NCBI RefSeq assembly: GCF_000014585.1
Contig: NC_008319.1
Span: 1,798,001 to 1,862,000, forward strand
DNA length: 64,000 bases
Reading direction: 5' to 3'
Origin: Synechococcus sp. CC9311
Lineage (GTDB): Bacteria > Cyanobacteriota > Cyanobacteriia > PCC-6307 > Cyanobiaceae
A program made the translations under genes and the position numbers. The notes below the pieces were generated by a model. That model did not search any database. It was given only the letters and a program-made list of their open reading frames with translations, and was not told the DNA's origin. Of the stretch, positions 1-64,000 are shown one piece after another. Positions within the stretch are counted from its first letter, which is position 1, and every line of letters starts with the position of its first letter.

Positions 1-323
1 GGAACACAGAGGATCTTGCCGTCGTAATGGCCGGTGTCATTCATGTCGAGCACCCCAATCGGCCTGGCCTTGATCAAACACCCCGCGAAGGTGGGTTCCG
101 CCATGATCACCATTGCATCGAGAGGCGATCCGTCCTCGGCAAGGGTATTGGGAACAAATCCATAGTCGAAGGGGTAGCGAATCGAGGGATGGAGCACACG
201 ATCCAGTGCCATCACTCCAACGTCTTCTGAAAACTCATATTTATTGCAACTACCTGCTGGGATCTCAACGATCAGATTGAGTAGCCCCGGAGAGGGAGAA
301 GGAGGCAGGGACCTCAGATCCAT
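1..323 (-). CDS. ppa: family I inorganic pyrophosphatase, C-terminus cut by window edge
   Basis: Soluble inorganic pyrophosphatase, which hydrolyses PPi to phosphate in the cytoplasm. Only the N-terminal ~107 residues are inside the window. The motifs EIPAGS..NKYE, YPFDYGF and, further on, D..G..D-G-K characteristic of family I enzymes are visible. The central signature reads D-G-S-P-L-D, whereas active enzymes have D-G-D-P-x-D; the middle aspartate (Asp67 in the E. coli enzyme) is replaced by serine. The ATG at 321-323 gives the family's usual N-terminus. A complete second paralogue lies at 18420-19007 and keeps the canonical motif, so this copy may be weakly active or inactive. The family call is secure; the activity statement is inference. 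Confidence 0.9.
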   Translation of the reverse strand, partial: MDLRSLPPSPSPGLLNLIVEIPAGSCNKYEFSEDVGVMALDRVLHPSIRYPFDYGFVPNTLAEDGSPLDAMVIMAEPTFAGCLIKARPIGVLDMNDTGHYDGKILCV

Positions 324-501
324 GGCGATCTTGCGCAGTGAGTGGTGTCAAAGAGTCGATTGGAGGTCGGTCGGTCAGCACAGCAGCCAACGGAATTCCA
401 AGGCTGGTGAAAGCGACGATGAACCCCAAAAAGGCAAGTGTTGGAGCAGCAACTTGAAAGGAGGGTTGCTGAGAAAGTTCGCGGGCAGGCTCGGGGTCCA
501 T
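265..501 (-). CDS. small single-pass membrane protein
   Basis: A 78-residue protein with one hydrophobic segment at about residues 19-45 (core APTLAFLGFIVAFTSLGIPL), then a polar tail. It begins at an ATG (499-501). The last ~20 codons overlap the start of the same-strand pyrophosphatase gene in another frame. The hydrophobic core resembles small conserved membrane proteins of marine picocyanobacteria, but I cannot assign a function. A later native stop or shorter tail is possible, because the C-terminus is low in character. The reading is supported by the clean membrane segment rather than by a named family. Confidence 0.55.
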   Translation of the reverse strand: MDPEPARELSQQPSFQVAAPTLAFLGFIVAFTSLGIPLAAVLTDRPPIDSLTPLTAQDRHGSEVPASFSLSGATQSDR

Positions 502-623
502 TCAGACAGGGTTAAGGACATCCGGTAGAGGGATTACCCCTATGCACTCCATGCGTGATGGCATGAAAAGCTCCGGAAAGGCGTTATGACAAAGCTAGAC
601 AGAATTGTCGCACCATCAAAGCT

Positions 624-1088
624 CTAAGCGGCTGGACGTTCTTGACGGTCACGACGGGCCGCAAGGTCGGATGGAGCTGCAGGAAGATAATCGAGGTGAG
701 CTCTAATCTGGCGCAATTCCTCGAGGATGGCGCCTAACACTTGCTGAATCGCAGTGGATGGAGAATTGAGGACTTCAACAGTGACTTCCTTGATTCTCAA
801 AACATCTTTTGCGAAGCGCGCAACTTCGTTTGGATGAAAATGAAGAGGATCTTTTTGGTCGCTACGGTATTCAGGATTTAATTTCCTGGGATTAAAAGGA
901 GGATTTAGATTACGAGGGTCAGTATTCGTATAGCGATATACAGAAGCTCTTGACCGGTTCAAAGATTTCTGGACATCGTCAATAGCAACTAAGGCGTCTG
1001 ATTGAGCCATCACTGCGTCAACATCTGTTCCGGATATTGAGGAATCTTCGGCAGCAGAAACAGAACTATTGATCGACCCAGGAAACAT
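624..1088 (-). CDS. conserved hypothetical protein with HTH-like segment
   Basis: A 154-residue soluble protein. Residues ~36-100 (VAIDDVQKSLNRSRASVYRY onward, ending in HPNEVARFAKDVL) look like a helix-turn-helix of the MerR/resolvase kind: 'a rule, a DNA-recognition helix, then an argument' layout. Residues ~105-140 form an amphipathic helix (VLGAILEELRQIRAHL). It is transcribed divergently from proS with about 150 bp between the starts. A DNA-binding or regulatory role is inference from the HTH-like part only; no ligand or target is evident. I believe homologues occur next to proS in other marine Synechococcus, but this is from memory. Confidence 0.7.
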   Translation of the reverse strand: MFPGSINSSVSAAEDSSISGTDVDAVMAQSDALVAIDDVQKSLNRSRASVYRYTNTDPRNLNPPFNPRKLNPEYRSDQKDPLHFHPNEVARFAKDVLRIKEVTVEVLNSPSTAIQQVLGAILEELRQIRAHLDYLPAAPSDLAARRDRQERPAA

Positions 1089-1236
1089 GAGACTGATTTA
1101 GGACTGACTGGATTGGGCAGACAGTAGCAGCTGAGACTCAGGATGCCAGCGTCGTTCCAAGCTATCGGGACACTTCCTGAAGCGACCTTTTTCTTGCAGC
1201 AGTGGTAGCTTCCACCCTCATTCAACGTTGATCGCT

Positions 1237-3033
1237 ATGCGCGTCTCCCGCCTGATGCTGGTGACGCTGCGGGATGTTCCCGCTGACGCCGAAATCGCCT
1301 CGCAACAATTGCTGATTCGTGGCGGATTTATCCGACGCGTTGGATCAGGAATCTATGCCTATCTCCCACTGATGTGGAGGGTTCTTCAAAGGGTGATGAG
1401 AATCGTCAGGGAGGAGATGAATCAAATTGGGGCTCTTGAAACGTTGCTACCGCAACTGCAACCCGCCGAATTATGGGAAAAGAGTGGCCGTTGGCAGGGC
1501 TACACCGCAGGCGAGGGGATCATGTTCCATCTTGAAGATCGCCAAGAGCGCTCCCTGGGACTAGGCCCTACCCACGAGGAAGTCATCACGGAATTAGCCA
1601 GTGATCTACTGAGGTCGTATCGCCAACTCCCCGTCACCCTTTACCAAATTCAGAGCAAATTCAGGGACGAAATTCGACCACGCTTTGGCTTGATGCGCGG
1701 CCGCGAATTCATCATGAAAGATGCCTATTCCTTTCATGGAGATGAAGGGGACCTGGCCAGAATGTATGAGGAGATGGAGAAGGCCTACACCCGTGTATTC
1801 CAACGTTGTGGTCTAACGGCTGTTGGTGTGGATGCCGATAGTGGAGCGATCGGCGGCGCCGCATCCCAGGAATTCATGGTGACGGCAGATGCTGGAGAAG
1901 ATTTAATCCTCATCAGTCCAGATGGTGATTACGCAGCAAATCAAGAGAAAGCGGTCTCGATCGCACCACCTGCTCTGCCGTTACCCAGCGGGGAATCTCG
2001 GGTCATTTCCACGCCCGGCCAGGTCACGATTGATGAGCTCTGTTCGGCCCAATCGCTCCATCCCAGCCAGGTCGTCAAAGTTCTGCTTCTCCTCGCCAAG
2101 CTTGAATCCGGCGATGAACAGCCGGTTCTTGTCTGTCTGCGAGGAGATCAAGAACTCAACGAGGTGAAGCTCGTCAATGCACTGACACAACAACTGGACA
2201 GCCCCGTTCTCGATCTCAGCCCGATCAATGCTGATCAAGTGAAAACACAAGGACTGCAGCCATTGCCGTTGGGCTCAATCGGTCCTGACCTCTCTGATCA
2301 CTCCCTCGCTGGGGCACGCAGCTGGAAAGAAAGGTTCTACAAACTCGCCGACACAACAGCTGCCGAACTAGAGCGCTTTGTCTGTGGAGCCAACACGAGC
2401 AACGAACACCGCTGGGGGGCCAGCTGGTCTGATCTCGGCACCATTCCAGCGATGGATCTTCGCAATGCCAAAGCAGGCGATCACTGTGTCCATCGCCCAG
2501 AACAGAGCCTTGAAGAACGACGCGGGATTGAGGTGGGGCATATTTTTCAACTCGGTCGTAAGTACTCCCTATCCATGGGAGCTCAAATCACCACCAAAGA
2601 AGGAAAACAGGAGCACCTCTGGATGGGGTGTTACGGCATCGGAATCTCACGACTGGCCCAAGCCGCCGTGGAGCAGCATCACGATGACGCCGGCATCATC
2701 TGGCCGCTCAGCATTGCTCCGTTTCAGGTGATTGTGGTGGTGGCCAATGTTCAAGACGAAGTCCAGATGGCTCTCGGTGAGGAGATTTACAACGAACTCC
2801 TGGCCTCAGGGATCGATGTCCTATTGGACGATCGAGGGGAGCGCGCGGGGGTGAAATTCAAGGATGCCGATCTCATTGGAATCCCTTGGAGAGTTGTCGT
2901 TGGTCGCGCTGCTGCAGAAGGGAATGTGGAACTGGTGAAACGTTCAGAACGGGACGCCAACGTTTTAAGCCGAGCCGAAGCCATTTCGTCCCTTCTCGAA
3001 GCAATCCCAACCGAGCTCCGCATCCAACTCTGA
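1237..3033 (+). CDS. proS: prolyl-tRNA synthetase
   Basis: Class II aminoacyl-tRNA synthetase that charges tRNA-Pro with proline in the cytoplasm. At 598 residues it is the long bacterial type. The N-terminal catalytic part contains GLGPTHEEVI and the RPRFGLMRGREFIMKDAYSF segment. An editing insertion of YbaK type occupies roughly residues 230-395 and hydrolyses Ala-tRNA-Pro in this family. Motif 3 (GCYGIGISR) is near residue 465, followed by the anticodon-binding domain with its VKFKDADLIGIPWRVVVG ending. I chose ATG 1237 (MRVSRLML) over an in-frame TTG at 1228. psb27 follows 31 bp downstream on the same strand. Confidence 0.97.
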   Translation: MRVSRLMLVTLRDVPADAEIASQQLLIRGGFIRRVGSGIYAYLPLMWRVLQRVMRIVREEMNQIGALETLLPQLQPAELWEKSGRWQGYTAGEGIMFHLEDRQERSLGLGPTHEEVITELASDLLRSYRQLPVTLYQIQSKFRDEIRPRFGLMRGREFIMKDAYSFHGDEGDLARMYEEMEKAYTRVFQRCGLTAVGVDADSGAIGGAASQEFMVTADAGEDLILISPDGDYAANQEKAVSIAPPALPLPSGESRVISTPGQVTIDELCSAQSLHPSQVVKVLLLLAKLESGDEQPVLVCLRGDQELNEVKLVNALTQQLDSPVLDLSPINADQVKTQGLQPLPLGSIGPDLSDHSLAGARSWKERFYKLADTTAAELERFVCGANTSNEHRWGASWSDLGTIPAMDLRNAKAGDHCVHRPEQSLEERRGIEVGHIFQLGRKYSLSMGAQITTKEGKQEHLWMGCYGIGISRLAQAAVEQHHDDAGIIWPLSIAPFQVIVVVANVQDEVQMALGEEIYNELLASGIDVLLDDRGERAGVKFKDADLIGIPWRVVVGRAAAEGNVELVKRSERDANVLSRAEAISSLLEAIPTELRIQL

Positions 3034-3064
3034 GCCGCGTAAAGTCCACCAAATTCCCTCCGTC

Positions 3065-3487
3065 ATGATCGCCGTACTTCAACGCCTTACCAGCCGTCTA
3101 ATCAATCTGAGCCTGGCTCTTTGCCTTGGGCTTTCTTTGCTCGTTACGGCCTGCGGCAACGAATCGTCCACCCTCACCGGAGATTACGTCCAAGACACTG
3201 TCGCTGTTGCCCACACAATTCACGACACATTGGCGTTGCCCCAGGACGCGGCGAATCGTCGAGAGGCTGATGGAGAGGCCCGCGACCTAATCACCGACTA
3301 CGTATCCCGTTACAGAGCACGTCCCAAGGTGAACGGCTTGAGTTCGTTTACCACCATGCAGACCGCGCTCAACTCCTTGGCTGGTCACTACAACAACTAC
3401 ACCAATCGTCCCGTTCCTGAGGCTCTAAGAGCCAGGATCGATAAGGAGCTGGGCAAGGCCGAGAAAGCAGCAGTTCGCGGCACTTGA
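3065..3487 (+). CDS. psb27: photosystem II assembly lipoprotein Psb27
   Basis: Lumenal lipoprotein that binds CP43 in photosystem II assembly and repair intermediates and keeps the Mn cluster site accessible. The 140-residue product has a signal sequence ending in a lipobox (L-V-T-A-C, Cys30), so it should be lipidated. The mature part is the helical Psb27 domain, with features YVQDTVAVAHTI, YVSRYRA and a terminal AL.SLAGHYNNYTNRPVPEALRARI. It starts at ATG 3065, just downstream of proS. Length and layout fit cyanobacterial Psb27 well. Confidence 0.95.
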   Translation: MIAVLQRLTSRLINLSLALCLGLSLLVTACGNESSTLTGDYVQDTVAVAHTIHDTLALPQDAANRREADGEARDLITDYVSRYRARPKVNGLSSFTTMQTALNSLAGHYNNYTNRPVPEALRARIDKELGKAEKAAVRGT

Positions 3488-3577
3488 TCACAAAATCGAA
3501 CAGCACTTTGACCGCAGGCATCACTGTCTGCGAAACTGCTGGATTGTGCAGAAATGCGGCTTCGGGCCGCCGATTCT

Positions 3578-4891
3578 TTGGCCAACGTTGTCGTCATCGG
3601 TGCTCAATGGGGTGACGAGGGAAAAGGAAAGATCACCGATCTTCTGAGCCGCTCCGCTGATGTTGTCGTGCGTTATCAGGGAGGTGTTAACGCCGGCCAC
3701 ACCATCGTGGTGGACGGTCGAGTGCTCAAGCTTCATCTGATCCCTTCCGGAATCCTCTATCCAGACACCACTTGCCTGATCGGCTCCGGAACTGTGGTCG
3801 ATCCCAAAGTGATGCTTGGAGAACTCGACATGCTGATCTCCAACGGGATTGACATCTCAGGCCTCCAGCTGGCTTCAACTGCGCACATCACGATGCCTTA
3901 CCACCGCCTCTTGGATCTGGCGATGGAAAAGCAACGAGGTGAACGCAAGATCGGCACAACCGGCCGCGGCATCGGCCCCACCTACGCAGACAAGTCTCAG
4001 CGAAGTGGCATCCGGGTTCTTGACCTGCTCGACGAAGCTCGACTGCGTGATCGGCTTGAAGGCCCGCTGAGCGAGAAGAATCAATTGCTTGAAACCATTT
4101 ATGGCGAAAAGCCATTGGATCCTGAAGAGATCATTCGTGAATATCTGGCTTACGGAAAACGCTTAGCCCCTCATGTGGTGGATTGCACCCGCGCCATCCA
4201 TGAAGCCGCAAGCGACCGCAAAAATATTCTTTTTGAAGGAGCACAAGGAACTCTGCTCGACCTTGATCACGGCACCTATCCCTACGTGACCTCCTCTAAC
4301 CCTGTGTCAGGAGGTGCCTGCATCGGTGCAGGTGTAGGTCCGACCCTGATCGACAGAGTGATTGGAGTCGCCAAGGCTTACACCACTCGAGTTGGGGAAG
4401 GGCCCTTCCCCACAGAGCTGTCGGGAAGCTTGAACGACCAGCTCTGTGATCGAGGCGGGGAATTTGGAACGACGACTGGCCGCCGTCGCCGCTGTGGCTG
4501 GTTTGATGGCGTGATTGGGCGTTACGCCGTTCAAGTCAACGGACTGGATTGCCTTGCAATCACCAAGCTCGATGTACTGGACGAAATGGATAAAATACAA
4601 GTGTCAGTGGCTTACGAGCTCGATGGCGAACGTATTGATTACTTCCCGAGCTGCTCCGAAGATTTCGCTCGCTGCAAGCCAATCTTTGAGACCCTTCCAG
4701 GCTGGCAATGTTCCACAGCTGAATGCCGTCGGCTCGAAGACCTTCCTGCTCCAGCGATGGACTACCTGCGTTTCCTCGCTGACCTAATGGACGTGCCGAT
4801 TGCGATCGTTTCCCTCGGTGCAAGCCGAGACCAAACGATCGTGGTGGAGGATCCGATCCATGGCCCTAAGCGCGCGCTCCTCAGCGCTTAG
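3578..4891 (+). CDS. purA: adenylosuccinate synthetase
   Basis: Converts IMP and aspartate to adenylosuccinate using GTP, the first committed step from IMP to AMP. The start of the domain carries [11 protein letters not shown] (GTP/IMP site). Later come [33 protein letters not shown] and [12 protein letters not shown], all diagnostic. The homologous N-terminus ([17 protein letters not shown]) begins at a TTG at 3578; an in-frame ATG at 3554 would add eight unrelated residues, so TTG initiation is my choice. At ~437 residues it is full length. It lies between psb27 and a PfkB kinase on the same strand. Confidence 0.97.
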
Positions 4892-4963
4892 GGCAGGCAA
4901 TCGCCCACTGGCAGCAGCTAACCAGCGAACAGGCATACTTCCGCTGTATTAACGACAGCAGAG

Positions 4964-5977
4964 ATGTCCTCCACTCCCCGGTTCAACACTGCCAGTTCTC
5001 TCGACGTCGTAGGCATCGGCAATGCCATCGTCGACGTGTTGGTTCAAGCCGAGGACCAGTTTCTGAGCGATCACAACCTCAGCAAGGGCAGCATGGCTCT
5101 TGTTGATGAAGATCAAGCCAAAAGCCTTTACGAAGCCAGCGGTCCAGGTCTCGAAACCTCTGGAGGGTCAGCAGCCAACACTCTGGCCGGTCTCGCTCAA
5201 CTCGGGAGCAAATCCGGTTTCATCGGTCGTGTTCGTGACGACCAACTCGGAACCATCTTTATCCACGACATCCGTGCCGTAGGGACCCGTTTCGACACAC
5301 CGGCTGCCGTGACCGGTGCGAGCACGGCCCGTTGCCTCATCCTCGTGACCTCGGACGCCGAACGCACGATGTGCACCTACCTCGGTGCCTCAACCCAACT
5401 GGACCCTGATGATCTCGACCTCTCGATGGTTCGCGACACCAAGGTTCTCTATCTCGAGGGCTACCTCTGGGATAGTCCTGCAGCAAAAAAAGCCTTCATC
5501 ACGGCGGCTGAAGCCTGCCGAGATAGCGGAGGACAAGTCGCCCTCTCCCTGTCCGATGGCTTCTGCGTGGACCGTCACCGTGAAAGCTTTCTCGAGCTTG
5601 TCGATGGACATGTGGATGTGCTCTTTGCCAATGAGGATGAAATCAAATCGCTTTACGGAACAGCAGATTTCGAGAGCGCACTCGAGCAAGTAAAAGGTCG
5701 CTGCAGCGTGGCCGTCCTAACCCGCAGCGCTCAAGGCTCTGTTGTTCTTTGCGGTGATCAGAGATGGGAAATCCCCTCCTACAAACTCGGCGATCTCGTT
5801 GACACCACAGGAGCCGGCGATCTGTATGCAGGTGGGTTCCTTCATGGCTACACCCAAAACCTTCCTTTGGATGTCTGCGGAAAAATGGGGTCCATCTGTG
5901 CCGGACAAGTCGTGACCCAACTAGGGCCTCGCTCGAAGGTTTCATTGCCAGATCTGATCGCTAAGCATCTGGATTGA
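4964..5977 (+). CDS. PfkB-family carbohydrate/nucleoside kinase
   Basis: A 337-residue ribokinase-fold kinase that uses ATP to phosphorylate a sugar or nucleoside hydroxyl. Signature 1 (SGGSAANTLAGLAQLG) is near residues 65-80. Signature 2 (DTTGAGDLYAGGFLHG), with the anion hole and catalytic Asp, is near residue 280. The sequence resembles the adenosine-kinase-like branch common in cyanobacteria, but substrate cannot be read from sequence. Its position after purA makes a purine nucleoside substrate plausible, which is only inference. The 3' end overlaps the tail of the broken cutA on the opposite strand by 17 nt. Confidence 0.9.
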   Translation: MSSTPRFNTASSLDVVGIGNAIVDVLVQAEDQFLSDHNLSKGSMALVDEDQAKSLYEASGPGLETSGGSAANTLAGLAQLGSKSGFIGRVRDDQLGTIFIHDIRAVGTRFDTPAAVTGASTARCLILVTSDAERTMCTYLGASTQLDPDDLDLSMVRDTKVLYLEGYLWDSPAAKKAFITAAEACRDSGGQVALSLSDGFCVDRHRESFLELVDGHVDVLFANEDEIKSLYGTADFESALEQVKGRCSVAVLTRSAQGSVVLCGDQRWEIPSYKLGDLVDTTGAGDLYAGGFLHGYTQNLPLDVCGKMGSICAGQVVTQLGPRSKVSLPDLIAKHLD

Positions 5978-6123
5978 TGGACGCCGCGGCCCATACGCCA
6001 TAGGCCTGCAATAGCTGAGCCTGCCAGCTCAAGGCTGATCAGCTGCTCAGGGACTGCAAAGGCTCTCTGTTGATCAGCCTCGGTGGTTAAAACCAACCAC
6101 AAAGCATCAGGGTGTTTTGCCAT
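5961..6123 (-). pseudogene. cutA: cutA remnant with internal deletion and frame change
   Basis: The reading frame opening at ATG 6121-6123 begins like CutA, the small trimeric divalent-metal tolerance protein: LWLVLTTEADQQRA, then EQLISLELA. After about 33 codons homology stops. In the next frame (+1), the same stretch reads WQAQLLQAYGVWAAASINP and ends at a TAG (5961-5963), which matches the CutA C-terminal helix. About 50 core residues, including the metal-binding and trimer core, are missing, and the two ends are out of frame. The start overlaps the 3' end of cobK by 17 nt, the arrangement of a translationally coupled gene. I read this as a former cobK-cutA operon in which cutA has lost its middle. 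Confidence 0.75.
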
Positions 6124-6901
6124 TCAGATGCGCCAGAAGCTGGCTCACGCTATTCACAACAGGAACCTCAGCAATCGGTGCAGGTCGGCGCAGTAGCCAT
6201 AACCCAAACCCCATCTGCATCGAAAGGCGCGCCCAGAGCGCCTCAGTCGCTCCCCCAGACTGCCTGCAGACCACGTCTGTGATGGCCCAGCGCCTGCAAA
6301 CCGCAGCTTCCAATGCACCTGGCTCGGGACCCTGGAGTGGTCGCACCACTGCTAAGTGTTCAGACGGAATGCCAGCTGCTGCTGCCTGTATCAGAGACAG
6401 TGGTGAAGGAAGAACACGGGCAAACACCGTGGCACCTGCTTTACGAGCGACCATCGCTGCTTCAACCAACTGGCGGGCACCTAGGGCCAGAAGTAGTTGT
6501 CGTCCCGATAAGGGCTGATCAGCAAGGTCAGCTATGGAGCCGAGCACAACCGCCTGCCCCGAGGCCTCCATACGCCGTTCGAACCGCACCAACCGATGGC
6601 CCGAGCGCTTGCAAGCCTGGTTCAACTGGTCACTAATCCTCAGTGCAAACGGGTGAGTGGCATCCACAACCCAATCCACAGGAATCGTCTGCAGCCATTG
6701 CGAAATCCCCCATGAACCATCCAGAGCTCCCACGTGGATTGCTTCCAATGCCATTCCCCGATAGGGATGGGCAGCCATGTCACCCACAACGCTGACGTGA
6801 ACATGCCAACCCTGCGAGATCAGAACCTCGGCCAAATGCGGGCCATCACCTGTACCTGCCAGCAACCAGACAGTCCCCTGGCGATTCTCCTGTCGGTGCA
6901 T
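6107..6901 (-). CDS. cobK: precorrin-6A reductase
   Basis: NADPH-dependent reductase of the corrin ring (precorrin-6A to dihydroprecorrin-6A, or the cobalt form as CbiJ) in cobalamin biosynthesis. The N-terminal nucleotide-binding loop reads LLAGTGDGPHLAEVL; VDATHPFALRIS and RFERR are typical of the family. I prefer ATG 6901 over a GTG at 6922, because it puts the family N-terminus at the start and leaves room for a shared promoter with the divergent ssb. The 264-residue length is normal. The 3' end overlaps the cutA remnant, suggesting a former two-gene operon. Confidence 0.88.
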   Translation of the reverse strand: MHRQENRQGTVWLLAGTGDGPHLAEVLISQGWHVHVSVVGDMAAHPYRGMALEAIHVGALDGSWGISQWLQTIPVDWVVDATHPFALRISDQLNQACKRSGHRLVRFERRMEASGQAVVLGSIADLADQPLSGRQLLLALGARQLVEAAMVARKAGATVFARVLPSPLSLIQAAAAGIPSEHLAVVRPLQGPEPGALEAAVCRRWAITDVVCRQSGGATEALWARLSMQMGFGLWLLRRPAPIAEVPVVNSVSQLLAHLNGKTP

Positions 6902-6930
6902 CAGGATGGCACTCACTGTCACAGCTGAGA

Positions 6931-7413
6931 ATGAACCACTGCGTGCTCGAGGTGGATGTCCTTCAAGCTCCCACCCTGCGATATACCCAAGACAATCAAA
7001 CTCCCATTGCGGAGATGGACGTGTCCTTCGATGCTCTCCGACCCGATGACCCCAAGGGGCAATTGAAGGTCGTCGGATGGGGCAACCTCGCCCAGGACCT
7101 TCAAAATCGCGTGCAAGTCGGGCAGCGGCTGGTGATTGAGGGCCGACTGCGTATGAACACAGTTCCCCGTCAAGACGGCACCAAAGAGAAGAGAGCTGAG
7201 TTCACCCTCTCGCGGCTGCATTCAGTGGGCGCACCGGGGCCCAGCCAAGGCAAGCCCGCTACCGCTGCGCGCACAGTGCCAGCTCGACCGGTACCAGCTC
7301 AAACGCCCCAGTCTTCCGAATCACCGACCAAGCCCACGGCTGCTGGGCAGGATTCAGCGGCTCAATGGAACACCTCTCCACTGGTTCCTGAGACCGACGA
7401 CATTCCCTTTTAA
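6931..7413 (+). CDS. ssb: single-stranded DNA-binding protein
   Basis: Binds and protects single-stranded DNA during replication, recombination and repair. Residues ~1-105 form the OB fold (NHCVLEVDVLQAP..., VVGWGNLAQDL, GQRLVIEGRL). A Pro/Ala/Ser/Thr-rich linker follows, and the acidic C-terminal tip ends in DDIPF, the docking peptide for partner proteins such as PriA, encoded about 3 kb away. The OB sequence is diverged compared with E. coli SSB but normal for cyanobacteria. It is transcribed divergently from cobK with only ~30 bp between the starts. Confidence 0.92.
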   Translation: MNHCVLEVDVLQAPTLRYTQDNQTPIAEMDVSFDALRPDDPKGQLKVVGWGNLAQDLQNRVQVGQRLVIEGRLRMNTVPRQDGTKEKRAEFTLSRLHSVGAPGPSQGKPATAARTVPARPVPAQTPQSSESPTKPTAAGQDSAAQWNTSPLVPETDDIPF

Positions 7414-7434
7414 CTCCCCCAAGCTCCAGACTTT

Positions 7435-7629
7435 TCACTGATTTTTGTCAGATAATTGCTCTGAGGCGCGCAAGAGCAGCTGACCAAGTTCTCGCTCGAG
7501 GGCCGCTAGATCCAGTCTCAAGTCTGGCCAGCGGCCGCGATCAATTTGTTCGAGCAACCAAGCGCGATCAGTCTCCAGCAGTGCAATTAGCTCTCGGGTT
7601 TCTAGAGGCTGCTCGGACGTGGTGTTCAT
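7435..7629 (-). CDS. small conserved hypothetical protein
   Basis: A 64-residue, highly charged, all-helical protein rich in Leu and Glu (LIALLETDRAWLLEQIDRGRW, then LDLAALERELGQLLLRA), which looks like a short coiled coil. It begins at ATG 7627-7629. It sits between the convergent ssb and the divergent DUF2854 gene. No function can be assigned, and no motif beyond the helices is visible. Confidence 0.65.
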   Translation of the reverse strand: MNTTSEQPLETRELIALLETDRAWLLEQIDRGRWPDLRLDLAALERELGQLLLRASEQLSDKNQ

Positions 7630-7696
7630 GATTTTTGGACTCCTCCACCCATCCTGAAGCCCTCTTGGTCACAATGGCTTTAATTCACGGGCCCCC

Positions 7697-8263
7697 ATGA
7701 ACGAGCTCATTTCGCCCGGAAGTCTGATCACCATCGCTGGCGGTGTCCTCACCGTGGTTGGTGCACTGGCCTACGGAGCTGGCAATGCCAATCTCAGCCT
7801 GCCCACCATTTTTTACGGAATTCCGATTCTTCTCGGAGGTCTTGCGCTCAAATCCTCAGAACTTCCCCCAGCACGCCGGGTGACACCAAAAGCACAATTT
7901 CGGGAGGAACGCGAGGCGGCGTCTCCGGAGCTGGTCAAGCTGCTGAACGACGTCACTCGCTGGCGCTACGGACAGAAAGCTCACCTCGAAAGCTCACTCG
8001 AAGCGTTGAAACTCTGGGATGAAGACAAGCCTTCTCAGCTGCTGGAGATCGAAGAAATCAGTAATGAATCCGGATACGGTCTGAGGATTCGCTTTGCCTG
8101 CGAAGCGGTAGGCCTCGAACGTTGGCAAGAACGTCGCGAGCGTTTGGGTCGCTTTTTTGCCAAAGGTTTAGAAGCGCAAATCATCCCCCTGGAAAACGAT
8201 CAACTCGATTTGACCCTGCTCCCGAAGAGTGACGCCTCGACAAGCGAGCATGGAGAGCCCTGA
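7697..8263 (+). CDS. DUF2854 membrane protein
   Basis: A 188-residue protein of the DUF2854 family, found in cyanobacteria and plastids of plants, with unknown biochemical function. Two hydrophobic segments near the N-terminus (about residues 10-28 and 34-52, with [15 protein letters not shown]) anchor it. The rest is a soluble domain with [20 protein letters not shown] and [18 protein letters not shown]. It begins at ATG 7697 and ends 11 bp before argB on the same strand, so they may be co-transcribed. Family recognition is from memory of the N-terminal signature. Confidence 0.85.
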
Positions 8264-8274
8264 GCACCTGCAGC

Positions 8275-9132
8275 ATGGATGATTCCCTACGGGTCTCCGT
8301 CCTGAGCGAGGCCCTTCCTTACATCCAACGATTCGCTGGTCGGCGAATCGTGGTCAAGTACGGCGGAGCGGCCATGGTCCACGCAGAGCTGCGTGACGCC
8401 GTTTTTCGCGATATTGCTCTGCTGGCCAGCGTGGGAGTGCAGCCGGTTGTGGTTCATGGCGGTGGCCCAGAGATCAACACCTGGCTCAAGCGGCTCGACA
8501 TTCGCTCCGAATTTCGCGACGGCTTGCGGGTCACCGATGCCGAGACGATGGACGTGGTGGAAATGGTTCTTGTTGGTCGCGTAAACAAACAGATCGTCAA
8601 TGGACTGAATCGTCTGGGAGCTAGCGCTGTAGGCCTCAGCGGTAGCGACGGCCGACTGGTCGAAGCACGTCCCTGGGGTGATGGCAACCATGGCTTGGTC
8701 GGCGATGTTGCTCGGGTGAATCCAGATGTGCTGGAACCACTCCTGGCACGGGGATACGTTCCTGTGATTTCAAGCGTGGCTGCCAACCCTGAAGGGGAAT
8801 CTCACAACATCAATGCCGACACTGTTGCTGGTGAACTTGCTGCGGCACTCGAAGCAGAGAAATTGATTTTGTTAACTGACACCCAAGGGATCCTTCGCGA
8901 TCGCGACAATCCCAACTCCCTGATCCGACAACTCAGGCTGTCTGAGGCAAGGCAATTGATCCACGATGGTGTTGTTGCCGGTGGGATGACGCCCAAAACC
9001 GAATGCTGCATTCGTGCCCTGGCTCAAGGGGTTGCTGCAGCGCACATCGTTGATGGTCGTGTACCCCATGCTCTTCTCCTTGAAGTCTTCACCGATGCAG
9101 GAATCGGAACGATGGTGTTGGGCTGCGGTTAA
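8275..9132 (+). CDS. argB: acetylglutamate kinase
   Basis: Phosphorylates N-acetylglutamate, the second and controlling step of arginine synthesis. The 285-residue product has the amino-acid-kinase fold: VKYGGAAM (ATP phosphate site), [11 protein letters not shown] (substrate loop), [15 protein letters not shown] and [14 protein letters not shown]. In cyanobacteria this enzyme is inhibited by arginine and relieved by binding the nitrogen sensor PII; the sequence is of that hexameric class by length and by its N-terminal helix ([11 protein letters not shown]). It starts at ATG 8275 and is followed 3 bp later by the DUF3153 gene. Confidence 0.97.
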
Positions 9133-9135
9133 GCG

Positions 9136-10230
9136 ATGACCAATGCACTGGCAGCCGCGGAAGCCGCTCTCGAGCGTGGCGATTACGGCCAGTGCATCGC
9201 ACTGTTGGAGCCGCTCGCAGAAGCCAACCCGATCAGTGACAGTCAAGGAGCTGAGATCCGGATGCTGTTGGTCACAGCCTGGATGGGGAAGGGAGATGAG
9301 AGCAAGGCTCTGAGCACCTGCCGACTCCTTACCCGTTGCAAAGATCCAGAGCTGAGAACACGGGCACGGCAGTTGCTGGATGTTCTTGAGGCGCCAAGCC
9401 TGGCAAGGCCTGCGAGCTGGTCGATGCAACTGCCAACCTTGGAGATGGATCCTCGTATTGGCAAACCATCAAAGCTGTTTAATCGCCGCAAACTGCCACC
9501 ACCACCTCCATCACCTCCTACCGGTCCAACCCGAGCCCCTGCAGCAGGCTTCGCTGCACTTGTCATCACCGTGCTGGTTGGGCTAACGCTCTTATTGAGC
9601 GGCTGCGTACGCATCACTGCAGACCTCAGCCTCCCAGGACCAGACAGGGTGGAGATGGCTTGGACGATCGACAGTCTCAGTGGCTTGAAACTTCCTTGGC
9701 AGGACGCGTTCAGCAGAGAGTTGAGGGCGATGCGTCTGCCTTGGAAGGTTCGCAACTCAGGGAACGGTCTTCTTGAGGTCAAAGCACCAACCCAAAACAG
9801 TGAGGACGCCGCTGCACTCCTCAGCAAAACGGTCGAAGCAGCAGGACGAACAGCAGGCCTTGTACTGCCAGCACCCACCCTCAAACTGGAAGAGCGCAAC
9901 TGGCTCGTGGGTCTCAAGCAAGAGCTGCTGTTGGAACTGGATCTAAGAGCTCTTAAGAGCCTGAATGAACTGCAAATTGCGGTGCGCCTTGGGAACCAAG
10001 CGAGCTTGCGCCGCTTGCAAAGCAGCCCTGCAATGGCGAGCAAGAACGCCAAGGGAGAGCTCGTCTGGCCGCTCACGATTGGAGAGAAGAACCGTTTGCA
10101 GTGGAGTCAATGGCGCTGGAGCCGCCTTGGAGTGGGCAGTCTCGCGATCGTGGTGCTGCTTGTTTTGACTGCCAGCTTGCAACGTCTTCGACTGCTGATG
10201 GGTTTCGGATACCCAGAATTACCGTCCTGA
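9136..10230 (+). CDS. DUF3153 protein with N-terminal helical-repeat domain
   Basis: A 364-residue protein with two parts. Residues ~1-100 are TPR-like helices (AAEAALERGDYGQCIALLEPL, MLLVTAWMGKGDESKAL). After a Pro-rich linker (~118-133) comes a membrane segment that ends in LLLSGC, a lipobox-like string with Cys157 in the middle of the protein. Residues ~158-330 are the DUF3153 domain typical of cyanobacteria. A second membrane segment is near residues 333-352. The internal lipobox suggests an ancestral lipoprotein gene fused to an upstream soluble domain. The function is unknown. It follows argB by 3 bp and meets priA tail to tail. Confidence 0.8.
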   Translation: MTNALAAAEAALERGDYGQCIALLEPLAEANPISDSQGAEIRMLLVTAWMGKGDESKALSTCRLLTRCKDPELRTRARQLLDVLEAPSLARPASWSMQLPTLEMDPRIGKPSKLFNRRKLPPPPPSPPTGPTRAPAAGFAALVITVLVGLTLLLSGCVRITADLSLPGPDRVEMAWTIDSLSGLKLPWQDAFSRELRAMRLPWKVRNSGNGLLEVKAPTQNSEDAAALLSKTVEAAGRTAGLVLPAPTLKLEERNWLVGLKQELLLELDLRALKSLNELQIAVRLGNQASLRRLQSSPAMASKNAKGELVWPLTIGEKNRLQWSQWRWSRLGVGSLAIVVLLVLTASLQRLRLLMGFGYPELPS

Positions 10231-10232
10231 AT

Positions 10233-12512
10233 TCAGAGCTGCAGCGGGTCTGGATCAACAGCCAGTGACACGCCACTAGGCAAGCCATCCCAAAGGGAGC
10301 TCCCAGCTGGCAAAGGCAAGGACGAAGCTTGTGGACCATGCATCAACAGCTGCCAGCGACTGCGACCAGCAACCCGTGCCACAGGAGCTGGAGCTGGACC
10401 GATGAGCTGCCAACCTGCGTCCGAGCAACCAGGGCGAAGTTGTTCCGCCACAACGGCAGCGGCCGTCGCAGTTTTGGATGCGGACGTCCCAGACAGCCGC
10501 AATACACAAGCCCTGGCATAGGGCACCAATCCGGCTTCGCTTCGCTCCCGAGCTTCCTCCTCCAGAAAACGCTCATACCGACCATCCACTAAGTGCAAAA
10601 TCACCGGATGATCAGGGCTATAGGTCTGAACAAGGACTTGTCCGGGACGCTCCCCACGGCCAGCCCTGCCTGCGAGTTGCAACAACAACTGAAGCGCCTG
10701 CTCCCCGGCCCTGAGATCGGGACGGTGCAACAAGCCATCAGCTGCCAATACGGCGGCAAGCGTGACGCGCGGCAGGTCCATCCCTTTCGCCAGCATTTGG
10801 GTTCCCACCAAGACATCCGCTTCACCAGCAGCAAATTGATCCAACAAACGCCGATGTCCGTCGCGTCCACCGGTGGTGTCGCGATCAAAGCGCAGCAATC
10901 GCAGGCCCTCCAACTCAGACTCCAGTTGTTCCAAAACCCTTTGAGTGCCAGCGCCGAAGGGCTTAAAAGCTGACGAACCACAGTGCCCGCAGTTCGTCGT
11001 AACCGAGGCTCGATAATCACACCAGTGGCAACGCAGCCACTGGTTACCGGTGCTTTTTCCATGAACCGTTAACGCCACATCGCAGTGCGGACACTGCACT
11101 ACCTCACCACAGCTTCGGCAGCTCAAAAACGTGCTGTATCCACGGCGCGGCACCAGCACAACCGCCTGCTCTCCTTGTTCAGGCAGTTTCGACAAACGAT
11201 CCATCAGCGCCCTGCTGATCAAGCGCCGATGGCCATCGGCGAGCTCATGGCGCATGTCGATGATCTGAACAGGCGGCAAAGGCTGATCAGAGATGCGCTG
11301 TTGAAGACGAGCTAATGCCAACGGCCCCTCTGGAGCGAGTTGAATCCAAGTCTCAAGGGAGGGTGTTGCACTACCCAGCAACAAACGACCTCCCTCCCTT
11401 TGCACTCTCGCCATCGCAAGGTCGCGGGCGTGATAGCAGGGCATCGGGGACTCCTGCTTGTAGGAGCTGTCGTGCTCCTCGTCTAACACGATCAAACCCA
11501 GGGGACTGAGCGGCAGAAAAATGGCCGAACGGGTGCCAACAATGACGAGCGGTTCTTCTGCCTCCAGGCTGTTGCGCCAGGTGTGGACCCGTTCTCTTTC
11601 CGTGCAACCACTGTGATATTCGAGCACTCGAGAACCAAATCGACGCCGACAGCGATCTACCAGCTGGGGAATCAGACCAATTTCAGGAGTCAGCAACAAA
11701 ACATGACGCCCTGCTGCCAACTCATCAGCAGCAAGCTGGAGGTACACCTCAGTCTTTCCAGAACCGGTGATCCCCCAAAGCAATACACCTCCACCCTCGG
11801 GCTGTTTTTGAAAGGTTTCGATCGCAACCTGCTGCTCGCTGTTGAGAGTTCTCGGAGCTTCAGTCGCAGCGACCAAGCCCGCTGAAACCGGACTTGGCTG
11901 CGCATCAGAAGCGAGACGCAACTCACGAACCAAAAGCCCTCGGCGCACTAGGGCTTGCACGGTTCCTGATTGAAAACCTGCCTCGACAAGATCTCGCTGC
12001 CATGCTCCCCCCCCTAACTCCTGCAACTTGGACACCAAGCAGGCCTGTCGGGTTGGCAAATCAGCATCCAAATGGGGGGTGCTGTCAGGCAAAGACACCC
12101 ACCAAAGCTTGCGTTCCTTCACGGCTGGAACAACGCGTTGCCCCAACCAGCCGGGAGGGAGAGCTGCTTTCAGCATTCGAAACGGGCTGGTATGACAACG
12201 CTGCGCCATCTCCTCAAGCCACAATCTCCAGGCTTGTCCTACGGCAGCTGATTGAAGGAGCGCATCAACAGGCTGGAGCGGGCGATTTGCATCCTCAGGC
12301 TGAGTTCGGCAGGCCGTGACCAAACCCTGAATGCGGCGACCCCGCAGGGATACCTGAACAAGATCCCCTAAACGAACATTAAGTTGATTGCGATCGCAGT
12401 AAGTGAAGGTGCGACCATCCCGACCCGCCTCAAGCCAAACATCGACCACCTCAAGAACTGGCGGCGGGCGGACGGGGTTTTTTGAAAAATCGGTTACAGG
12501 GGTTGCGTTCAT
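10233..12512 (-). CDS. priA: primosomal helicase PriA
   Basis: Superfamily 2 DNA helicase that recognises stalled forks and D-loops and reloads the replicative helicase. The 759-residue product has the N-terminal 3'-DNA-binding domain (VVDVWLEAGRDGRTFTY, GDLVQVSLRGRR), Walker A (GITGSGKTEVY) and the DEEH box. A zinc-binding insertion with paired Cys motifs (CRSC, CPHC, CHWC, CGHC) and the C-terminal helicase half with AGRAGRGERPGQV follow. All eight zinc cysteines are present. The start is ATG 12510-12512. It meets the DUF3153 gene head-on with a 2 bp gap. Confidence 0.96.
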   Translation of the reverse strand: MNATPVTDFSKNPVRPPPVLEVVDVWLEAGRDGRTFTYCDRNQLNVRLGDLVQVSLRGRRIQGLVTACRTQPEDANRPLQPVDALLQSAAVGQAWRLWLEEMAQRCHTSPFRMLKAALPPGWLGQRVVPAVKERKLWWVSLPDSTPHLDADLPTRQACLVSKLQELGGGAWQRDLVEAGFQSGTVQALVRRGLLVRELRLASDAQPSPVSAGLVAATEAPRTLNSEQQVAIETFQKQPEGGGVLLWGITGSGKTEVYLQLAADELAAGRHVLLLTPEIGLIPQLVDRCRRRFGSRVLEYHSGCTERERVHTWRNSLEAEEPLVIVGTRSAIFLPLSPLGLIVLDEEHDSSYKQESPMPCYHARDLAMARVQREGGRLLLGSATPSLETWIQLAPEGPLALARLQQRISDQPLPPVQIIDMRHELADGHRRLISRALMDRLSKLPEQGEQAVVLVPRRGYSTFLSCRSCGEVVQCPHCDVALTVHGKSTGNQWLRCHWCDYRASVTTNCGHCGSSAFKPFGAGTQRVLEQLESELEGLRLLRFDRDTTGGRDGHRRLLDQFAAGEADVLVGTQMLAKGMDLPRVTLAAVLAADGLLHRPDLRAGEQALQLLLQLAGRAGRGERPGQVLVQTYSPDHPVILHLVDGRYERFLEEEARERSEAGLVPYARACVLRLSGTSASKTATAAAVVAEQLRPGCSDAGWQLIGPAPAPVARVAGRSRWQLLMHGPQASSLPLPAGSSLWDGLPSGVSLAVDPDPLQL

Positions 12513-12830
12513 GACACGTTTTTTTTAAACTAAAGATGTTGGACAGCTCAAAGGCTGTTGTTGGAACAAGCAGAGTTCCTTCCAAAGGGAAGATCCGAAG
12601 TTCGAGCCATGGAATTCCATGAAGCCGACCGGTCTGAGAATGCCCTTGACAGTTCTGCATCGGACCACTCCAGCTCTCCCAATTTTGCTTAACGCTCCGC
12701 GTTTTCTTTGCGCACCGTTTCTATGACGGGAAGGTGACGCCTCAAAAGCATCCGCCCTCATCAGGCCGGTTGCATTGACTGTTGATGACATTCGCTTCCT
12801 GTCCCGCTCTCTCCTTCGTTACTGACCGCC

Positions 12831-14153
12831 ATGAGTCCTGCAGCGACCAAATTGGCAAAGGCCAAAGCAAAACAAGCGCCCTCGATCATGATGCTGGCCG
12901 ACGAGAAAGGTCAGCCCAAGCAAGTGAAGACCAAAGCAAAGCCTGCCTCGAAAGCAAAGGCAGCAACTAAGACCAGCACCAAAGCAAAGGCAAGTAAAAC
13001 CACTAGCAAAGCAAAAACCAGCAAAGCCAGCAGCAAGGCCAAAGCCACCGCTACTGCAGCCAACTTGGACGCATCTGCAGATCAACTACTCGCTGCAGCT
13101 GAAACGACTGCCACTGCAGTAAAAGCCACTGAAACGTCAGTAGCAAAAGCCAAAGCAGATGCGAAAGCCAAGGTTTTAGCGAGCATCAAGGTGGGCCCCA
13201 AAGGCGTTTACACCGAAGACTCCATACGCGTTTACCTTCAGGAAATCGGACGCATTCGCTTACTGCGTCCGGACGAAGAGATTGAATTAGCTCGCAAAAT
13301 TGCGGACCTGCTGCATCTCGAAGAACTCGCAGCGCAGTTTGAAAGCGATAACGGCAAACTTCCTGAGACCAAGGAATGGGCAGCACTGGTTGAGATGCCA
13401 GTGATTCGCTTCCGTAGAAGACTGATGCTGGGCCGACGAGCCAAAGAAAAAATGGTGCAATCGAACTTGCGCCTGGTGGTGTCGATTGCCAAGAAATACA
13501 TGAACCGAGGCCTGAGCTTTCAGGACCTCATCCAGGAAGGCAGCCTTGGCCTAATTCGTGCTGCAGAAAAATTCGACCATGAGAAAGGATATAAGTTCTC
13601 CACTTATGCCACCTGGTGGATTCGTCAAGCCATCACCCGTGCCATCGCCGATCAATCTCGAACCATCCGACTGCCTGTTCACCTTTACGAGACTATTTCC
13701 AGGATCAAGAAAACAACCAAGGTCCTCAGTCAGGAATTTGGACGCAAACCAACAGAGGAGGAAATCGCTGAATCGATGGAAATGACCATCGAGAAATTGC
13801 GATTTATCGCCAAGAGCGCACAGCTTCCAATTTCCCTCGAAACACCCATTGGCAAAGAAGAGGATTCACGACTAGGCGACTTCATCGAAGCCGATATCGA
13901 AAATCCAGAGCAAGATGTTGCCAAAAATCTTCTTCGCGAAGACCTTGAAGGAGTTCTTGCAACCCTGAGCCCGCGGGAACGTGATGTGCTCCGACTCCGC
14001 TACGGCCTTGATGATGGACGCATGAAAACATTGGAAGAAATCGGCCAGATCTTTGATGTAACCCGAGAGCGGATTCGTCAAATCGAAGCCAAAGCTCTTC
14101 GAAAATTACGACATCCCAACAGAAATGGAGTTCTCAAGGAATACATTAAGTAA
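12831..14153 (+). CDS. sigA: principal sigma factor of RNA polymerase (SigA/RpoD)
   Basis: Group 1 sigma-70 factor directing housekeeping transcription. Region 1.2 begins near residue 127 ([19 protein letters not shown]). Region 2 contains [23 protein letters not shown]; region 4.2 has [20 protein letters not shown]. The product ends in the LRHP...LKEYIK tail usual for cyanobacterial SigA. Residues ~7-75 are an unusual low-complexity Lys/Ala/Ser/Thr stretch with repeated KAK triplets, like a histone H1 tail, where other bacteria have region 1.1. A long (~300 bp) leader separates it from divergent priA, and a terminator follows at 14184. The principal status is inferred from the canonical regions 2.4 and 4.2. 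Confidence 0.96.
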
Positions 14154-14183
14154 CAAGTCAAACTTGAGGCATTATTTCTCCCA

Positions 14184-14209
14184 CCTCCTGTCTTTAACAG
14201 GAGGTTTTT
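14184..14209 (+). terminator. rho-independent terminator of sigA
   Basis: An 8-bp perfect stem (CCTCCTGT / ACAGGAGG) with a 5-nt loop (CTTTA) is followed by five T residues. It starts 30 bp after the sigA stop codon. Confidence 0.88.
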
Positions 14210-14737
14210 AATGACCTATTAAAACCCCCTTATAACCTTCAAAGCAGATTCGTCATCGATACTCTTGAGTAGTACTTTACATCTGAGATCAGTTTTTTAT
14301 ACCTCACTCCTTCCCCCCTTTAAGGCCTCGAATTCATAGAGACTATCTTCAGATCCTGAGCCAAGACGCGAAACCCTTGAGCCCCACCGACCTGGCACAC
14401 GCATCGAGCGACTGATTCTGAGCCTGAGAAGGCATACTTAGAAATAGCAGGAACGGAAGACAGAGTGCAAAGAGATAGCGCACGCTGCTACAAATACAAT
14501 ATGGATTTGACGATATAGCAATGCAAAGCAGAAAGAAGCAGCAACTCCACGATTTAAAACGACAGTGAAGCCCTCACTTGTCTGCCCAAATCCACCCTCA
14601 AGAATTATTCCTGGAGCCAGGACAAGACAGAAAGCAACCACTCTTGTCAAAACATGACATCAATCAGCTCCTCACACTGATACAAAATTTTCAAACAAAG
14701 AGAACAGCAACCTAAGCCTTACCTATCAACAAAGCGA
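14210..14737. other. non-coding gap downstream of sigA
   Basis: About 530 bp, AT-richer than its surroundings, with no reading frame that I can support on either strand. A minus-strand frame at 14438-14650 is hydrophobic but has no start context or family look. A GCTCCTCACAC string at 14667-14677 resembles the core of the cyanobacterial Yfr1 RNA but lacks the following hairpin. The promoter of the gene at 14738 should lie here, but no clear boxes stand out. Confidence 0.5.
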
Positions 14738-15094
14738 ATGAACATCAACAACAGAAATGCATCACGAGACTTCCTCGAGGCCCTGGAGTCACTCAAACAA
14801 GCAAGACTAGTGACCCATGCATTCATGACGCATGACCACCAATTCAATGGCCTAACAAAAGATGAACAGAATGACTTACAAAACAGCATCACCCCCTTCT
14901 TCAATACAATTTTCGAAATCGAAGACAGAATTCTATCTTGGTATCGCGACATTCACCCAGAGCTCATAGACGATGACGACTTAATCGAATCAATCGAGGA
15001 AGAGTTTGGCTACGAAACGCTACTTTCCGAGAAAGGGAAACTAGACTTGGAAAAAATTTTCAAAGAAGATACTGAAGGAACCACTCAAAATTGA
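14738..15094 (+). CDS. hypothetical helical protein
   Basis: A 118-residue acidic protein with predicted helices throughout (ASRDFLEALESLKQARLVTHAF, NSITPFFNTIFEIEDRIL) and an Asp/Glu-rich C-terminal half (IDDDDLIESIEEEFGYETLL). It begins at an ATG and has no signal peptide or membrane segment. Base composition is AT-richer than in the flanking backbone genes, which fits an accessory gene. I do not recognise a family. Confidence 0.55.
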   Translation: MNINNRNASRDFLEALESLKQARLVTHAFMTHDHQFNGLTKDEQNDLQNSITPFFNTIFEIEDRILSWYRDIHPELIDDDDLIESIEEEFGYETLLSEKGKLDLEKIFKEDTEGTTQN

Positions 15095-15161
15095 GCAAAA
15101 AATTCGACCAATTCAAGATTCAGAACTCAATACTTATCGCTACATCCCGAAAAGTATCGAA

Positions 15162-15617
15162 CTACAAATCGTCCTCAATGCATTCAGTGAATTCTTGAAA
15201 AGCTCTCTTCAGTCGCTCAACAGGTGTCTCTGAAGGAGGACACTCTTGGGACGTATTACGTGCATAAACCTGAAGAAGCCGAGGATCAGGATCAAGAATG
15301 GATGCCACCGCAGCTTTGTAAACCACAATATTTTTCTGTGACGTCAAGCCCTCTAGGTAAGGCTCTAATTCCCAAGGCTGATTGGGGCTGGCTTTGATCA
15401 CACTGAGTGGACGAATCAATTGATACGCCCTTTCGCCATCTGGATCCGTTGTATTTCTAAGCCGCGCCATTAAGACACCGCCACTGCTTAACAGGATCAA
15501 TTTGATCGTGCCCTCATTTAAGAGTGGCAAAAAAGGGAGAACCTCCTTCATGGACGTTGCCTGATCCAGGGCAGGCAGACCGTCCTTCCGAACACCTTTA
15601 ACCACAGGCCCTGGCAT
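15162..15617 (-). CDS. conserved hypothetical protein
   Basis: A ~151-residue soluble protein with a mixed alpha/beta look: PFLPLLNEGTIKLILLSSGGVLMARLRN, YQLIRPLSVIKASP, then a helical tail with VERLKRAFQEF. I place the start at ATG 15615-15617 (MPGPVVKGVRKDG), because the upstream in-frame part beginning at a TTG (15683) is of poor quality and would run into the hemC promoter region. It is divergent from hemC. The function is unknown, but its clean composition suggests a conserved cyanobacterial gene. Confidence 0.7.
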   Translation of the reverse strand: MPGPVVKGVRKDGLPALDQATSMKEVLPFLPLLNEGTIKLILLSSGGVLMARLRNTTDPDGERAYQLIRPLSVIKASPNQPWELEPYLEGLTSQKNIVVYKAAVASILDPDPRLLQVYARNTSQECPPSETPVERLKRAFQEFTECIEDDL

Positions 15618-15752
15618 GGCAATTGTCCCACTGTGATGAATTGTAAAGCTGAGTGCCCTGGCAAGGGAAGCGAACCATGCCAATTTTCATAGACATGCAG
15701 GTGACAGCGGGGGGCACGTCTGCGTAATCTTGCGGACTGAAGTCTCTCAAAC

Positions 15753-16703
15753 ATGGCCCTCGAGCATCTGCGCATCGCCTCACGCCGCAGCCAGCTGGCC
15801 ATGGTTCAGACCAATTGGGTCAAAGCAGAACTTGAAAAAGCTCACCCCGGTCTTGCCATATCTGTTGAAGCAATGGCAACCCAAGGCGACAAAATCCTCG
15901 ACGTTGCCTTAGCAAAGATCGGAGACAAAGGCTTATTCACCAAAGAGCTGGAAGCTCAAATGCTGGTGGGCCGTGCCGAGATCGCCGTTCACTCCCTGAA
16001 AGACCTCCCTACAAATCTTCCCGAGGGGCTGATGCTGGGGTGCATCACCGAACGGGAAGACCCCGCGGATGCCTTAGTGGTGAACAGCAAAAACGCTGAG
16101 TACACACTTGAGACACTGCCGGAGGGTTCCATTGTTGGAACAAGCTCTCTACGGCGCCTAGCCCAACTGCGCTACCACTATCCGCATCTTCAATTCAAAG
16201 ACGTTCGCGGAAACGTCATTACACGGCTTGAGAAGCTCGACTCAGGCAATTACGACTGTTTGATTCTTGCCGCAGCTGGACTCAGTCGACTCGGCTTCGG
16301 CGATCGAATTCACCAGAGCATCCCTGGGAACATCTCCCTTCACGCGGTGGGACAAGGAGCTCTAGGGATTGAATGCGTTTGCGATCGCCCCGAAGTGATG
16401 GAGCTGATTCAAGTTCTAAATCATGCACCAACCTCAGCCCGCTGCTTAGCGGAACGCGCATTCCTGAGAGTTCTTGAAGGCGGCTGCCAAGTGCCAATCG
16501 GCGTCAACACTCAAATTGAGGGAGACACCATCCAACTCACAGGAATGGTGGCCAGCCTTGATGGCAAACGGCTTATCCGTGACGAGCAGGCTGGCCCCCT
16601 AGCCGACCCTGAAGCGGTGGGACGAGACCTCGCCCATAAGCTCAAGGATCAAGGAGCCGGAGAGATCCTTCAAGAGATCTTTGAGATGGAGCGAGGCCAG
16701 TAA
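15753..16703 (+). CDS. hemC: porphobilinogen deaminase (hydroxymethylbilane synthase)
   Basis: Polymerises four porphobilinogens into hydroxymethylbilane, feeding heme, chlorophyll, phycobilin and cobalamin synthesis. Visible signatures are [44 protein letters not shown] and [10 protein letters not shown]. The cofactor-carrying cysteine is in EGGCQVPIG near residue 246, where the dipyrromethane primer is attached. Length (316) is normal. hemL, which makes the pathway precursor aminolevulinate, is also in this window (33180). Confidence 0.97.
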
Positions 16704-16712
16704 TCGTTTAGC

Positions 16713-17240
16713 TCAACGCTTAATTTCTACAGCCATCCCCACTTCCACGTGGTCATAGAGCTGTTGAACATGCGCATTCAACATGCGCACACAGCCGTTG
16801 GATACGGCTGCTCTGGTTTTCACCCAATGGGGCCAGGGAGTGCCATGAATGCCAAATTGATTCGGTCCACTCCGTAGGAAACCAATCCAGCGATGTCCTA
16901 ACGGGCTTTGAGGACCGCGCTTGGGATGCAACTTTCCTGACTTGGTGCTCTGGTACTGAGGATTCATCATCATGTTCTCGACCTTGAACACCCCAGAAGG
17001 TGTGGGGGTCCTGGGATCACCAATCGCTACCGGCCATGGGCCCAGGGTCTGCCCCTCCCGCACAACGCTGATTTGCCTTCGGCCCAGGTCCAACACAACA
17101 CGCCCCTCCACTGGATGACGAACAGCCATCGACAAATGGGTGGGCTGAGATCGAGACAGAGCAGGAGCCGCCACAAGCAAAGAGGAGGCGAACAACGCCA
17201 CCGGAAGACCAGGAACGCAGGCAGTGCATTTGAGACCCAT
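16713..17240 (-). CDS. secreted L,D-transpeptidase (YkuD fold)
   Basis: Periplasmic enzyme that crosslinks peptidoglycan or attaches proteins to it through an active-site cysteine. Starting at ATG 17238-17240, the product has an N-terminal signal sequence (LPVALFASSLLVAAPALS). The YkuD domain follows: VVLDLGRRQISVV, then IHGTPWPHW and the catalytic SNGCVRM motif with His, Ser-Asn-Gly-Cys and Arg in place. Upstream in-frame codons to 17300 exist but would put extra residues before the signal. It is convergent with hemC (10 bp gap) and divergent from the Coq4-like gene. Confidence 0.9.
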   Translation of the reverse strand: MGLKCTACVPGLPVALFASSLLVAAPALSRSQPTHLSMAVRHPVEGRVVLDLGRRQISVVREGQTLGPWPVAIGDPRTPTPSGVFKVENMMMNPQYQSTKSGKLHPKRGPQSPLGHRWIGFLRSGPNQFGIHGTPWPHWVKTRAAVSNGCVRMLNAHVQQLYDHVEVGMAVEIKR

Positions 17241-17368
17241 GAGTGGACAGCCAAGACTCACTGGTCTCAACGTATGCACTGTGCGAAAAAAAAACCGCAC
17301 ACTGCGATGAGTAAAACCTTAAGGATTTCGGAGGTGTGCTACTCAAGCCTCAGTCCACCAAGGCTGAA

Positions 17369-18346
17369 ATGAAGCATCAACTGGCCTGGTCTGAAGAAGA
17401 AGCAAGGCTGTTCTTGCAAGCGATGCATGAAGTGGGCTCCATCGGAGGCATTGCTGATATTGAGCCCATCACCATAGAAATGATGGAATCCATTCAGAAC
17501 TTTGTTCTGAAGTCATCCATCAATCTCAACCACTTAGAAGGTATTAAGCCAGCCGCTCTATCAGAACAGATATCCGATAAAAGCAAGCGCGAACAACTCC
17601 TTCAAATCCTTATTCTTATTCCTTATGTTGACATGAAGGTCGACACTAAGATGGTCACGATTGTAGATAAATTTGCAGATCACTTAGAAATTCACCCTCA
17701 AACCATTAAAGATCTCCACCGAGTTCGAGACAATCACTTAAAGCGACTTCTACTTGATTACGGACGCAGAAGCCTGGGTGAATTCTTAGGCCTCGACTCA
17801 GCACCGAAGGTAATCAAAGGTGTCATTACAATGTTCCATCAAGCCATCGGAGATCGGGCTGTTTCTGAACGCTATCAACAATTGGAGAGTTATCCAGAAG
17901 GAAGCCTCGGCCACACTCTTTTCCATTGGTATCGAGACAGGAATTGGGCACTACCGGGGGAGAAAAAAAGCACATCTGAATTACTCTTAAATCATGATTG
18001 CTGCCACATTCTTGGAGGATTCAATACAGATATCCAAGGCGAAATGAATGTAGCGGCGTTTCAAGCTGGGCTTTTTGATGATGGATTTGGATTTGAATCA
18101 CTGTTAGAAGTCATGCTCGATTTTCACTTAGGAAAAGCTTTCAGCACTGTTGGAAACATCATTCCACCCTCAACTGGAGCCTTTCACCCAAACGATTCAA
18201 TTGCTGGCTATGAAAAGGGTCTAGCTTGCAATGTGAACCTAATTAGAGATTTAGACTTCTGGTCAGAAGCTGATCAACCCGTTTTAACTCTGAGAGACAA
18301 ATTTAATATTCCAGCCTCACCAGAACCTCTTTTAATCAAGCCCTAA
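17369..18346 (+). CDS. TerB-like / Coq4-like fusion protein
   Basis: A ~325-residue protein. The C-terminal half carries a perfect Coq4 signature HDxxH-x11-E (H209-D-C-C-H213, E225), preceded by LGHTLFHWYRDRNW. In eukaryotes Coq4 organises ubiquinone synthesis and binds a metal through this motif; cyanobacteria make plastoquinone instead, so a prenyl-lipid or quinone-related role is an inference. Residues ~60-130 (REQLLQILILIPYVDMKVDT...LEIHPQTIKDLHRV) resemble the helical TerB fold. An in-frame GTG at 17336 is an alternative start; ATG 17369 is preferred. The gene is AT-richer than its neighbours. A terminator follows at 18364. Confidence 0.75.
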   Translation: MKHQLAWSEEEARLFLQAMHEVGSIGGIADIEPITIEMMESIQNFVLKSSINLNHLEGIKPAALSEQISDKSKREQLLQILILIPYVDMKVDTKMVTIVDKFADHLEIHPQTIKDLHRVRDNHLKRLLLDYGRRSLGEFLGLDSAPKVIKGVITMFHQAIGDRAVSERYQQLESYPEGSLGHTLFHWYRDRNWALPGEKKSTSELLLNHDCCHILGGFNTDIQGEMNVAAFQAGLFDDGFGFESLLEVMLDFHLGKAFSTVGNIIPPSTGAFHPNDSIAGYEKGLACNVNLIRDLDFWSEADQPVLTLRDKFNIPASPEPLLIKP

Positions 18347-18363
18347 AGCAACCAATGAGTAAT

Positions 18364-18390
18364 AAAAAGCGGGGTCATACCCCGCTTTTA
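18364..18390. terminator. bidirectional terminator
   Basis: A strong hairpin AAAAGCGGGGT / ACCCCGCTTTT with a tiny loop sits between two convergent genes. Its A-run on one side and T-run on the other would allow it to end both the Coq4-like transcript and the pyrophosphatase transcript. Confidence 0.88.
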
Positions 18391-18419
18391 ACTAATTATT
18401 CAAAAGGGTTTTCAGGACG

Positions 18420-19007
18420 TCAGTCAACCAACTTGGGGTCAATGTCAGCCATGTAGCGAGCTTCGCAGCTCTTGATGATCTCCACAGCTTTTTCGGTACC
18501 AAAAAACCCATTCACCGTGCATGTTCCTGGCTTCTTCAAATCCTTGTAGTGCTCCCAGTAGTAAGTGGTTTCCTTCTTCCATTGCTCACCAAGGTCTTCG
18601 AAGCTCTTGATGTGATCAACACGCTTGTCATCGGCCAAAACGGCGATCACCTTGTCATCAACCTCACCACCATCATCAAAGGTCATAATCCCAATGATTC
18701 TTGCTTCCACAATCGACCCCGGAATTAAGGGTTCGGTCACATTCACGATCTCAATATCGAGAGGGTCTCCATCCTCATCCCAGGTGCGAGGGATACAGCC
18801 ATAGGCAAAGGGGTAAGCCAGAGAGGAGTAACCAACCCGATCCAGCTTGAGATGACCTGTTTCCGTAATGAGCTCGTACTTGTTGATCGTGTTGGAGTTG
18901 AGTTCCACGATGGTGTTGAGGCGTAGATCAGCCTCATCAGCAAAGGCCGGCAGCACATGAAGCAAGTTGGGCATGCTGCGGCTTGGAGCCTGGTCGAGAT
19001 TGGCCAT
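18420..19007 (-). CDS. ppa: family I inorganic pyrophosphatase (complete)
   Basis: Hydrolyses PPi to drive biosynthetic reactions. The 195-residue product keeps the full active-site signature D-E-D-G-D-P-L-D, the D-D-G-G-E-V-D-D-K metal-binding run and YYWEHYKDLKK, all expected of an active family I enzyme. It differs strongly in sequence from the partial paralogue at 1-323, so the two are not a recent duplication. The N-terminal ~20 residues are an extension relative to E. coli Ppa. It is probably the main cellular pyrophosphatase, which is inference from intact residues. Confidence 0.93.
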   Translation of the reverse strand: MANLDQAPSRSMPNLLHVLPAFADEADLRLNTIVELNSNTINKYELITETGHLKLDRVGYSSLAYPFAYGCIPRTWDEDGDPLDIEIVNVTEPLIPGSIVEARIIGIMTFDDGGEVDDKVIAVLADDKRVDHIKSFEDLGEQWKKETTYYWEHYKDLKKPGTCTVNGFFGTEKAVEIIKSCEARYMADIDPKLVD

Positions 19008-19074
19008 GGAAGAGGACGATCAGCGCGGGAATCCTACGGGGAGCCAGATCCAAGCAAGACAGCACGCAAGCGCG

Positions 19075-20625
19075 TTATATGCGTAACGACTTAGTGGCGG
19101 CAACTGGGTTCGCGGCTAAAACCCGGTCGAGTTTGTCTTCCAAATAGCGCAAGAATGGTTCAGAGGTTAGGGCTCGGCCACTCACGGCCTGCACCAATTG
19201 TTCCGCATTCATGGCCCGTCCGACGGGGTGCACATGCTCACGGAGCCAGTCCAACAAGGGAGTGACATCACCCCGACGAACATGCTCCTCGGGGGAACCG
19301 ATGGCAGCAGCCATCGCCTCGCTCAGCTGAGCACTGATCAGGTGTCCAAGTAAATACGAAGGGAAGTATCCAAACAGTCCTTCGCTCCAGTGCACATCCT
19401 GAAGACAGCCCTCTGAGTCATTGGATGGTGTCACGCCAAGAAGCTCTCCGTAACGCCGATTCCATTCAGCAGGAAGCTCCTCCACCGGCAGACCTTGCTC
19501 GAGCAAAGCGATTTCTAGATCCGTTCGGATCATGATGTGCAGCCCGTAGCTGAGCTCATCGGCCTCCACCCGGTTCAGACCCGGAGCCAAAGGATTCATC
19601 GCTGTCCAAAGAGCGTCTGCTGATGGCAGCGGAGCCCCGGCAGCCTCGAAATCCGGCCACCACTGCTGCGCAAACGGCTGACTTCTCGCCACTCGGTTTT
19701 CCCAAAACAGCGATTGACTTTCGTGCACGGCCATGGATGTTGCCTGCCCCAGAGGCCAGGCAAACCATTGATGTTTCTGATCCGGAAGTCCCTGCTCGTA
19801 GAGGGAATGGCCCCATTCATGGGCTGTGGCCAGGAAACAGGAGAGGGGTTGGCCCGGAACCACTCTGGTTGTGATCCTGTAGTCGCTAGGACCAAGCGTG
19901 ATCGAAAAGGGATGGGGCGATCGCGCAACACAGGTGATCGACGCATCTTGCCCCCAGGAGGTCAACAACCTGTCGCACAGTTGTTGCTGTGCTGGTTCAG
20001 GAAGATCCCAACTGAGCTCTCGCTCACGAGGCTGCCCACCAGCTCGTTGCAACAACTCTGGCAAGCGCTGCCGAAGCGGTGCAAACAACTCCTGCAGCCG
20101 CTTCAACGTGAGATCTGGCTCAAATGGCTGAGCCAGTGTTTCCCAACAACTGCGCGGCTCTGCAAGCTGGCGAGCCTGCTCCTGACGCAATCCAATCATG
20201 GTGCGCAACGAAGGAGCAAACAAACCGAAATCGGATTCAACTCTGGCTTGTTGCCAATTGTTGTAGCCATCGGCTTTAGCCGTTGCCAACGCTGCCACCA
20301 ATGCGGGGTCTAAAGCCTGTTGTCGGCTCAGATCCTGTTCCAGCAAATCAAGGTTTCGTCCGCAAGCGGCTTGCTCCTTCGTTGAAAGCCCTGACTGACT
20401 CCACTCCAAACGGGCTTCCTGGATCAGATCGGCGTACTCCCGAGAGCTTTGCCGGGAATGCAATTGAATCGCGAGTAGCGCCAACTGCTCTCCGCGCCAG
20501 GCTGCACCTCCTGAGGGCATGCGCGTGTTTTGGTCCCAATAGAGCGTGCTTGCAATGGAACCAATGATTTTGGTCTGACGCAGGTAATCGCCTAACCGAT
20601 CCCAGGCCATTGTCCTGGATCCCAT
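19075..20625 (-). CDS. M32 family metallocarboxypeptidase (Taq type)
   Basis: Zinc carboxypeptidase that removes C-terminal residues with broad specificity. The zinc motif HEWGHSLYEQG (HExxH) is in place, and the third ligand region HESQSLFWENRV follows about 30 residues later, as in the family. The 516-residue length is typical of the M32 fold, and there is no signal peptide, so it acts in the cytoplasm. The start may be ATG 20625 or ATG 20610 (MAWDRLGDYL); both are in frame and the second matches family N-termini better. Confidence 0.93.
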   Translation of the reverse strand: MGSRTMAWDRLGDYLRQTKIIGSIASTLYWDQNTRMPSGGAAWRGEQLALLAIQLHSRQSSREYADLIQEARLEWSQSGLSTKEQAACGRNLDLLEQDLSRQQALDPALVAALATAKADGYNNWQQARVESDFGLFAPSLRTMIGLRQEQARQLAEPRSCWETLAQPFEPDLTLKRLQELFAPLRQRLPELLQRAGGQPRERELSWDLPEPAQQQLCDRLLTSWGQDASITCVARSPHPFSITLGPSDYRITTRVVPGQPLSCFLATAHEWGHSLYEQGLPDQKHQWFAWPLGQATSMAVHESQSLFWENRVARSQPFAQQWWPDFEAAGAPLPSADALWTAMNPLAPGLNRVEADELSYGLHIMIRTDLEIALLEQGLPVEELPAEWNRRYGELLGVTPSNDSEGCLQDVHWSEGLFGYFPSYLLGHLISAQLSEAMAAAIGSPEEHVRRGDVTPLLDWLREHVHPVGRAMNAEQLVQAVSGRALTSEPFLRYLEDKLDRVLAANPVAATKSLRI

Positions 20626-20742
20626 CTGGGCTCCATCTCTGGATGAACCCTATACAGCTCGGTGCTTGAAGGTGAACACACCAACACATTTCATCCGTGC
20701 CGATTCACCCCATAAAGCGTGATGGTTTGGTCAAGGCAGTGG

Positions 20743-20955
20743 TCAAGCGTCCTCTTGCCTGCTGTAAGCAGCAGGCACAAGCACCAAAAACAAAATCCAC
20801 CAAGCCAAAATCACGAGAGTGATGGGAAGGGTGATCCAAAGTTGGTGAAGGAACAGCCAGCTACCAATTGCTAGGACAAAGCCTGTGAGCAAGATGCTCC
20901 ATGGCTGACACCACCACGGTTTCAGAGACCAAAAAGCAACTGGCTGCTGATTCAT
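20743..20955 (-). CDS. DUF6737-like small membrane protein
   Basis: A ~70-residue protein with two close membrane segments (WSILLTGFVLAIGSWLFL and LPITLVILAWWILFLVL), preceded by FWSLKPWWCQPW and ending in PAAYSRQEDA. The W-rich lead and the PAAY after the second helix are what I recall of the cyanobacterial family DUF6737, with unknown function. I use ATG 20953-20955 (MNQQPVAFWS); an upstream in-frame ATG exists at 21015, but it would overlap the neighbouring gene. Confidence 0.7.
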   Translation of the reverse strand: MNQQPVAFWSLKPWWCQPWSILLTGFVLAIGSWLFLHQLWITLPITLVILAWWILFLVLVPAAYSRQEDA

Positions 20956-20963
20956 ACTCAGAC

Positions 20964-21197
20964 CTACTTTTTCCTGCAATAACCAGCACCAACATTCATC
21001 CAACCGGAGTCGCAAGCTTCACCATTCGTTGGCCTCATTTGGTAATTAATGGGCGACACACAGGTGGTGCCAAGCGTATTGACATAACCCAATGGACATT
21101 GATTGTGCCCCTCTGCTTTCGGAATCCTTTTTTGAGCCAAGGCCTCGGTGGGTAGAACCAGAGACATCAACACCCCGAGAGCGAATAAGCGGACCAT
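20964..21197 (-). CDS. secreted four-cysteine microprotein, copy 1
   Basis: A 77-residue precursor with a signal peptide (MVRLFALGVLMSLVLPTEALA, cleavage after ALA is likely). The ~56-residue mature part contains four cysteines in the frame CPLGYV(N/D)xL-x3-C ... CxSGW(M/V)(N/D)VGxGYCRK. The gene at 21260-21541 encodes a clear paralogue with the same cysteine spacing. Two disulfides in the periplasm or outside the cell are likely. I do not know a named family. The last 16 residues (SGWMNVGAGYCRKK) are the best-conserved part. Confidence 0.7.
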   Translation of the reverse strand: MVRLFALGVLMSLVLPTEALAQKRIPKAEGHNQCPLGYVNTLGTTCVSPINYQMRPTNGEACDSGWMNVGAGYCRKK

Positions 21198-21259
21198 TCA
21201 AGTTGCATCAACTTTGGGAACTTTAGTGATGACATCGCCGAGCGACAGAAAGCAACGAC

Positions 21260-21541
21260 TCACTGTTTGCGGCAATACCCACCCCCCACATCCACCCAGC
21301 CGGATGGACAGGATCGGCCATCAATGGCTTGGACCGTATAAGTCATCATTCCGAGCGTGCTGCATTTCCCGTTCAGCATGTCCACATAACCCAAGGGACA
21401 ACGGCTCTCGATCTTTTTAACAATCCGCTGCGCCGAGGCTGATGGAGCCTCACCAACCCACAACACAAGAGTTGTTGAGGCAAGGAAAGAGCTCAAAGCC
21501 CAGGTCCGCAGAGAGGACTCACGACCAAGCAAGGGCGCCAT
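21260..21541 (-). CDS. secreted four-cysteine microprotein, copy 2
   Basis: A ~93-residue precursor whose signal segment (WALSSFLASTTLVLWVG...ASA) is followed by a mature domain homologous to the neighbouring gene's: CPLGYVDML-x3-C, then CPSGWVDVGGGYCRKQ. Four cysteines align with copy 1. Several ATG starts are possible (21541, 21547) plus GTG 21553; the choice only affects residues before the signal. The two genes lie head to tail on the same strand with a 62 bp gap, which indicates tandem duplication followed by divergence. The function is unknown. Confidence 0.7.
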   Translation of the reverse strand: MAPLLGRESSLRTWALSSFLASTTLVLWVGEAPSASAQRIVKKIESRCPLGYVDMLNGKCSTLGMMTYTVQAIDGRSCPSGWVDVGGGYCRKQ

Positions 21542-21640
21542 CGCCATTGGCACTCAAAACGCTCTAAAAGATTAGGTGGGGTTCACCCAAACGTTGGGTT
21601 CTGAACCAAACTTCAAAGAGAACAAGAGCCAAATTCATCC

Positions 21641-21940
21641 ATGTCAAAGCAAGCTGTTTTGCTCGATGAAGCGGCACGCCAGAGCCTCTACTCCTCTTGC
21701 CCTGCCTGGACCATTGCTTCTGATGGGTTGGTAAGAGAGTGGCGCTTTCACTCTTTTGTTGAAGCATTCGGCTTCATGACACAGGTTGCACTTCTCGCCG
21801 AACGCGCCAATCACCATCCCGAGTGGAGCAATGTTTATAACCGTGTAACCATTCGGCTCACGACCCATGATCTAGGTGGACTTTCCAGCCGTGATGCCGA
21901 ATTAGCTCAAGCGATCGACTCCCTCTCACCAACAACTTAA
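21641..21940 (+). CDS. phhB: pterin-4a-carbinolamine dehydratase
   Basis: Dehydrates 4a-hydroxytetrahydropterin to recycle the reduced pterin cofactor; the same fold also serves as a dimerisation cofactor in animals. The family signature [20 protein letters not shown] followed by [11 protein letters not shown] is complete. The 99-residue length is normal. In bacteria without aromatic amino acid hydroxylase it may serve folate or another pterin. It ends 8 bp before cobW on the same strand, so the two are very probably co-transcribed. Confidence 0.92.
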
Positions 21941-21948
21941 AACCGGCC

Positions 21949-23007
21949 ATGACAGAGACTGCTTCCAACAAGAGAATTGAGTCCAACGGCACACCTGTCA
22001 CGATTCTCACTGGATTTCTAGGCGCCGGTAAGACCACTCTTCTCAACCACATCCTCAGCAATCAAGACGGTCTCAAAACTGCCGTTCTCGTGAACGAGTT
22101 TGGAGAGATTGGTATTGATAACGATCTCGTGGTGAGCACCAGTGCAGACATGGTGGAACTCAGCAATGGCTGTATTTGCTGCACGATTAACGGTGAATTA
22201 TTGGAAGCCGTCGAGAGAATTCTGAAGCGCCCTGAACCCTTGGAATATTTGGTTGTGGAGACCACAGGCCTGGCCGATCCACTTCCTGTAGCCATGACAT
22301 TTCTGGGCAGCGAGCTACGGGATCAGACCAGGCTGGATTCAATCATCACCTTGATCGATGCTGAAAATTGCAATTCTCGCGTTATTGAGAGTGAAGTAGG
22401 GCGCTCTCAAATTATTTACGGAGACATTCTTTTACTGAACAAAACAGATTTAGTATCAAAAGACCGTGTCAAAGAGCTGGAAGAAAGCCTGCGTAGCATC
22501 AAAAAAGATGCACGTATTCTTCATTCCGTAAAAGGAGATGTTCCCCTGCCCTTGTTGATGAGTGTTGGATTATTTGAAAGCGATCGTATAGCGAACACTG
22601 CCATTCACGACCATGGAGACCACAACCATGCTCACCACGACCACAACCATGCGCACCACGATCACAGCCATGCGCACCACGATCATGGTGACCATCTGGA
22701 CATCGAGGGCTACACCTCCCTTTCATTCAGTAGCGACGGTCCCTTCTCCCTTCGCAAATTTCAAAACTTCCTCGACAATCAATTACCGGAGAGCGTGTTT
22801 CGCGCCAAAGGCATCCTTTGGTTCAACGAAAGCGAAAAGCGTCATATTTTCCACCTAGCTGGAAAACGCTTCTCTATCGATGACAGCGATTGGAATGGCA
22901 AACGCAAAAACCAGCTGGTGTTGATCGGTCAGGAGATGGACCACAGCACCCTGAAAGAGCAGCTTCAAGAGTGCGTCGCCACCGATTCCGGCAAAGCCTC
23001 CACCTAA
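21949..23007 (+). CDS. CobW/COG0523 family metal-chaperone GTPase
   Basis: A G3E-class P-loop GTPase thought to deliver metal (often zinc) to target proteins. Walker A is G22-FLGAGKT; the conserved metal-binding CxCC motif is C75-I-C77-C78 (in NGCICCTIN). LLLNKTDLV is the guanine-specificity loop. Residues ~220-248 are a His/Asp-rich run built from 7-residue repeats of HHDHxHA, a likely metal buffer. The C-terminal CobW_C domain ends with LVLIGQEMDHSTLKEQL. The gene follows phhB by 8 bp. The metal cannot be read from sequence; zinc is favoured by analogy, and a role in cobalamin synthesis (true CobW) is less likely. Confidence 0.9.
   Translation: MTETASNKRIESNGTPVTILTGFLGAGKTTLLNHILSNQDGLKTAVLVNEFGEIGIDNDLVVSTSADMVELSNGCICCTINGELLEAVERILKRPEPLEYLVVETTGLADPLPVAMTFLGSELRDQTRLDSIITLIDAENCNSRVIESEVGRSQIIYGDILLLNKTDLVSKDRVKELEESLRSIKKDARILHSVKGDVPLPLLMSVGLFESDRIANTAIHDHGDHNHAHHDHNHAHHDHSHAHHDHGDHLDIEGYTSLSFSSDGPFSLRKFQNFLDNQLPESVFRAKGILWFNESEKRHIFHLAGKRFSIDDSDWNGKRKNQLVLIGQEMDHSTLKEQLQECVATDSGKAST
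22633..22692 (+). repeat. 21-nt in-frame tandem repeat encoding His-rich segment
   Basis: Two units (22633-22653 and 22654-22674) and a third diverged unit encode HHDHNHA, HHDHSHA and HHDHGDH. The repeat stays in frame with cobW and is a potential length-variable metal-binding stretch. Confidence 0.85.
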
Positions 23008-23096
23008 ACCAACCGTTCCATTCCAAGGTTTGCTTTCAGGGTGAGGTGTCGAAACGCAAGCAATCTGATTAGAGTCCTATCAGCTTTGGGTTGGCG

Positions 23097-23246
23097 ATGT
23101 TGGAGCTCACCCTTCTCGGGACTTTTTGCATTCTGGTCGGCATTTTCCTTTGGTTTACCGCCAACTCCGACGATGACGACAACAGCGGTGGCGGCTTAAT
23201 GGAACCTTCTCTCGTTCCGATCCCTGTGAGGACAGACCGACGCTAA
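23097..23246 (+). CDS. 49-residue single-pass membrane protein
   Basis: A short reading frame from ATG 23097 to TAA 23246. Residues 3-22 form a membrane helix (LTLLGTFCILVGIFLWF), followed by an acidic run (SDDDDNSGGG) and a basic end (VRTDRR). It lies 89 bp after cobW on the same strand. The composition is that of a real small membrane protein, like many in thylakoid or cell membranes, but no family is recognised. Confidence 0.5.
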   Translation: MLELTLLGTFCILVGIFLWFTANSDDDDNSGGGLMEPSLVPIPVRTDRR

Positions 23247-23321
23247 CTGCCTCATCCCCGTCTCTTCCCTTTCTCAAACGAGGGATTCAATAAAAGGGTG
23301 ATCAAGGCATATAAGACTCTC

Positions 23322-23338
23322 TTGAGTATCGTTCTCAA
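23322..23338 (+). promoter_or_regulatory. candidate Fur box upstream of futB
   Basis: The 17-bp palindrome TTGAGTATCGTTCTCAA has perfect 5-bp arms and resembles the 7-1-7 Fur consensus (TGAGAATCATTCTCA type) with two mismatches. It lies 143 bp upstream of the ferric-iron permease start. A TATAAG hexamer just upstream (23310-23315) could be its -10 element, which a bound repressor would occlude. Confidence 0.6.
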
Positions 23339-23481
23339 CAGGGTCATGATTTGAATGCAAATCAGTAGCAATCCATCGCTTCGCCATCGAACTGACTGCG
23401 TTTCATTGTTGTGAATAGTCGAGCCCTAGGCCTTTGGAGATCGATCGGCTGGGTGATCTCTATGGATGAGCGCTACCACTC

Positions 23482-25023
23482 ATGACAAGCAAGAGCTTGC
23501 AAGGCCAATGGCAACAGGGTCGAACTCTATTGGCGGTTTTGGCTTGCCTCCTCGCCGCGCTCGCGCTCTTTCCATTGGGTGGATTAATCGGAGAGGGGAT
23601 GAGAGGCATCCTTCTTGGTTCGGCCAGCCTGGGCGCCGATGGTCTGATCCAAATCCGAGGAACAACACTCCTGCTGCTTGGTACGGCAAGCCTCGGGGCC
23701 ACTATTGGCTCCGCAAACGGCTGGCTGCTCGCCAATTGCCGCTTTCCAGGCCGGCGCCTGCTTCGGATTGCCCAGCTTCTACCCCTCGCCAGCCCTTCCT
23801 ACCTTCTGGCAGCAACGCTCGTGGATCTGGGCAGCATCCATGGCATCCGAATTTATGGTCTGGGCTGGGGAGTGCTGGTCATGGCTTTAAGCACCTATCC
23901 CTACGTATTTCTTCTCAGCACTGAAAGCTTCAGCATCTGCGGTCGCCGTCAGCTTGAAGCCTGCCGTTGCCTCGGCGTAGGGCCATGGGAAAGCTTTCGA
24001 CGCATCGCCCTGCCGATGGCTCTCCCTGCTATCGGTGCCGGAATCGCCTTGATGGGAATGGAGGTGGTCAACGAACTTGGCGCCGTCCAACTCCTGGGCA
24101 TTCCAAGCCTCTCCGCTGGAATTCTCCAGGCCTGGCAACTGGAAGGGAACCCAGCTGGCGCGGTAGGACTTGCCTTAGTCACGCTGATCATCGTGACGGG
24201 ACTGTTGATCGGCGAACGCAAATTGCGTCGTCGCAGTCGTCGATGGTCCGAAGGCCTAACGGGTGGAGAATCTCCGAACTGGACTCTCACAGGTACCAGA
24301 GCGTTGGCCGCGCAGGCCTTGGGGTTCATTCCACCGTTTCTAAGCCTTGGCACACCACTGATCTGGGCCTGCTTGAACCTTGATCAACTCCAAACCGGAT
24401 TACAGCCGGAGCTGTTGCTGCTGACCTTGCGCAGTCTTGGCCTCGCCCTTGCAGCGGCAGGTTTGGCCTTAGCAGCTGCCTTGCTACTCGCCATCACAAA
24501 GCGCTGGACTACGGCCCCTTGGCTGCACAGCCTCACCTTTCTCGCCGGGCTCGGGTACGCCATTCCAGGAGCCGTTCTTGCTCTGGCCTTACTGATCATC
24601 GGCGGCCCCTGGCAACTCTCACCAATCCTGCTTTTGCTCTGGGGCTATAGCGATCGTTTCCTTGCCGTAGCCAAAGGGGGGCTGGATGCAGGTTTAGAAC
24701 GCATGTCCCCCAGCCTTGATGAAGCAGCCACTGGCCTTGGCTGCCGTTGGCCGGATGTACTCCGTCGCATTCACATTCCTCTGCTGCGAGGCCCGCTCGC
24801 TGTTGGTGCACTCCTTGTTTTTGTTGACACCGTGAAGGAGTTACCTCTGACCTTCGCGCTTCGCCCCTTTGATTTCGACACTCTCTCGGTGCGCGTTTTT
24901 CAATATGCGAGCGACGAACGGCTTGCCGCAGCGCTCTGGCCTGCATTGATGATCCTTGGACTCGGACTCATTGCGGCAGCTGCGCTTGTACCAGGCCTCG
25001 ACCACACAACTGAAACTGAATGA
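23482..25023 (+). CDS. futB: ferric iron ABC transporter permease (FutB type)
   Basis: Inner-membrane channel of a binding-protein-dependent Fe(III) importer. The 513-residue protein is a fused double permease: each half has about six membrane helices and one EAA loop, EACRCLGVGPWESFRRIALPMAL near residue 155 and EAATGLGCRWPDVLRRIHIPLL near residue 415. Both loops contact the ATPase. FDTVKELPLTFALRPFDFDTLSVRVFQYASDERL is typical of the FbpB/FutB group. The ATPase and binding protein genes are not adjacent. A candidate Fur box at 23322 suggests iron control. The 3' end overlaps the opposite gene by 124 nt. Confidence 0.9.
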   Translation: MTSKSLQGQWQQGRTLLAVLACLLAALALFPLGGLIGEGMRGILLGSASLGADGLIQIRGTTLLLLGTASLGATIGSANGWLLANCRFPGRRLLRIAQLLPLASPSYLLAATLVDLGSIHGIRIYGLGWGVLVMALSTYPYVFLLSTESFSICGRRQLEACRCLGVGPWESFRRIALPMALPAIGAGIALMGMEVVNELGAVQLLGIPSLSAGILQAWQLEGNPAGAVGLALVTLIIVTGLLIGERKLRRRSRRWSEGLTGGESPNWTLTGTRALAAQALGFIPPFLSLGTPLIWACLNLDQLQTGLQPELLLLTLRSLGLALAAAGLALAAALLLAITKRWTTAPWLHSLTFLAGLGYAIPGAVLALALLIIGGPWQLSPILLLLWGYSDRFLAVAKGGLDAGLERMSPSLDEAATGLGCRWPDVLRRIHIPLLRGPLAVGALLVFVDTVKELPLTFALRPFDFDTLSVRVFQYASDERLAAALWPALMILGLGLIAAAALVPGLDHTTETE

Positions 25024-26033
25024 CCCGTTAAAGATCGGCAATTCGGACTGCGACGAGGGGCCAACACACCCACCAAATTTCGCTGAATCAGGCTGAAATT
25101 GTCGTCACTCACAATCACGAGAGTGCGACGCCCATCGTTAAGCTCTGGCCCCCAAGCCAAGCCCTCCCAATTGTCTGGTGGGACCTCATCACGCGTGAGA
25201 TCCCAACCCTTTAAAGGCTGCAAAGTCAACTGAGACGCCCGTTCAGGCCAAGAGAACAATTGAAGACTGGCCGTCCATTGCAATGGCCGATGCCGACGAA
25301 TCAGTGCCAACAGTGCAGATGGACCATCCAATGCAAGAAGTTCGGTCAGTCCAACCGTTTCTTCTGGATCCTCACTGATGGAATCGAGAGGAACGCGACC
25401 ATGCTCTTGCATGACACCTTCCGGATCCAAATGCGCTAACCGAACGCTATCCCGATCGCTCGGAGCGCGATCCTGAAGCAACGGTGCCTCCGCTGCCAGC
25501 AAGAGGCCCCCATCGATGGATCGCGTTAAAGACTCCGGCCCCTGATTCACAGCGAGTCCCTGACCACCAAGAGCTTTCCAGGCAGGAGGCAATGGCGTGG
25601 TCTCCAGCAACCGTCCATCGCGAAGCGAAAAACGCTGAAGACGAGCTTGATGCCCTGCTCGACGGCGCCCCTCGCTCACAATCCACACTCCATGATCGCC
25701 TGTAAGCGCCAAACCCTCTGCGTCCAAAGAGGGCGGAAGAGGGGTTCCGTTTTTGTCACGCAAAACCAGGCGTGGACCCACCTGCAGTTGACCTCCTGTT
25801 CGCAACGCTTTCGCAAGCGGGCCCACTGGCAGCAGATATCCCCGAGACGCATCACTCACCAACCAAAGGCGGTCATCCGAGGCTTGGTACGCCGCCGCTG
25901 AAAACCCTCCAAGAGACAAACCGTTATCGGCCTGTTTGGGGAGTTCCCAAAGACGGATGAGTGCCCAGCCGGCATCCAACGGACAGGGCAACGCCTCCCA
26001 GCTCATCGGAAGTTCAGGGAGCGACCACACCAT
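24900..26033 (-). CDS. esterase-like phytase-domain protein
   Basis: A ~377-residue beta-propeller-like protein of the 'esterase-like activity of phytase' family (PF13449): GGFSAAAYQASDDRLWLVSDASRG, DAEGLALTGDHGVWIVSEGRR, NQGPESLTRSIDGGLLLAAEAPL, NWEGLAWGP and LVIVSDDNFSLIQRN. These blocks occur in family order. No enzymatic activity is established for most members. ATG 26031-26033 is preferred over GTG 26036. Homologues usually end soon after the SDDNF block, so the last ~45 residues, antisense to futB, look like read-through past a lost stop. The next gene upstream on this strand ends 12 bp before it. Confidence 0.75.
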   Translation of the reverse strand: MVWSLPELPMSWEALPCPLDAGWALIRLWELPKQADNGLSLGGFSAAAYQASDDRLWLVSDASRGYLLPVGPLAKALRTGGQLQVGPRLVLRDKNGTPLPPSLDAEGLALTGDHGVWIVSEGRRRAGHQARLQRFSLRDGRLLETTPLPPAWKALGGQGLAVNQGPESLTRSIDGGLLLAAEAPLLQDRAPSDRDSVRLAHLDPEGVMQEHGRVPLDSISEDPEETVGLTELLALDGPSALLALIRRHRPLQWTASLQLFSWPERASQLTLQPLKGWDLTRDEVPPDNWEGLAWGPELNDGRRTLVIVSDDNFSLIQRNLVGVLAPRRSPNCRSLTGHSVSVVWSRPGTSAAAAMSPSPRIINAGQSAAASRSSLAY

Positions 26034-26045
26034 CACAACAGGCCC

Positions 26046-26987
26046 TTAAGCGCGAACCTTTGCCGTTATCCAGGCATCGCCCTTCACAGCAGCAGCAGCG
26101 ATCAGATCCGCCAAGGTAACGAGCAATCGGTAACTCAGTGCCACCGCCAGCAAAGGGGCTTCCGGCACAATCATGCCCATACGAAATAACAAAACAGCCT
26201 CAAATACACCCAAACCCCCTGGAGCCGCCGGAACGACCAAACCAGCCGTCCAGGCAAGAGCAAAAGCCGCAAGCCAAAGCCCTACAGGCTGCCCAGCCAC
26301 GAGTCCAAACGTTTGCAAGCAGCACCAAAACCCAGCAAATCGACAGAGAACAAACAGCAGTTCAGCAACGAGGGGCCACCAGGGATAAGACGCTCTACCG
26401 CTGCCTAATTCTTCGTCCTCAAGAGAGGTCTTATCCCCCACCCCCAGGTCCACGCGATTGAGCTGGCGCAACTTGCTGGTCTCCAGACGACGCAACAAAG
26501 GCTCCCGCCAACGCGGCAACAGCAGCGCGGAAGGAAGAACACAGAGCAACGCCAAACCGTTTTGAAACCCCCCAAACGGAACCCAAAGCAAGGCAGCAAC
26601 GGCCATCACCATCGGCTCCATCAACACCGATACCAAAGCCTTGCCCCCACCAAGATCAGGCCGGAGAGCACGAAAACGATCGAGGAAATGCCAGATTCCA
26701 CCAGGCAGATATTTGAGCAAATTGCTTCGGAGGTAAAGCGGCACCAAAGCCAAACGCCCCGGCTGATGCCCGAGCCAAACCACCAAGACCTTCCAAGCCA
26801 AGGCGTTGACCACCAAGCTGAGCCAACTCAAACCCAGCCCCAACAACAAAAACCACCATCCCTGTCGGCTGATGGTGAGGGCGCGCAAACCCGTGGCGTG
26901 GCTTGCCAGGGCCACTCCCACAAAGGCGAGGGTCAGGAGGGTGATCCAAAGGCGTAAACCACCCGGCAAAGAAAGCCGTTTCAGCAC
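26046..26987 (-). CDS. lysylphosphatidylglycerol-synthase-like membrane protein
   Basis: A 313-residue integral membrane protein with about seven to eight helices, of the LPG_synthase_TM/UPF0104 family (PF03706). Family features are the early NALAWKVLVVWLG..., YLRSNLLKYLPGGIWHFLDR and, near the end, WTAGLVVPAAPGGLGVFEAVLL. Relatives include flippase-like proteins and the membrane half of MprF; the substrate is unknown. Translation begins at a GTG (26985-26987) that overlaps the end of larC by 7 nt, so the two are coupled. Confidence 0.82.
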   Translation of the reverse strand: MLKRLSLPGGLRLWITLLTLAFVGVALASHATGLRALTISRQGWWFLLLGLGLSWLSLVVNALAWKVLVVWLGHQPGRLALVPLYLRSNLLKYLPGGIWHFLDRFRALRPDLGGGKALVSVLMEPMVMAVAALLWVPFGGFQNGLALLCVLPSALLLPRWREPLLRRLETSKLRQLNRVDLGVGDKTSLEDEELGSGRASYPWWPLVAELLFVLCRFAGFWCCLQTFGLVAGQPVGLWLAAFALAWTAGLVVPAAPGGLGVFEAVLLFRMGMIVPEAPLLAVALSYRLLVTLADLIAAAAVKGDAWITAKVRA

Positions 26988-28192
26988 TGCCAGTCCTCCT
27001 CGGGCACAAAGTCCTGGGCCTCAAGAGAGAGGCGATCACGAAGCTCCATCACGGTGAGACCAGCCTGAGCAGACACACGCTGGAGCTCATCTTGCTCCCA
27101 CTTCAGAGTGAAGGTCCCATCAGGCCGACGCGTCTGCTTGGCACGAATCAATCCCCAAGGGGTTGCACTAGTCCCACAACGGCGGGGCAGCACCCAGCGC
27201 CCCTGCTCCCGCTCCCTTAAGCCGATGGTTGAACTATGTCTCCACCACACCTGCCGCAAGGCAGCGGCCTGATCTGGCGTTGTCAGGGCGATCACCGAGG
27301 TGCCAGGCCTTTGTTTTTTCATCAACACAGCTCCCTGAACCACATCCAATGCACCAGCCAAACGCAAGTTCTGAGCCAGGCTTGCCAACTCTTCGGCAGT
27401 GGCATCGTCAATCCAGGCCTCCTGCACCACGAGCTCCTGCCAACCAGTTTCTGTTCTGCTCGCATCACGAATACGGATCAAACGCAGCAGGTTGGGACGA
27501 TCCAAAGAGCGATGGCCCAGGCCAATTCCGAGAGCTTCAACCTCCATCTTTGAGGGGCGATAAAAATAATCTGCCAACACAGCCATCAAGGCCAGCCCCG
27601 TGGGAGTGGTGAGCTCAGCAGCAGGAAGATCCTCTCCGGTGAGGAGCTGCAGCTGGTGACGCTTTGCCAATTCGAGTACCGCCGGCACTGGAACAGGAAG
27701 CACCCCGTGGGCCGTCTTCACTCGACCATGGCCAGCTGGGGGGGCTGAGCAATAAATAGAACTTGGGGAAAGGTTCTCGATACCAGCGCAGACTCCGACG
27801 ACATCCACCAAGCTGTCGATCGCGCCAATTTCATGGAAGTGAACTTGATCAGGAGCACAGCCGTGCACCGTGGCTTCCGCATCAGCCAGAGCCTGAAACA
27901 CTTGCAAAACCTTGGTCTTTAAAGAAGCAGACAGCGGGGCATCCGAAATCAACCGGCGGAGATCTGACCAGAGACGATGGGGGGGGTTGGGTTCTTCACT
28001 GCTCACCGTGAGGCGTAGTCCACGCAATCCACCACTCTGAGATTCCTCAACTTTGAGTGAGTAGGCCTTGGCGAGACCAAGTGCATGCAGAGGCTCATGA
28101 ACAGCCGATTCCGGCACTCCTAAATCCAGAAGTGCCGACAACAACATGTCCCCGGCAAGACCCGTTGGACAATCAATCACCAGTGCACTCAT
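26981..28192 (-). CDS. larC: nickel insertion protein LarC
   Basis: CTP-dependent cyclometallase that inserts nickel into the pincer nucleotide cofactor of lactate racemase-like enzymes. The single 403-residue frame starts with IDCPTGLAGDMLLSALLDLG and contains VHFHEIGAIDSLVDVVGVC, TPTGLALMAVLADYF and LETNIDD-like VVQEAWIDDATAEELASL. In Lactobacillus the two halves are joined by programmed frameshifting; here they are one frame. larB and larE are not nearby. The start overlaps the stop of the upstream M41 gene (ATGA). Confidence 0.88.
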   Translation of the reverse strand: MSALVIDCPTGLAGDMLLSALLDLGVPESAVHEPLHALGLAKAYSLKVEESQSGGLRGLRLTVSSEEPNPPHRLWSDLRRLISDAPLSASLKTKVLQVFQALADAEATVHGCAPDQVHFHEIGAIDSLVDVVGVCAGIENLSPSSIYCSAPPAGHGRVKTAHGVLPVPVPAVLELAKRHQLQLLTGEDLPAAELTTPTGLALMAVLADYFYRPSKMEVEALGIGLGHRSLDRPNLLRLIRIRDASRTETGWQELVVQEAWIDDATAEELASLAQNLRLAGALDVVQGAVLMKKQRPGTSVIALTTPDQAAALRQVWWRHSSTIGLREREQGRWVLPRRCGTSATPWGLIRAKQTRRPDGTFTLKWEQDELQRVSAQAGLTVMELRDRLSLEAQDFVPEEDWQC

Positions 28193-28827
28193 GCTGGCTC
28201 TGGAGGCATGCCGTCCAGCAACCTGTCGGCGATTAATTCAATCTCAGTGCGTCTTGAACGCAGAAGCTGCTCCACCTCCCGACGTGCTCTGCGTTGCTCT
28301 CGCTGAGCCGTGTCCACATCCTGACCAGACACCCCCCAGATACGTCCAAGGAGAGCCTTGTCATCTTTGCCACCTTGAGGGGGGCCGTCGAGCAACGTCT
28401 CAGCAGCCATGCCGGCCTGAAGAACCCTGCTCCAACGACGCAAGTCTTCCAAAGACAAACGCGCCCGATCGGGGAGAGCAAATTCGGTCACGCCATTGCA
28501 GCGCAATCCAGCCTGAAGACAGCCTCGGGTACCAACAAGAACTCGTTTGACCTCAAGATTTTCCTCCTGAGCCACCAACCAGTGACCAGCCTCGTGAAAC
28601 GCAACTCTGCGCAATCTGTTTCGTCCACCTGGAAGTGATTCCGCCAGAAGGTGGCCTCCCATCCCATTCAACTGAGCGGCATCAACGGTGAGACCCAAAA
28701 GTGCCCCTCCCAAACCGAGAGCAATCCATGCTGGAGACAGTCCGACCAACGGTCCGAACACAGCCAAACCGGTGGCACTCGCAACCGCAACGCCAGCCGT
28801 TGTGTTGAAGGAGGGAGAAGAGGGCAT
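28189..28827 (-). CDS. stand-alone M41 (FtsH-type) peptidase domain protein
   Basis: A 212-residue protein with two hydrophobic N-terminal segments (about residues 10-28 and 32-48) and then a metalloprotease domain like that of FtsH but with no AAA ATPase. H78-E-A-G-H82 is the zinc motif; GMAAETLLDG and GGKDDKALLGRI correspond to the FtsH GGRVAEE and third-ligand Asp regions. Without an ATPase it may process membrane or unfolded proteins or serve as a regulator; this is inference. It overlaps larC (4 nt) and the next upstream gene (1 nt), so it is in an operon. Confidence 0.8.
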   Translation of the reverse strand: MPSSPSFNTTAGVAVASATGLAVFGPLVGLSPAWIALGLGGALLGLTVDAAQLNGMGGHLLAESLPGGRNRLRRVAFHEAGHWLVAQEENLEVKRVLVGTRGCLQAGLRCNGVTEFALPDRARLSLEDLRRWSRVLQAGMAAETLLDGPPQGGKDDKALLGRIWGVSGQDVDTAQREQRRARREVEQLLRSRRTEIELIADRLLDGMPPEPA

Positions 28828-29483
28828 CAGGTCTTGGCAGGTCGGGGACGAGCACCTCCCTTGCGGGATCCCTCCCGACCTTTCCCACCTCGAGTCGGCA
28901 TCGGTGCAATCACTTCAAAGGACTCAACGGCAAGAAGCTGTCCTTGACGGCGAACATCCAAGCTGACGAAATGTCTTAAGTGCTCGAGGGGAAGCTCACC
29001 TGTGAGCTGAACTTTGAATGGCAAAGGACGGAATCCATCGGCTCGAGGCAGCTGCCGCACCTTCACCACGAGCTCATTGGCTTCTGGCTTCGTGAAGATC
29101 AATTCGCCACGAATCGAGAAGAAGTCGTCTCCTTCGGGCAGTTGATCCCCAGCGCCCTGAGAGTCGGAAGCAACGGCATCTGAGGATTCAGCGGCTGCCA
29201 ACGTGCTCGGCTCCCAAATCCCTGCTATTTGAAGATGCAGCTGCTCAGACTCACGGCAGCGGGGATACACCACCCAAAGGTGGGGTGCTGTCATGTTGAG
29301 GTGACGGCGCATGAGGGTGAGCATCCTCCCAAGAACGACAGCCTCTAGTTCATTGCCATCGGAATCAATCAAGACTCCACGGGTCAGCTGATCGTCGGAT
29401 TCCGGTCGGTAGACGCCCCTAACAACACCGATCGCCCGGTACTGGAGGGGTTCTGTAACCGGGGAAATCGGATGGTCGCGCAT
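28827..29483 (-). CDS. conserved cyanobacterial hypothetical protein
   Basis: A ~218-residue soluble protein from ATG 29481-29483 (MRDHPISPVTEPLQ). Features are YRAIGVVRGVYRP, LTRGVLIDSDGNELEAVVLGRM, APHLWVVYPRC and a late FKVQLTGELPLEHLRHFVSLDVRRQG, suggesting beta-rich nucleic-acid or ribosome-associated folds. The C-terminal ~25 residues are a basic Gly/Arg/Lys tail. It appears widely conserved in cyanobacteria, but I know no function. It ends with TGATG coupled to the M41 gene. A longer start at 29558 would overlap the TPR gene's promoter. Confidence 0.72.
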   Translation of the reverse strand: MRDHPISPVTEPLQYRAIGVVRGVYRPESDDQLTRGVLIDSDGNELEAVVLGRMLTLMRRHLNMTAPHLWVVYPRCRESEQLHLQIAGIWEPSTLAAAESSDAVASDSQGAGDQLPEGDDFFSIRGELIFTKPEANELVVKVRQLPRADGFRPLPFKVQLTGELPLEHLRHFVSLDVRRQGQLLAVESFEVIAPMPTRGGKGREGSRKGGARPRPAKT

Positions 29484-29615
29484 TGCTGTCAGTGGCTTCC
29501 ATTTGCCTTCATTAACTCTAGCCAGCTCAGGGGATTCGATACAAAGTGGTCTGAGCACTCCCCATGCAGATTGCCAGGCGCTAACGGACTACAGGCGGTT
29601 CGAAATCGATGGTTG

Positions 29616-30377
29616 ATGGGGTTGGGACTTCCTTTGGCCCTGCTAACAGGCTGGCTTGTAGCCCAATCAGCTCATCAAAATCCAAAGTCCGAGCAGAGCA
29701 ATCAACAACAAAAGGCACGCGTCAAGCCTCTCAAACGTCCAACCGAAACCAAGCTTCCTAAGGCCATTGAGGTAGAGCAAAGGCTGGAGCAACGCGCCCT
29801 CTCCAATCCTCGCGAGTGGCGTTGGCGCTTGCTCCTAGCCCAAACGAAGCTCCAACGAGGTGATCGTGATGGAGCCAGGCGTGAGCTCATCACCCTTCAA
29901 GCCCTATGGCCAAATCGCCCAGAAGTACAGGACCTCCAACTGTTGTTGGATGTGGGAACAAAGCGCCAGGCCACCGCTTTGGGTCAGACAAGCGATCGTT
30001 TCAAGCAAACCCCAAAAGGCCAAAGACTCGCGCTTGGATTGCGCCTTGCTGATCTGCAACGCCTCTCCGGGCAAGACGATGCAGCCATCGCCACCTACCG
30101 CCTGATTGCCGCGGAATCTCCTAAAAGCATGGAGCCTCTGCTCGCTCTCGCTCTTCTCCATCGAGATAAGGGCCAGAGTCTGCAATCTCAAAAGGTGCTG
30201 CTCAGGGTCCGCAACCGGCTGTCTATCAGTGAAGAGAACAAACAAGCCCTCGATCAGCTAGCGGTGCGCTGGCAACTTGATTCCTTCCGAAAGGGTGCAG
30301 ATAAAACGGCAAAACCTGGCGCAACCGTTCTGCCCTCTCCGACTAAGGCGCGGGCTGAGACAACTCCAAATCCTTAA
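29616..30377 (+). CDS. TPR-repeat protein with N-terminal membrane anchor
   Basis: A ~253-residue protein with an N-terminal hydrophobic anchor (MGLGLPLALLTGWLVAQSAH), a charged linker and helical repeats from about residue 60 (EWRWRLLLAQTKLQRGDRDGARRELITLQALWP, LGLRLADLQRLSGQDDAAIATYRLIA, EPLLALALLHRDKGQSLQSQKVLLRVR). These match TPR pairs used for protein contacts, here on the periplasmic side. ATG 29616 is chosen because the upstream in-frame part overlaps the start of the divergent gene and codes for poor sequence. Its end overlaps the opposite gene by 35 nt. Confidence 0.75.
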   Translation: MGLGLPLALLTGWLVAQSAHQNPKSEQSNQQQKARVKPLKRPTETKLPKAIEVEQRLEQRALSNPREWRWRLLLAQTKLQRGDRDGARRELITLQALWPNRPEVQDLQLLLDVGTKRQATALGQTSDRFKQTPKGQRLALGLRLADLQRLSGQDDAAIATYRLIAAESPKSMEPLLALALLHRDKGQSLQSQKVLLRVRNRLSISEENKQALDQLAVRWQLDSFRKGADKTAKPGATVLPSPTKARAETTPNP

Positions 30378-30648
30378 GCGCTGCATCGATGGCGTCTGAT
30401 GGCGGGGTGGCGTCATTCATGGCATTGGCCCTGCGCAACCGATTCATCAATTCCATCGGATTGGTGGCATCCAACACCGACTCCTGGTCTTTCTGACCGG
30501 GCACGGTCTGGAACACATCACGTTGCTGGGGGGACTGATAGCCGCTACTCGTGGAGCTTTCCTGAGCCAAAACTTCCGCAGAGGTCACCAGCGACAGCAC
30601 ACTGATAATTCCAAGAAGATGAGGTCTTAACGAGGTACGCGATGGCAC
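30343..30648 (-). CDS. small secreted protein
   Basis: A 101-residue precursor from a GTG start (30646-30648), with a signal peptide LLGIISVLSLVTSAEVLA. The mature part is polar, with Ser/Gln-rich sequence and a short helical end (NPMELMNRLRRANAMNDAT, AIDAALKDLEL). The last codons are antisense to the end of the TPR gene. It is probably conserved in marine picocyanobacteria (from memory); no function is known. Confidence 0.65.
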   Translation of the reverse strand: MPSRTSLRPHLLGIISVLSLVTSAEVLAQESSTSSGYQSPQQRDVFQTVPGQKDQESVLDATNPMELMNRLRRANAMNDATPPSDAIDAALKDLELSQPAP

Positions 30649-30708
30649 GTTCTCAGCTCCAAAACAACGGCCTGATGCTAAGGGTCACCTTCAGAAGCCG
30701 CATCATCC

Positions 30709-31533
30709 GTGCAAATCGCCAGCTGGAATGTCAATTCAGTGCGAACCCGACTGGATCATGTTCTGAATTGGCTTGAGCACTCGGAAGCAGACCTGCTGGC
30801 ATTGCAGGAAACCAAGGTGGACGATCCTCAATTTCCACTTGAGCCGTTTCTCCAGAGGGGATATCAAATTCATATTCACGGACAGAAGGCCTACAACGGG
30901 GTTGCACTGATCAGTCGCACACCACTGGAAGACGTGCGGATGGGTTTCAGCGCAGAACTTCTTGACGACGCAGAAGCCAAGGAACTTGGTGCTCAAAAAC
31001 GCGTCATCAGCGCTCTCATCGATGGCGTACGGGTAGTGAATTTGTACGTCCCCAATGGATCGAGTCTCAGCTCGGATAAATACAGCTACAAGCTCAGCTG
31101 GCTGTCCTGCCTGGAGCGCTACTTGAGGGCCATCCAAACCAGAGATGAACCGCTTTGCGTGATGGGAGATTTCAACATTGGACTTGAAGCGAGAGACCTT
31201 CCTGATCCAGATCGTTTAACAGGGGGGATCATGGCCTCAGATCGCGAGCGGAACGCCTTGAAAGCGGCCTTAGGTCCTGATCTTCAGGACGCATTTCGTC
31301 TATTCGAACCGAACAGCGGCCATTGGAGCTGGTGGGATTACCGCAGTGGTGCTTGGGATCGAGGTCGTGGCTGGCGCATCGATCACATCTATCTCGATGA
31401 AACGCTTCGGGCAGTAGCTCGAAGCTGTTCGATCGACAAGCAAGAACGGGGACGCATCCAACCCAGCGACCACGCACCTGTGGTTGTTGACCTCGCCTGG
31501 GACTTCGAGGACGACGAAGAGATGGAGGACTGA
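30709..31533 (+). CDS. xthA: exodeoxyribonuclease III
   Basis: AP endonuclease and 3'-5' exonuclease for base-excision repair. The 274-residue enzyme starts at GTG 30709 with QIASWNVNSVRTRLDHVLNWL and shows LLALQETKVDD, NGVALISR, VNLYVPNG, GDFNIGLEARDL, WSWWDYRSGAWDRGRGWRIDHI and the terminal SDHAPVVVDL, so all catalytic Asn, Glu, Asp and His positions are present. Its start is 60 bp from the divergent secreted protein gene. Confidence 0.95.
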   Translation: MQIASWNVNSVRTRLDHVLNWLEHSEADLLALQETKVDDPQFPLEPFLQRGYQIHIHGQKAYNGVALISRTPLEDVRMGFSAELLDDAEAKELGAQKRVISALIDGVRVVNLYVPNGSSLSSDKYSYKLSWLSCLERYLRAIQTRDEPLCVMGDFNIGLEARDLPDPDRLTGGIMASDRERNALKAALGPDLQDAFRLFEPNSGHWSWWDYRSGAWDRGRGWRIDHIYLDETLRAVARSCSIDKQERGRIQPSDHAPVVVDLAWDFEDDEEMED

Positions 31534-31570
31534 GTTCAGCCCAGAATGTTGTTTGAAGACAACCCTTCGT

Positions 31571-33085
31571 TCAATACACAATGGCTTCTTCTGGAAGCGA
31601 TTGTCCCTCTGCTTGCAATTGCACGGAACGTCGCAACGACTCGCCGCAGCTCTTTGGTGTCGGAAAAATTTTTCCGGGGTTGGCACGGCCAAGCGGATCA
31701 AAAGCAAGCCGAACCCATTGCATGCTGATCAGATCTTCAGCGCTGAACATTTGGTCGAGATAACAGCGTTTATCGCTGCCAACTCCGTGTTCACCGCTGA
31801 TACTCCCACCGACCTCCAGGCAAAGATTCATGATCGCGCCGCCGAGAGCTTTCACCCGTTCATTCACACCCTGCTCTGACGAGCGATACAAGATCAAAGG
31901 ATGAAGGTTTCCATCACCGGCATGGAACACATTCGCCACCACTAGACCGTGTTCGGCACTGAGCTGATCGATGGCCTCGAGAACCCTTGGCAGAGCCGTA
32001 CGTGGCACCACACCGTCTTGGAGGTAATAACTGGGATATTGCCTGCCGAGCGCTGAAATGGCACTTTTACGGCCTTTCCAGAGACGGGCACGATCCTCTT
32101 CACTCCAGGCTTCACGGATCGCGCCAGCCCCAGCCTCTCGACAAAGGGCCGTTGTGACCGTGACCGCTTGCTTGACCTCCTGTTCCTGCCCATCGAGCTC
32201 AATCAATAAAACAGCTCCAGCCTCCGGCGGATATTCCTCTTCTCCAAAGGCTTCATTCACCGCCTGAATGCAGGTCTGATCCATGATTTCCAGACCAGCC
32301 GGCAACACCCCCGCGCGAGTGATCAAGCGCACTGCCTCTCCAGCGGCCTGCATGGACGGGAAATCTGCCAGCAACACTCCAACAGCATCGGGAGCACGCA
32401 ACAAGCGCAGGGTGATCGCCGTGGCAATTCCAAGCGTGCCCTCACTCCCAATAAACACACCCCGAAGATCAAGCTCAGCCGCATCGCACAACGAGGTACC
32501 AAGGCGCGTGGGTGTGCCATTTGGCAGCACTACATCCAACGAGAGCACATGGTTGCTGGTGACGCCGTACTTCAAGCAATGCACACCACCTGAATTTTCA
32601 GCGACATTGCCACCGATGCTGCAAACCACCTGACTCGAAGGATCTGGGGCGTAATAAAAGCCATCACCAACAACCGCACGACTCACCCAGCTATTGATCA
32701 CACCGGGCTCCACCGTGATCGTCTGATTGTCGAGATCAATGTCGAGAATTCGGCGCATCCGACTGGTCACGACCAACAGCGCTTCTTGCTCAACCAACGC
32801 ACCACCTGAAAGCCCCGTGCCACTCCCTCGAGCCACAAAAGGAATGCCCAGGCGATGACAACACGCCAAAATTTGGGCGACCTGTTCGGCCGTTTCCGGC
32901 AACACCGCAAGTCTCGGCATGTGCCGATCCATGGTGAGACCATCACAGTCGTAAGACAACAATTCTTGCCGTTTCGCGACCACAGATTTGGAGGGAAGAA
33001 ACCCTCTCAATTCCCGCTCAAGCGCTGGCCAGTCGTAGTTCACTGATGACGTGCCGAACAGTTGCAACTTAGGCAGTTTTGTCAT
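31571..33085 (-). CDS. glcD: glycolate dehydrogenase FAD-binding subunit
   Basis: FAD-linked subunit that oxidises photorespiratory glycolate to glyoxylate. The ~504-residue product has the PCMH FAD domain (FVARGSGTGLSGGAL, DPSSQVVCSIGGNVAENSGGVH, GVFIGSEGTLGIAT) and the C-terminal cap with HAGDGNLHP and GGSISGEHGVG. Start ATG 33085 (MTKLPKLQLFG) is used over TTG 33088. Its position downstream of the convergent xthA and divergent from hemL is ordinary. A D-lactate dehydrogenase activity cannot be excluded, since the families are close. Confidence 0.9.
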   Translation of the reverse strand: MTKLPKLQLFGTSSVNYDWPALERELRGFLPSKSVVAKRQELLSYDCDGLTMDRHMPRLAVLPETAEQVAQILACCHRLGIPFVARGSGTGLSGGALVEQEALLVVTSRMRRILDIDLDNQTITVEPGVINSWVSRAVVGDGFYYAPDPSSQVVCSIGGNVAENSGGVHCLKYGVTSNHVLSLDVVLPNGTPTRLGTSLCDAAELDLRGVFIGSEGTLGIATAITLRLLRAPDAVGVLLADFPSMQAAGEAVRLITRAGVLPAGLEIMDQTCIQAVNEAFGEEEYPPEAGAVLLIELDGQEQEVKQAVTVTTALCREAGAGAIREAWSEEDRARLWKGRKSAISALGRQYPSYYLQDGVVPRTALPRVLEAIDQLSAEHGLVVANVFHAGDGNLHPLILYRSSEQGVNERVKALGGAIMNLCLEVGGSISGEHGVGSDKRCYLDQMFSAEDLISMQWVRLAFDPLGRANPGKIFPTPKSCGESLRRSVQLQAEGQSLPEEAIVY

Positions 33086-33179
33086 CAATTCTTAGGCTTC
33101 AACTACAGAAAAAACACATCGGGCCGATCTTGGGTCAAGATGTTGCACGGTTTGCAATTGCCCTTTGGCTCCCGTCCCC

Positions 33180-34481
33180 GTGACTGCTTCCAACCTGAAC
33201 ACCAGCCACTCCGAAGCCATTTTCAGTGCTGCCAAGGCTCTGATGCCCGGCGGCGTGAGCTCTCCGGTGCGCGCCTTCAAGTCGGTTGGCGGACAACCCA
33301 TCGTGTTCGATCGGGTTAAAGGTCCTTATGCCTGGGATGTCGATGGCAATAAGTACGTGGACTACATCGGCAGCTGGGGGCCAGCCATCTGCGGTCATGC
33401 TCATCCAGAGGTCATCAGCGCTCTCCAAGAGGCGATCGAAAAAGGCACAAGCTTTGGTGCTCCCTGCGCTTTAGAGAACACCCTGGCCGAGATGGTGATT
33501 GAAGCCGTCCCAAGCGTTGAGATGGTGCGCTTTGTGAATAGCGGCACGGAAGCCTGCATGTCGATGCTGCGCCTGATTCGAGCTTTTACAGGGCGAGACA
33601 AAATCATCAAGTTCGAAGGCTGTTACCACGGCCATGCGGACATGTTCCTCGTCAAAGCTGGCTCAGGCGTGGCAACACTCGGTTTGCCTGATTCCCCCGG
33701 AGTGCCAAGGAGCACCACAGCCAACACGCTGACAGCTCCGTACAACGATCTGGAATCGGTCAAGCAGCTCTTCGCTGAGAATCCCGACGCCATTGCTGGC
33801 GTGATTCTCGAGCCGATTGTGGGCAATGCAGGTTTCATTCAACCTGAACCTGGGTTTTTGGAGGGCCTGCGAGAACTCACCAAAGAAAACGGAGCACTTC
33901 TCGTCTTCGATGAAGTGATGACTGGTTTCCGCATCAGCTACGGCGGCGCTCAAGCACACTTTGGAGTGACTCCCGATCTCACCACGATGGGAAAGGTGAT
34001 TGGAGGAGGATTACCCGTTGGTGCCTATGGCGGTCGCAAGGAGATCATGGAAATGGTCGCCCCAGCGGGTCCTATGTATCAAGCAGGAACGTTGAGTGGC
34101 AATCCCTTGGCAATGACGGCTGGGATCAAAACACTTGAATTACTTAAGCAGCCAGGAAGTTACGAAAAGCTCACTGCCACAACAGAACGCTTAATTCAAG
34201 GAATCCTGGATGCAGGTAGAGAAGCAGGTCTTCCAATCACCGGTGGAAGTGTTGGAGCCATGTTTGGTTTCTTCCTTTGTGAAGGTCCAGTCCGAAACTT
34301 CGAAGAAGCGAAGGCAACCGATTCAGTACGGTTTGGACTACTGCACAGAGCAATGCTGGAACGAGGTGTATACCTTGCACCCTCAGCCTTTGAAGCTGGT
34401 TTCACGTCTCTTGCTCATTCAGATGAGAACATTGACGCGACCATCCAGGCCTTCCGAGACAGCTTCGCTGCAATCTCCTGA
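33180..34481 (+). CDS. hemL: glutamate-1-semialdehyde 2,1-aminomutase
   Basis: PLP enzyme forming 5-aminolevulinate from glutamate-1-semialdehyde, the last step of the C5 route to tetrapyrroles. [34 protein letters not shown] and [12 protein letters not shown] bind PLP; the Schiff-base lysine is in [19 protein letters not shown] use GTG 33180 ([18 protein letters not shown]), because the family N-terminus begins there; a TTG at 33165 would add five residues. The length of ~433 is typical. Confidence 0.96.
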
Positions 34482-34492
34482 ATAGAACGAGG

Positions 34493-35719
34493 CTAAAGAC
34501 TCAATTTATCGCGAATGCGATCCTGAGTTTTGGTTTATTTTTTACTGGAGCTCAAGCCAACGATGCGGACACATCTCGGCCACAACCTCGATGGATTGAT
34601 TTAAATCTAGATTTCACTGCTCAACCTGTAGTGGGAGTTGCAGGTGGACTAGAGCCATCTTCAAGTAGTTGGATGCAACAAGTTGCCGCGGGACTCACCC
34701 TCAGCTCGGGCCTAAACAAAAACCGGAGCAGCTGGACAGGCTTAGATCACTGGCAGATTCATTTGACACTGAGTCAGTTTGCCGGCAATCCAAATCTCAA
34801 CGAACAACTAGGAACAGACTATCCGCTACAAAGTTTGGTCACTCCAACAGGCACGTGGATCACGCAAGCATCAGTAGAACGAATCGAAAGTGATAACAAA
34901 ATAGACTGGAGCATGAATGCTGGAGTAATCACAATCGGAAACAATTTAATGGATATACCTGTCCTTGATTACTACATAAATGACACATTAGACACACCCT
35001 ACAATCTATCTGTAATTGGCTACCCAATCACGCCGCTTACTGCCACAGGAGCACAAATAGGCTTGCACCATAATCAGCTTGGAAGCCTTGATTATGCATA
35101 CTACAACTTAGACAGGACGCGTCAAATTGCTGCCGCTCTAGGGGTTACACCGATGACACCGAAGCTTGAAGGCAACCTACAACTTTTCCAGTGGTCGATC
35201 AATCCATTAGCCAACTCAAAACAGAGAAAAGCAAAGGAAGAAGAACAAAATATGCCAGAGTCACTTATTCAATTGGGCGGTTACATTTCATCTACCAACT
35301 TAAATATAAACTCAAATAAAAACCTGGGCGAAGGCATCAATCGAGGTATTTACGGCACAGTAACTTGGCCAATATCGCTACCAATTGGGCAAGACAGCCG
35401 GATTTGGATATCTAGCAGCCTCAGCCTAGATCCAAACAACAACCCATTAGCAAGCTATACAGCGGCAGGACTTCTAAGCCAAGGCATCTTGGATGGCAGG
35501 CCTCAAGACGTGCTGGCAATAGGCTTCAACCGAAACGGATTCAGTCGAAGCATTACCCCCGACCAAAGCTACGAAGGGGTCATTGAAATCAACTACAAGA
35601 TACAAATCTCTGAACGCCTACAAATACAGCCACTTATGCAATGGATCATCAACCCCTCTGGGTTAGGATCTCAACCAACAATCTGGGCAACAGGAGCTCA
35701 AATCAACTTCTCTATTTAA
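34493..35719 (+). CDS. OprB-like outer-membrane porin with no usable start codon before its signal peptide
   Basis: The mature protein resembles carbohydrate-selective OprB porins: WIDLNLDFTAQPVVGVAGGLEP, alternating beta strands, and a terminal strand ending in F-S-I. The in-frame region from 34496 encodes a good signal peptide (KTQFIANAILSFGLFFTGAQA), preceded by a GAGG ribosome site (34488-34491), but the codon at the expected start (34493-34495) is CTA. No ATG, GTG or TTG occurs in this frame after the stop at 34433, until GTG 34631 inside the mature part. The start codon may be lost, or a rare codon (CTG 34478) may be used. The gene is AT-rich compared with hemL. Coordinates include the signal-coding part. 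Confidence 0.6.
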   Translation, partial: LKTQFIANAILSFGLFFTGAQANDADTSRPQPRWIDLNLDFTAQPVVGVAGGLEPSSSSWMQQVAAGLTLSSGLNKNRSSWTGLDHWQIHLTLSQFAGNPNLNEQLGTDYPLQSLVTPTGTWITQASVERIESDNKIDWSMNAGVITIGNNLMDIPVLDYYINDTLDTPYNLSVIGYPITPLTATGAQIGLHHNQLGSLDYAYYNLDRTRQIAAALGVTPMTPKLEGNLQLFQWSINPLANSKQRKAKEEEQNMPESLIQLGGYISSTNLNINSNKNLGEGINRGIYGTVTWPISLPIGQDSRIWISSSLSLDPNNNPLASYTAAGLLSQGILDGRPQDVLAIGFNRNGFSRSITPDQSYEGVIEINYKIQISERLQIQPLMQWIINPSGLGSQPTIWATGAQINFSI

Positions 35720-35725
35720 GATCGC

Positions 35726-36682
35726 ATGGAGATACAAGCATCAAGCCTATTCTCTATCTTGAGACAAACCGCCTGCCTCTCGCTTGCCTGCAATGCAACA
35801 GCAATGCTCCTTCTCATTGGCAGCACAAGGAGCGGGCTGGCAGAAACCGTAACTTTAATCCTCAGCAACGGTGACAAAATAAAAGGAACATTGATAAAAA
35901 GCGAAAGCAATGAGCTAACAACAGTTATCAATCATCCCAGCCTTGGGAGACTCGAAATTCAAGCCAATTCTCTGAAACCCAAGCCAAAGAGGAAGCGCTG
36001 GACAGGCAGCTTCTCAGCTGGAGTAACTGGCTCAAATACAGACCGAGACTATGATCTCGACAGCACATCTCAACTGATTACACAATACAAGGACGAGGTA
36101 AACCTACTTACCTTTAAAGCCAACACAGAATATGACATTTCAAGAAACGAGGATCAGAAGGAAAGGTCGACTGATACCAACCAAGGGCAAATCGACTTAC
36201 GATATTCATACACATTCTCAGGAAAACTGAGTGCCTATGCATCTAATACCTATGAGTACGACATGCTGAATCAAGTTGGCAAAAACAATCTTATCAATTC
36301 GATTGGACTTGGATATGACCTCATCAAAACGGATACAACAACCCTCAACCTCTCGGCAGGCCCTTCTGCACAGAGCATCTGGGGAGGACCTGGGTGCAAT
36401 GCTGATCAATACTGTGGCAACACTTACGCAGCAAGCAGTGCCCGAATTGGTTTCGACTGGGTGCCAAACAACTACTTCAATCTTTCGCTAAGCAACCAAT
36501 TCACAGGCTCATATGTAGACGGAGTGTCTCCTAGCAATAATTTTTCAGGAACAATTAAAATTTATCCCTTTGGTGACAAAAAGCTTTTCACATCACTCAA
36601 CGGACAACTCATTTACAATGCACTAACCAGTCCACAAATAGACAATAGTTTTTCATTGCAGTTTGGCACACAACTTTTTTAA
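35726..36682 (+). CDS. DUF481 outer-membrane beta-barrel protein
   Basis: A 318-residue protein with an N-terminal signal-like segment (LSLACNATAMLLLIGSTRSGLA), a small beta domain (VTLILSNGDKIKGTLIKSES, LGRLEIQANSL) and a barrel of DUF481 (YdiY-like, salt-induced outer membrane) type: FSAGVTGSNTDRDYDLDS, LLTFKANTEYDISRNEDQKERSTDTNQ and a C-terminal strand ending in F. It starts 6 bp after the porin gene and shares its AT-rich composition, so the two probably form one outer-membrane operon. The function is unknown. Confidence 0.78.
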   Translation: MEIQASSLFSILRQTACLSLACNATAMLLLIGSTRSGLAETVTLILSNGDKIKGTLIKSESNELTTVINHPSLGRLEIQANSLKPKPKRKRWTGSFSAGVTGSNTDRDYDLDSTSQLITQYKDEVNLLTFKANTEYDISRNEDQKERSTDTNQGQIDLRYSYTFSGKLSAYASNTYEYDMLNQVGKNNLINSIGLGYDLIKTDTTTLNLSAGPSAQSIWGGPGCNADQYCGNTYAASSARIGFDWVPNNYFNLSLSNQFTGSYVDGVSPSNNFSGTIKIYPFGDKKLFTSLNGQLIYNALTSPQIDNSFSLQFGTQLF

Positions 36683-36823
36683 GACTGCTCAGCTACTCCC
36701 TAACTACGGCCATTCAACAATATACGATCGCCTAGAGAAAGAAGATCATAAGGAGACAATACCAGCGCCGAAAGCAATGATTATAGCGCTAAATTGAAAC
36801 GCCAAAGGGTTGACCCGCAGGGC

Positions 36824-36852
36824 ATTGCAGCTTGTCAACAGCAAGCTGCAAT
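36824..36852. repeat. perfect 11-bp inverted repeat
   Basis: ATTGCAGCTTG / CAAGCTGCAAT with a 7-nt loop, in the gap between convergent DUF481 and yajQ genes. No T-run follows on either side, so it is a hairpin of unproven termination role. Confidence 0.7.
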
Positions 36853-36905
36853 CGAGGATTACTAAATATTAGACTTCAAGCAGAAATTAGAGAAGAAACC
36901 TAGAT

Positions 36906-37400
36906 TCAGCGATAATTTTCAAATTGAAGCGGAACATCTAGTTCTTCTTCCTTGCTTTTCACGAGTTGAATCGCAGCCTGAAGATCATCCTTACTCTTGC
37001 CCGTAATACGAAGACTTTCCCCTTGAATCGCAACCGTGACCTTCTTCAATTCATCGCGGACCATTTTGCTGAGCTTTTTGGCAAGCTCTTGACTGAGCCC
37101 CTTTCGCAATTGAACAACCTGCTTCACACGATTCCCCCCAACAGCTTCAGGAGTTTGGAAGTCAAAAATCTTTAGAGAAAGATCTCGCTTTGTTGCTTTA
37201 GTCCTCAAGATATCTTCAACTGCCTGCAATGTCATGTCACTAGCTGTGGTAATGACCACTTCCGTTTCCGCTAGATCAATCTCTGTACCTGAGTCCTTAA
37301 GGTCGTAGCGATTTCCAACATCTCGGCGGACTTGATCCAGAGTATTAACCAGCTCCTGGCGGTCAAAATCTGAAACCACATCAAATGAATATGACGCCAT
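36906..37400 (-). CDS. yajQ: YajQ family cyclic di-GMP/nucleotide-binding protein
   Basis: A 164-residue two-domain RNP-like protein of the YajQ/DUF520 family. Sequence blocks: SYSFDVVSDFDRQELVNTLDQV, RYDLKDSGTEI and RDELKKVTVAIQGESLRITGKSKDDLQAAI. Members bind nucleotides, and in some bacteria c-di-GMP; the role in cyanobacteria is not settled. It starts at ATG 37398-37400, with an 8-bp inverted repeat in its 5' leader (37431-37454). Confidence 0.95.
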   Translation of the reverse strand: MASYSFDVVSDFDRQELVNTLDQVRRDVGNRYDLKDSGTEIDLAETEVVITTASDMTLQAVEDILRTKATKRDLSLKIFDFQTPEAVGGNRVKQVVQLRKGLSQELAKKLSKMVRDELKKVTVAIQGESLRITGKSKDDLQAAIQLVKSKEEELDVPLQFENYR

Positions 37401-37430
37401 AGTGCTGTGCTGCTGATCCGAACAGGTCTT

Positions 37431-37454
37431 CGCTCAACTTACTCACGTTGAGCG
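37431..37454. repeat. 8-bp inverted repeat in yajQ leader
   Basis: CGCTCAAC / GTTGAGCG with an 8-nt loop, 31 bp upstream of the yajQ start. It could be an operator or a leader hairpin; there is no other evidence. Confidence 0.55.
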
Positions 37455-37715
37455 ATTATGGCAGGGTTAACAAACAAACTCAGAGCATTACTGACGGTTC
37501 TGGCACTGAAAAGCAGAATTTCAGGGTCCTAAGCCCGAAAGCCAATGCAATGCCCATGCCATGTTGAGCCCGACCTAACAGAACAAACCTACAAAAACCT
37601 CCAAATATTGAATCAATATTATTTTAAAAGGGTTTACGAAGGATTGAGATTAAGGATGCTTCGCAACTAAATTACAATTGCCAAAGACTACCAAAGTAGT
37701 ATTTTCAGGATCTCC

Positions 37716-37958
37716 ATGACAACACCTCTCGATCAGGCACGCGACATTGCCAATGAGATGGAAAAACTCGCGGATCAGCTCAAGCCTAATGTAATTCGAG
37801 CCGCTCGATCTGATGAAGAGGGACGCAAAAATCTTGATCGTCTTGAATATGCTCTTGGAACGATTGGGAAGGCTCTCATCCTTACTGACTACAGCATGGA
37901 TGAACAAAAAGATCTCGATAAACTCGAAGAATTCAGAGAACTGCATGGCAGGAAATAA
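37716..37958 (+). CDS. small helical hypothetical protein
   Basis: An 80-residue acidic, fully helical protein (LDQARDIANEMEKLADQLKPNV, AARSDEEGRKNLDRLEYALGTIGKAL, DEQKDLDKLEEF). It has no signal peptide or membrane segment. It begins at ATG 37716. The gap of ~315 bp before it holds only the yajQ leader hairpin. No family is recognised, but the composition is that of a genuine small cytosolic protein. Confidence 0.6.
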   Translation: MTTPLDQARDIANEMEKLADQLKPNVIRAARSDEEGRKNLDRLEYALGTIGKALILTDYSMDEQKDLDKLEEFRELHGRK

Positions 37959-38001
37959 GACAGTGAAGTCCTCAGATGCCCTTCTCAAACAAAAAACCAC
38001 G

Positions 38002-38316
38002 CTATGGATTGGCCCCATCTGATGCAGCTTGCTCTAAATCTTTCCAGGTCAAATCAATCAAAGGCAGTGCTTCATCAATTTCTTGTTTCAAGCATGAGGC
38101 CTCATCACTTAGCCCCTGCTCGATCAACTGCTGATATTTCTTGTATTGGTTGACCCAGATCAGGATCGTGGGGGTGCTGTTCGTCATGCTTCTAGTGTGG
38201 CGCAACATTCCATCAACAGGGGCTGGTGATGAAATGCCATTGGGCATCAAATCAAAGCTCAAGCTAATCGATTCATCCGCTTGTAAGGCCTGGATGCGTA
38301 AGACCTGACTTGCCAT
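38002..38316 (-). CDS. hypothetical protein
   Basis: A ~104-residue protein from ATG 38314-38316. The first half is beta-rich (SQVLRIQALQADESISLSFDLMP), then PTILIWVNQYKKYQQLIEQGLSDEASCLKQEIDEALPLIDLTWKDLEQ forms helices. It lies tail to tail with the 37716 gene. No function or family is assigned. The start at TTG 38328 is an alternative. Confidence 0.6.
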   Translation of the reverse strand: MASQVLRIQALQADESISLSFDLMPNGISSPAPVDGMLRHTRSMTNSTPTILIWVNQYKKYQQLIEQGLSDEASCLKQEIDEALPLIDLTWKDLEQAASDGANP

Positions 38317-38537
38317 CTTGCGAGTCAAACCTGCCTCAAAGGGGATTAGGGGCCGATTCCAGCAACAACAGCGTTTTCCATTTTATGGGCGCTGATAATC
38401 ACAGTGTAATCAAAGACAGAACTCTGAACCCAAAAACTTGATCAATCACCTCAACGAATCAAAAGCATTCAACGGGCTTAGAGGAATCCAACCATGCCTT
38501 TCAAAACGATTGTCAATCAAAGCGCCCAAGCAAGACG

Positions 38538-38882
38538 CTAGAAATCATGTTTCTCACCCTCAACCACCATCGCAACCAATAAAGGCCAGTAGCGATAGCT
38601 CGATCGAATCAAGAGAGCCCAAATGAACCAGAGAAGCCAAAAATTAACGCTTTCATCGATGGCTTGAGCGCAGTCCTGTTGCAGCCGCTTGGCCACAGAA
38701 CTTGAAACTTGCTGCTGCAACGACCGATTCATTGCTGCGCACACCCTTCCTGCGGGAAGACGGAACAATTCTGCAGAGAGCCAGGCTGGAGCCAAAGCCA
38801 CTGGGATCGCAACCAACCATCTGCCGACAAATCGCTCTAAAGAACGACTCGGCACAATGCGTCTCGGCTTGGAAGAGGGCAT
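38538..38882 (-). CDS. two-helix membrane protein, hypothetical
   Basis: A ~114-residue protein with a basic N-terminus (MPSSKPRRIVPSRSLERFVG), a first membrane helix (WLVAIPVALAPAWLSAELF), an exported-looking loop with two Cys and Gln-rich helix (QQQVSSSVAKRLQQDCAQAI), and a second helix (FWLLWFIWALLI). It starts at ATG 38880-38882. No family is recognised; the layout is typical of orphan thylakoid or cell-membrane proteins in marine picocyanobacteria. Confidence 0.6.
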   Translation of the reverse strand: MPSSKPRRIVPSRSLERFVGRWLVAIPVALAPAWLSAELFRLPAGRVCAAMNRSLQQQVSSSVAKRLQQDCAQAIDESVNFWLLWFIWALLIRSSYRYWPLLVAMVVEGEKHDF

Positions 38883-39133
38883 CAAACGCCAATCCAGACG
38901 CACAATGTCCTGAAATTAGAAACGACTGGTCAACTAGACCAGCGGATTGACATCAAGCGAAAGCTTTCTCATCAGTTATGCGTTGACAAACCACGCTGTC
39001 CAACGATTAAGGACTCAGCATCACACAGCTCGATTCACAAAGCACATTGACGAACGTCGTTCGAAACAACAAATCAAGCAAGGCATCCATACTCTCAGAA
39101 AGTTTTACTTAAGTTGGATTTTGATGCCCTTGA

Positions 39134-39373
39134 CTATTTAATTTGACGTTTAAACGTATAGCAACCACCATGATACCCAGTGAAGGGCTGTGCATAGGTA
39201 ATCAGTTCCCAACCCTGCTGTCCAAGCTCGTTCATCAATCCCACCAAAGTGACATCATGCTGTGGATGTCTTCGAGAAATCAACTGCTTTTCATCAAGCC
39301 AAAGTTCCTCGATTTCTCCAGTCCAAGACTTTCCTTTCGGAACAAAACGCAATTGCGTGTATTCCCAAGTCAT
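39134..39373 (-). CDS. DUF4177-like small protein
   Basis: A 79-residue protein with the pattern of DUF4177: it begins with WEYTQLRFV, has LVGLMNELGQQGWELITYAQPF in the middle and ends in CYTFKRQIK. The GWEL motif and aromatic YTFKR strand are the recognisable parts. The function of the family is unknown. It starts at ATG 39371-39373. Confidence 0.7.
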   Translation of the reverse strand: MTWEYTQLRFVPKGKSWTGEIEELWLDEKQLISRRHPQHDVTLVGLMNELGQQGWELITYAQPFTGYHGGCYTFKRQIK

Positions 39374-39536
39374 TGAGGTAAGCCATCATCGCATTGACTG
39401 TAAAGCAAAGATCGAACCGACAAACCGTAGACGGCACAATCTCAATCCACTACAAAGCAGCTATTGCACCTGAAGCACGGGCAACCATGTGCTTCACGCC
39501 ATTCAGACCAAGGGGTAAGCGTTGGAGTCTTAACCC

Positions 39537-39629
39537 TCAGCCAACAACAAATACGGCCGTCATAAAGACAGCAGAAATAGCTGCTAGAAAGCTGCCAATA
39601 CCTGCAGCTTGAATCCAGTTTGGGCTCAT
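39537..39629 (-). CDS. 30-residue membrane peptide
   Basis: A short frame from ATG 39627-39629 with a GAGGA ribosome-binding site 7 nt upstream. The product starts with MSPNWIQAAGIGSFLAA and continues as one membrane helix to its end (VFMTAVFVVG). It has the size and shape of small photosynthetic-complex subunits, but does not match the ones I know (PetG/L/M/N, PsbI/T/X/Y). A terminator-like hairpin (39710-39754) lies just upstream on the same strand. Confidence 0.5.
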   Translation of the reverse strand: MSPNWIQAAGIGSFLAAISAVFMTAVFVVG

Positions 39630-39709
39630 CAAAAGTCCTCGATGCCTTTGTTCTGGCTCAAGCCAAGCTCTGACATCAAGGTCTGTTCTGAAACGGAAAC
39701 GAAAAAGCA

Positions 39710-39754
39710 ATCAGAAGAAGAGAGGCCGCCCCTCCCGGATGGAAGAGACGGCCT
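39710..39754 (-). terminator. strong hairpin with pyrimidine tail (minus strand)
   Basis: As minus-strand RNA the sequence folds into a 13-bp stem (GGCCGTCTCTTCC / GGGAGGGGCGGCC, with G-U pairs) around a 4-nt loop, and is followed by TCTCTTCTTCT. The plus-strand version has three mismatches in the same stem, so the minus strand is the likely transcript. It would end a transcript coming from 39.8-40.7 kb or act as an attenuator ahead of the 30-residue peptide gene. Confidence 0.65.
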
Positions 39755-40553
39755 AGCGCGCTCGTTTGTACATATCGCTAGCCAATGTCCAGTGAGTGTG
39801 TATCGGAGAAGCGTGAACCTCGAAACGACAACAGTGAACAGAAAGAGAAGTACGAAGCGTCTGGCGTTCGGCGCCTGGGGCCTGGTTCCTAAGTGGTGAG
39901 TGGTTGAACTCCTTAGGGCACCTGGTTCGGTGCAGATGGAGTGTCGATCGACGTGGCGCTCAAGAGATTGCCTACCGAAGGACGGAACTCGCCGTTGGGT
40001 GAAAAAACTGTTGGAGCAGGGGCCAAGTGGTCAGGCTGCTTCTCTGATCTGCTCAGGTGGAGTGTCGGCCGTCATGGCTCCTCCGATTTCGATACACAAA
40101 GTGTGGCTTAGACGGGTGGATAGCGCATCGGTGCAATGGCGCATTGCCATCAGAAACAAAACCGACCACATTAGGAGTGGCGTGCATTAAAACTCCATCC
40201 ACTCTGAGCTGGAATAACACCTCACCAACATTGATCTAGCGACTGCTGATCAAACTTTCAGCCATCATCAAGCTTTGGGGTGAATGACTCAGAACTTCGT
40301 CATCGACGATCCACTCGCTCAGACGGGAAGCAACTGGACAAAACCTCAAAAAACTAAGTTCACTTTTCGCGTAAGTCGAAAAGAGCTGGTCTGTTGCTAC
40401 AAAACATTTGGAGCCACAGACAGAATACCAACAGCGAGAATAAATCGTAACCTCCCTCCATTTTCTTTATCATCTTGCTGTCTCACGACATCAATAAAGT
40501 AAAACATGAGATGTCCACCAGAAAGCGATGAATGATTCAGATTGACTGATCAA
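39755..40553. other. long gap without supportable gene
   Basis: About 800 bp. Plus-strand frames at 39900-40190 and 40284-40502 have no family look, poor start context and composition unlike coding genes. The string GGAGTGTCG occurs twice (39937 and 40060 areas). It may be a decayed gene or the body of a minus-strand non-coding RNA ending at the hairpin 39710-39754. Confidence 0.45.
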
Positions 40554-40760
40554 CTACTCGACCAAGTTCAAAGCTTTTAGCACTTTCAAGCGAATCCCTC
40601 CAAGTTTTTCCCAAGCAACCAAAGCATCGGCCTTGGAGGCATAAGGCCTCCAATCGTCTTCGACAATACGCCGTTGAATGTGAGCCGCTACGCGTTGAAC
40701 AACTGCTTTATCACTAGGCCGATCGAGATGGATCGTTGTTTTGTTTAACTCAACATCCAT
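40554..40760 (-). CDS. small conserved hypothetical protein
   Basis: A 68-residue basic protein from ATG 40758-40760: DVELNKTTIHLDRPSDKAVVQRVAAHIQRRI, then DDWRPYASKADALVAWEKLGGIRLKVLKAL. The combination of a short strand and helices ending in a Leu-rich helix suggests a compact cytosolic fold. The name-worthy block WRPYASKADAL..WEKLGG looks conserved, but I cannot place it. Confidence 0.6.
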   Translation of the reverse strand: MDVELNKTTIHLDRPSDKAVVQRVAAHIQRRIVEDDWRPYASKADALVAWEKLGGIRLKVLKALNLVE

Positions 40761-40992
40761 ATCAGTTCGAGTCTCCTCGCAAAGAGAGGAATTTGCGGCT
40801 GTGGATTACAACCTTAATCCAGCGTCGCATCGTCGTGCCGTATGGCGCCCCTCAGCCTGCTTTGACGCTGAGGAAGGGTTTTCCCTCGATCCAGTAAAAA
40901 CACTTGGGAGATCAGGACCGTAACCGTACCTCTAACCGAACAGCAGTTACGGATCCAAACTCAATAGATTCGCCTGAACGTTGAAAAAACCA

Positions 40993-41217
40993 ATGATTAA
41001 CCACCGTTTGTCAATCGAACAAAAGTTTCAACTCGAAGCAGCTTTTAGAGAGATTGATGCTTGCGATGACATTGAAAGACTTCGTGAGATCACCAAAGCA
41101 ATTATCACAGCACAGGAAAATGAGAAAGCTTTTGCAAGAGAAGCCATTTCACGAATGCGTCATGAAATAGAGGCACAAGCAACCTCTACTTTTGGATTCA
41201 ATCGCGTAGCAGACTAA
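40993..41217 (+). CDS. small helical protein, remotely NblA-like
   Basis: A 74-residue helical protein from ATG 40993 (TTG 40981 is an alternative). It starts with LSIEQKFQLEAAFREI, a turn at DACDDI, and a second long helix to AREAISRMRHEIEAQ. The opening resembles the LSLEQEF-x-L opening of NblA, the phycobilisome degradation adaptor, and the two-helix plan is similar. Key NblA C-terminal positions are not clearly present, so this is only a resemblance. If it were an adaptor, it would act on phycobilisome rods. Confidence 0.5.
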   Translation: MINHRLSIEQKFQLEAAFREIDACDDIERLREITKAIITAQENEKAFAREAISRMRHEIEAQATSTFGFNRVAD

Positions 41218-41605
41218 GCAATAATTAATATAATCTGGATTAACATACCACCATTATTCAGCACCGCATCTTAGACGCAATAGTCAAAAACCTTCACCAG
41301 ACTCACGATCACACATGTAATTCGCAAAAATCAATTGCAGCTAGCCCAGAAAACTTGACCTTAAACTATTCAAAATCTCCCATTATGATAACATTCGGTC
41401 GCTAATGACCACCTCATTCCCTCGAATTGACTCAACAATCAACATCGATTTGTCTTCAGAACTCTTGCTCCAGCTTACGTAAAATCAATTGAGTTGATGA
41501 CTGAGATCAATCAACAACTCGAGGCGCATATGCTCACGCAACAGCAGACAAACATGACAACAACTAGAGATTGAGGCATAAAGAGGTGACACAGCAAACC
41601 CAAAC
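41218..41605. other. non-coding gap
   Basis: About 390 bp, AT-rich, with no supportable reading frame on either strand and no clear hairpin terminator. An imperfect inverted element (TTGACTCAAC near 41425 and CAATTGAGTTGA near 41488) is visible but weak. Confidence 0.5.
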
Positions 41606-41818
41606 ATGCAACTACCTAAATGGGAAATAATGACGGACGAGAGTCAAATGATGGTTAAGAAGACCGCGATTGGCTTAGGCATTGGTATTTTGGTGGTTTC
41701 GGTTGCTTTGGGGTTCATCAAAGCAACGCTTCCGATTATTATCCTTGGCGGAGCAGGCTATTTAGGCTGGAAGAAGGTCCTCAACAAAAAACAGTGTTGG
41801 TTGCTGTTTAGTCCATAG
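41606..41818 (+). CDS. small membrane protein
   Basis: A 70-residue protein with two hydrophobic stretches (AIGLGIGILVVSVALGFI and TLPIIILGGAGYLGWKKVL) after a polar start. ATG 41606 or ATG 41630 (MTDESQMMVKK) may be the start; the second is closer to the membrane part. It may be an AT-rich accessory gene. The function is unknown. Confidence 0.55.
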   Translation: MQLPKWEIMTDESQMMVKKTAIGLGIGILVVSVALGFIKATLPIIILGGAGYLGWKKVLNKKQCWLLFSP

Positions 41819-41840
41819 AACTGCGGCATTGCATCAAAGG

Positions 41841-42200
41841 ATGGCAAGGAGGGATCGCTACGATCCCTTCACGAGCAACCGATCAACACCTGCAGTGCTA
41901 TCAGAAGAGTTTGACTATTCGGCTTCCATTTCATGGATGGACATCAGGGAAAATTTACCTTTCATCGATCCAGAGAATCTCTCGTCCCAAGATGTATTGG
42001 AGGTACTTCTGCATCTCTTTCGGCAAAAACCCGGCTTTATTGACCGGGGGAACGAGATTAATAACAAGGAAACAGCCTGGGTGAATGCATTACTGTTTCG
42101 ACTCACGCCTGCTATCGATCACGACGGACTGCCCGCCTTCGTCGTGGAGGTCATCGGCTCCAGTGTCGACCGAATGGCAAATCTACGTTCAGAATCTTGA
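41841..42200 (+). CDS. hypothetical protein
   Basis: A ~119-residue protein from ATG 41841 (an upstream TTG 41829 is possible). It has a polar start, SWMDIRENLPFIDPENLSSQDVLEVLLHLFRQKPGFIDRG in the middle and a beta-rich end (WVNALLFRL, GLPAFVVEVIGSSVDRM). No family is recognised. It follows the small membrane protein by 22 bp and may be co-transcribed. Confidence 0.5.
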   Translation: MARRDRYDPFTSNRSTPAVLSEEFDYSASISWMDIRENLPFIDPENLSSQDVLEVLLHLFRQKPGFIDRGNEINNKETAWVNALLFRLTPAIDHDGLPAFVVEVIGSSVDRMANLRSES

Positions 42201-42445
42201 ACACTATCAAAAAGATGAACGAAACCTAAGACTCTCCAGGCAAGGCATATCAATCAAGAATCATTCAACCTTGGAAGCCAAATCAAAGGAAGTAACAAAC
42301 ATCATTCTTCCCAATCAACAAGAGAGGCTTAGGTTCCAAAGAAGCGAAAAGAAATCAATACAGTTTGGATGAATTGCCAACCCTTTCAAGCAAGTTGAGA
42401 TTCAGATCAGGTTCCAAGAACATCAGATTTCTATCTTCTATTGAT

Positions 42446-42775
42446 TTAACAGCCCTTTGACAATTGGTAGCACTCATGGGAACCGAGTTGCAGACCATCC
42501 AGCGATCGCACAATGTGCTTGACCTCATCACCGTTCACCCAATGGATGAAGCCATCGTCTACATCTGAGACTTGAAACATTGTGTTCACCATCGGATCCC
42601 TGGATCCTCCTTCACAGAACACCACCTGTCCCATCCACCAATTGCCATCAACCTTGGATGCATCGTGGTTCTCCGCCTGCACAATGACAAAGTCGCCAGT
42701 ATTCACTCCCAAGAATGCGGGAGCATCCTGGCCAGCACACTGACTCCGGCCCCGGAGAGAACGATCAACAATCAC
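42446..42775 (-). CDS. DUF3104 family protein
   Basis: A 109-residue soluble protein from a GTG start. FLGVNTGDFVIVQAENHD, WWMGQVVFCEGGSRDPMVNTMFQVSDVDDGFIHWVNGDEV and THIV-like KHIVRSLDGL are what I recall for DUF3104, a small SH3-like family restricted to marine Synechococcus and Prochlorococcus. The GDFVIV...WWMGQV pattern looks like a KOW/SH3-type barrel. The function is unknown. Confidence 0.75.
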   Translation of the reverse strand: MIVDRSLRGRSQCAGQDAPAFLGVNTGDFVIVQAENHDASKVDGNWWMGQVVFCEGGSRDPMVNTMFQVSDVDDGFIHWVNGDEVKHIVRSLDGLQLGSHECYQLSKGC

Positions 42776-42997
42776 TAGTACTCCTGCACTATTTGTCGAG
42801 TTCTAGGGTCTCTGCTTCAGCTGTCAAGCCCCTTCCCGATTTGGGATTGGCGAGCACTTGAGTGCAAACCAACAGAGTGATGTGCTTGCGCCAACCATTT
42901 GAAAAGGCCCTGAAACCGAACTCCTGGATACGGGTGGCCCCTCTTCCAGGCCAAGCGCGGCGGACATAGACCGATCAGGTCCCTCTCGGAGACACCC

Positions 42998-43183
42998 ATG
43001 ACAACGGCATCCCTTCTAGCCCAAGAACGCTATTGGAATGATCTTGCAGCAGAGCAAATCCGATGTGAACGATTGGTCAAAGCTGAACGCCTCAACGGCC
43101 GTCTGGCAATGCTCGGATTTGTGGCTCTTATTGCCACCGAAGACCTCTTGCATCAGGGCCTACTGCAATCCTTGGGCTTCTAA
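42998..43183 (+). CDS. hli: high-light-inducible protein (HLIP), copy 1
   Basis: A 61-residue one-helix member of the LHC/ELIP superfamily. The chlorophyll-binding motif ERLNGRLAMLGFVALIATE (ExxNGRxAMxGF) is complete and begins the membrane helix. HLIPs bind chlorophyll and carotenoid, quench energy and help photosystem II and chlorophyll-synthase assembly in thylakoids, chiefly in stress. A second hli gene follows 45 bp downstream. The N-terminal ~25 residues are polar and longer than in the second copy. Confidence 0.92.
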   Translation: MTTASLLAQERYWNDLAAEQIRCERLVKAERLNGRLAMLGFVALIATEDLLHQGLLQSLGF

Positions 43184-43228
43184 GCCCGAACAAGAGCACA
43201 ACCAATTCAATGTTTTTGAGAGCAACCC

Positions 43229-43375
43229 ATGACTAACAACGACACACAATCCCGCTTCGGCTTCGTTAATTTTGCTGAAACCTGGAACGGGCGTCTTGCG
43301 ATGCTTGGCTTTGTAATCGGCCTCGGCACCGAGCTACTAACGGGTCAGGGAATCCTGAACCAAATCGGCTTCTAA
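43229..43375 (+). CDS. hli: high-light-inducible protein (HLIP), copy 2
   Basis: A 48-residue one-helix protein from ATG 43229 to TAA 43375. It contains the motif ETWNGRLAMLGFVIGLGTELL and a short end (GQGILNQIGF) like other HLIPs. It follows the first copy by 45 bp in the same direction, so the two are probably one stress-induced transcript, closed by the inverted repeat at 43394-43425. Confidence 0.92.
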   Translation: MTNNDTQSRFGFVNFAETWNGRLAMLGFVIGLGTELLTGQGILNQIGF

Positions 43376-43393
43376 TTCGATCTTCACAATCTC

Positions 43394-43425
43394 TAAGGCG
43401 ACAATCCGAGCCAATTGTCGCCTTA
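43394..43425. terminator. 12-bp perfect hairpin between hli pair and convergent gene
   Basis: TAAGGCGACAAT / ATTGTCGCCTTA with an 8-nt loop, between the end of the second hli gene and the end of the minus-strand gene at 43493. It has no long T-run, but position and strength fit a shared terminator. Confidence 0.65.
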
Positions 43426-43492
43426 ATAGCGATTTCTAACTCCTGCTTCAATTCTTGAGCCAACCGTCAGCATTAAGGGCTGAGTCGTTTCT

Positions 43493-43903
43493 TCAAAGGG
43501 GAATAGTGATCGACCATTTGTTGCGTCTAAACCGCCAACGCTTCCCCGAATCCTCGGATTTAGGGACACTGTCGGAATGAAAGCCCTTCGGATCATCAAG
43601 GTGTTGACCGATCTCCGTTGCTCCATCAAGAGGAATCTCAGACCCAACGTAGTGATCACCTTCCTTAAGGCATATACGCACCGGAGCCTGCGAGTAACTG
43701 GTCCAAATCCCTGTTCTCTTAACTGTGTATTTGCCAGCGCTCTCTGCCCATTGATTACAAGCTCTAAGCGCAGCCTCTGGAGACTCATAGCGGTTGAGGC
43801 CATAAATAAAACTAATAAAATGGGGTACTTGAGTAATCACCAGCGCTGCCAAAAGGAGCTGTGTTATTCGACTGGAATTCATAGGAGCCCATTGCTTTGT
43901 CAT
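43493..43903 (-). CDS. hypothetical membrane-anchored protein
   Basis: A ~136-residue protein from ATG 43901-43903 (43882 also possible). One N-terminal membrane helix (ITQLLLAALVITQVPHFISF) is followed by YESPEAALRACNQWAESAGKYTV and VRICLKEGDHYVGSEIPL, which look like a small exported domain with paired cysteines. The C-terminal ~15 residues are basic (RWRFRRNKW). No family is recognised. Confidence 0.6.
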   Translation of the reverse strand: MTKQWAPMNSSRITQLLLAALVITQVPHFISFIYGLNRYESPEAALRACNQWAESAGKYTVKRTGIWTSYSQAPVRICLKEGDHYVGSEIPLDGATEIGQHLDDPKGFHSDSVPKSEDSGKRWRFRRNKWSITIPL

Positions 43904-44036
43904 ACCTGAACCATGGTCAACAATTTCAGTGGCATGGGGCAATTCAAAGCAACCTCCCTCTCAATCAAACAAGCGCTCGATCCCATCCTCAAAGCAAACA
44001 AAATACAAAAGCAAAACAAACTTGTCCAAGTAAAAA

Positions 44037-44573
44037 TTAAAATTTATTATTCAACCTGTAAATATCTAAGCGCAGGACTGGACCAAGAGACTGAGAGGGA
44101 GGCAGAGAAGGAGATTCGGGGTAAAAACTTGACGACCATTCATATATCCCCTGCCTTGGATTAATACTTGGAATAACGACACTAACGATCTGACCAGGCT
44201 TTACAGAAGGACTGAAGACAATCTCAGTGATTCCACGCTCATCATCAAATCGTATACTTGCAAGCCCTTTTTTTCCCCGCTTCCTTAGATTGTAAAATCC
44301 AGAATAAACCGTGAGATCTTTATCTCCCCACTTCCACCTTTCAGTGCCAGTGATTTGCGACAAAGCAATTCTTTCAAGATTTGCTCCAGCGTTGCTGGGC
44401 AGCTCTAATGAAATAACAGGATAAGATCTCTGATAAGAATTTGAGTATGAATTGTGAATGGAAATACTTCTAGGAGGATTTTCAAAAAACTCCTGACCAT
44501 ATAGCTCCGTCGAATGCGCACTCAAGGGCTGAGCGCAAAGGAAAAGGAGAGAGAGTGTGGCAGCCTTATTCAC
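44037..44573 (-). CDS. DUF2808 secreted protein
   Basis: A 178-residue precursor from a GTG start with a signal peptide (LSLLFLCAQPLSAHS). The mature part has the DUF2808 layout: YPVISLELPSNAGANLERIAL, FDDERGITEIVFSPSVKPGQIVSVVI, then NPRQGIYEWSSSFYPESPSLPP and a terminal LGPVLRLDIYRL. DUF2808 proteins are cyanobacterial, periplasmic or cell-surface, with unknown role. A second member lies at 60928. The gene is AT-rich. Confidence 0.8.
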   Translation of the reverse strand: MNKAATLSLLFLCAQPLSAHSTELYGQEFFENPPRSISIHNSYSNSYQRSYPVISLELPSNAGANLERIALSQITGTERWKWGDKDLTVYSGFYNLRKRGKKGLASIRFDDERGITEIVFSPSVKPGQIVSVVIPSINPRQGIYEWSSSFYPESPSLPPSQSLGPVLRLDIYRLNNKF

Positions 44574-45194
44574 AGGTTTATTTTTTTTGCGATTCTAGTA
44601 GACAACTCAAGGGAAGAGAGAGAAGCACAAAACAGGCGAATACATCTGACCTATCAACTCATTTCATAAGCAGATCTGGCAATTTCTATTGATCTTTTGG
44701 GACTACCTCATTGCAAACGCCAGGCATGAGCGAACAGCATGGCCTAGATCGCACGCCAATCGATCCTGCCATTTAGCTCTATCACTCTGATGCGTATCGA
44801 ACCAACAGTGACCTCACGATGCACTAACAGAAGAGGGGCCTGGCAATGGCAAGGATTCAACGCATGGGTTGGAAACCATGAACATGTATGAGTTGCGGAG
44901 AGCTGTTAATACCCACCAAAACGCAGCGCAAGCTCCAAGGCCCCATAACCAAAAAGAAATGTGCTGCCCAGCAGTGCCAACTCTCTTTTAGAACTTGCCA
45001 TAGAAAGAAGGGACAAACCCACCAGCGACACTCCAAAGAATCTAAAGGGAATCTGAAGATCCAATATTTAGAAAGCTATCAATTCAGCCACCACGAGGCG
45101 GCTGTTTACTCAAATTCATGAAAAACGCGTAACAAAGCGAGGTTTCAGGCCTTACAGCAATATTTCTATTTATTCCTGACGAGATGAAAATGAT

Positions 45195-45231
45195 TGAGCT
45201 CGAGCCGCAGCCCCATGCGATAACGAGCTCA
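45195..45231 (-). repeat. 8-bp inverted repeat downstream of the 15-codon ORF
   Basis: TGAGCTCG / CGAGCTCA with a 21-nt loop. On the minus strand it lies 45 bp after the tiny frame and is followed by AATCATTTTC, so it may end that transcript. Confidence 0.5.
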
Positions 45232-45276
45232 GTCCTTCTGGCTGACACGCTTCTTTGGAACGGGGGTTTTGGGGCC

Positions 45277-45324
45277 TCAGTCCAGATCTGTCAGAAGCAG
45301 GATCATCACCAACGCAAGCGCCAT
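45277..45324 (-). CDS. candidate 15-residue hydrophobic peptide
   Basis: ATG 45322-45324 to TGA 45277-45279, product MALALVMILLLTDLD. The ribosome-binding site GGGAGGA is 5 nt upstream, one of the strongest in the window. The peptide is nearly all hydrophobic with an acidic end. It may be a regulatory leader peptide or a membrane microprotein, or chance. I do not recognise it. Confidence 0.35.
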   Translation of the reverse strand: MALALVMILLLTDLD

Positions 45325-45655
45325 GACGTCCTCCCTTGAGTTGATTGTGCTTATCGAGACTGATGTGCTTTTTGCTGTCTTGCTTTCTGAGATTTACTAG
45401 CCAGACTTAACCATCTATCCGATTGTCCTTTTTGTCAGTCGATCGCAATTTGAGAGCCGTCGCAGCCAATTCGCCGGCAGACGCAGCCCGCCTTCAGCAG
45501 GAGGAGCGCCTCAGCAGTTCAAGGGTTCGCAGAACTCCGGTGTCGACGCGAACAGATCGCAGCGAGAGAGGAGCGGGCGCTCTCTCATAGGACTCTGGTT
45601 CTCATCCTGTTTCAACGCCAGCACAAGAGGAAGGATTAAGACAGCGCTATGGCAG

Positions 45656-45703
45656 TACCCCCACTGCTGGATTCGAACCGACGACCAACTGTTTAGAAAG
45701 CAG
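45656..45703 (-). repeat. diverged duplicate of tRNA-Arg 3' half (attachment-site remnant)
   Basis: On the minus strand this 48-nt stretch matches the tRNA-Arg(UCU) gene from the anticodon stem through the 3' end (48183-48230) at 41 of 48 positions, including an 18-nt perfect block (GGTCGTCGGTTCGAATCC). The seven differences break the acceptor side, and the 5' half is absent, so it is not a working tRNA. The same orientation as the tRNA is expected for the far attachment site of an element inserted at the tRNA 3' end. Confidence 0.82.
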
Positions 45704-46046
45704 CCAAAAGACCAGTCTCAATACTGCTTTTCATGTCGTGATCTTTGATGTGGGGGCTCCGGGGGGAGGACAAGCGAGACCCATGAACCAGCGATTTTGG
45801 ACAAAACATGGGGGGAGATGTGGTTTACCCAGTAAGTCAATGTCTGTCTCTGGACATCTTCGGGTAGCCGTACCCCTTAAGGCACATTGATATTGAAAAA
45901 ACAGCAACGGCTTGCTCATAGGGAGTCGCTTCTCCAATCACTGGACAGGAAGGGGTAAACGAAGCCAGTGGAGCTGATAAGGCCAACAAATTCAATATTT
46001 TAATTTGCCGCTAGTATTGACGGCAAAAAACACAATTAACCTGGGA

Positions 46047-47489
46047 TTATGATGCTATAACCTTGACTTCTAAGTATTCATTAACCCCCTCGGCTCCACC
46101 TTCTCTACCAGTTCCAGATAACTTATAACCACCAAATGGTGAGCCAGGAGCAATAAATGAATTATTGATATTTACGGAACCGCTTCGCAACAACCGTGCG
46201 ACTGTTTGCGCACGACCTTGGTCTAAAGTTTGAATATATGCAGCCAATCCATAAGCATTATCATTTGCTAATTCAATTGCCTCTTTTTCTGAATCAAACG
46301 GAATCATGCATAAAACTGGTCCAAAGATCTCTTCTCTCGCAATCTTCATAGTATTTTTTACATCTGCAAAGACTGTTGGGCGTGCAAAATATCCGACTTG
46401 GCATTCCTGAGGTTTCCCCAGCCCGCCTGAGATACAACGTGCTCCTTCTTCTAAACCACAAGCAATAAGTGATTGAACTCGATCAAATTGAATTTGGCTT
46501 ACCAATGGGCCCAAGTGATTTCCTGATTTTGTTGGGTCACCAACTGAGATACGCTCACACTTATCGTGAGCCAACTCAATTGATTTTTCATAAACTGAGC
46601 GTTCAACAAGCATTCTTGTCGCCGCATCACAGCTCTGGCCTGAATTTATAAAACATGCATCAATTCCTTGATCTATAGCTGTCGACAATTCACAGTCAGC
46701 AAAAACTAAATTTGGAGATTTACCTCCTAATTCGAGCGTAGTTTTGGCAATACGTTCGGCAGAATTGCGAATTATGCTACGTCCTGCTCCTGTAGATCCT
46801 GTGAAAGAAATCATGGCAACATTAGGATGTTTTGATAGGGCCGAACCAGCAACATTTCCTAGGCCATGAATCATATTAAAAACACCTTTTGGAACACCTG
46901 CTTCATGCATCACTTCAGCGAACAGAATTGCAGAAAGGGGGGTTAATTCTGATGGTTTTAACACCATTGTACAACCAGCAGCTAATGCTGGAGCAACCTT
47001 GAGAACAATTTGGTTAATTGGCCAATTCCATGGTGTTATGAGTCCACAAACCCCAATCGGCTCCATAACAATCGTATCTCCATTCCTAAGTTTTCGTTCA
47101 AACTTATATTCTTTTACATCATCAATCAAGGCTGACAGATGATCAATTCCTGCCTGCGCCTGTGCGCTTCTCGCAAAATCAATTGGAGCACCCATCTCCA
47201 TTGAGATTGCTGAGGCAAACTCATCAACTCTTTGCTCATAAATTTTAAGTATATTTTGCAACAAATCAATACGTTCTTCTACAGAAGAATGGCCAAAACT
47301 TTTAAACGCAATAGTTGCTGCAGCCACCACTTTTTCAACATCAGCATCACCAGCTAGCGCAATTTTCCCAATACTTTCTTCTGTAGCAGGATTAATTACC
47401 GAGAGCCTTTCTTTGCTGCTAGAGACCTCCCACTCCCCGTCAACATAAAACAATTGAAACTTATCAAAAATCTTATTAATTTCAAGCAT
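46047..47489 (-). CDS. NAD(P)-dependent aldehyde dehydrogenase
   Basis: A 480-residue member of the broad ALDH superfamily that oxidises an aldehyde to the acid. PWNWPINQI and KPSELTPLSAILFAEV form the cofactor site, SFTGSTGAGRSI the Rossmann loop, LELGGKSPNLVF carries the general-base Glu and NSGQSCDAATRM the catalytic Cys. EEIFGPVLCMIPFDSEKEAIELANDNAYGLAAYIQT completes the signature. The substrate is not deducible; closest in style are broad-range ALDH/betaine-aldehyde-type enzymes. The gene is clearly AT-richer than its surroundings and lies inside a tRNA-bounded islet, so horizontal acquisition is likely. A -10 box precedes it. Confidence 0.93.
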   Translation of the reverse strand: MLEINKIFDKFQLFYVDGEWEVSSSKERLSVINPATEESIGKIALAGDADVEKVVAAATIAFKSFGHSSVEERIDLLQNILKIYEQRVDEFASAISMEMGAPIDFARSAQAQAGIDHLSALIDDVKEYKFERKLRNGDTIVMEPIGVCGLITPWNWPINQIVLKVAPALAAGCTMVLKPSELTPLSAILFAEVMHEAGVPKGVFNMIHGLGNVAGSALSKHPNVAMISFTGSTGAGRSIIRNSAERIAKTTLELGGKSPNLVFADCELSTAIDQGIDACFINSGQSCDAATRMLVERSVYEKSIELAHDKCERISVGDPTKSGNHLGPLVSQIQFDRVQSLIACGLEEGARCISGGLGKPQECQVGYFARPTVFADVKNTMKIAREEIFGPVLCMIPFDSEKEAIELANDNAYGLAAYIQTLDQGRAQTVARLLRSGSVNINNSFIAPGSPFGGYKLSGTGREGGAEGVNEYLEVKVIAS

Positions 47490-47499
47490 TTAATAGAGT

Positions 47500-47541
47500 G
47501 ACAGCGTATTTTTTATTATACGTTGCTCAAGTCTCGCTGTC
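47500..47541 (-). promoter_or_regulatory. candidate promoter with flanking inverted repeat, upstream of ALDH
   Basis: On the minus strand a consensus TATAAT (47515-47520) lies 26 bp before the ALDH start. It is flanked by GACAGCG / CGCTGTC arms (47500-47506 and 47535-47541), a layout that could bind a repressor across the -10 element. No good -35 box is visible. Confidence 0.45.
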
Positions 47542-47802
47542 GACGAATCGAAAGGGTAAATCTTTACTGAGTAATGCTAGCGATCCATCCATGGCCTACA
47601 AATGAGACGACAACATTACCAATAAATCACAAAGCTAAATACACTATTGGCTTTATAATATAGTTTTTACAAAATAGGAATGGCCATGCAGATCTTGGCT
47701 CCCTCATTGACTCCAAGCATCGCCGGGGCAATCAATCATCGCCAAGCTCACAGGCTGGCGGTTGTTGATGAACCAGGAACCAAGGGGCTCCTTTATTTGT
47801 AC

Positions 47803-47994
47803 TTATTTTCCTTTGCTTCTGATTTCGTTCAGCACTGATCGCACAGCTTCACGAATGAAGCCACTGATTTTAATATTCGTGCTACGTAACCATTCATCGG
47901 CAGATTTGTACAAACGAACCTCGACAGGTTTCACAGAAGTGGGGTTAATCAGCGTCGGCAGACGCTTCAGCTGCCATGGCTTGTCGTCAGTCAT
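47803..47994 (-). CDS. small ribbon-helix-helix-like protein
   Basis: A 63-residue basic protein from ATG 47992-47994. VKPVEVRLYKSADEWLRSTNIKISGFIREAVRSVLNEI has the strand-helix-helix pattern of ribbon-helix-helix DNA-binding proteins (VEVRLY strand, then two helices with FIREAVRSVL). It lies inside the tRNA-bounded islet upstream of the ALDH gene. It could regulate the ALDH or be an antitoxin-like protein without a partner; neither is proven. Confidence 0.5.
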   Translation of the reverse strand: MTDDKPWQLKRLPTLINPTSVKPVEVRLYKSADEWLRSTNIKISGFIREAVRSVLNEIRSKGK

Positions 47995-48184
47995 TTGACA
48001 GCCCTATGTGGCGCTGTGCTGAGTTTGGCGAGTTAACGCGATTGAGAAGCTGCGCCGTGGTACGACGCGGCTTCGGGAAGCCTTTCACCCGAATGGACAA
48101 ACTTTTGAGCAAAACCCATTTCAACCCTTGGCAGCGGCCAAATTGAGAAAGGCCCAGCCCTGTGATGGACTGGGATTTGAGCTA

Positions 48185-48258
48185 CGCCCCCTGGCGGATT
48201 CGAACCGACGACCGACTGCTTAGAAGGCAGTTGCTCTATCCAGCTGAGCTAAGGGAGC
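48185..48258 (-). tRNA. trnR: tRNA-Arg(UCU)
   Basis: The minus strand folds as a complete cloverleaf: acceptor GCTCCCT / AGGGGGC (one G-U pair), D arm with AGCTCAGCTGGATAGAGC, anticodon stem ACTGC / GCAGT with loop CTTCTAA (anticodon TCT), and T arm GTCGGTTCGAATCCGCC. No CCA is encoded. Its 3' half is duplicated at 45656-45703, marking it as an integration site. Confidence 0.95.
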
Positions 48259-48324
48259 ATTCATCCATTTTGACAGTCGACGTACGCCACCCCGCTTAAA
48301 CTTAAGAGCTGTGCGGTATGAACG

Positions 48325-49155
48325 ATGGCCCCCAGCCGGCTTAACGACAGCCACAAGCAGGAAATTGTGGAGAAGTACCGCGCTGGAGAAACAAGCTCCC
48401 AGATCGCGGTGGCCTATGGCTGCAGCACCAACACGGTGAGTCGAACCGTCAGGTCCCTGCTAAGCCCTGAGGAGTACGCCAATCTCAAAGCCCAGCGTTC
48501 AGCCAAAAGCTCTGGTTTAGAGAGCCCTGGTCGCAAAAGCACGTCTTTAGAAGGCATCGTCCCTGAAATCAAGATCGCTGAAGACAGTCCTAGCGAGAGC
48601 ACTCAAACCAGCTTCGAAGACGTCACAACAGACGCCTCAAGTGCGACGAAAGAAGGAGGGGAAGAGAGCGATGGCAGTAATGGGAATGGCGATGGCACCA
48701 CCGAAACCCTCGCTCTCGATGACGCCGAAGATTTCAGCAGCGCTGACCTCGACGACAACCAGACCTTCAACACAGAGGACGAAAATGTCTTCCATGAAAT
48801 AGCGGTGCTGCCTGTAGACCTGCCTCAGGTCACCACCCAACAAGTCATTTGCCGACCCTTTGCCTCTGAACTTTTGCCAGACAGCGTGTACATGCTGGTG
48901 GACAAAACGGTGGAGCTCGATCCTCGACCGCTCAGTGAGTTCCCTGAATTGGGCCTCAGTGATCCCTCAGAGCAGCAACGCCAGGCCTTATGCCTCTATG
49001 CAAGTCCGAGAGCTGCTAAACGCCAATGCGGCCGCAGTCAGCGCGTGATCAAGGTGCCAGACACCCAGATCTTTGCGCAAACATCGTCATATCTGCTCGC
49101 TCGTGGCATCACCCACTTAGTCGTTGAGGGCTCCCTTTTTGCCCTCAAGTCCTGA
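48325..49155 (+). CDS. HTH-domain protein, marine Synechococcus type
   Basis: A 276-residue protein. Residues ~8-50 (HKQEIVEKYRAGETSSQIAVAYGCSTNTVSRTVRSLL) form a helix-turn-helix of the transposase/Hin type. Residues ~75-165 are acidic and Ser/Thr-rich, probably disordered. The C-terminal part has a conserved-looking region (CRPFASELLPDSVYMLVDKTVELDPRPL, QRQALCLYASPRAAKRQCG, RVIKVPDTQIFAQTSSYLLARGITHLVVEGSLFAL). I think homologues exist in marine picocyanobacteria, and a regulatory role is inferred from the HTH only. It begins 66 bp after the start of the divergent tRNA-Arg. Confidence 0.72.
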   Translation: MAPSRLNDSHKQEIVEKYRAGETSSQIAVAYGCSTNTVSRTVRSLLSPEEYANLKAQRSAKSSGLESPGRKSTSLEGIVPEIKIAEDSPSESTQTSFEDVTTDASSATKEGGEESDGSNGNGDGTTETLALDDAEDFSSADLDDNQTFNTEDENVFHEIAVLPVDLPQVTTQQVICRPFASELLPDSVYMLVDKTVELDPRPLSEFPELGLSDPSEQQRQALCLYASPRAAKRQCGRSQRVIKVPDTQIFAQTSSYLLARGITHLVVEGSLFALKS

Positions 49156-49156
49156 T

Positions 49157-49411
49157 CTAGCGGTCTTGATCAGGGGCTGGCGCCAATACCGCGGCCACAC
49201 TGCCGCCACTGACAATTCCTAATACCAAGCTGATGCCAACAATGAAACCTGAGGGAAGGGGAGCAGACTGACCAACGCCAAGATTGAGGCGATAGCGATC
49301 ATTCAGATTCTGAGCGCCAAGACAGAGCACTAACAGCAGCGTCAGCCCGCTCCCCAGACTTAACAAAAGTAGTCTCAGGCGGATGAGCATTGCAATCGCT
49401 TTCGACTCCAT
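49157..49411 (-). CDS. small two-helix membrane protein
   Basis: An 84-residue protein with two membrane helices (LLLLSLGSGLTLLLVLCLGAQNL and FIVGISLVLGIVSGGSVAAVLA) separated by a polar loop. The ...CLGAQNLNDRYRLNLG linking region resembles LapA-type small membrane proteins. It begins with an ATG that overlaps the stop of rsmI (TGATG), so the two are coupled. The 3' end almost meets the HTH gene (1 bp gap). Confidence 0.65.
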   Translation of the reverse strand: MESKAIAMLIRLRLLLLSLGSGLTLLLVLCLGAQNLNDRYRLNLGVGQSAPLPSGFIVGISLVLGIVSGGSVAAVLAPAPDQDR

Positions 49412-50277
49412 CAGTCTGACTGTTCGCTCACCGCATGCAGCAACGCATAGAGCTCGCGTTTCGAACGTCCAATCTGGCTGGACAACAGCTTGGCCGCATC
49501 CTTAGCACTCATGCCCTCGGCCGTGAGTGCAAGCAACTGCTCACAGCACTGAGTGTCAGTTAAGGCTTCGATCTCTACTGGCACGGCTCCACCCAACACC
49601 ACTGTGAATTCCCCCTGAGGGCTGTGCTCTTGAAAATGCACCCGCGCTGCCCCAACGGTTGGGCCGACCTGTTGCTCATGCCGCTTCGTTAGTTCTCGAG
49701 CCACTTGTAACGGGCGATCCTCACCGCAGAGCTCAAACAGCTCTTCCAGAAGTTGACACAAACGATGGGGGGCTTCATAAATCACGCTGGTGCGCTGCTC
49801 ACTGGCAATGAAGGCCAGTCGATCTCGGCGTTCCCGGCCTTTTGCAGGCAGAAAACCCTCGAAACAGAACCGGGCCGTGGGAAGCCCGCTGCTCACCAGT
49901 GCCGTTGTCGCCGCACAGGGACCAGGAATAGCAATCACCTCAAAAGCCGACGCGCGAGCTGCAGAGACCAATTCCTGCCCAGGGTCACTAATCCCTGGCA
50001 AACCGGCATCACTGATCACCGCAACGCTCCGGCCGTCTTCGAGTTCCAGCAACAGCTGGGGAATCCGCGTGCGGGTGTTGTGCTGATGGAACGAGCAGCG
50101 TCGAGCTGCTGAACCGATACGGCTCAGCAGTTGTCCGCTGTGCCGCGTGTCCTCACAGGCAATCGTGTCCACTGCGATCAACAGTTCACGTGCTCGAGGC
50201 GACAGGTCACCGAGATGGCCAATCGGAGTGCCTACGACATAAAGCACTCCAGCCGCAGGCTCAGCGCGTTGCTTCAC
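49411..50277 (-). CDS. rsmI: 16S rRNA (cytidine-1402-2'-O)-methyltransferase
   Basis: Methylates C1402 of 16S rRNA at the P site, using SAM. The family opening LYVVGTPIGHLGDLSPRARE is followed by ACEDTRHSGQLL, VAVISDAGLPGISDPG and GPCAATTALVSSGLP, as expected of this tetrapyrrole-methylase-fold enzyme. I choose GTG 50277; the longer TTG start at 50319 would overlap the divergent cysQ start. The length of ~288 is normal. Confidence 0.93.
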   Translation of the reverse strand: MKQRAEPAAGVLYVVGTPIGHLGDLSPRARELLIAVDTIACEDTRHSGQLLSRIGSAARRCSFHQHNTRTRIPQLLLELEDGRSVAVISDAGLPGISDPGQELVSAARASAFEVIAIPGPCAATTALVSSGLPTARFCFEGFLPAKGRERRDRLAFIASEQRTSVIYEAPHRLCQLLEELFELCGEDRPLQVARELTKRHEQQVGPTVGAARVHFQEHSPQGEFTVVLGGAVPVEIEALTDTQCCEQLLALTAEGMSAKDAAKLLSSQIGRSKRELYALLHAVSEQSD

Positions 50278-50300
50278 AATGGCTCCGCCCAGATCAAACC

Positions 50301-51218
50301 ATGATGCCGAGCTCGCCAACCCTTCTTGCCGGTATCAACCTGCAAGATGTTTTAAAGGTTCTTCGCCCTCTCAGCTGGGGAGCCGCAGACATCCTGCGCG
50401 CCTATGCCCGTGGAGAACAGCCACCTCACGGTTTTTCGAAGGCCCTGAGCGTTGACAACGGAGGCGAAGGTCCAGTTTCCGCAGCTGATCTAGCGGTTAA
50501 TCAATGGCTCCTGGATGGCTTGAAACAATCCTTCCCCACCGCTGATTGGACTCTTCTCAGTGAAGAAACCGCCAAAGAGCAACTAACGGAAGGGCAACCC
50601 TTGGCTGCTGAGTGGTTATGGATTTTGGATCCACTCGATGGCACCAAAGATTTCCTGCAAGGCACAGGCGAATACGCCGTGCATCTTGCGTTAGTGCATC
50701 AGCAACGACCGGTCCTTGGGGTGGTGCTAGTACCAGAGCGAGAAGAGCTTTGGATTGGTGTGGTGGGTGACGGCACCTGGTGCGAGAACCGCTCAGGAGA
50801 ACGCACGCCAGTTCGTTTCAGTGAGCGAAAGGCCACCAACCAACTCACCTTGGTGGCAAGCCGCAGTCACAGAGATCAGCGACTTGAACAGTTGATCACC
50901 GCCCTAGAACTCGGGGATTCCCATGCGGTGGGCAGTGTTGGCTGCAAAGTGGCCACGATCCTTCGCGGCGAAACCGATTTGTACATCTCCCTGTCTGGGA
51001 AAAGTGCTCCGAAAGATTGGGATATGGCCGCTCCAGAAGCCGTACTACTCGCAGCTGGTGGTGCCTTCACCCATGCAGATGGCAGAGAGCTCATCTACAA
51101 CACCGGCGATGTTCGCCAGGCCGGCTGTTTGATCGCTAGCCATGGAAAAGCCCATGCCACTTTGTGTAGGAAAGCGGCACAGGCGATGGGATTGATCGAT
51201 CCCGGTTTTCAGGTTTAG
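50301..51218 (+). CDS. cysQ: 3'(2'),5'-bisphosphate nucleotidase / inositol monophosphatase family
   Basis: Mg-dependent, Li-sensitive phosphatase. CysQ members hydrolyse PAP, a by-product of sulfate assimilation. Signature motifs are WILDPLDGTKDF and the late WDMAAPEAVLLAAGGAFT; LLSEETAKE binds metal. ATG 50301 (MMPSSPTLLAGINLQDVL) is used, because the upstream in-frame part overlaps the rsmI gene. The product is ~305 residues. CysQ over inositol phosphatase is favoured by the local sequence GTGEYAVHLALV, but is not certain. Confidence 0.86.
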   Translation: MMPSSPTLLAGINLQDVLKVLRPLSWGAADILRAYARGEQPPHGFSKALSVDNGGEGPVSAADLAVNQWLLDGLKQSFPTADWTLLSEETAKEQLTEGQPLAAEWLWILDPLDGTKDFLQGTGEYAVHLALVHQQRPVLGVVLVPEREELWIGVVGDGTWCENRSGERTPVRFSERKATNQLTLVASRSHRDQRLEQLITALELGDSHAVGSVGCKVATILRGETDLYISLSGKSAPKDWDMAAPEAVLLAAGGAFTHADGRELIYNTGDVRQAGCLIASHGKAHATLCRKAAQAMGLIDPGFQV

Positions 51219-51235
51219 GCCTGAGTGGACCCCTC

Positions 51236-53401
51236 TTAGGAGAGGGGTGCTACTGGCGTGGGAGCCGGTTGTGAGTCAGCAGACTCACCGCTCTGGGGAA
51301 CGCCACGCAGGGTGAGGTTGATACGGCCGCGATTGTCGATTTCACGCACGCGCACGGTGACCTCATCGCCCACCTTCACCACATCTTCAACTTTTTCGAC
51401 CCGTGCCTCAGAAAGCTGTGAAATGTGAATCATGCCCTCTTTGCCAGGCAGAATTTCCACAAAGGCACCAATCGGAATGATGCGGGTAATGGAGCCCGTA
51501 AACACTTCGCCCTCATTCACCTTGCGGGTGAGGCCTTCAATGATTTTCTGAGCTTCCTCTGCCGCAGCACCATCGTGAGAGGCAATGGTGACAATGCCAC
51601 TGTCCTCAATATCGATCTTGGTGTTGGTTCGCTCCGTGATGTTCTTGATGGTGCGACCACCAGGACCGATCACGGTGCCAATCAGCTCAGGGTCAATGCG
51701 GAAACTCAGCAGACGTGGTGCGTGAGGGGAGAGACCCTCGCGAGGACTTTCGATCGCCTCCATCATCTTTTCAAGGATGTGGAGACGCGCAGGGCGAGCC
51801 TGATTCACCGCATCAGCAACGATGCTCACGGGAAGGCCCGTGATCTTCATGTCCATCTGCAGGGCAGTAATTCCCTTATCGGTACCCGCCACTTTGAAAT
51901 CCATGTCGACAAGGAAGTCTTCAATGCCTTGAATATCGGTGAGGATTTTGACCTCATCTCCCTCCTTGATAAGGCCCATCGCCGCACCACTCACAGGCGA
52001 CTTCAGCGGAACACCGGCATCCATTAGAGCCAACGTGCTTCCACAAACGGAACCCATTGAGGTGGAGCCATTAGAGCTCAACACTTCGCTGACAACACGC
52101 ACCACGTAGGGGAAGGTGTCTTTCGCGGGGAGCACGGGGACGATGGCCCGTTCGGCCAACGCACCGTGGCCAATTTCACGGCGTCCCGGAGAACGCATGG
52201 GCCTGGTCTCACCGACGGAATAAGCAGGGAAGTTGTAGTGGTGGAGGTAGGTTTTTTCGTTGCTTGGATTGAGATCATCCATCTCCTGAGCATCACTTGG
52301 CGTGCCGAGAGTGGCGGTCGACAACACCTGGGTGAGGCCACGTTGAAATAAACCTGAGCCATGCACTCGCTTAGGAAGCACTCCTGCAGCGGCACTGATT
52401 GGACGCACCTGATCAAGGTTGCGACCATCAACCCTTTTGCCGTCCTTGAGGATTTGCTGGCGCATCAACGTTTTGGTGAGCGCTTTGAAACTGTTCGGAA
52501 GGGCCTTGCCGTTGGCACTCACCGCAACTCGAACCGGATCAGAGTCCTTAAGGCCCTGAATCGTTTCTGCTGTTGTGCTGCGGATGGCGTCCAGCTTCTC
52601 GTCACGCTCAGCCTTGGTTTGCTCGAACTGACCAAGCACCTCACCAATCGACTTGCTGCAGGCTTTCTCCAGATAAACAGGCAGCGTTTTGTCTTGTTCT
52701 GGAGCCTCTGGAATCACTTGCTCGATCCCCGCCTCTTTGAGGATGGATTGCTGAGCTTTGATCAACTCAGAAACAGCTTCGTAGCCAAAGTCGATCGCTT
52801 CAATGACATCCCCCTCAGGAAGCTGATTCGCACCGGCTTCCACCATCACCACACCTTGTGGGGTGCCAGCGACAACGAGATCTAAATCGCCGCGCTCGAT
52901 CTCCCTGTAGCTGGGATTCAGCACAAAATCGTCACCCAGCAGACCGACGCGAACTGCGGCCATCGGCCCATAGAACGGAATCTTTGCCAGGAGGGTGGCC
53001 ATGGAGGCCCCTGTTACAGCAAGCACATCAGCCGGAACCCGCTCATCGAGCGACATGCAAGTCGCAACAATCTGTAAATCGTCCCGAAGCCAGCTGGGAA
53101 ACAGCGGACGCATTGGTCGATCGATGAGTCGGCAAATGAGCGTGGCGCGCTCTGGAGGGCGACTCTCACGCCGCATAAAACTTCCAGGAATCCTGCCTGC
53201 TGCATAGAGGCGCTCTTCGTAATCACAGATCAGCGGAAGAAAATCAATTCCATCTCGACCTTTGGAGCGTGTAGCCGTGACCAGTACGGAGGTGTCTCCG
53301 CACTCAATCATCACCGAGCCGCCGGCTTGGGGGGCATACCTCCCTGTGGTCAGCCGTATCTCCCGACCGTCAAAGGAGATCGACTGCGTCTGACCTTGCA
53401 C
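51236..53401 (-). CDS. pnp: polyribonucleotide nucleotidyltransferase (PNPase)
   Basis: Phosphorolytic 3'-5' exoribonuclease and RNA tailing enzyme, acting in mRNA decay. Two RNase PH-like cores are seen ([26 protein letters not shown], and the second core with [28 protein letters not shown]). Near the end come a KH domain ([15 protein letters not shown]) and an S1 domain ([21 protein letters not shown]...HISQL). The 721-residue length is typical. Translation starts at GTG 53399-53401. It lies downstream of rpsN with a terminator in between. Confidence 0.96.
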
Positions 53402-53510
53402 GTTGGTTTATGTCTTTCTGTCAACACTGATTCTTACATTTGAGCGGAACCCGTTGTTGGGGTTATCCGGTTAGATCCACAAAATCCAACAGATCCATCG
53501 CCGTAAAAAA

Positions 53511-53543
53511 AGTCACAAAAAAAGAGGCGATCACTCACCTCTT
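53511..53543 (-). terminator. terminator of rpsN
   Basis: On the minus strand AGAGG(t)...(g)CCTCT forms a stem-loop followed by seven T (53517-53523), about 33 bp after the rpsN stop codon. It separates rpsN from pnp. Confidence 0.8.
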
Positions 53544-53575
53544 CATTCGATGGATAGCAGAAAAGTGATGTCAAA

Positions 53576-53878
53576 TCACCAGCTGGACTTCACAACACCA
53601 GGCAGCTCACCCTTGTGAGCACGCTCACGTAACTGATTGCGGCAGAGACCAAAATCGCGGTACACACCACGAGGCTTACCCGTGGCCCAGCAACGGTTGC
53701 GAACACGGTTTGGGGCGCTGTTGCGAGGCAAACCTTGAATTTTGCGGTGAATTTCGAGGCGCTCCATCGGATCCTTAGCGGCATGGAACGCAGCCATGAG
53801 AGCTGCGCGCCTGTCGGAAAAGCGCTCGACCATTTTTTTCCGCTTCACATCGCGGGCAATCATCGACTTCTTGGCCAT
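53576..53878 (-). CDS. rpsN: 30S ribosomal protein S14
   Basis: Small-subunit head protein. The 100-residue form without a zinc motif starts at ATG 53876-53878 ([15 protein letters not shown]). [41 protein letters not shown] and [35 protein letters not shown] are the S14 signature. An in-frame extension to 53947 is not part of the family. Confidence 0.97.
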
Positions 53879-53921
53879 GCAGCGAGTCAGATCAGACGTC
53901 TTGAAGCGCCACTCTATCCGT

Positions 53922-55004
53922 TCACTGACCAAGCAAGCGCTGAACAACTGAGAGTTGACTTGTATCGCGCACGATCAAAAGAACACTCAGTCCAACCACA
54001 AGCAAAAAGCTGGACTGCATCACGATCAACTGAAAGCGCTCAGGGATAGGTCGTCCGCGGACCCCTTCCAAAAGAATGAACACCAACTGCCCTCCATCAA
54101 GCAGCGGCAATGGGAGTGCATTGAGCACGGCGAGATTGATCGAAATCAAAGCCATAAACAGGGCTAGACCACTTCCTCCCTGACTGGAGAGCTGGGCACC
54201 CATCTCCACGATCTTGACCGGACCACTCACCTGCTGCGCTGTCGTTCCAAAGTCCGTGAGAAGGGCTCCATATCCAGACACGGTGCGTTGCAAAAGCCCA
54301 CCGAATTGCTCCGATCCACTCGCGATCGCTTCACCCAAACCATGAACAGGACGAGTCGTTCCAGTGAAATTGGCCTGAAGCTGAGCACCGATGCGACCCT
54401 GCCCTTGATGGTCTTCCGGAGTGAGCTGGATTACTCGAACCATTCCATTTCTCTGAACCTCAACTGAGAGAGCTCTGGAGGGGTTGTCTTTTACTGGCAT
54501 AACAGCGTCCTTTACGGCCTTCTCTCCACGACCAAGGGACAGTCCCTCGATGCTCAGAATTTGATCACCAGGCTGCAAGCCCGCTTTCTCAGCGGGTTCT
54601 CCCTGCTGAACAGCCATCACCAGCACCCCAGGATCTGGATCGCCTGGCACTCCTGCCAGGGCGGTATGTCCTACGAGAACGACCCAGGCAAGCAGCAAAT
54701 TGGCAAGCACCCCTGCACTAATGACCAGGGCTCTCTGTGGAATCGGGCGATTGCGAAGAAGATCAGGGTCATCCGCAGGAATTGGACTGTCTTCATCGTC
54801 GTCAGGGAAGGAGACGAATCCGCCAAGGGGAAGAGCGCGTAAGGCGTAGGTCACGCCTCCACTCTCAAGTTTCCAAAGGGCAGGTCCAAATCCAATTGAA
54901 AATCCGTTCACACGAATGTTCTGAAATCTGGCTGCAAGAAAGTGACCAGCCTCATGGATCACGATCAGCAGCCCTAGAACCAACAGTGCTGCCAGAACGT
55001 TCAT
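53922..55004 (-). CDS. rseP: site-2 intramembrane metalloprotease
   Basis: Membrane zinc protease (M50B) that cleaves transmembrane substrates such as anti-sigma factors. The zinc motif is H17-E-A-G-H21 in the first membrane helix; a PDZ domain includes [20 protein letters not shown] near residues 130-160; the third ligand is in [18 protein letters not shown]. Length is 360. It lies downstream of serS on the minus strand with a 19 bp gap. The substrate in cyanobacteria is unknown. Confidence 0.95.
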
Positions 55005-55023
55005 ATCTGATCCATTAATTGGT

Positions 55024-56355
<1,332 letters not shown>

Positions 56356-56364
56356 TCAAAGTTC

Positions 56365-56532
56365 TTAGAGAACTTGTCCAACCATGACCGCGGCAATAGC
56401 CGAGAACAATGTGATGCCGAGGGCTGTCAGTGGGTTCTGACCCTGAGCGACCGCAACGGTGGTGATCACACCAGCACCAAGACATGCAACAGCGAGTTGG
56501 GTGGTGAGATCGGAAACACGATTCACGAACAT
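56365..56532 (-). CDS. small two-helix membrane protein
   Basis: A ~55-residue protein from ATG 56530-56532 with two hydrophobic stretches (LAVACLGAGVITTVAVAQG and ALGITLFSAIAAVMVGQ). The block QLAVACLGAGVITTVAVAQGQN looks conserved in marine picocyanobacteria, as I recall. It sits between the AAA ATPase gene and serS on the same strand. The function is unknown. Confidence 0.6.
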   Translation of the reverse strand: MFVNRVSDLTTQLAVACLGAGVITTVAVAQGQNPLTALGITLFSAIAAVMVGQVL

Positions 56533-56596
56533 AAGAGCACTATTGATGAAACATACGGAGGTCGCCAAACGTTGTCTGGACCTAGGCGCCTGGTCG

Positions 56597-58096
56597 TTAC
56601 GCCCTGTCAGGGTTCGTTACCAGTCGCAATGAAGCAGGACGTGCCCGGCCGCTACTAGCCCATTGCTTCAGGCCTTCCAATTGTTCTTTGGCGGTACGCG
56701 ATAGAGGAACCAATTGAGCCGCAGCTTGAATCAAATCTGACTCAGCCAATTCACGGCCCTCCGCAAAGGCAAGGTGCATCGCTTCGATCACCGTTTGCTC
56801 CAGCTCAGCACCGGAGTAACCGTCCGTACGGTCTACGACAGTTTCAACAGGAAGGCGGAGACCTGGCCGTCTGCGACTGATATGCAATTCCATGATGCTC
56901 TGACGTTCAGAACGAGCTGGCATATCCAGGAGAAAGATTTCATCAAAGCGGCCCTTCCTTAGGAGTTCAGCCGGCAGCCGTTCCACTCCATTGGCTGTAG
57001 CCACCACAAACACAGGGGACGTTTTTTCTGCCATCCAGGTCAGAACGGTGGCTAAGACCCGTTGACTTGTTCCGCCATCGCTTCGGCCATCACTGCCAAA
57101 TCCTTTGTCGATCTCATCAATCCAAAGCACGCAGGGAGCCATCGCTTCAGCCCTTTGAATCATTTCGCGGGTGCGTGCTTCACTCGCTCCAACAAGTCCA
57201 GCAAACAGACGTCCTACGTCAAGGCGCAGGAGTGGCATGGACCAGCTGTGGGCAATCACTCGCGCCGTCAGCGATTTACCAGTTCCCTGCGGCCCTACCA
57301 AGAGAACACCACGAGGGAGGGGCAAACCAAAACGCCGAGCCTCATCACTGAAGGCACGATGACGCTGCTCTAACCATTGCTTGAGAGCATCCAGCCCACC
57401 AATATCTGCTGGGGTGGCGTCGGTGCGACAGAACTCCAGCACTTCGCTGCGAGCCAGCGCGAGGCGTTTCTCCTCCAGCACATCAGCAAGGTCCTGGCGG
57501 CTTAGCTCACCGCGCTGAGCCAACGCCTTCGCCGCCACGTGACGAACCCGTGATTCACTCAATCCGCAGCAAGCATGGGTGAGCTCCTCAAGCACATCGC
57601 TATTGAGGGGCGATCCAGTGGCCTTCGAAATATTCCCTAGCAAGGTCATTAATTCCTGTTCTTGCGGGAGGGGCAAATCGAGCAGGGTGAGAGCTTCTTC
57701 TAAATCTGTTGGTGGCGTCCAGCTGCCACAACCGAGCACGAGCGTGTGAGGGCGTCCACGCAACAAACTTGTGAGGTTGCGCAGCATGCGAGCAATGCCT
57801 GGGTCATCGCAGAAGCGATGAACATCTTTGAGTAGAAGCAGCGTGGGACTGTTGCCATCCAGATCCTGCAACCACTGCAGAACGACCATCGGCTGTCGAG
57901 CACCGAGTCCCTCGCTGCCAAGAACACCTGACAGGCCACTCACAAAGTCCCAAGACGCCAATCGACGGCCTGGCAAGCGATCGGCCGCTTGACTCAGCAG
58001 AGATTCAACACGCTCCTCCTCGTGACTGCGAATCCAGATCAGAGGCGTACCCGCACGAATGAGCAGATCGAGTTGTTGTGCCCACTGTTCAGTCAC
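56597..58096 (-). CDS. Ycf46-like AAA ATPase
   Basis: A 499-residue AAA+ ATPase. The N-terminal ~200 residues form a Ycf46-type domain (QQLDLLIRAGTPLIWIRSHEEERVESLL...). The AAA core has Walker A GPQGTGKS near residue 270, Walker B CVLWIDEIDKGF and the arginine-finger region LLRKGRFDEIFLLDMP. YsgAELEQTVIEAMHLAFAEGR is the C-terminal helical lid. Ycf46 is conserved in cyanobacteria and some plastids; its exact substrate is not known to me. The GTG start overlaps the end of the DUF177 gene by 8 nt. Confidence 0.88.
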   Translation of the reverse strand: MTEQWAQQLDLLIRAGTPLIWIRSHEEERVESLLSQAADRLPGRRLASWDFVSGLSGVLGSEGLGARQPMVVLQWLQDLDGNSPTLLLLKDVHRFCDDPGIARMLRNLTSLLRGRPHTLVLGCGSWTPPTDLEEALTLLDLPLPQEQELMTLLGNISKATGSPLNSDVLEELTHACCGLSESRVRHVAAKALAQRGELSRQDLADVLEEKRLALARSEVLEFCRTDATPADIGGLDALKQWLEQRHRAFSDEARRFGLPLPRGVLLVGPQGTGKSLTARVIAHSWSMPLLRLDVGRLFAGLVGASEARTREMIQRAEAMAPCVLWIDEIDKGFGSDGRSDGGTSQRVLATVLTWMAEKTSPVFVVATANGVERLPAELLRKGRFDEIFLLDMPARSERQSIMELHISRRRPGLRLPVETVVDRTDGYSGAELEQTVIEAMHLAFAEGRELAESDLIQAAAQLVPLSRTAKEQLEGLKQWASSGRARPASLRLVTNPDRA

Positions 58097-58640
58097 ACCC
58101 GACCTCCGACTCCTCGCCAGGATCCAAGCGCAGATTCAAGAGAGCCTCCCATCGCGGATCGGCAGCTTGCGTCTGCGAAGCAGGCTGCTCTTGGTTGGCC
58201 AATTGAGGCATTCCTGGGCAGCCATCACCGCAGAAATTAACGGCTGGCATTTGAAGACTCAATTGCTCGAATACCCATCGCTCTGGTTCAAAGCTGCCCC
58301 TTGGATCAAGGCACTCCACAAGTCCATTAATTGCAGATACATCGAGACCCTCTTCAGCCATCGCCTCTGCGGCTTCACTATCGCCAAGCCAGATCAGCTC
58401 ATTGGCGTCCGTAGACAATTTGCGATTGAATTGATTCAGACAGCGATCGCAGCACAAGCACACGATGGTCTGCGCTGAACCGGAAACCTCGAGGATATTT
58501 CCACGGTGCTCGGCTTGAATGCTTCCACGAACTGGAGTTAAAGAAGGCAGTTCATCAAGTTGGCCTACAAAGACCCAATCGCGAGCGGAACCTAGAGCTT
58601 GCAGCTCGCGAAGCGGAACGGGCTCGAGCCCAGGAATCAT
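58089..58640 (-). CDS. DUF177 (YceD-like) protein
   Basis: A 183-residue protein of the DUF177/YceD family, linked in bacteria and plastids to 23S rRNA accumulation. The conserved Cys pair [11 protein letters not shown] and the later CGDGCPG are visible, and DLDPRG-like [23 protein letters not shown] lies between. In many bacteria it precedes rpmF (L32), but here it is between yidC and the AAA ATPase gene. The start overlaps the yidC stop (ATGA). Confidence 0.86.
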
Positions 58641-59785
58641 TTGTTTCCGCCTTTGGGCTCGAAGGGCATGCGTCCAGAGCTGGATCCACCGCCGGCAGAG
58701 GCTGATGCAGGCTGGGATTTCTGCAATATCTGGGCATCAAGAATGGACTGGAGATTGTCGGGCAAGGCCTCGCGAGTGAGCAGGAAGGTTTGAAAGGCCT
58801 GGAAGATATTGGCAATCACCATGTACAACAAAACGCCGGCAGGGAGCGGGAAGAACAAGAACATTCCAGTGATCATCACTGGAGTGATCTTGTTGGCAGT
58901 GGACTGCTGCGGATTGGCAGGCATCCCCATTCCAGAGAGGAGCTGTGAGACAAACAAGCTCAGACCGAAAGCACCAATCAGAATCGCGATATCCCAATTG
59001 ATCGCCCCCTCGGTGTAGAACCCAACCTGACCGAGGGCTTTGATGAACAAGAAGCCACTGCGTGCTGCCAAACCAGTGATTTTCCCTTCAACGGTGGCAT
59101 CGCCGGTCGTGAGGGCCGTAATCGTTCCTGTCTCACTCACGCTGACAACGCCCTCTCCCTTGGTAACCGTCCAAGCAGGAAGGAACCTTTGACCGTTATC
59201 AACCCCGGAGATCACATTGCGGAAACTCTCTCCACCACGAGTTTCGAGCTGAATGGGGACGCTATCTCCAGTGCCGAGCTTGGTGCCACCGGGAAGGCTT
59301 GCCACGATTGGAACGTGATTGGTTTCCGTGATGAAAATTGAGTGGCTGGCACTTGTGAAAGGCTTGGGCTCAACTGCAGCGATTTGATCCGCAGGTAGGA
59401 CCTTCAGATTGAGGGTGTAGGGCACATCTGCGAACGGTGATCCACGCAAGGTCGCGAACAACGCGAACAAAATCGGCATTTGAACCAGCAGAGGTAGGCA
59501 ACCCGCCAATGGGCTCCCGAACTCCTTCATTAACTTGCCAAGTTCTGCCTGCTGCTTTTGGGGATCGTTCGCATAACGCGCCTTAATTTCTGCCTGACGC
59601 TTCTGCATCACAGGCTGTGCAATCCGCATGCGCCTGGCACTACGGATGGACCCTGCGCTGAGAGGGAAGAGAGCCAGGCGAATTACCACCGTGAGAGCCA
59701 CGATCGCCAGGCCATAGCTTGGGACCAAACCGTAGAAAAAATCCAGGATTGGTATCAGCAGATTGTCGGAGATGTACCCGATCAC
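58637..59785 (-). CDS. yidC: membrane protein insertase YidC
   Basis: Inserts proteins into the plasma and thylakoid membranes, with or without SecYEG. The 382-residue protein starts at GTG 59785. The first helix is followed by [82 protein letters not shown], the conserved hydrophilic groove region. A periplasmic insertion and four further helices follow. It is part of the rpmH-rnpA-PH-yidC cluster. Confidence 0.95.
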
Positions 59786-59875
59786 GATGGCGTTCCGAGT
59801 GATTGATGAATGTTGTTGCCAGTGTGCAACAGCACAGGGGCTTGTGTGGCAATTCGCTTGAGGCGAACACCTAAA

Positions 59876-60292
59876 TCAGGCAGCGAAGCCCTTGCTCTCC
59901 TCGTGCTTCGCACTCGCGTTTTCACGGCGGGCACGGATGCGCTCTTCGATGAAGGCCTCGAGCTCACGGAAGCGTGGGACAGAGCGCAGTTCCAGACGTG
60001 ATCCGTCCGTCAAGACCAGAACCATGTCTCCCCAGGCGCCAAACCCACGGGACACACAGCGGACCTCAGCCACCTGACTGAAAGCCACCTGACTGCGATC
60101 CCGTCCCATCCAGCCGCCAGTGACGGAAATTCGACGAGTCGTGATGTTGAAGCGCAACCAGACCGCGCGAACAATCGCTCCTACCGCAAAGGGCAGACCG
60201 ATCAATGTCAGCCCAAGCAACAGATTGAAAATCAAGTCACCGCGTGCTGGCCCCCCCTCGTAAAAGGTCTCTTCTTGAATGGAAGTTGGCAT
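59876..60292 (-). CDS. PH-domain membrane protein
   Basis: A ~138-residue protein from ATG 60290-60292 (MPTSIQEETFYEGGPARGDL). One or two membrane segments (LIFNLLLGLTLIGLPFAVGAIVRAVWL) precede a bacterial PH domain (FNITTRRISVTGGWMGRDRSQVAFSQVAEVRC, VLVLTDGSRLELRSVPRF). It lies between rnpA (2 bp gap) and yidC. This position is shared by other cyanobacteria. The function is unknown. Confidence 0.85.
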   Translation of the reverse strand: MPTSIQEETFYEGGPARGDLIFNLLLGLTLIGLPFAVGAIVRAVWLRFNITTRRISVTGGWMGRDRSQVAFSQVAEVRCVSRGFGAWGDMVLVLTDGSRLELRSVPRFRELEAFIEERIRARRENASAKHEESKGFAA

Positions 60293-60294
60293 AG

Positions 60295-60684
60295 CTAATA
60301 CCCCGCTTGTTGGAGCAATCTGTCGCATTCTTCCAGGACAGGGGCGTCTTTGGCCTCTGCACCGGGTTTGAGGCTGATCAAAATCCAAGTATTGGAGTGC
60401 TGAAACGACCGCTCAAAATGCTCACGTAAGTGATCGTGCAGCAAACGTCTCAGCCGATTACGAATAACAGCCCTTTTACTGACCTTGCTACTGATCACCA
60501 CAGCGCACCTGCAAACACTCGTCTTGCCTTCCCCCTCCAGAGGACGACACTCCCAACGCAAAAGCCTCGGCATCGCCGAGGCCTTACGCAGAGTCATCAA
60601 CGATCCGTGAAAGCGCTGACCCCTGCGATGGAGGTGATCGAAACAGCGGTGGCCGCGCAATCGCATCGACGTCGGAAGCACCAT
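60295..60684 (-). CDS. rnpA: ribonuclease P protein component
   Basis: Protein subunit of RNase P, which trims tRNA 5' ends. The ~129-residue product has RLRGHRCFDHLHRRGQRFHG, CRCAVVISSKVSKRAVIRNRLRRLL with the RNR box, and LISLKPGAEAKD. I use ATG 60682-60684; an upstream in-frame start at 60705 is possible. It follows rpmH in the usual order. Confidence 0.93.
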   Translation of the reverse strand: MVLPTSMRLRGHRCFDHLHRRGQRFHGSLMTLRKASAMPRLLRWECRPLEGEGKTSVCRCAVVISSKVSKRAVIRNRLRRLLHDHLREHFERSFQHSNTWILISLKPGAEAKDAPVLEECDRLLQQAGY

Positions 60685-60735
60685 CGAAATCCGTTTAAAC
60701 GTCACCCCTAGGGGACTAGGCGTGAATGTTCAAGC

Positions 60736-60873
60736 TCAAGCAGCCAAGCGTGAACGTCCACGCTTACGACGCGTCCGAATCACGCGCCGGCCTGTGTGAG
60801 ATCGCATGCGAACACGAAAACCAGAAACGCGTTTGCGCTTACGGCTGGTGCCACCAAAAGTTCGTTTGGTCAT
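60736..60873 (-). CDS. rpmH: 50S ribosomal protein L34
   Basis: A 45-residue, highly basic protein from ATG 60871-60873 to TGA 60736. It starts [18 protein letters not shown] and continues [21 protein letters not shown], the L34 signature with a slightly extended start usual in cyanobacteria. It lies immediately upstream of rnpA, the near-universal order. Confidence 0.96.
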
Positions 60874-60927
60874 GGATTCACTCTGGCGCCCAGCCTTGCA
60901 TCAGTAGAAGAGCTTATCAGCCAATGC

Positions 60928-61518
60928 TTAGTCGATACTGAAGTTCCAGCTCCCTAAATAGCCAGCCACAGGAACGTCTCCGGGAGCCTGTGCAAGAGCA
61001 TTGAACTGAAACATCCCAGCTTGATTGGGGTTGAAGATCGTCATGGACACGGCGTAGGTGTCTTCAGTCGGAATCGGAGTTTCAGGGAAAACCTCAATTG
61101 CAGATTGGTTCTCACTGATTTCGAAGACAGCTGGGATGACCTCTTCGCAACGGCTTCTACTGAGCATGCCGCCCTTCTTCATCTTGCAGAGCTTCAATTT
61201 ATTGGGGCGGATCTTTGCATTGAAGTAATCAGGCACTGTGATGCTCAGTTTGAGGATCGCGGTTTTGCGATCTTTAGGTCGAAGCATCAGGTAGTAATCC
61301 GACCGCTCGCGAGGACGGGTGCTCGTTTGGACGTAATACAACTTGCGATAGTTGTTGTCGCTTTCCCAGCGAAACTCCATCAAAGAGGGAGTGTTCTGAG
61401 CTTTAACAGCAACGGGTTGGAGCATCTCCACCACCGAAGCTGAAGCAACAACTCCGCAACCGATCACCCCTGCAATAACGCCGAAGCGGCGGATCGGGGT
61501 CGTAGGCAGAAGGTCCAT
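60928..61518 (-). CDS. DUF2808 secreted protein
   Basis: A ~196-residue precursor from ATG 61516-61518, with a signal/anchor segment (FGVIAGVIGCGVVASASVVEML). The mature part ends with the DUF2808 signature TPIPTEDTYAVSMTIFNPNQAGMFQFNALAQAPGDVPVAGYLGSW. It is the second member in the window (the other at 44037). Other in-frame starts exist at 61560 and 61671. It is a cell-surface or periplasmic protein of unknown role. Confidence 0.82.
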   Translation of the reverse strand: MDLLPTTPIRRFGVIAGVIGCGVVASASVVEMLQPVAVKAQNTPSLMEFRWESDNNYRKLYYVQTSTRPRERSDYYLMLRPKDRKTAILKLSITVPDYFNAKIRPNKLKLCKMKKGGMLSRSRCEEVIPAVFEISENQSAIEVFPETPIPTEDTYAVSMTIFNPNQAGMFQFNALAQAPGDVPVAGYLGSWNFSID

Positions 61519-61615
61519 TAATTCACTGGTGAAAACAATCACCGCATTGTTAGATCCCATGATTGTCCTAAGGACAGGCAGCGGCAAGGGGTTCGGGGGG
61601 CCGGCGTGGCATCTG

Positions 61616-62002
61616 TCAGTTGTGACTGGATCTGTCTGGCCTAAGGCGGCTGGCTTCCCCCAGGTAGGCATGGCGAACCTCCTGATCTTCTGGCATCCAG
61701 GTATGGGCCAGGAGACGAATGCACCGAGTCAGGTCTCCCTCAACTGCCATCTGCTGGCAGTCGAGCAGAGCCACCCCATCCCAACCTTCGCGGCGCCTTG
61801 CAACGGCAGCAGGGAAACAGGCATCCAGATCGGTCGTCACAGAAAACGTGATCGAAACGATGCAGTCCGGTTTTAACGCGTTGTGTTTCACCAGGGCATC
61901 CATCAGCTCAAAGACCGCCTGCTCAATCGCAACAACTGTGTTGGCGCTGCAGGTGGTCGCACCACGTAAGCCGCGCAAGGCCAATCGGCTCCCCATGGTC
62001 AT
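61616..62002 (-). CDS. aroH: monofunctional chorismate mutase, AroH class
   Basis: Rearranges chorismate to prephenate for Phe and Tyr synthesis. The ~128-residue protein has the AroH fold signature: LRGLRGATTCSANTVVAIEQAVFELMDALVKHN, VSITFSVTTDLDACFPAAVAR, and WDGVALLDCQQMAVEGDLTRCIRLLAH. ATG 62000-62002 overlaps the sppA stop (ATGA), so the two are translationally coupled. Confidence 0.93.
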   Translation of the reverse strand: MTMGSRLALRGLRGATTCSANTVVAIEQAVFELMDALVKHNALKPDCIVSITFSVTTDLDACFPAAVARRREGWDGVALLDCQQMAVEGDLTRCIRLLAHTWMPEDQEVRHAYLGEASRLRPDRSSHN

Positions 62003-62811
62003 GGCCGAAACAACCACAAAGGTTGACCGCTGAGTTCCATTTCAACTGTGACGAGCTCTTGAATGCGTACAAGCAGATTGGACCCCGACAAGCCTTGCAG
62101 CAATGGCTTACGGGGTTTTCCAAGTGTCACCACGCGGCAGCGCTCCTCATCCAGATCAGCCAACTGTGCCGCAAGCACCCTTGCCCGCTCTTCGTCACCC
62201 AGCTCATCGACGAGCCCAAGATCTTTGGCCTGTGCACCGCTAAACACCCGACCATCCGCAAACTCGCGAACGCGGCTGGGGTCAAGCTTCCGTCCTTCTG
62301 CAACGGCCGCCACAAATTGCTCATAGCTGCTGTCAATCAGAGCTTGCAGTAGCTCACGTTCTTCTGCGCCAAGAGCACGATCAGGAGAAAGGATGTCTTT
62401 AAAAACACCGCTTTTCACCGTTTCAAATTTGACGCCAACACGATCCAACAATTTGGACAAGTTGTTGCCGCGAAGAATCACACCGATGGAACCGGTGATC
62501 GTGCCTGGATTGGACACAATCGTTTCTGCGGCAACACCCACATAAACCCCACCTGATGCAGAAATATTTCCGAAACTGGCGACAACATGACAGCCTTTTT
62601 CGCGCAGCCTCAGCAAGGCAGAGTGAATTTCCTGACTATCGCCAACAGTCCCTCCTGGACTATCAATTCGCAGCAACAGTGCAGGAAATTCCCGCTCCTG
62701 AACCTCTTTTAGGGCTTTAAGGACGCGACGGCGGGTGGAGCCAGTGATCGCCCCCTCAATGGCGATCCTCGCCATCGTTCGCCGGGACTTGCGGCGCCAG
62801 GGCCAGATCAT
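61999..62811 (-). CDS. sppA: signal peptide peptidase SppA
   Basis: Membrane-bound serine protease that degrades cleaved signal peptides. The ~270-residue short form starts at ATG 62809-62811 (MIWPWRRKSRRTMARIAIEG). RIDSPGGTVGDSQEI, then GNISASGGVYVG with the nucleophile Ser, and ETVKSGVFKDIL with the catalytic Lys region are in the order of the S49 family. It is divergent from the EamA transporter. Confidence 0.92.
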   Translation of the reverse strand: MIWPWRRKSRRTMARIAIEGAITGSTRRRVLKALKEVQEREFPALLLRIDSPGGTVGDSQEIHSALLRLREKGCHVVASFGNISASGGVYVGVAAETIVSNPGTITGSIGVILRGNNLSKLLDRVGVKFETVKSGVFKDILSPDRALGAEERELLQALIDSSYEQFVAAVAEGRKLDPSRVREFADGRVFSGAQAKDLGLVDELGDEERARVLAAQLADLDEERCRVVTLGKPRKPLLQGLSGSNLLVRIQELVTVEMELSGQPLWLFRP

Positions 62812-62865
62812 GATGGTCAATCGAACACGTTTAGATCTTAAAAAGGAGCCTGTTCGCAGCACCCC

Positions 62866-63828
62866 ATGGGATCTCTCCGCCGAGGGCTGCTGATGATCTT
62901 GCCGTTCGTCCTCTGGGGCACAGCGATGACAGCAATGGCTCCTCTGGTCAGCACAGGAGGGCCCATTCTGGTGTCCTGCTTGAGGCTGCTCCCAGCTGGA
63001 ATCATCGTTATCACCTTTGTTCCGCTTCTCGGACGTTCCTTAGCGATTGATCCTGGGGATCGGGGTTGGTTTCTCCTATTCACCCTGATTGATGCCCTGC
63101 TGTTTCAGATCTGTCTTGCCCGCGGACTCGAAGGCACTGGCGCAGGTCTCGGTTCAGTACTGATTGATTCTCAGCCTTTGATGGTTGCACTGCTTGCCCG
63201 CTGGCTCTTTGCAGAAACGATCAATCCCATCGGTTGGATGGGATTGGTTCTTGGCCTTATGGGAATTGTCTGCCTAGGAGTTCCCCAACCGCTCCTCCAG
63301 CACTGGTGGCTGTTGGGTGAGGGGGTGTCATTTCAATCGGGTTGGCAAGCTGGAACCGGCTGGATGTTGGCGGCTGCCATTGCAATGGCTGTAGGCACCG
63401 TTCTGAGTCGATTTGCCTGCCGAAACAGCGATCCTGTTGCCGTCACGGGATGGCACATGTTGCTGGGGGGACTCCCCTTGCTGATTTGGCATGGTCTCGA
63501 CGGAGCGTTCCCATTGGTTCCGCCTTGGTCCGTTTTTGCATGGACGCAAATGGCCTATGCATCCCTGATGGGGGGAGCTGTGGCCTACGCACTCTTTTTC
63601 TGGTTTGCAAGCCGTGAGGACCTCACAGGGTTCACCACACTTGGATTTCTCACACCTGTTTTTGCTCTTGCTTCTGGTGGTCTGCTGTTGCAGGAACGAC
63701 TCAACAACCTTCAATGGTTAGCGGTGCTTTTGGTTCTGCTTTCGGTGGTACTGGTAAGCCAACGCAAACGACTTTGGGAGCCGGTTGCTCTCGTGAACGA
63801 ACCCCAGCGAAGTGATCTCGGAGCATGA
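62866..63828 (+). CDS. EamA/DMT family transporter
   Basis: A 320-residue protein with ten membrane helices in two EamA repeats: FVLWGTAMTAMAPLVSTGGPI...LRLLPAGII, DALLFQICLARGLEGTGAGLGSVLIDSQPLMVALLA in the first, and WHMLLGGLPLLIWHG, FWFASREDLTGFTTLGFLTPVFALASGGLLL in the second. The substrate is unknown; members export amino acids or other metabolites. Its last codons overlap the next gene (ATGA). Confidence 0.9.
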   Translation: MGSLRRGLLMILPFVLWGTAMTAMAPLVSTGGPILVSCLRLLPAGIIVITFVPLLGRSLAIDPGDRGWFLLFTLIDALLFQICLARGLEGTGAGLGSVLIDSQPLMVALLARWLFAETINPIGWMGLVLGLMGIVCLGVPQPLLQHWWLLGEGVSFQSGWQAGTGWMLAAAIAMAVGTVLSRFACRNSDPVAVTGWHMLLGGLPLLIWHGLDGAFPLVPPWSVFAWTQMAYASLMGGAVAYALFFWFASREDLTGFTTLGFLTPVFALASGGLLLQERLNNLQWLAVLLVLLSVVLVSQRKRLWEPVALVNEPQRSDLGA

Positions 63829-64000
63829 GCACCACTCCTCTCGATTTAATTCTGGTCAGCACACCCATCGGACACTTGGGCAGTGGACGCGGTGGTGGTG
63901 TGGAACTAACGCTGATCTCGTTGTTACGAGGTCTCACGGCAAGGGGGCATCGGATCACCCTGGTCGCCCCGAACGGCTCGGTTGCGCCTGAGGACTGCCC
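63825..64000 (+). CDS. glycosyltransferase (GT4-like), 3' end cut by window
   Basis: The first ~58 codons from ATG 63825 are inside the window. LDLILVSTPIGHLGSGRGGG followed by VELTLISLLRGLTARGHRITLVAPNGS is the N-terminal Rossmann half of a GT-B glycosyltransferase, group 1. The GRGGGVE loop is typical of the donor/acceptor-binding loop. The start codon overlaps the EamA stop (ATGA), so the two genes are translationally coupled. Confidence 0.8.
   Translation, partial: MSTTPLDLILVSTPIGHLGSGRGGGVELTLISLLRGLTARGHRITLVAPNGSVAPEDC

Follow-up and report, generated by a model that had tools for sequence, protein, structure and literature searches.

We analysed a 64-kb window of DNA from Synechococcus sp. 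CC9311 (NC_008319.1, 1798001-1862000; positions in the window are counted from its first letter). Within this window, an islet lies between a tRNA-Arg(UCU) gene and a displaced copy of the 3' half of that gene. The features of the islet and its surroundings, from left to right, are:

44037-45598, no strand assigned: left flank, outside the islet, kept in pieces in six relatives; similarity to one of them, G006, ends at 45598
45599-45655, no strand assigned: junction from the left flank to the distal copy, where a two-gene block of relatives G011 and G024 is absent
45656-45703, minus strand: displaced and decayed copy of the tRNA 3' half, the putative distal attachment (att) core, recognised by its repeat match to the tRNA
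45705-45744, no strand assigned: putative element-side flank of the distal att copy, with CCAGTC-8 nt-GCTTTTC at 45712-45732, recognised by its likeness to 33 distal flanks
46047-47489, minus strand: complete open reading frame (ORF) of 480 aa for a predicted aldehyde dehydrogenase (ALDH; PF00171), the AT-rich cargo gene
47515-47543, minus strand: sigma-70-like promoter site before the ALDH gene, TCGACA-17-TATAAT, with 11 of 12 consensus matches (a consensus match only)
47803-47994, minus strand: 63-aa ORF, ribbon-helix-helix-like by eye only
48184-48259, minus strand: tRNA-Arg(UCU), found with ARAGORN, the putative regenerated target gene, with the tRNA-side att core within 48184-48231; the same core lies beside the same HTH gene in relatives
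48325-49155, plus strand: conserved HTH-domain gene (PF13384), the right synteny anchor, outside the islet

A preliminary description of this DNA had noted that the 3' half of the tRNA is repeated directly at 41 of 48 positions, with an 18-nt exact block, and both our count and a control with random sequences bear this out. The two 48-nt arms (45656-45703 and 48183-48230) are 85% identical and share the exact block GGATTCGAACCGACGACC; when the core is shifted by one base, the distal copy differs from the tRNA at 8 of 48 positions. The arms start 2,527 bp apart and bound a segment of 2,480 bp, and the 3' end of tRNA-Arg(UCU) faces the islet, as integration requires. We compared the same 48-mer with 60 random 64-kb sequences of first-order composition, in which the best match over all 60 trials was 30 of 48, and the repeat is thus far beyond chance. 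No third copy of the core (shifted by one base) was found on either strand of the window at up to 15 mismatches.

The product of the ALDH gene matched the PF00171 profile over positions 4-461 of 461 (E=1.4e-155), a match by which it is predicted to be a full-length member of the aldehyde dehydrogenase superfamily. Its best solved-structure match was PDB 3i44, and the 25 NCBIfam matches listed, of 43, were all below the cut-offs. The gene had been described as AT-rich with its own -10 box. Its composition agrees with this (GC 0.41; GC3 0.27, against a mean of 0.54 and sd of 0.075 for 46 mechanically chosen window ORFs of at least 150 aa, the ALDH gene included). A TATAAT is also found just upstream, although the six promoter-like sites in the region are not above the number in shuffled sequence (mean 4.7, sd 2.3). 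We observed that a DUF2808 gene adjoining the islet (44037-44573, minus strand) has a GC3 of 0.36, yet is common to relatives, so low GC3 alone is no proof of foreign origin here.

The second gene of the islet had been called ribbon-helix-helix-like. The 63-aa ORF does exist and has weak matches in 4 of 30 relatives, but it matched no Pfam, NCBIfam or PHROG family at E<=0.01, and the label describes its appearance only. The islet had also been said to retain no integrase, and our searches agree: the best hits inside it, by tblastn (E 0.18 and 0.96) and by a profile search with a working positive control (E 0.24), were taken as chance. Mobility genes other than an integrase were likewise not detected in the islet.

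The HTH gene to the right of the tRNA was found in 29 of 31 genomes of the genus, that of CC9311 included, and the named records that carry it are mostly Synechococcus, Prochlorococcus, Cyanobium and related cyanobacteria. Because this gene is so widely kept, the site can be aligned across relatives, and we compared upstream regions of 7 to 14 kb each from 27 of them, using genome collections with one genome per species. The left flank of the window is kept in six relatives (G005, G011, G024, G027, G006 and G021), none of which has the ALDH gene there, and the first four have neither the displaced copy nor the ALDH gene in the fetched stretch. The left flank and the tRNA are about 0.95 kb apart in G011 and G024, and this interval contains two small genes, one for a pterin-4a-carbinolamine dehydratase (PF01329, E 6.5e-22 in G011) and the other a small ORF without a Pfam match. 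The sole dehydratase match in the CC9311 genome is 27% identical and lies elsewhere, and the 47-aa ORF of the block was not found in that genome by a search run without a positive control. The site is variable: the islet is a gain of the window, which is without the two-gene block of G011 and G024. An empty site had been predicted in relatives without the ALDH gene, and this was found in part, as G011 and G024 lack both the gene and the copy but are not clean at the 0.95 kb that holds their two genes.

A relative with the distal copy in place but without the ALDH gene had been named as the case that would speak against an insertion carrying that gene, and G006 and G021 come close to it. Both lack the ALDH gene but carry a displaced copy between the tRNA and the left flank shared with the window; the copies lie 5.4 and 3.2 kb past the end of that flank, with about 20 kb from copy to tRNA. 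Their element-side flanks, however, differ from that of the window: over 340 nt, G006 and G021 score 13 and 14 against it, with shuffle maxima of 15 and 16, and since the likeness does not exceed that of shuffles we take these copies to be other insertions. The comparison bears on an alternative in which the distal copy would stem from an older, unrelated integration and the ALDH gene would have entered later by other recombination. It is possible that G006, G021 and the window share one older copy, the window having lost sequence just there, to the left of the copy, and this would favour such separate events. Against them stand the dissimilar element sides and the four relatives that keep the left flank with neither copy nor ALDH gene, and we consider this alternative unlikely.

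Extra copies of the tRNA 3' half, on the same side of the tRNA, were found in at least 12 of the 27 relatives, nine of them within the 7 to 14 kb fetched and three (G006, G021 and G003) farther out; this count is a lower bound, as the farther-out search covered part of the relatives. At the site itself, copies are stacked three deep in G012 and two deep in G028, which indicates that att relics can outlive their cargo and so adds to the case for a distal copy older than the ALDH gene. The exact core pattern occurs in 158 of 300 genomes of the family, in many of them twice or more, with the tRNA itself included in these counts. Within the genus, the 3' end of tRNA-Arg(UCU) is a hotspot of integration.

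Integrase-like ORFs adjoin this tRNA in five genomes (G006, G027, G009, G003 and G016). They are 397-464 aa long, lie on the minus strand and have their upstream end 14-124 bp from the tRNA; a shorter integrase-like ORF lies beside the tRNA in G013. Both of the tRNA-adjacent ORFs that were scanned against PHROGs matched the integrase family phrog_1 (E 5.4e-12 and 2.6e-10). Three were scanned against Pfam, where two had no match and that of G003 reached 21.7 bits on PF00589 (cut-off 27.1). Four aligned tRNA-adjacent ORFs have conserved R, R, GH and Y positions, of the kind known from tyrosine recombinases. These genes also bear on the idea that the repeat is a partial tRNA duplication, produced by slippage or other recombination with no integrase involved. 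Such an event would be consistent with the repetition of the tRNA half alone and with the absence of an integrase from the islet. We find it highly improbable, given that the same part of the tRNA is repeated in 33 copies with distinct flanks, that scattered endpoints were not seen, and that integrase-like genes lie beside the tRNA or the copies.

Many of the displaced copies elsewhere have a CCAGTYGTnGCA-nnGnTTTTC-type sequence at a fixed distance, and the distal copy of the window has its CCAGTC-8 nt-GCTTTTC in the same place. Compared with 33 distinct flanks elsewhere, the flank of the window had a mean of 13.70 matches of 40 (window mean 9.88, sd 0.99) and ranked 11 of 63,961; by a PWM of the same 33 flanks it ranked 55 of 127,920. 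These ranks are to be read with the way in which the set arose: the motif was first noticed, before testing, in a list that included the copy of the window, several of the 33 flanks are without the motif, and genomes beyond the genus were picked for having more than one core hit. On the tRNA side, the left flank had only a weak likeness to its equivalents elsewhere, at rank 2,136 of 63,961; the sequence on the outer side of the distal copy had none to its counterparts. Over 340 nt, the element side of the window matched none of five other element ends above shuffles (best, G022, 18 against a shuffle maximum of 20). Together, the displaced copies of relatives, the integrase-like genes next to the tRNA and the element-like flank support the insertion at the tRNA 3' end that the preliminary description had proposed.

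To place the ALDH gene, we compared it with other genomes, plasmids and phages. Some match to it exists in 30 of 31 genomes of the genus at E<=0.001, of which only those of CC9311 itself (G000) and G015 are close; the others have 27-35% identity. The same two are the only matches at E<=1e-100 among 300 genomes of the family, and at E<=1e-140 CC9311 stands alone among 386 genomes of the phylum, a sample evidently without G015. The best plasmid match, at 64%, is from Leisingera aquaemixtae and adjoins ABC-transporter genes. In a tree of 15 rows, for which the outsiders sampled were all plasmid-borne, the CC9311 and G015 proteins grouped together (support 97/95), joined three alphaproteobacterial proteins (99/98) and stood apart from both picocyanobacterial paralogue groups. 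The foreign origin that had been suggested for the gene is upheld for the homologues sampled, as no grouping with picocyanobacterial homologues was obtained, and from its occurrence in these two genomes and its position in the tree we judge the ALDH to be foreign to picocyanobacteria. Phage records held only ALDHs of less than 60% identity to that of the islet. Viral contigs contained no relatives of the ALDH, of a tRNA-Arg integrase (L063) or of the 63-aa ORF in single-sequence searches, which reach close relatives only.

Between the CC9311 and G015 copies, dN is 0.11 and dS 1.45, the latter near saturation, which indicates constraint between the two. The G015 gene has a GC3 of 0.28 and lies elsewhere; the 19-kb stretch that holds it contains neither a tRNA nor, at up to 14 mismatches, an att copy. 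The gene therefore need not travel by the tRNA-Arg route, a further point for its having entered the window separately from the distal copy.

Our preferred reading, which we regard as likely, is that the islet (45656-48183) is the relic of an element inserted by a tyrosine integrase at the 3' half of tRNA-Arg(UCU). The integrase would have inserted the element into the 3' half of the gene; the element would have brought a new 3' half, so that the tRNA stayed whole, and the old 3' half of the host would have been pushed to the far end, where it then decayed. The integrase would since have been lost, while the AT-rich ALDH gene, of non-picocyanobacterial ancestry, persists with its promoter-like site. 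Both the crossover itself and the arrival of the ALDH gene together with this att pair are steps that we infer, and the role in oxidative metabolism that had been suggested for the gene is a putative one.

The relic could have become so small in more than one way, and we compared 31 att-bounded segments, including a second segment of G235a (8,457 bp, no integrase) and a G158 segment that is cut at one end. All 13 segments shorter than 5.39 kb, the 2,480 bp of the window included, lacked an integrase by the seed profile, and PF00589 searches of the genomes concerned gave no match inside them. An integrase was present in 11 of the 18 segments of 5.39 kb or more, and in 10 of these 11 it lay no more than 170 bp from an end. 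A single unit is common to G251 and G289, 96% identical into the flanking gene, and G034 and G090 share parts, so the 13 short segments are not 13 independent events. This pattern fits both deletion and movement in trans.

In the first of these versions of the relic reading, a larger integrase-bearing element would have lost everything but its ends and the ALDH gene, and we put its chance at about even. The frequent presence of integrases in the larger segments argues for it, as do the absence of the neighbouring two-gene block from the CC9311 genome and the changes in the distal core, which indicate that there was time for deletion; an integrase fragment that deletion might have spared is, however, not detectable in the islet. 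In the second version, which we hold to be possible at somewhat below an even chance, the islet would have arrived as a small unit lacking an integrase, with a different element at this tRNA supplying the enzyme in trans. The uniform lack of integrases in the short segments is consistent with such units, the distal cores of most of these segments are little changed, and on its element side the G003 segment, which has an integrase, is flanked by sequence like that beside the small G022 segment and beside a copy in G001. Weighing against it, short segments would under any mechanism less often have room for a gene of 1.2 kb, two of the 13 (G251 and G289) are a single unit, and no identical small unit was seen in unrelated hosts among the segments compared.

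The CC9311 genome has three places that match PF00589, none of them in the islet. Against the alignment of tRNA-Arg integrases it gave weak matches only (E 8.5e-5 and 7.2e-4), in one 399-aa frame outside the islet (1780607-1781392). This frame is one of the three PF00589 places and looks like a common gene of about 400 aa found in many genomes. As there is no clear cognate integrase and the distal core is decayed, the islet has most likely lost the ability to move by itself.

Extending movement in trans beyond this locus, we tentatively suggest, and think it rather doubtful, that small units of one to a few genes, none with an integrase of its own, may stack up at tRNA-Arg(UCU) in marine Synechococcus and relatives and share an element-side recognition flank. 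Larger neighbours would provide the integrases that move these cassette-like units in trans, each new insertion could change the T-arm sequence of the host tRNA, and the ALDH islet would be a decayed member of the class. If small units without an integrase do move in trans at this tRNA, abundant ocean phototrophs would be gaining genes by a route that is under-counted. The islet links a single accessory metabolic gene to the site by which it likely entered, and is by itself an ordinary relic.

The reading of the islet as a further relic of a known kind, formed by a textbook mechanism, is well supported, and the islet falls outside the named families compared. In the outline of the Islander method given in PMC4383910, an island runs from an intact tRNA to a displaced 3' fragment that has the same orientation, and candidates without an integrase ORF are rejected. 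The islet resembles such islands in its intact tRNA gene, in the same-orientation displaced fragment on the 3' side and in its length of 2,527 bp, which is within the 2-200 kb range, but differs in having no integrase gene inside; an island finder that requires one, as Islander does, would miss such islets. The tycheposons of Prochlorococcus (Hackl et al. 2023), as described in PMC10872708 and PMC10187409, are likewise cargo-bearing segments bounded by a tRNA gene in marine picocyanobacteria, whereas the islet has no tyrosine recombinase and measures 2.5 kb rather than the 4-200 kb given in PMC10872708. Tycheposons are listed among proposed, helper-dependent phage satellites in PMC11389934. 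In PMC10187409, a second element of picocyanobacteria is presented, which has a novel integrase and lies at tRNA-Phe or tRNA-Cys. By its description there, the tRNA-Arg integrases found here are alike in being divergent tyrosine integrases beside a tRNA, with variable islands, in the same organisms; the islet differs in lying at tRNA-Arg rather than tRNA-Phe or tRNA-Cys and in holding no integrase. Partial tRNA genes left by the integration of elements are reported in PMC9897764. Synechococcus islands in general are treated in PMC2441476 and PMC7522525, in the available parts of which we found no mention of the tRNA-Arg site, and our literature search found no paper that joins picocyanobacteria, an attachment site and tRNA-Arg.

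Three further observations concern the tRNA and its copies. The T-arm of tRNA-Arg(UCU) (48193-48209 in the window) occurs in five versions among 28 genomes (in 15, 6, 3, 3 and 1 of them), and the version of the window, G005 and G015 has one unpaired T-stem position by manual pairing. The displaced copy carries a different T-arm version from the tRNA in G010 and G006, as would be expected of elements that swap the T-arm. Copies of the tRNA-Arg 3' half with an element-side flank also occur hundreds of kb from the tRNA-Arg gene, at G001:C1:859063 and at G007:C1:2723172 and 2728115 (L193, L191, L192, L205), which suggests that att-bounded units exist elsewhere in the chromosome too or were relocated by rearrangement. 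Finally, a 255-bp stretch at the tRNA (L116:14031-14285, matching the end of L130) is 95% identical in G010 and G021, and about 183 bp of it lie to the left of the core. The HTH genes of these two genomes are only 66% and 79% identical to that of the window, and the shared 255 bp may be the end of a recently transferred element.
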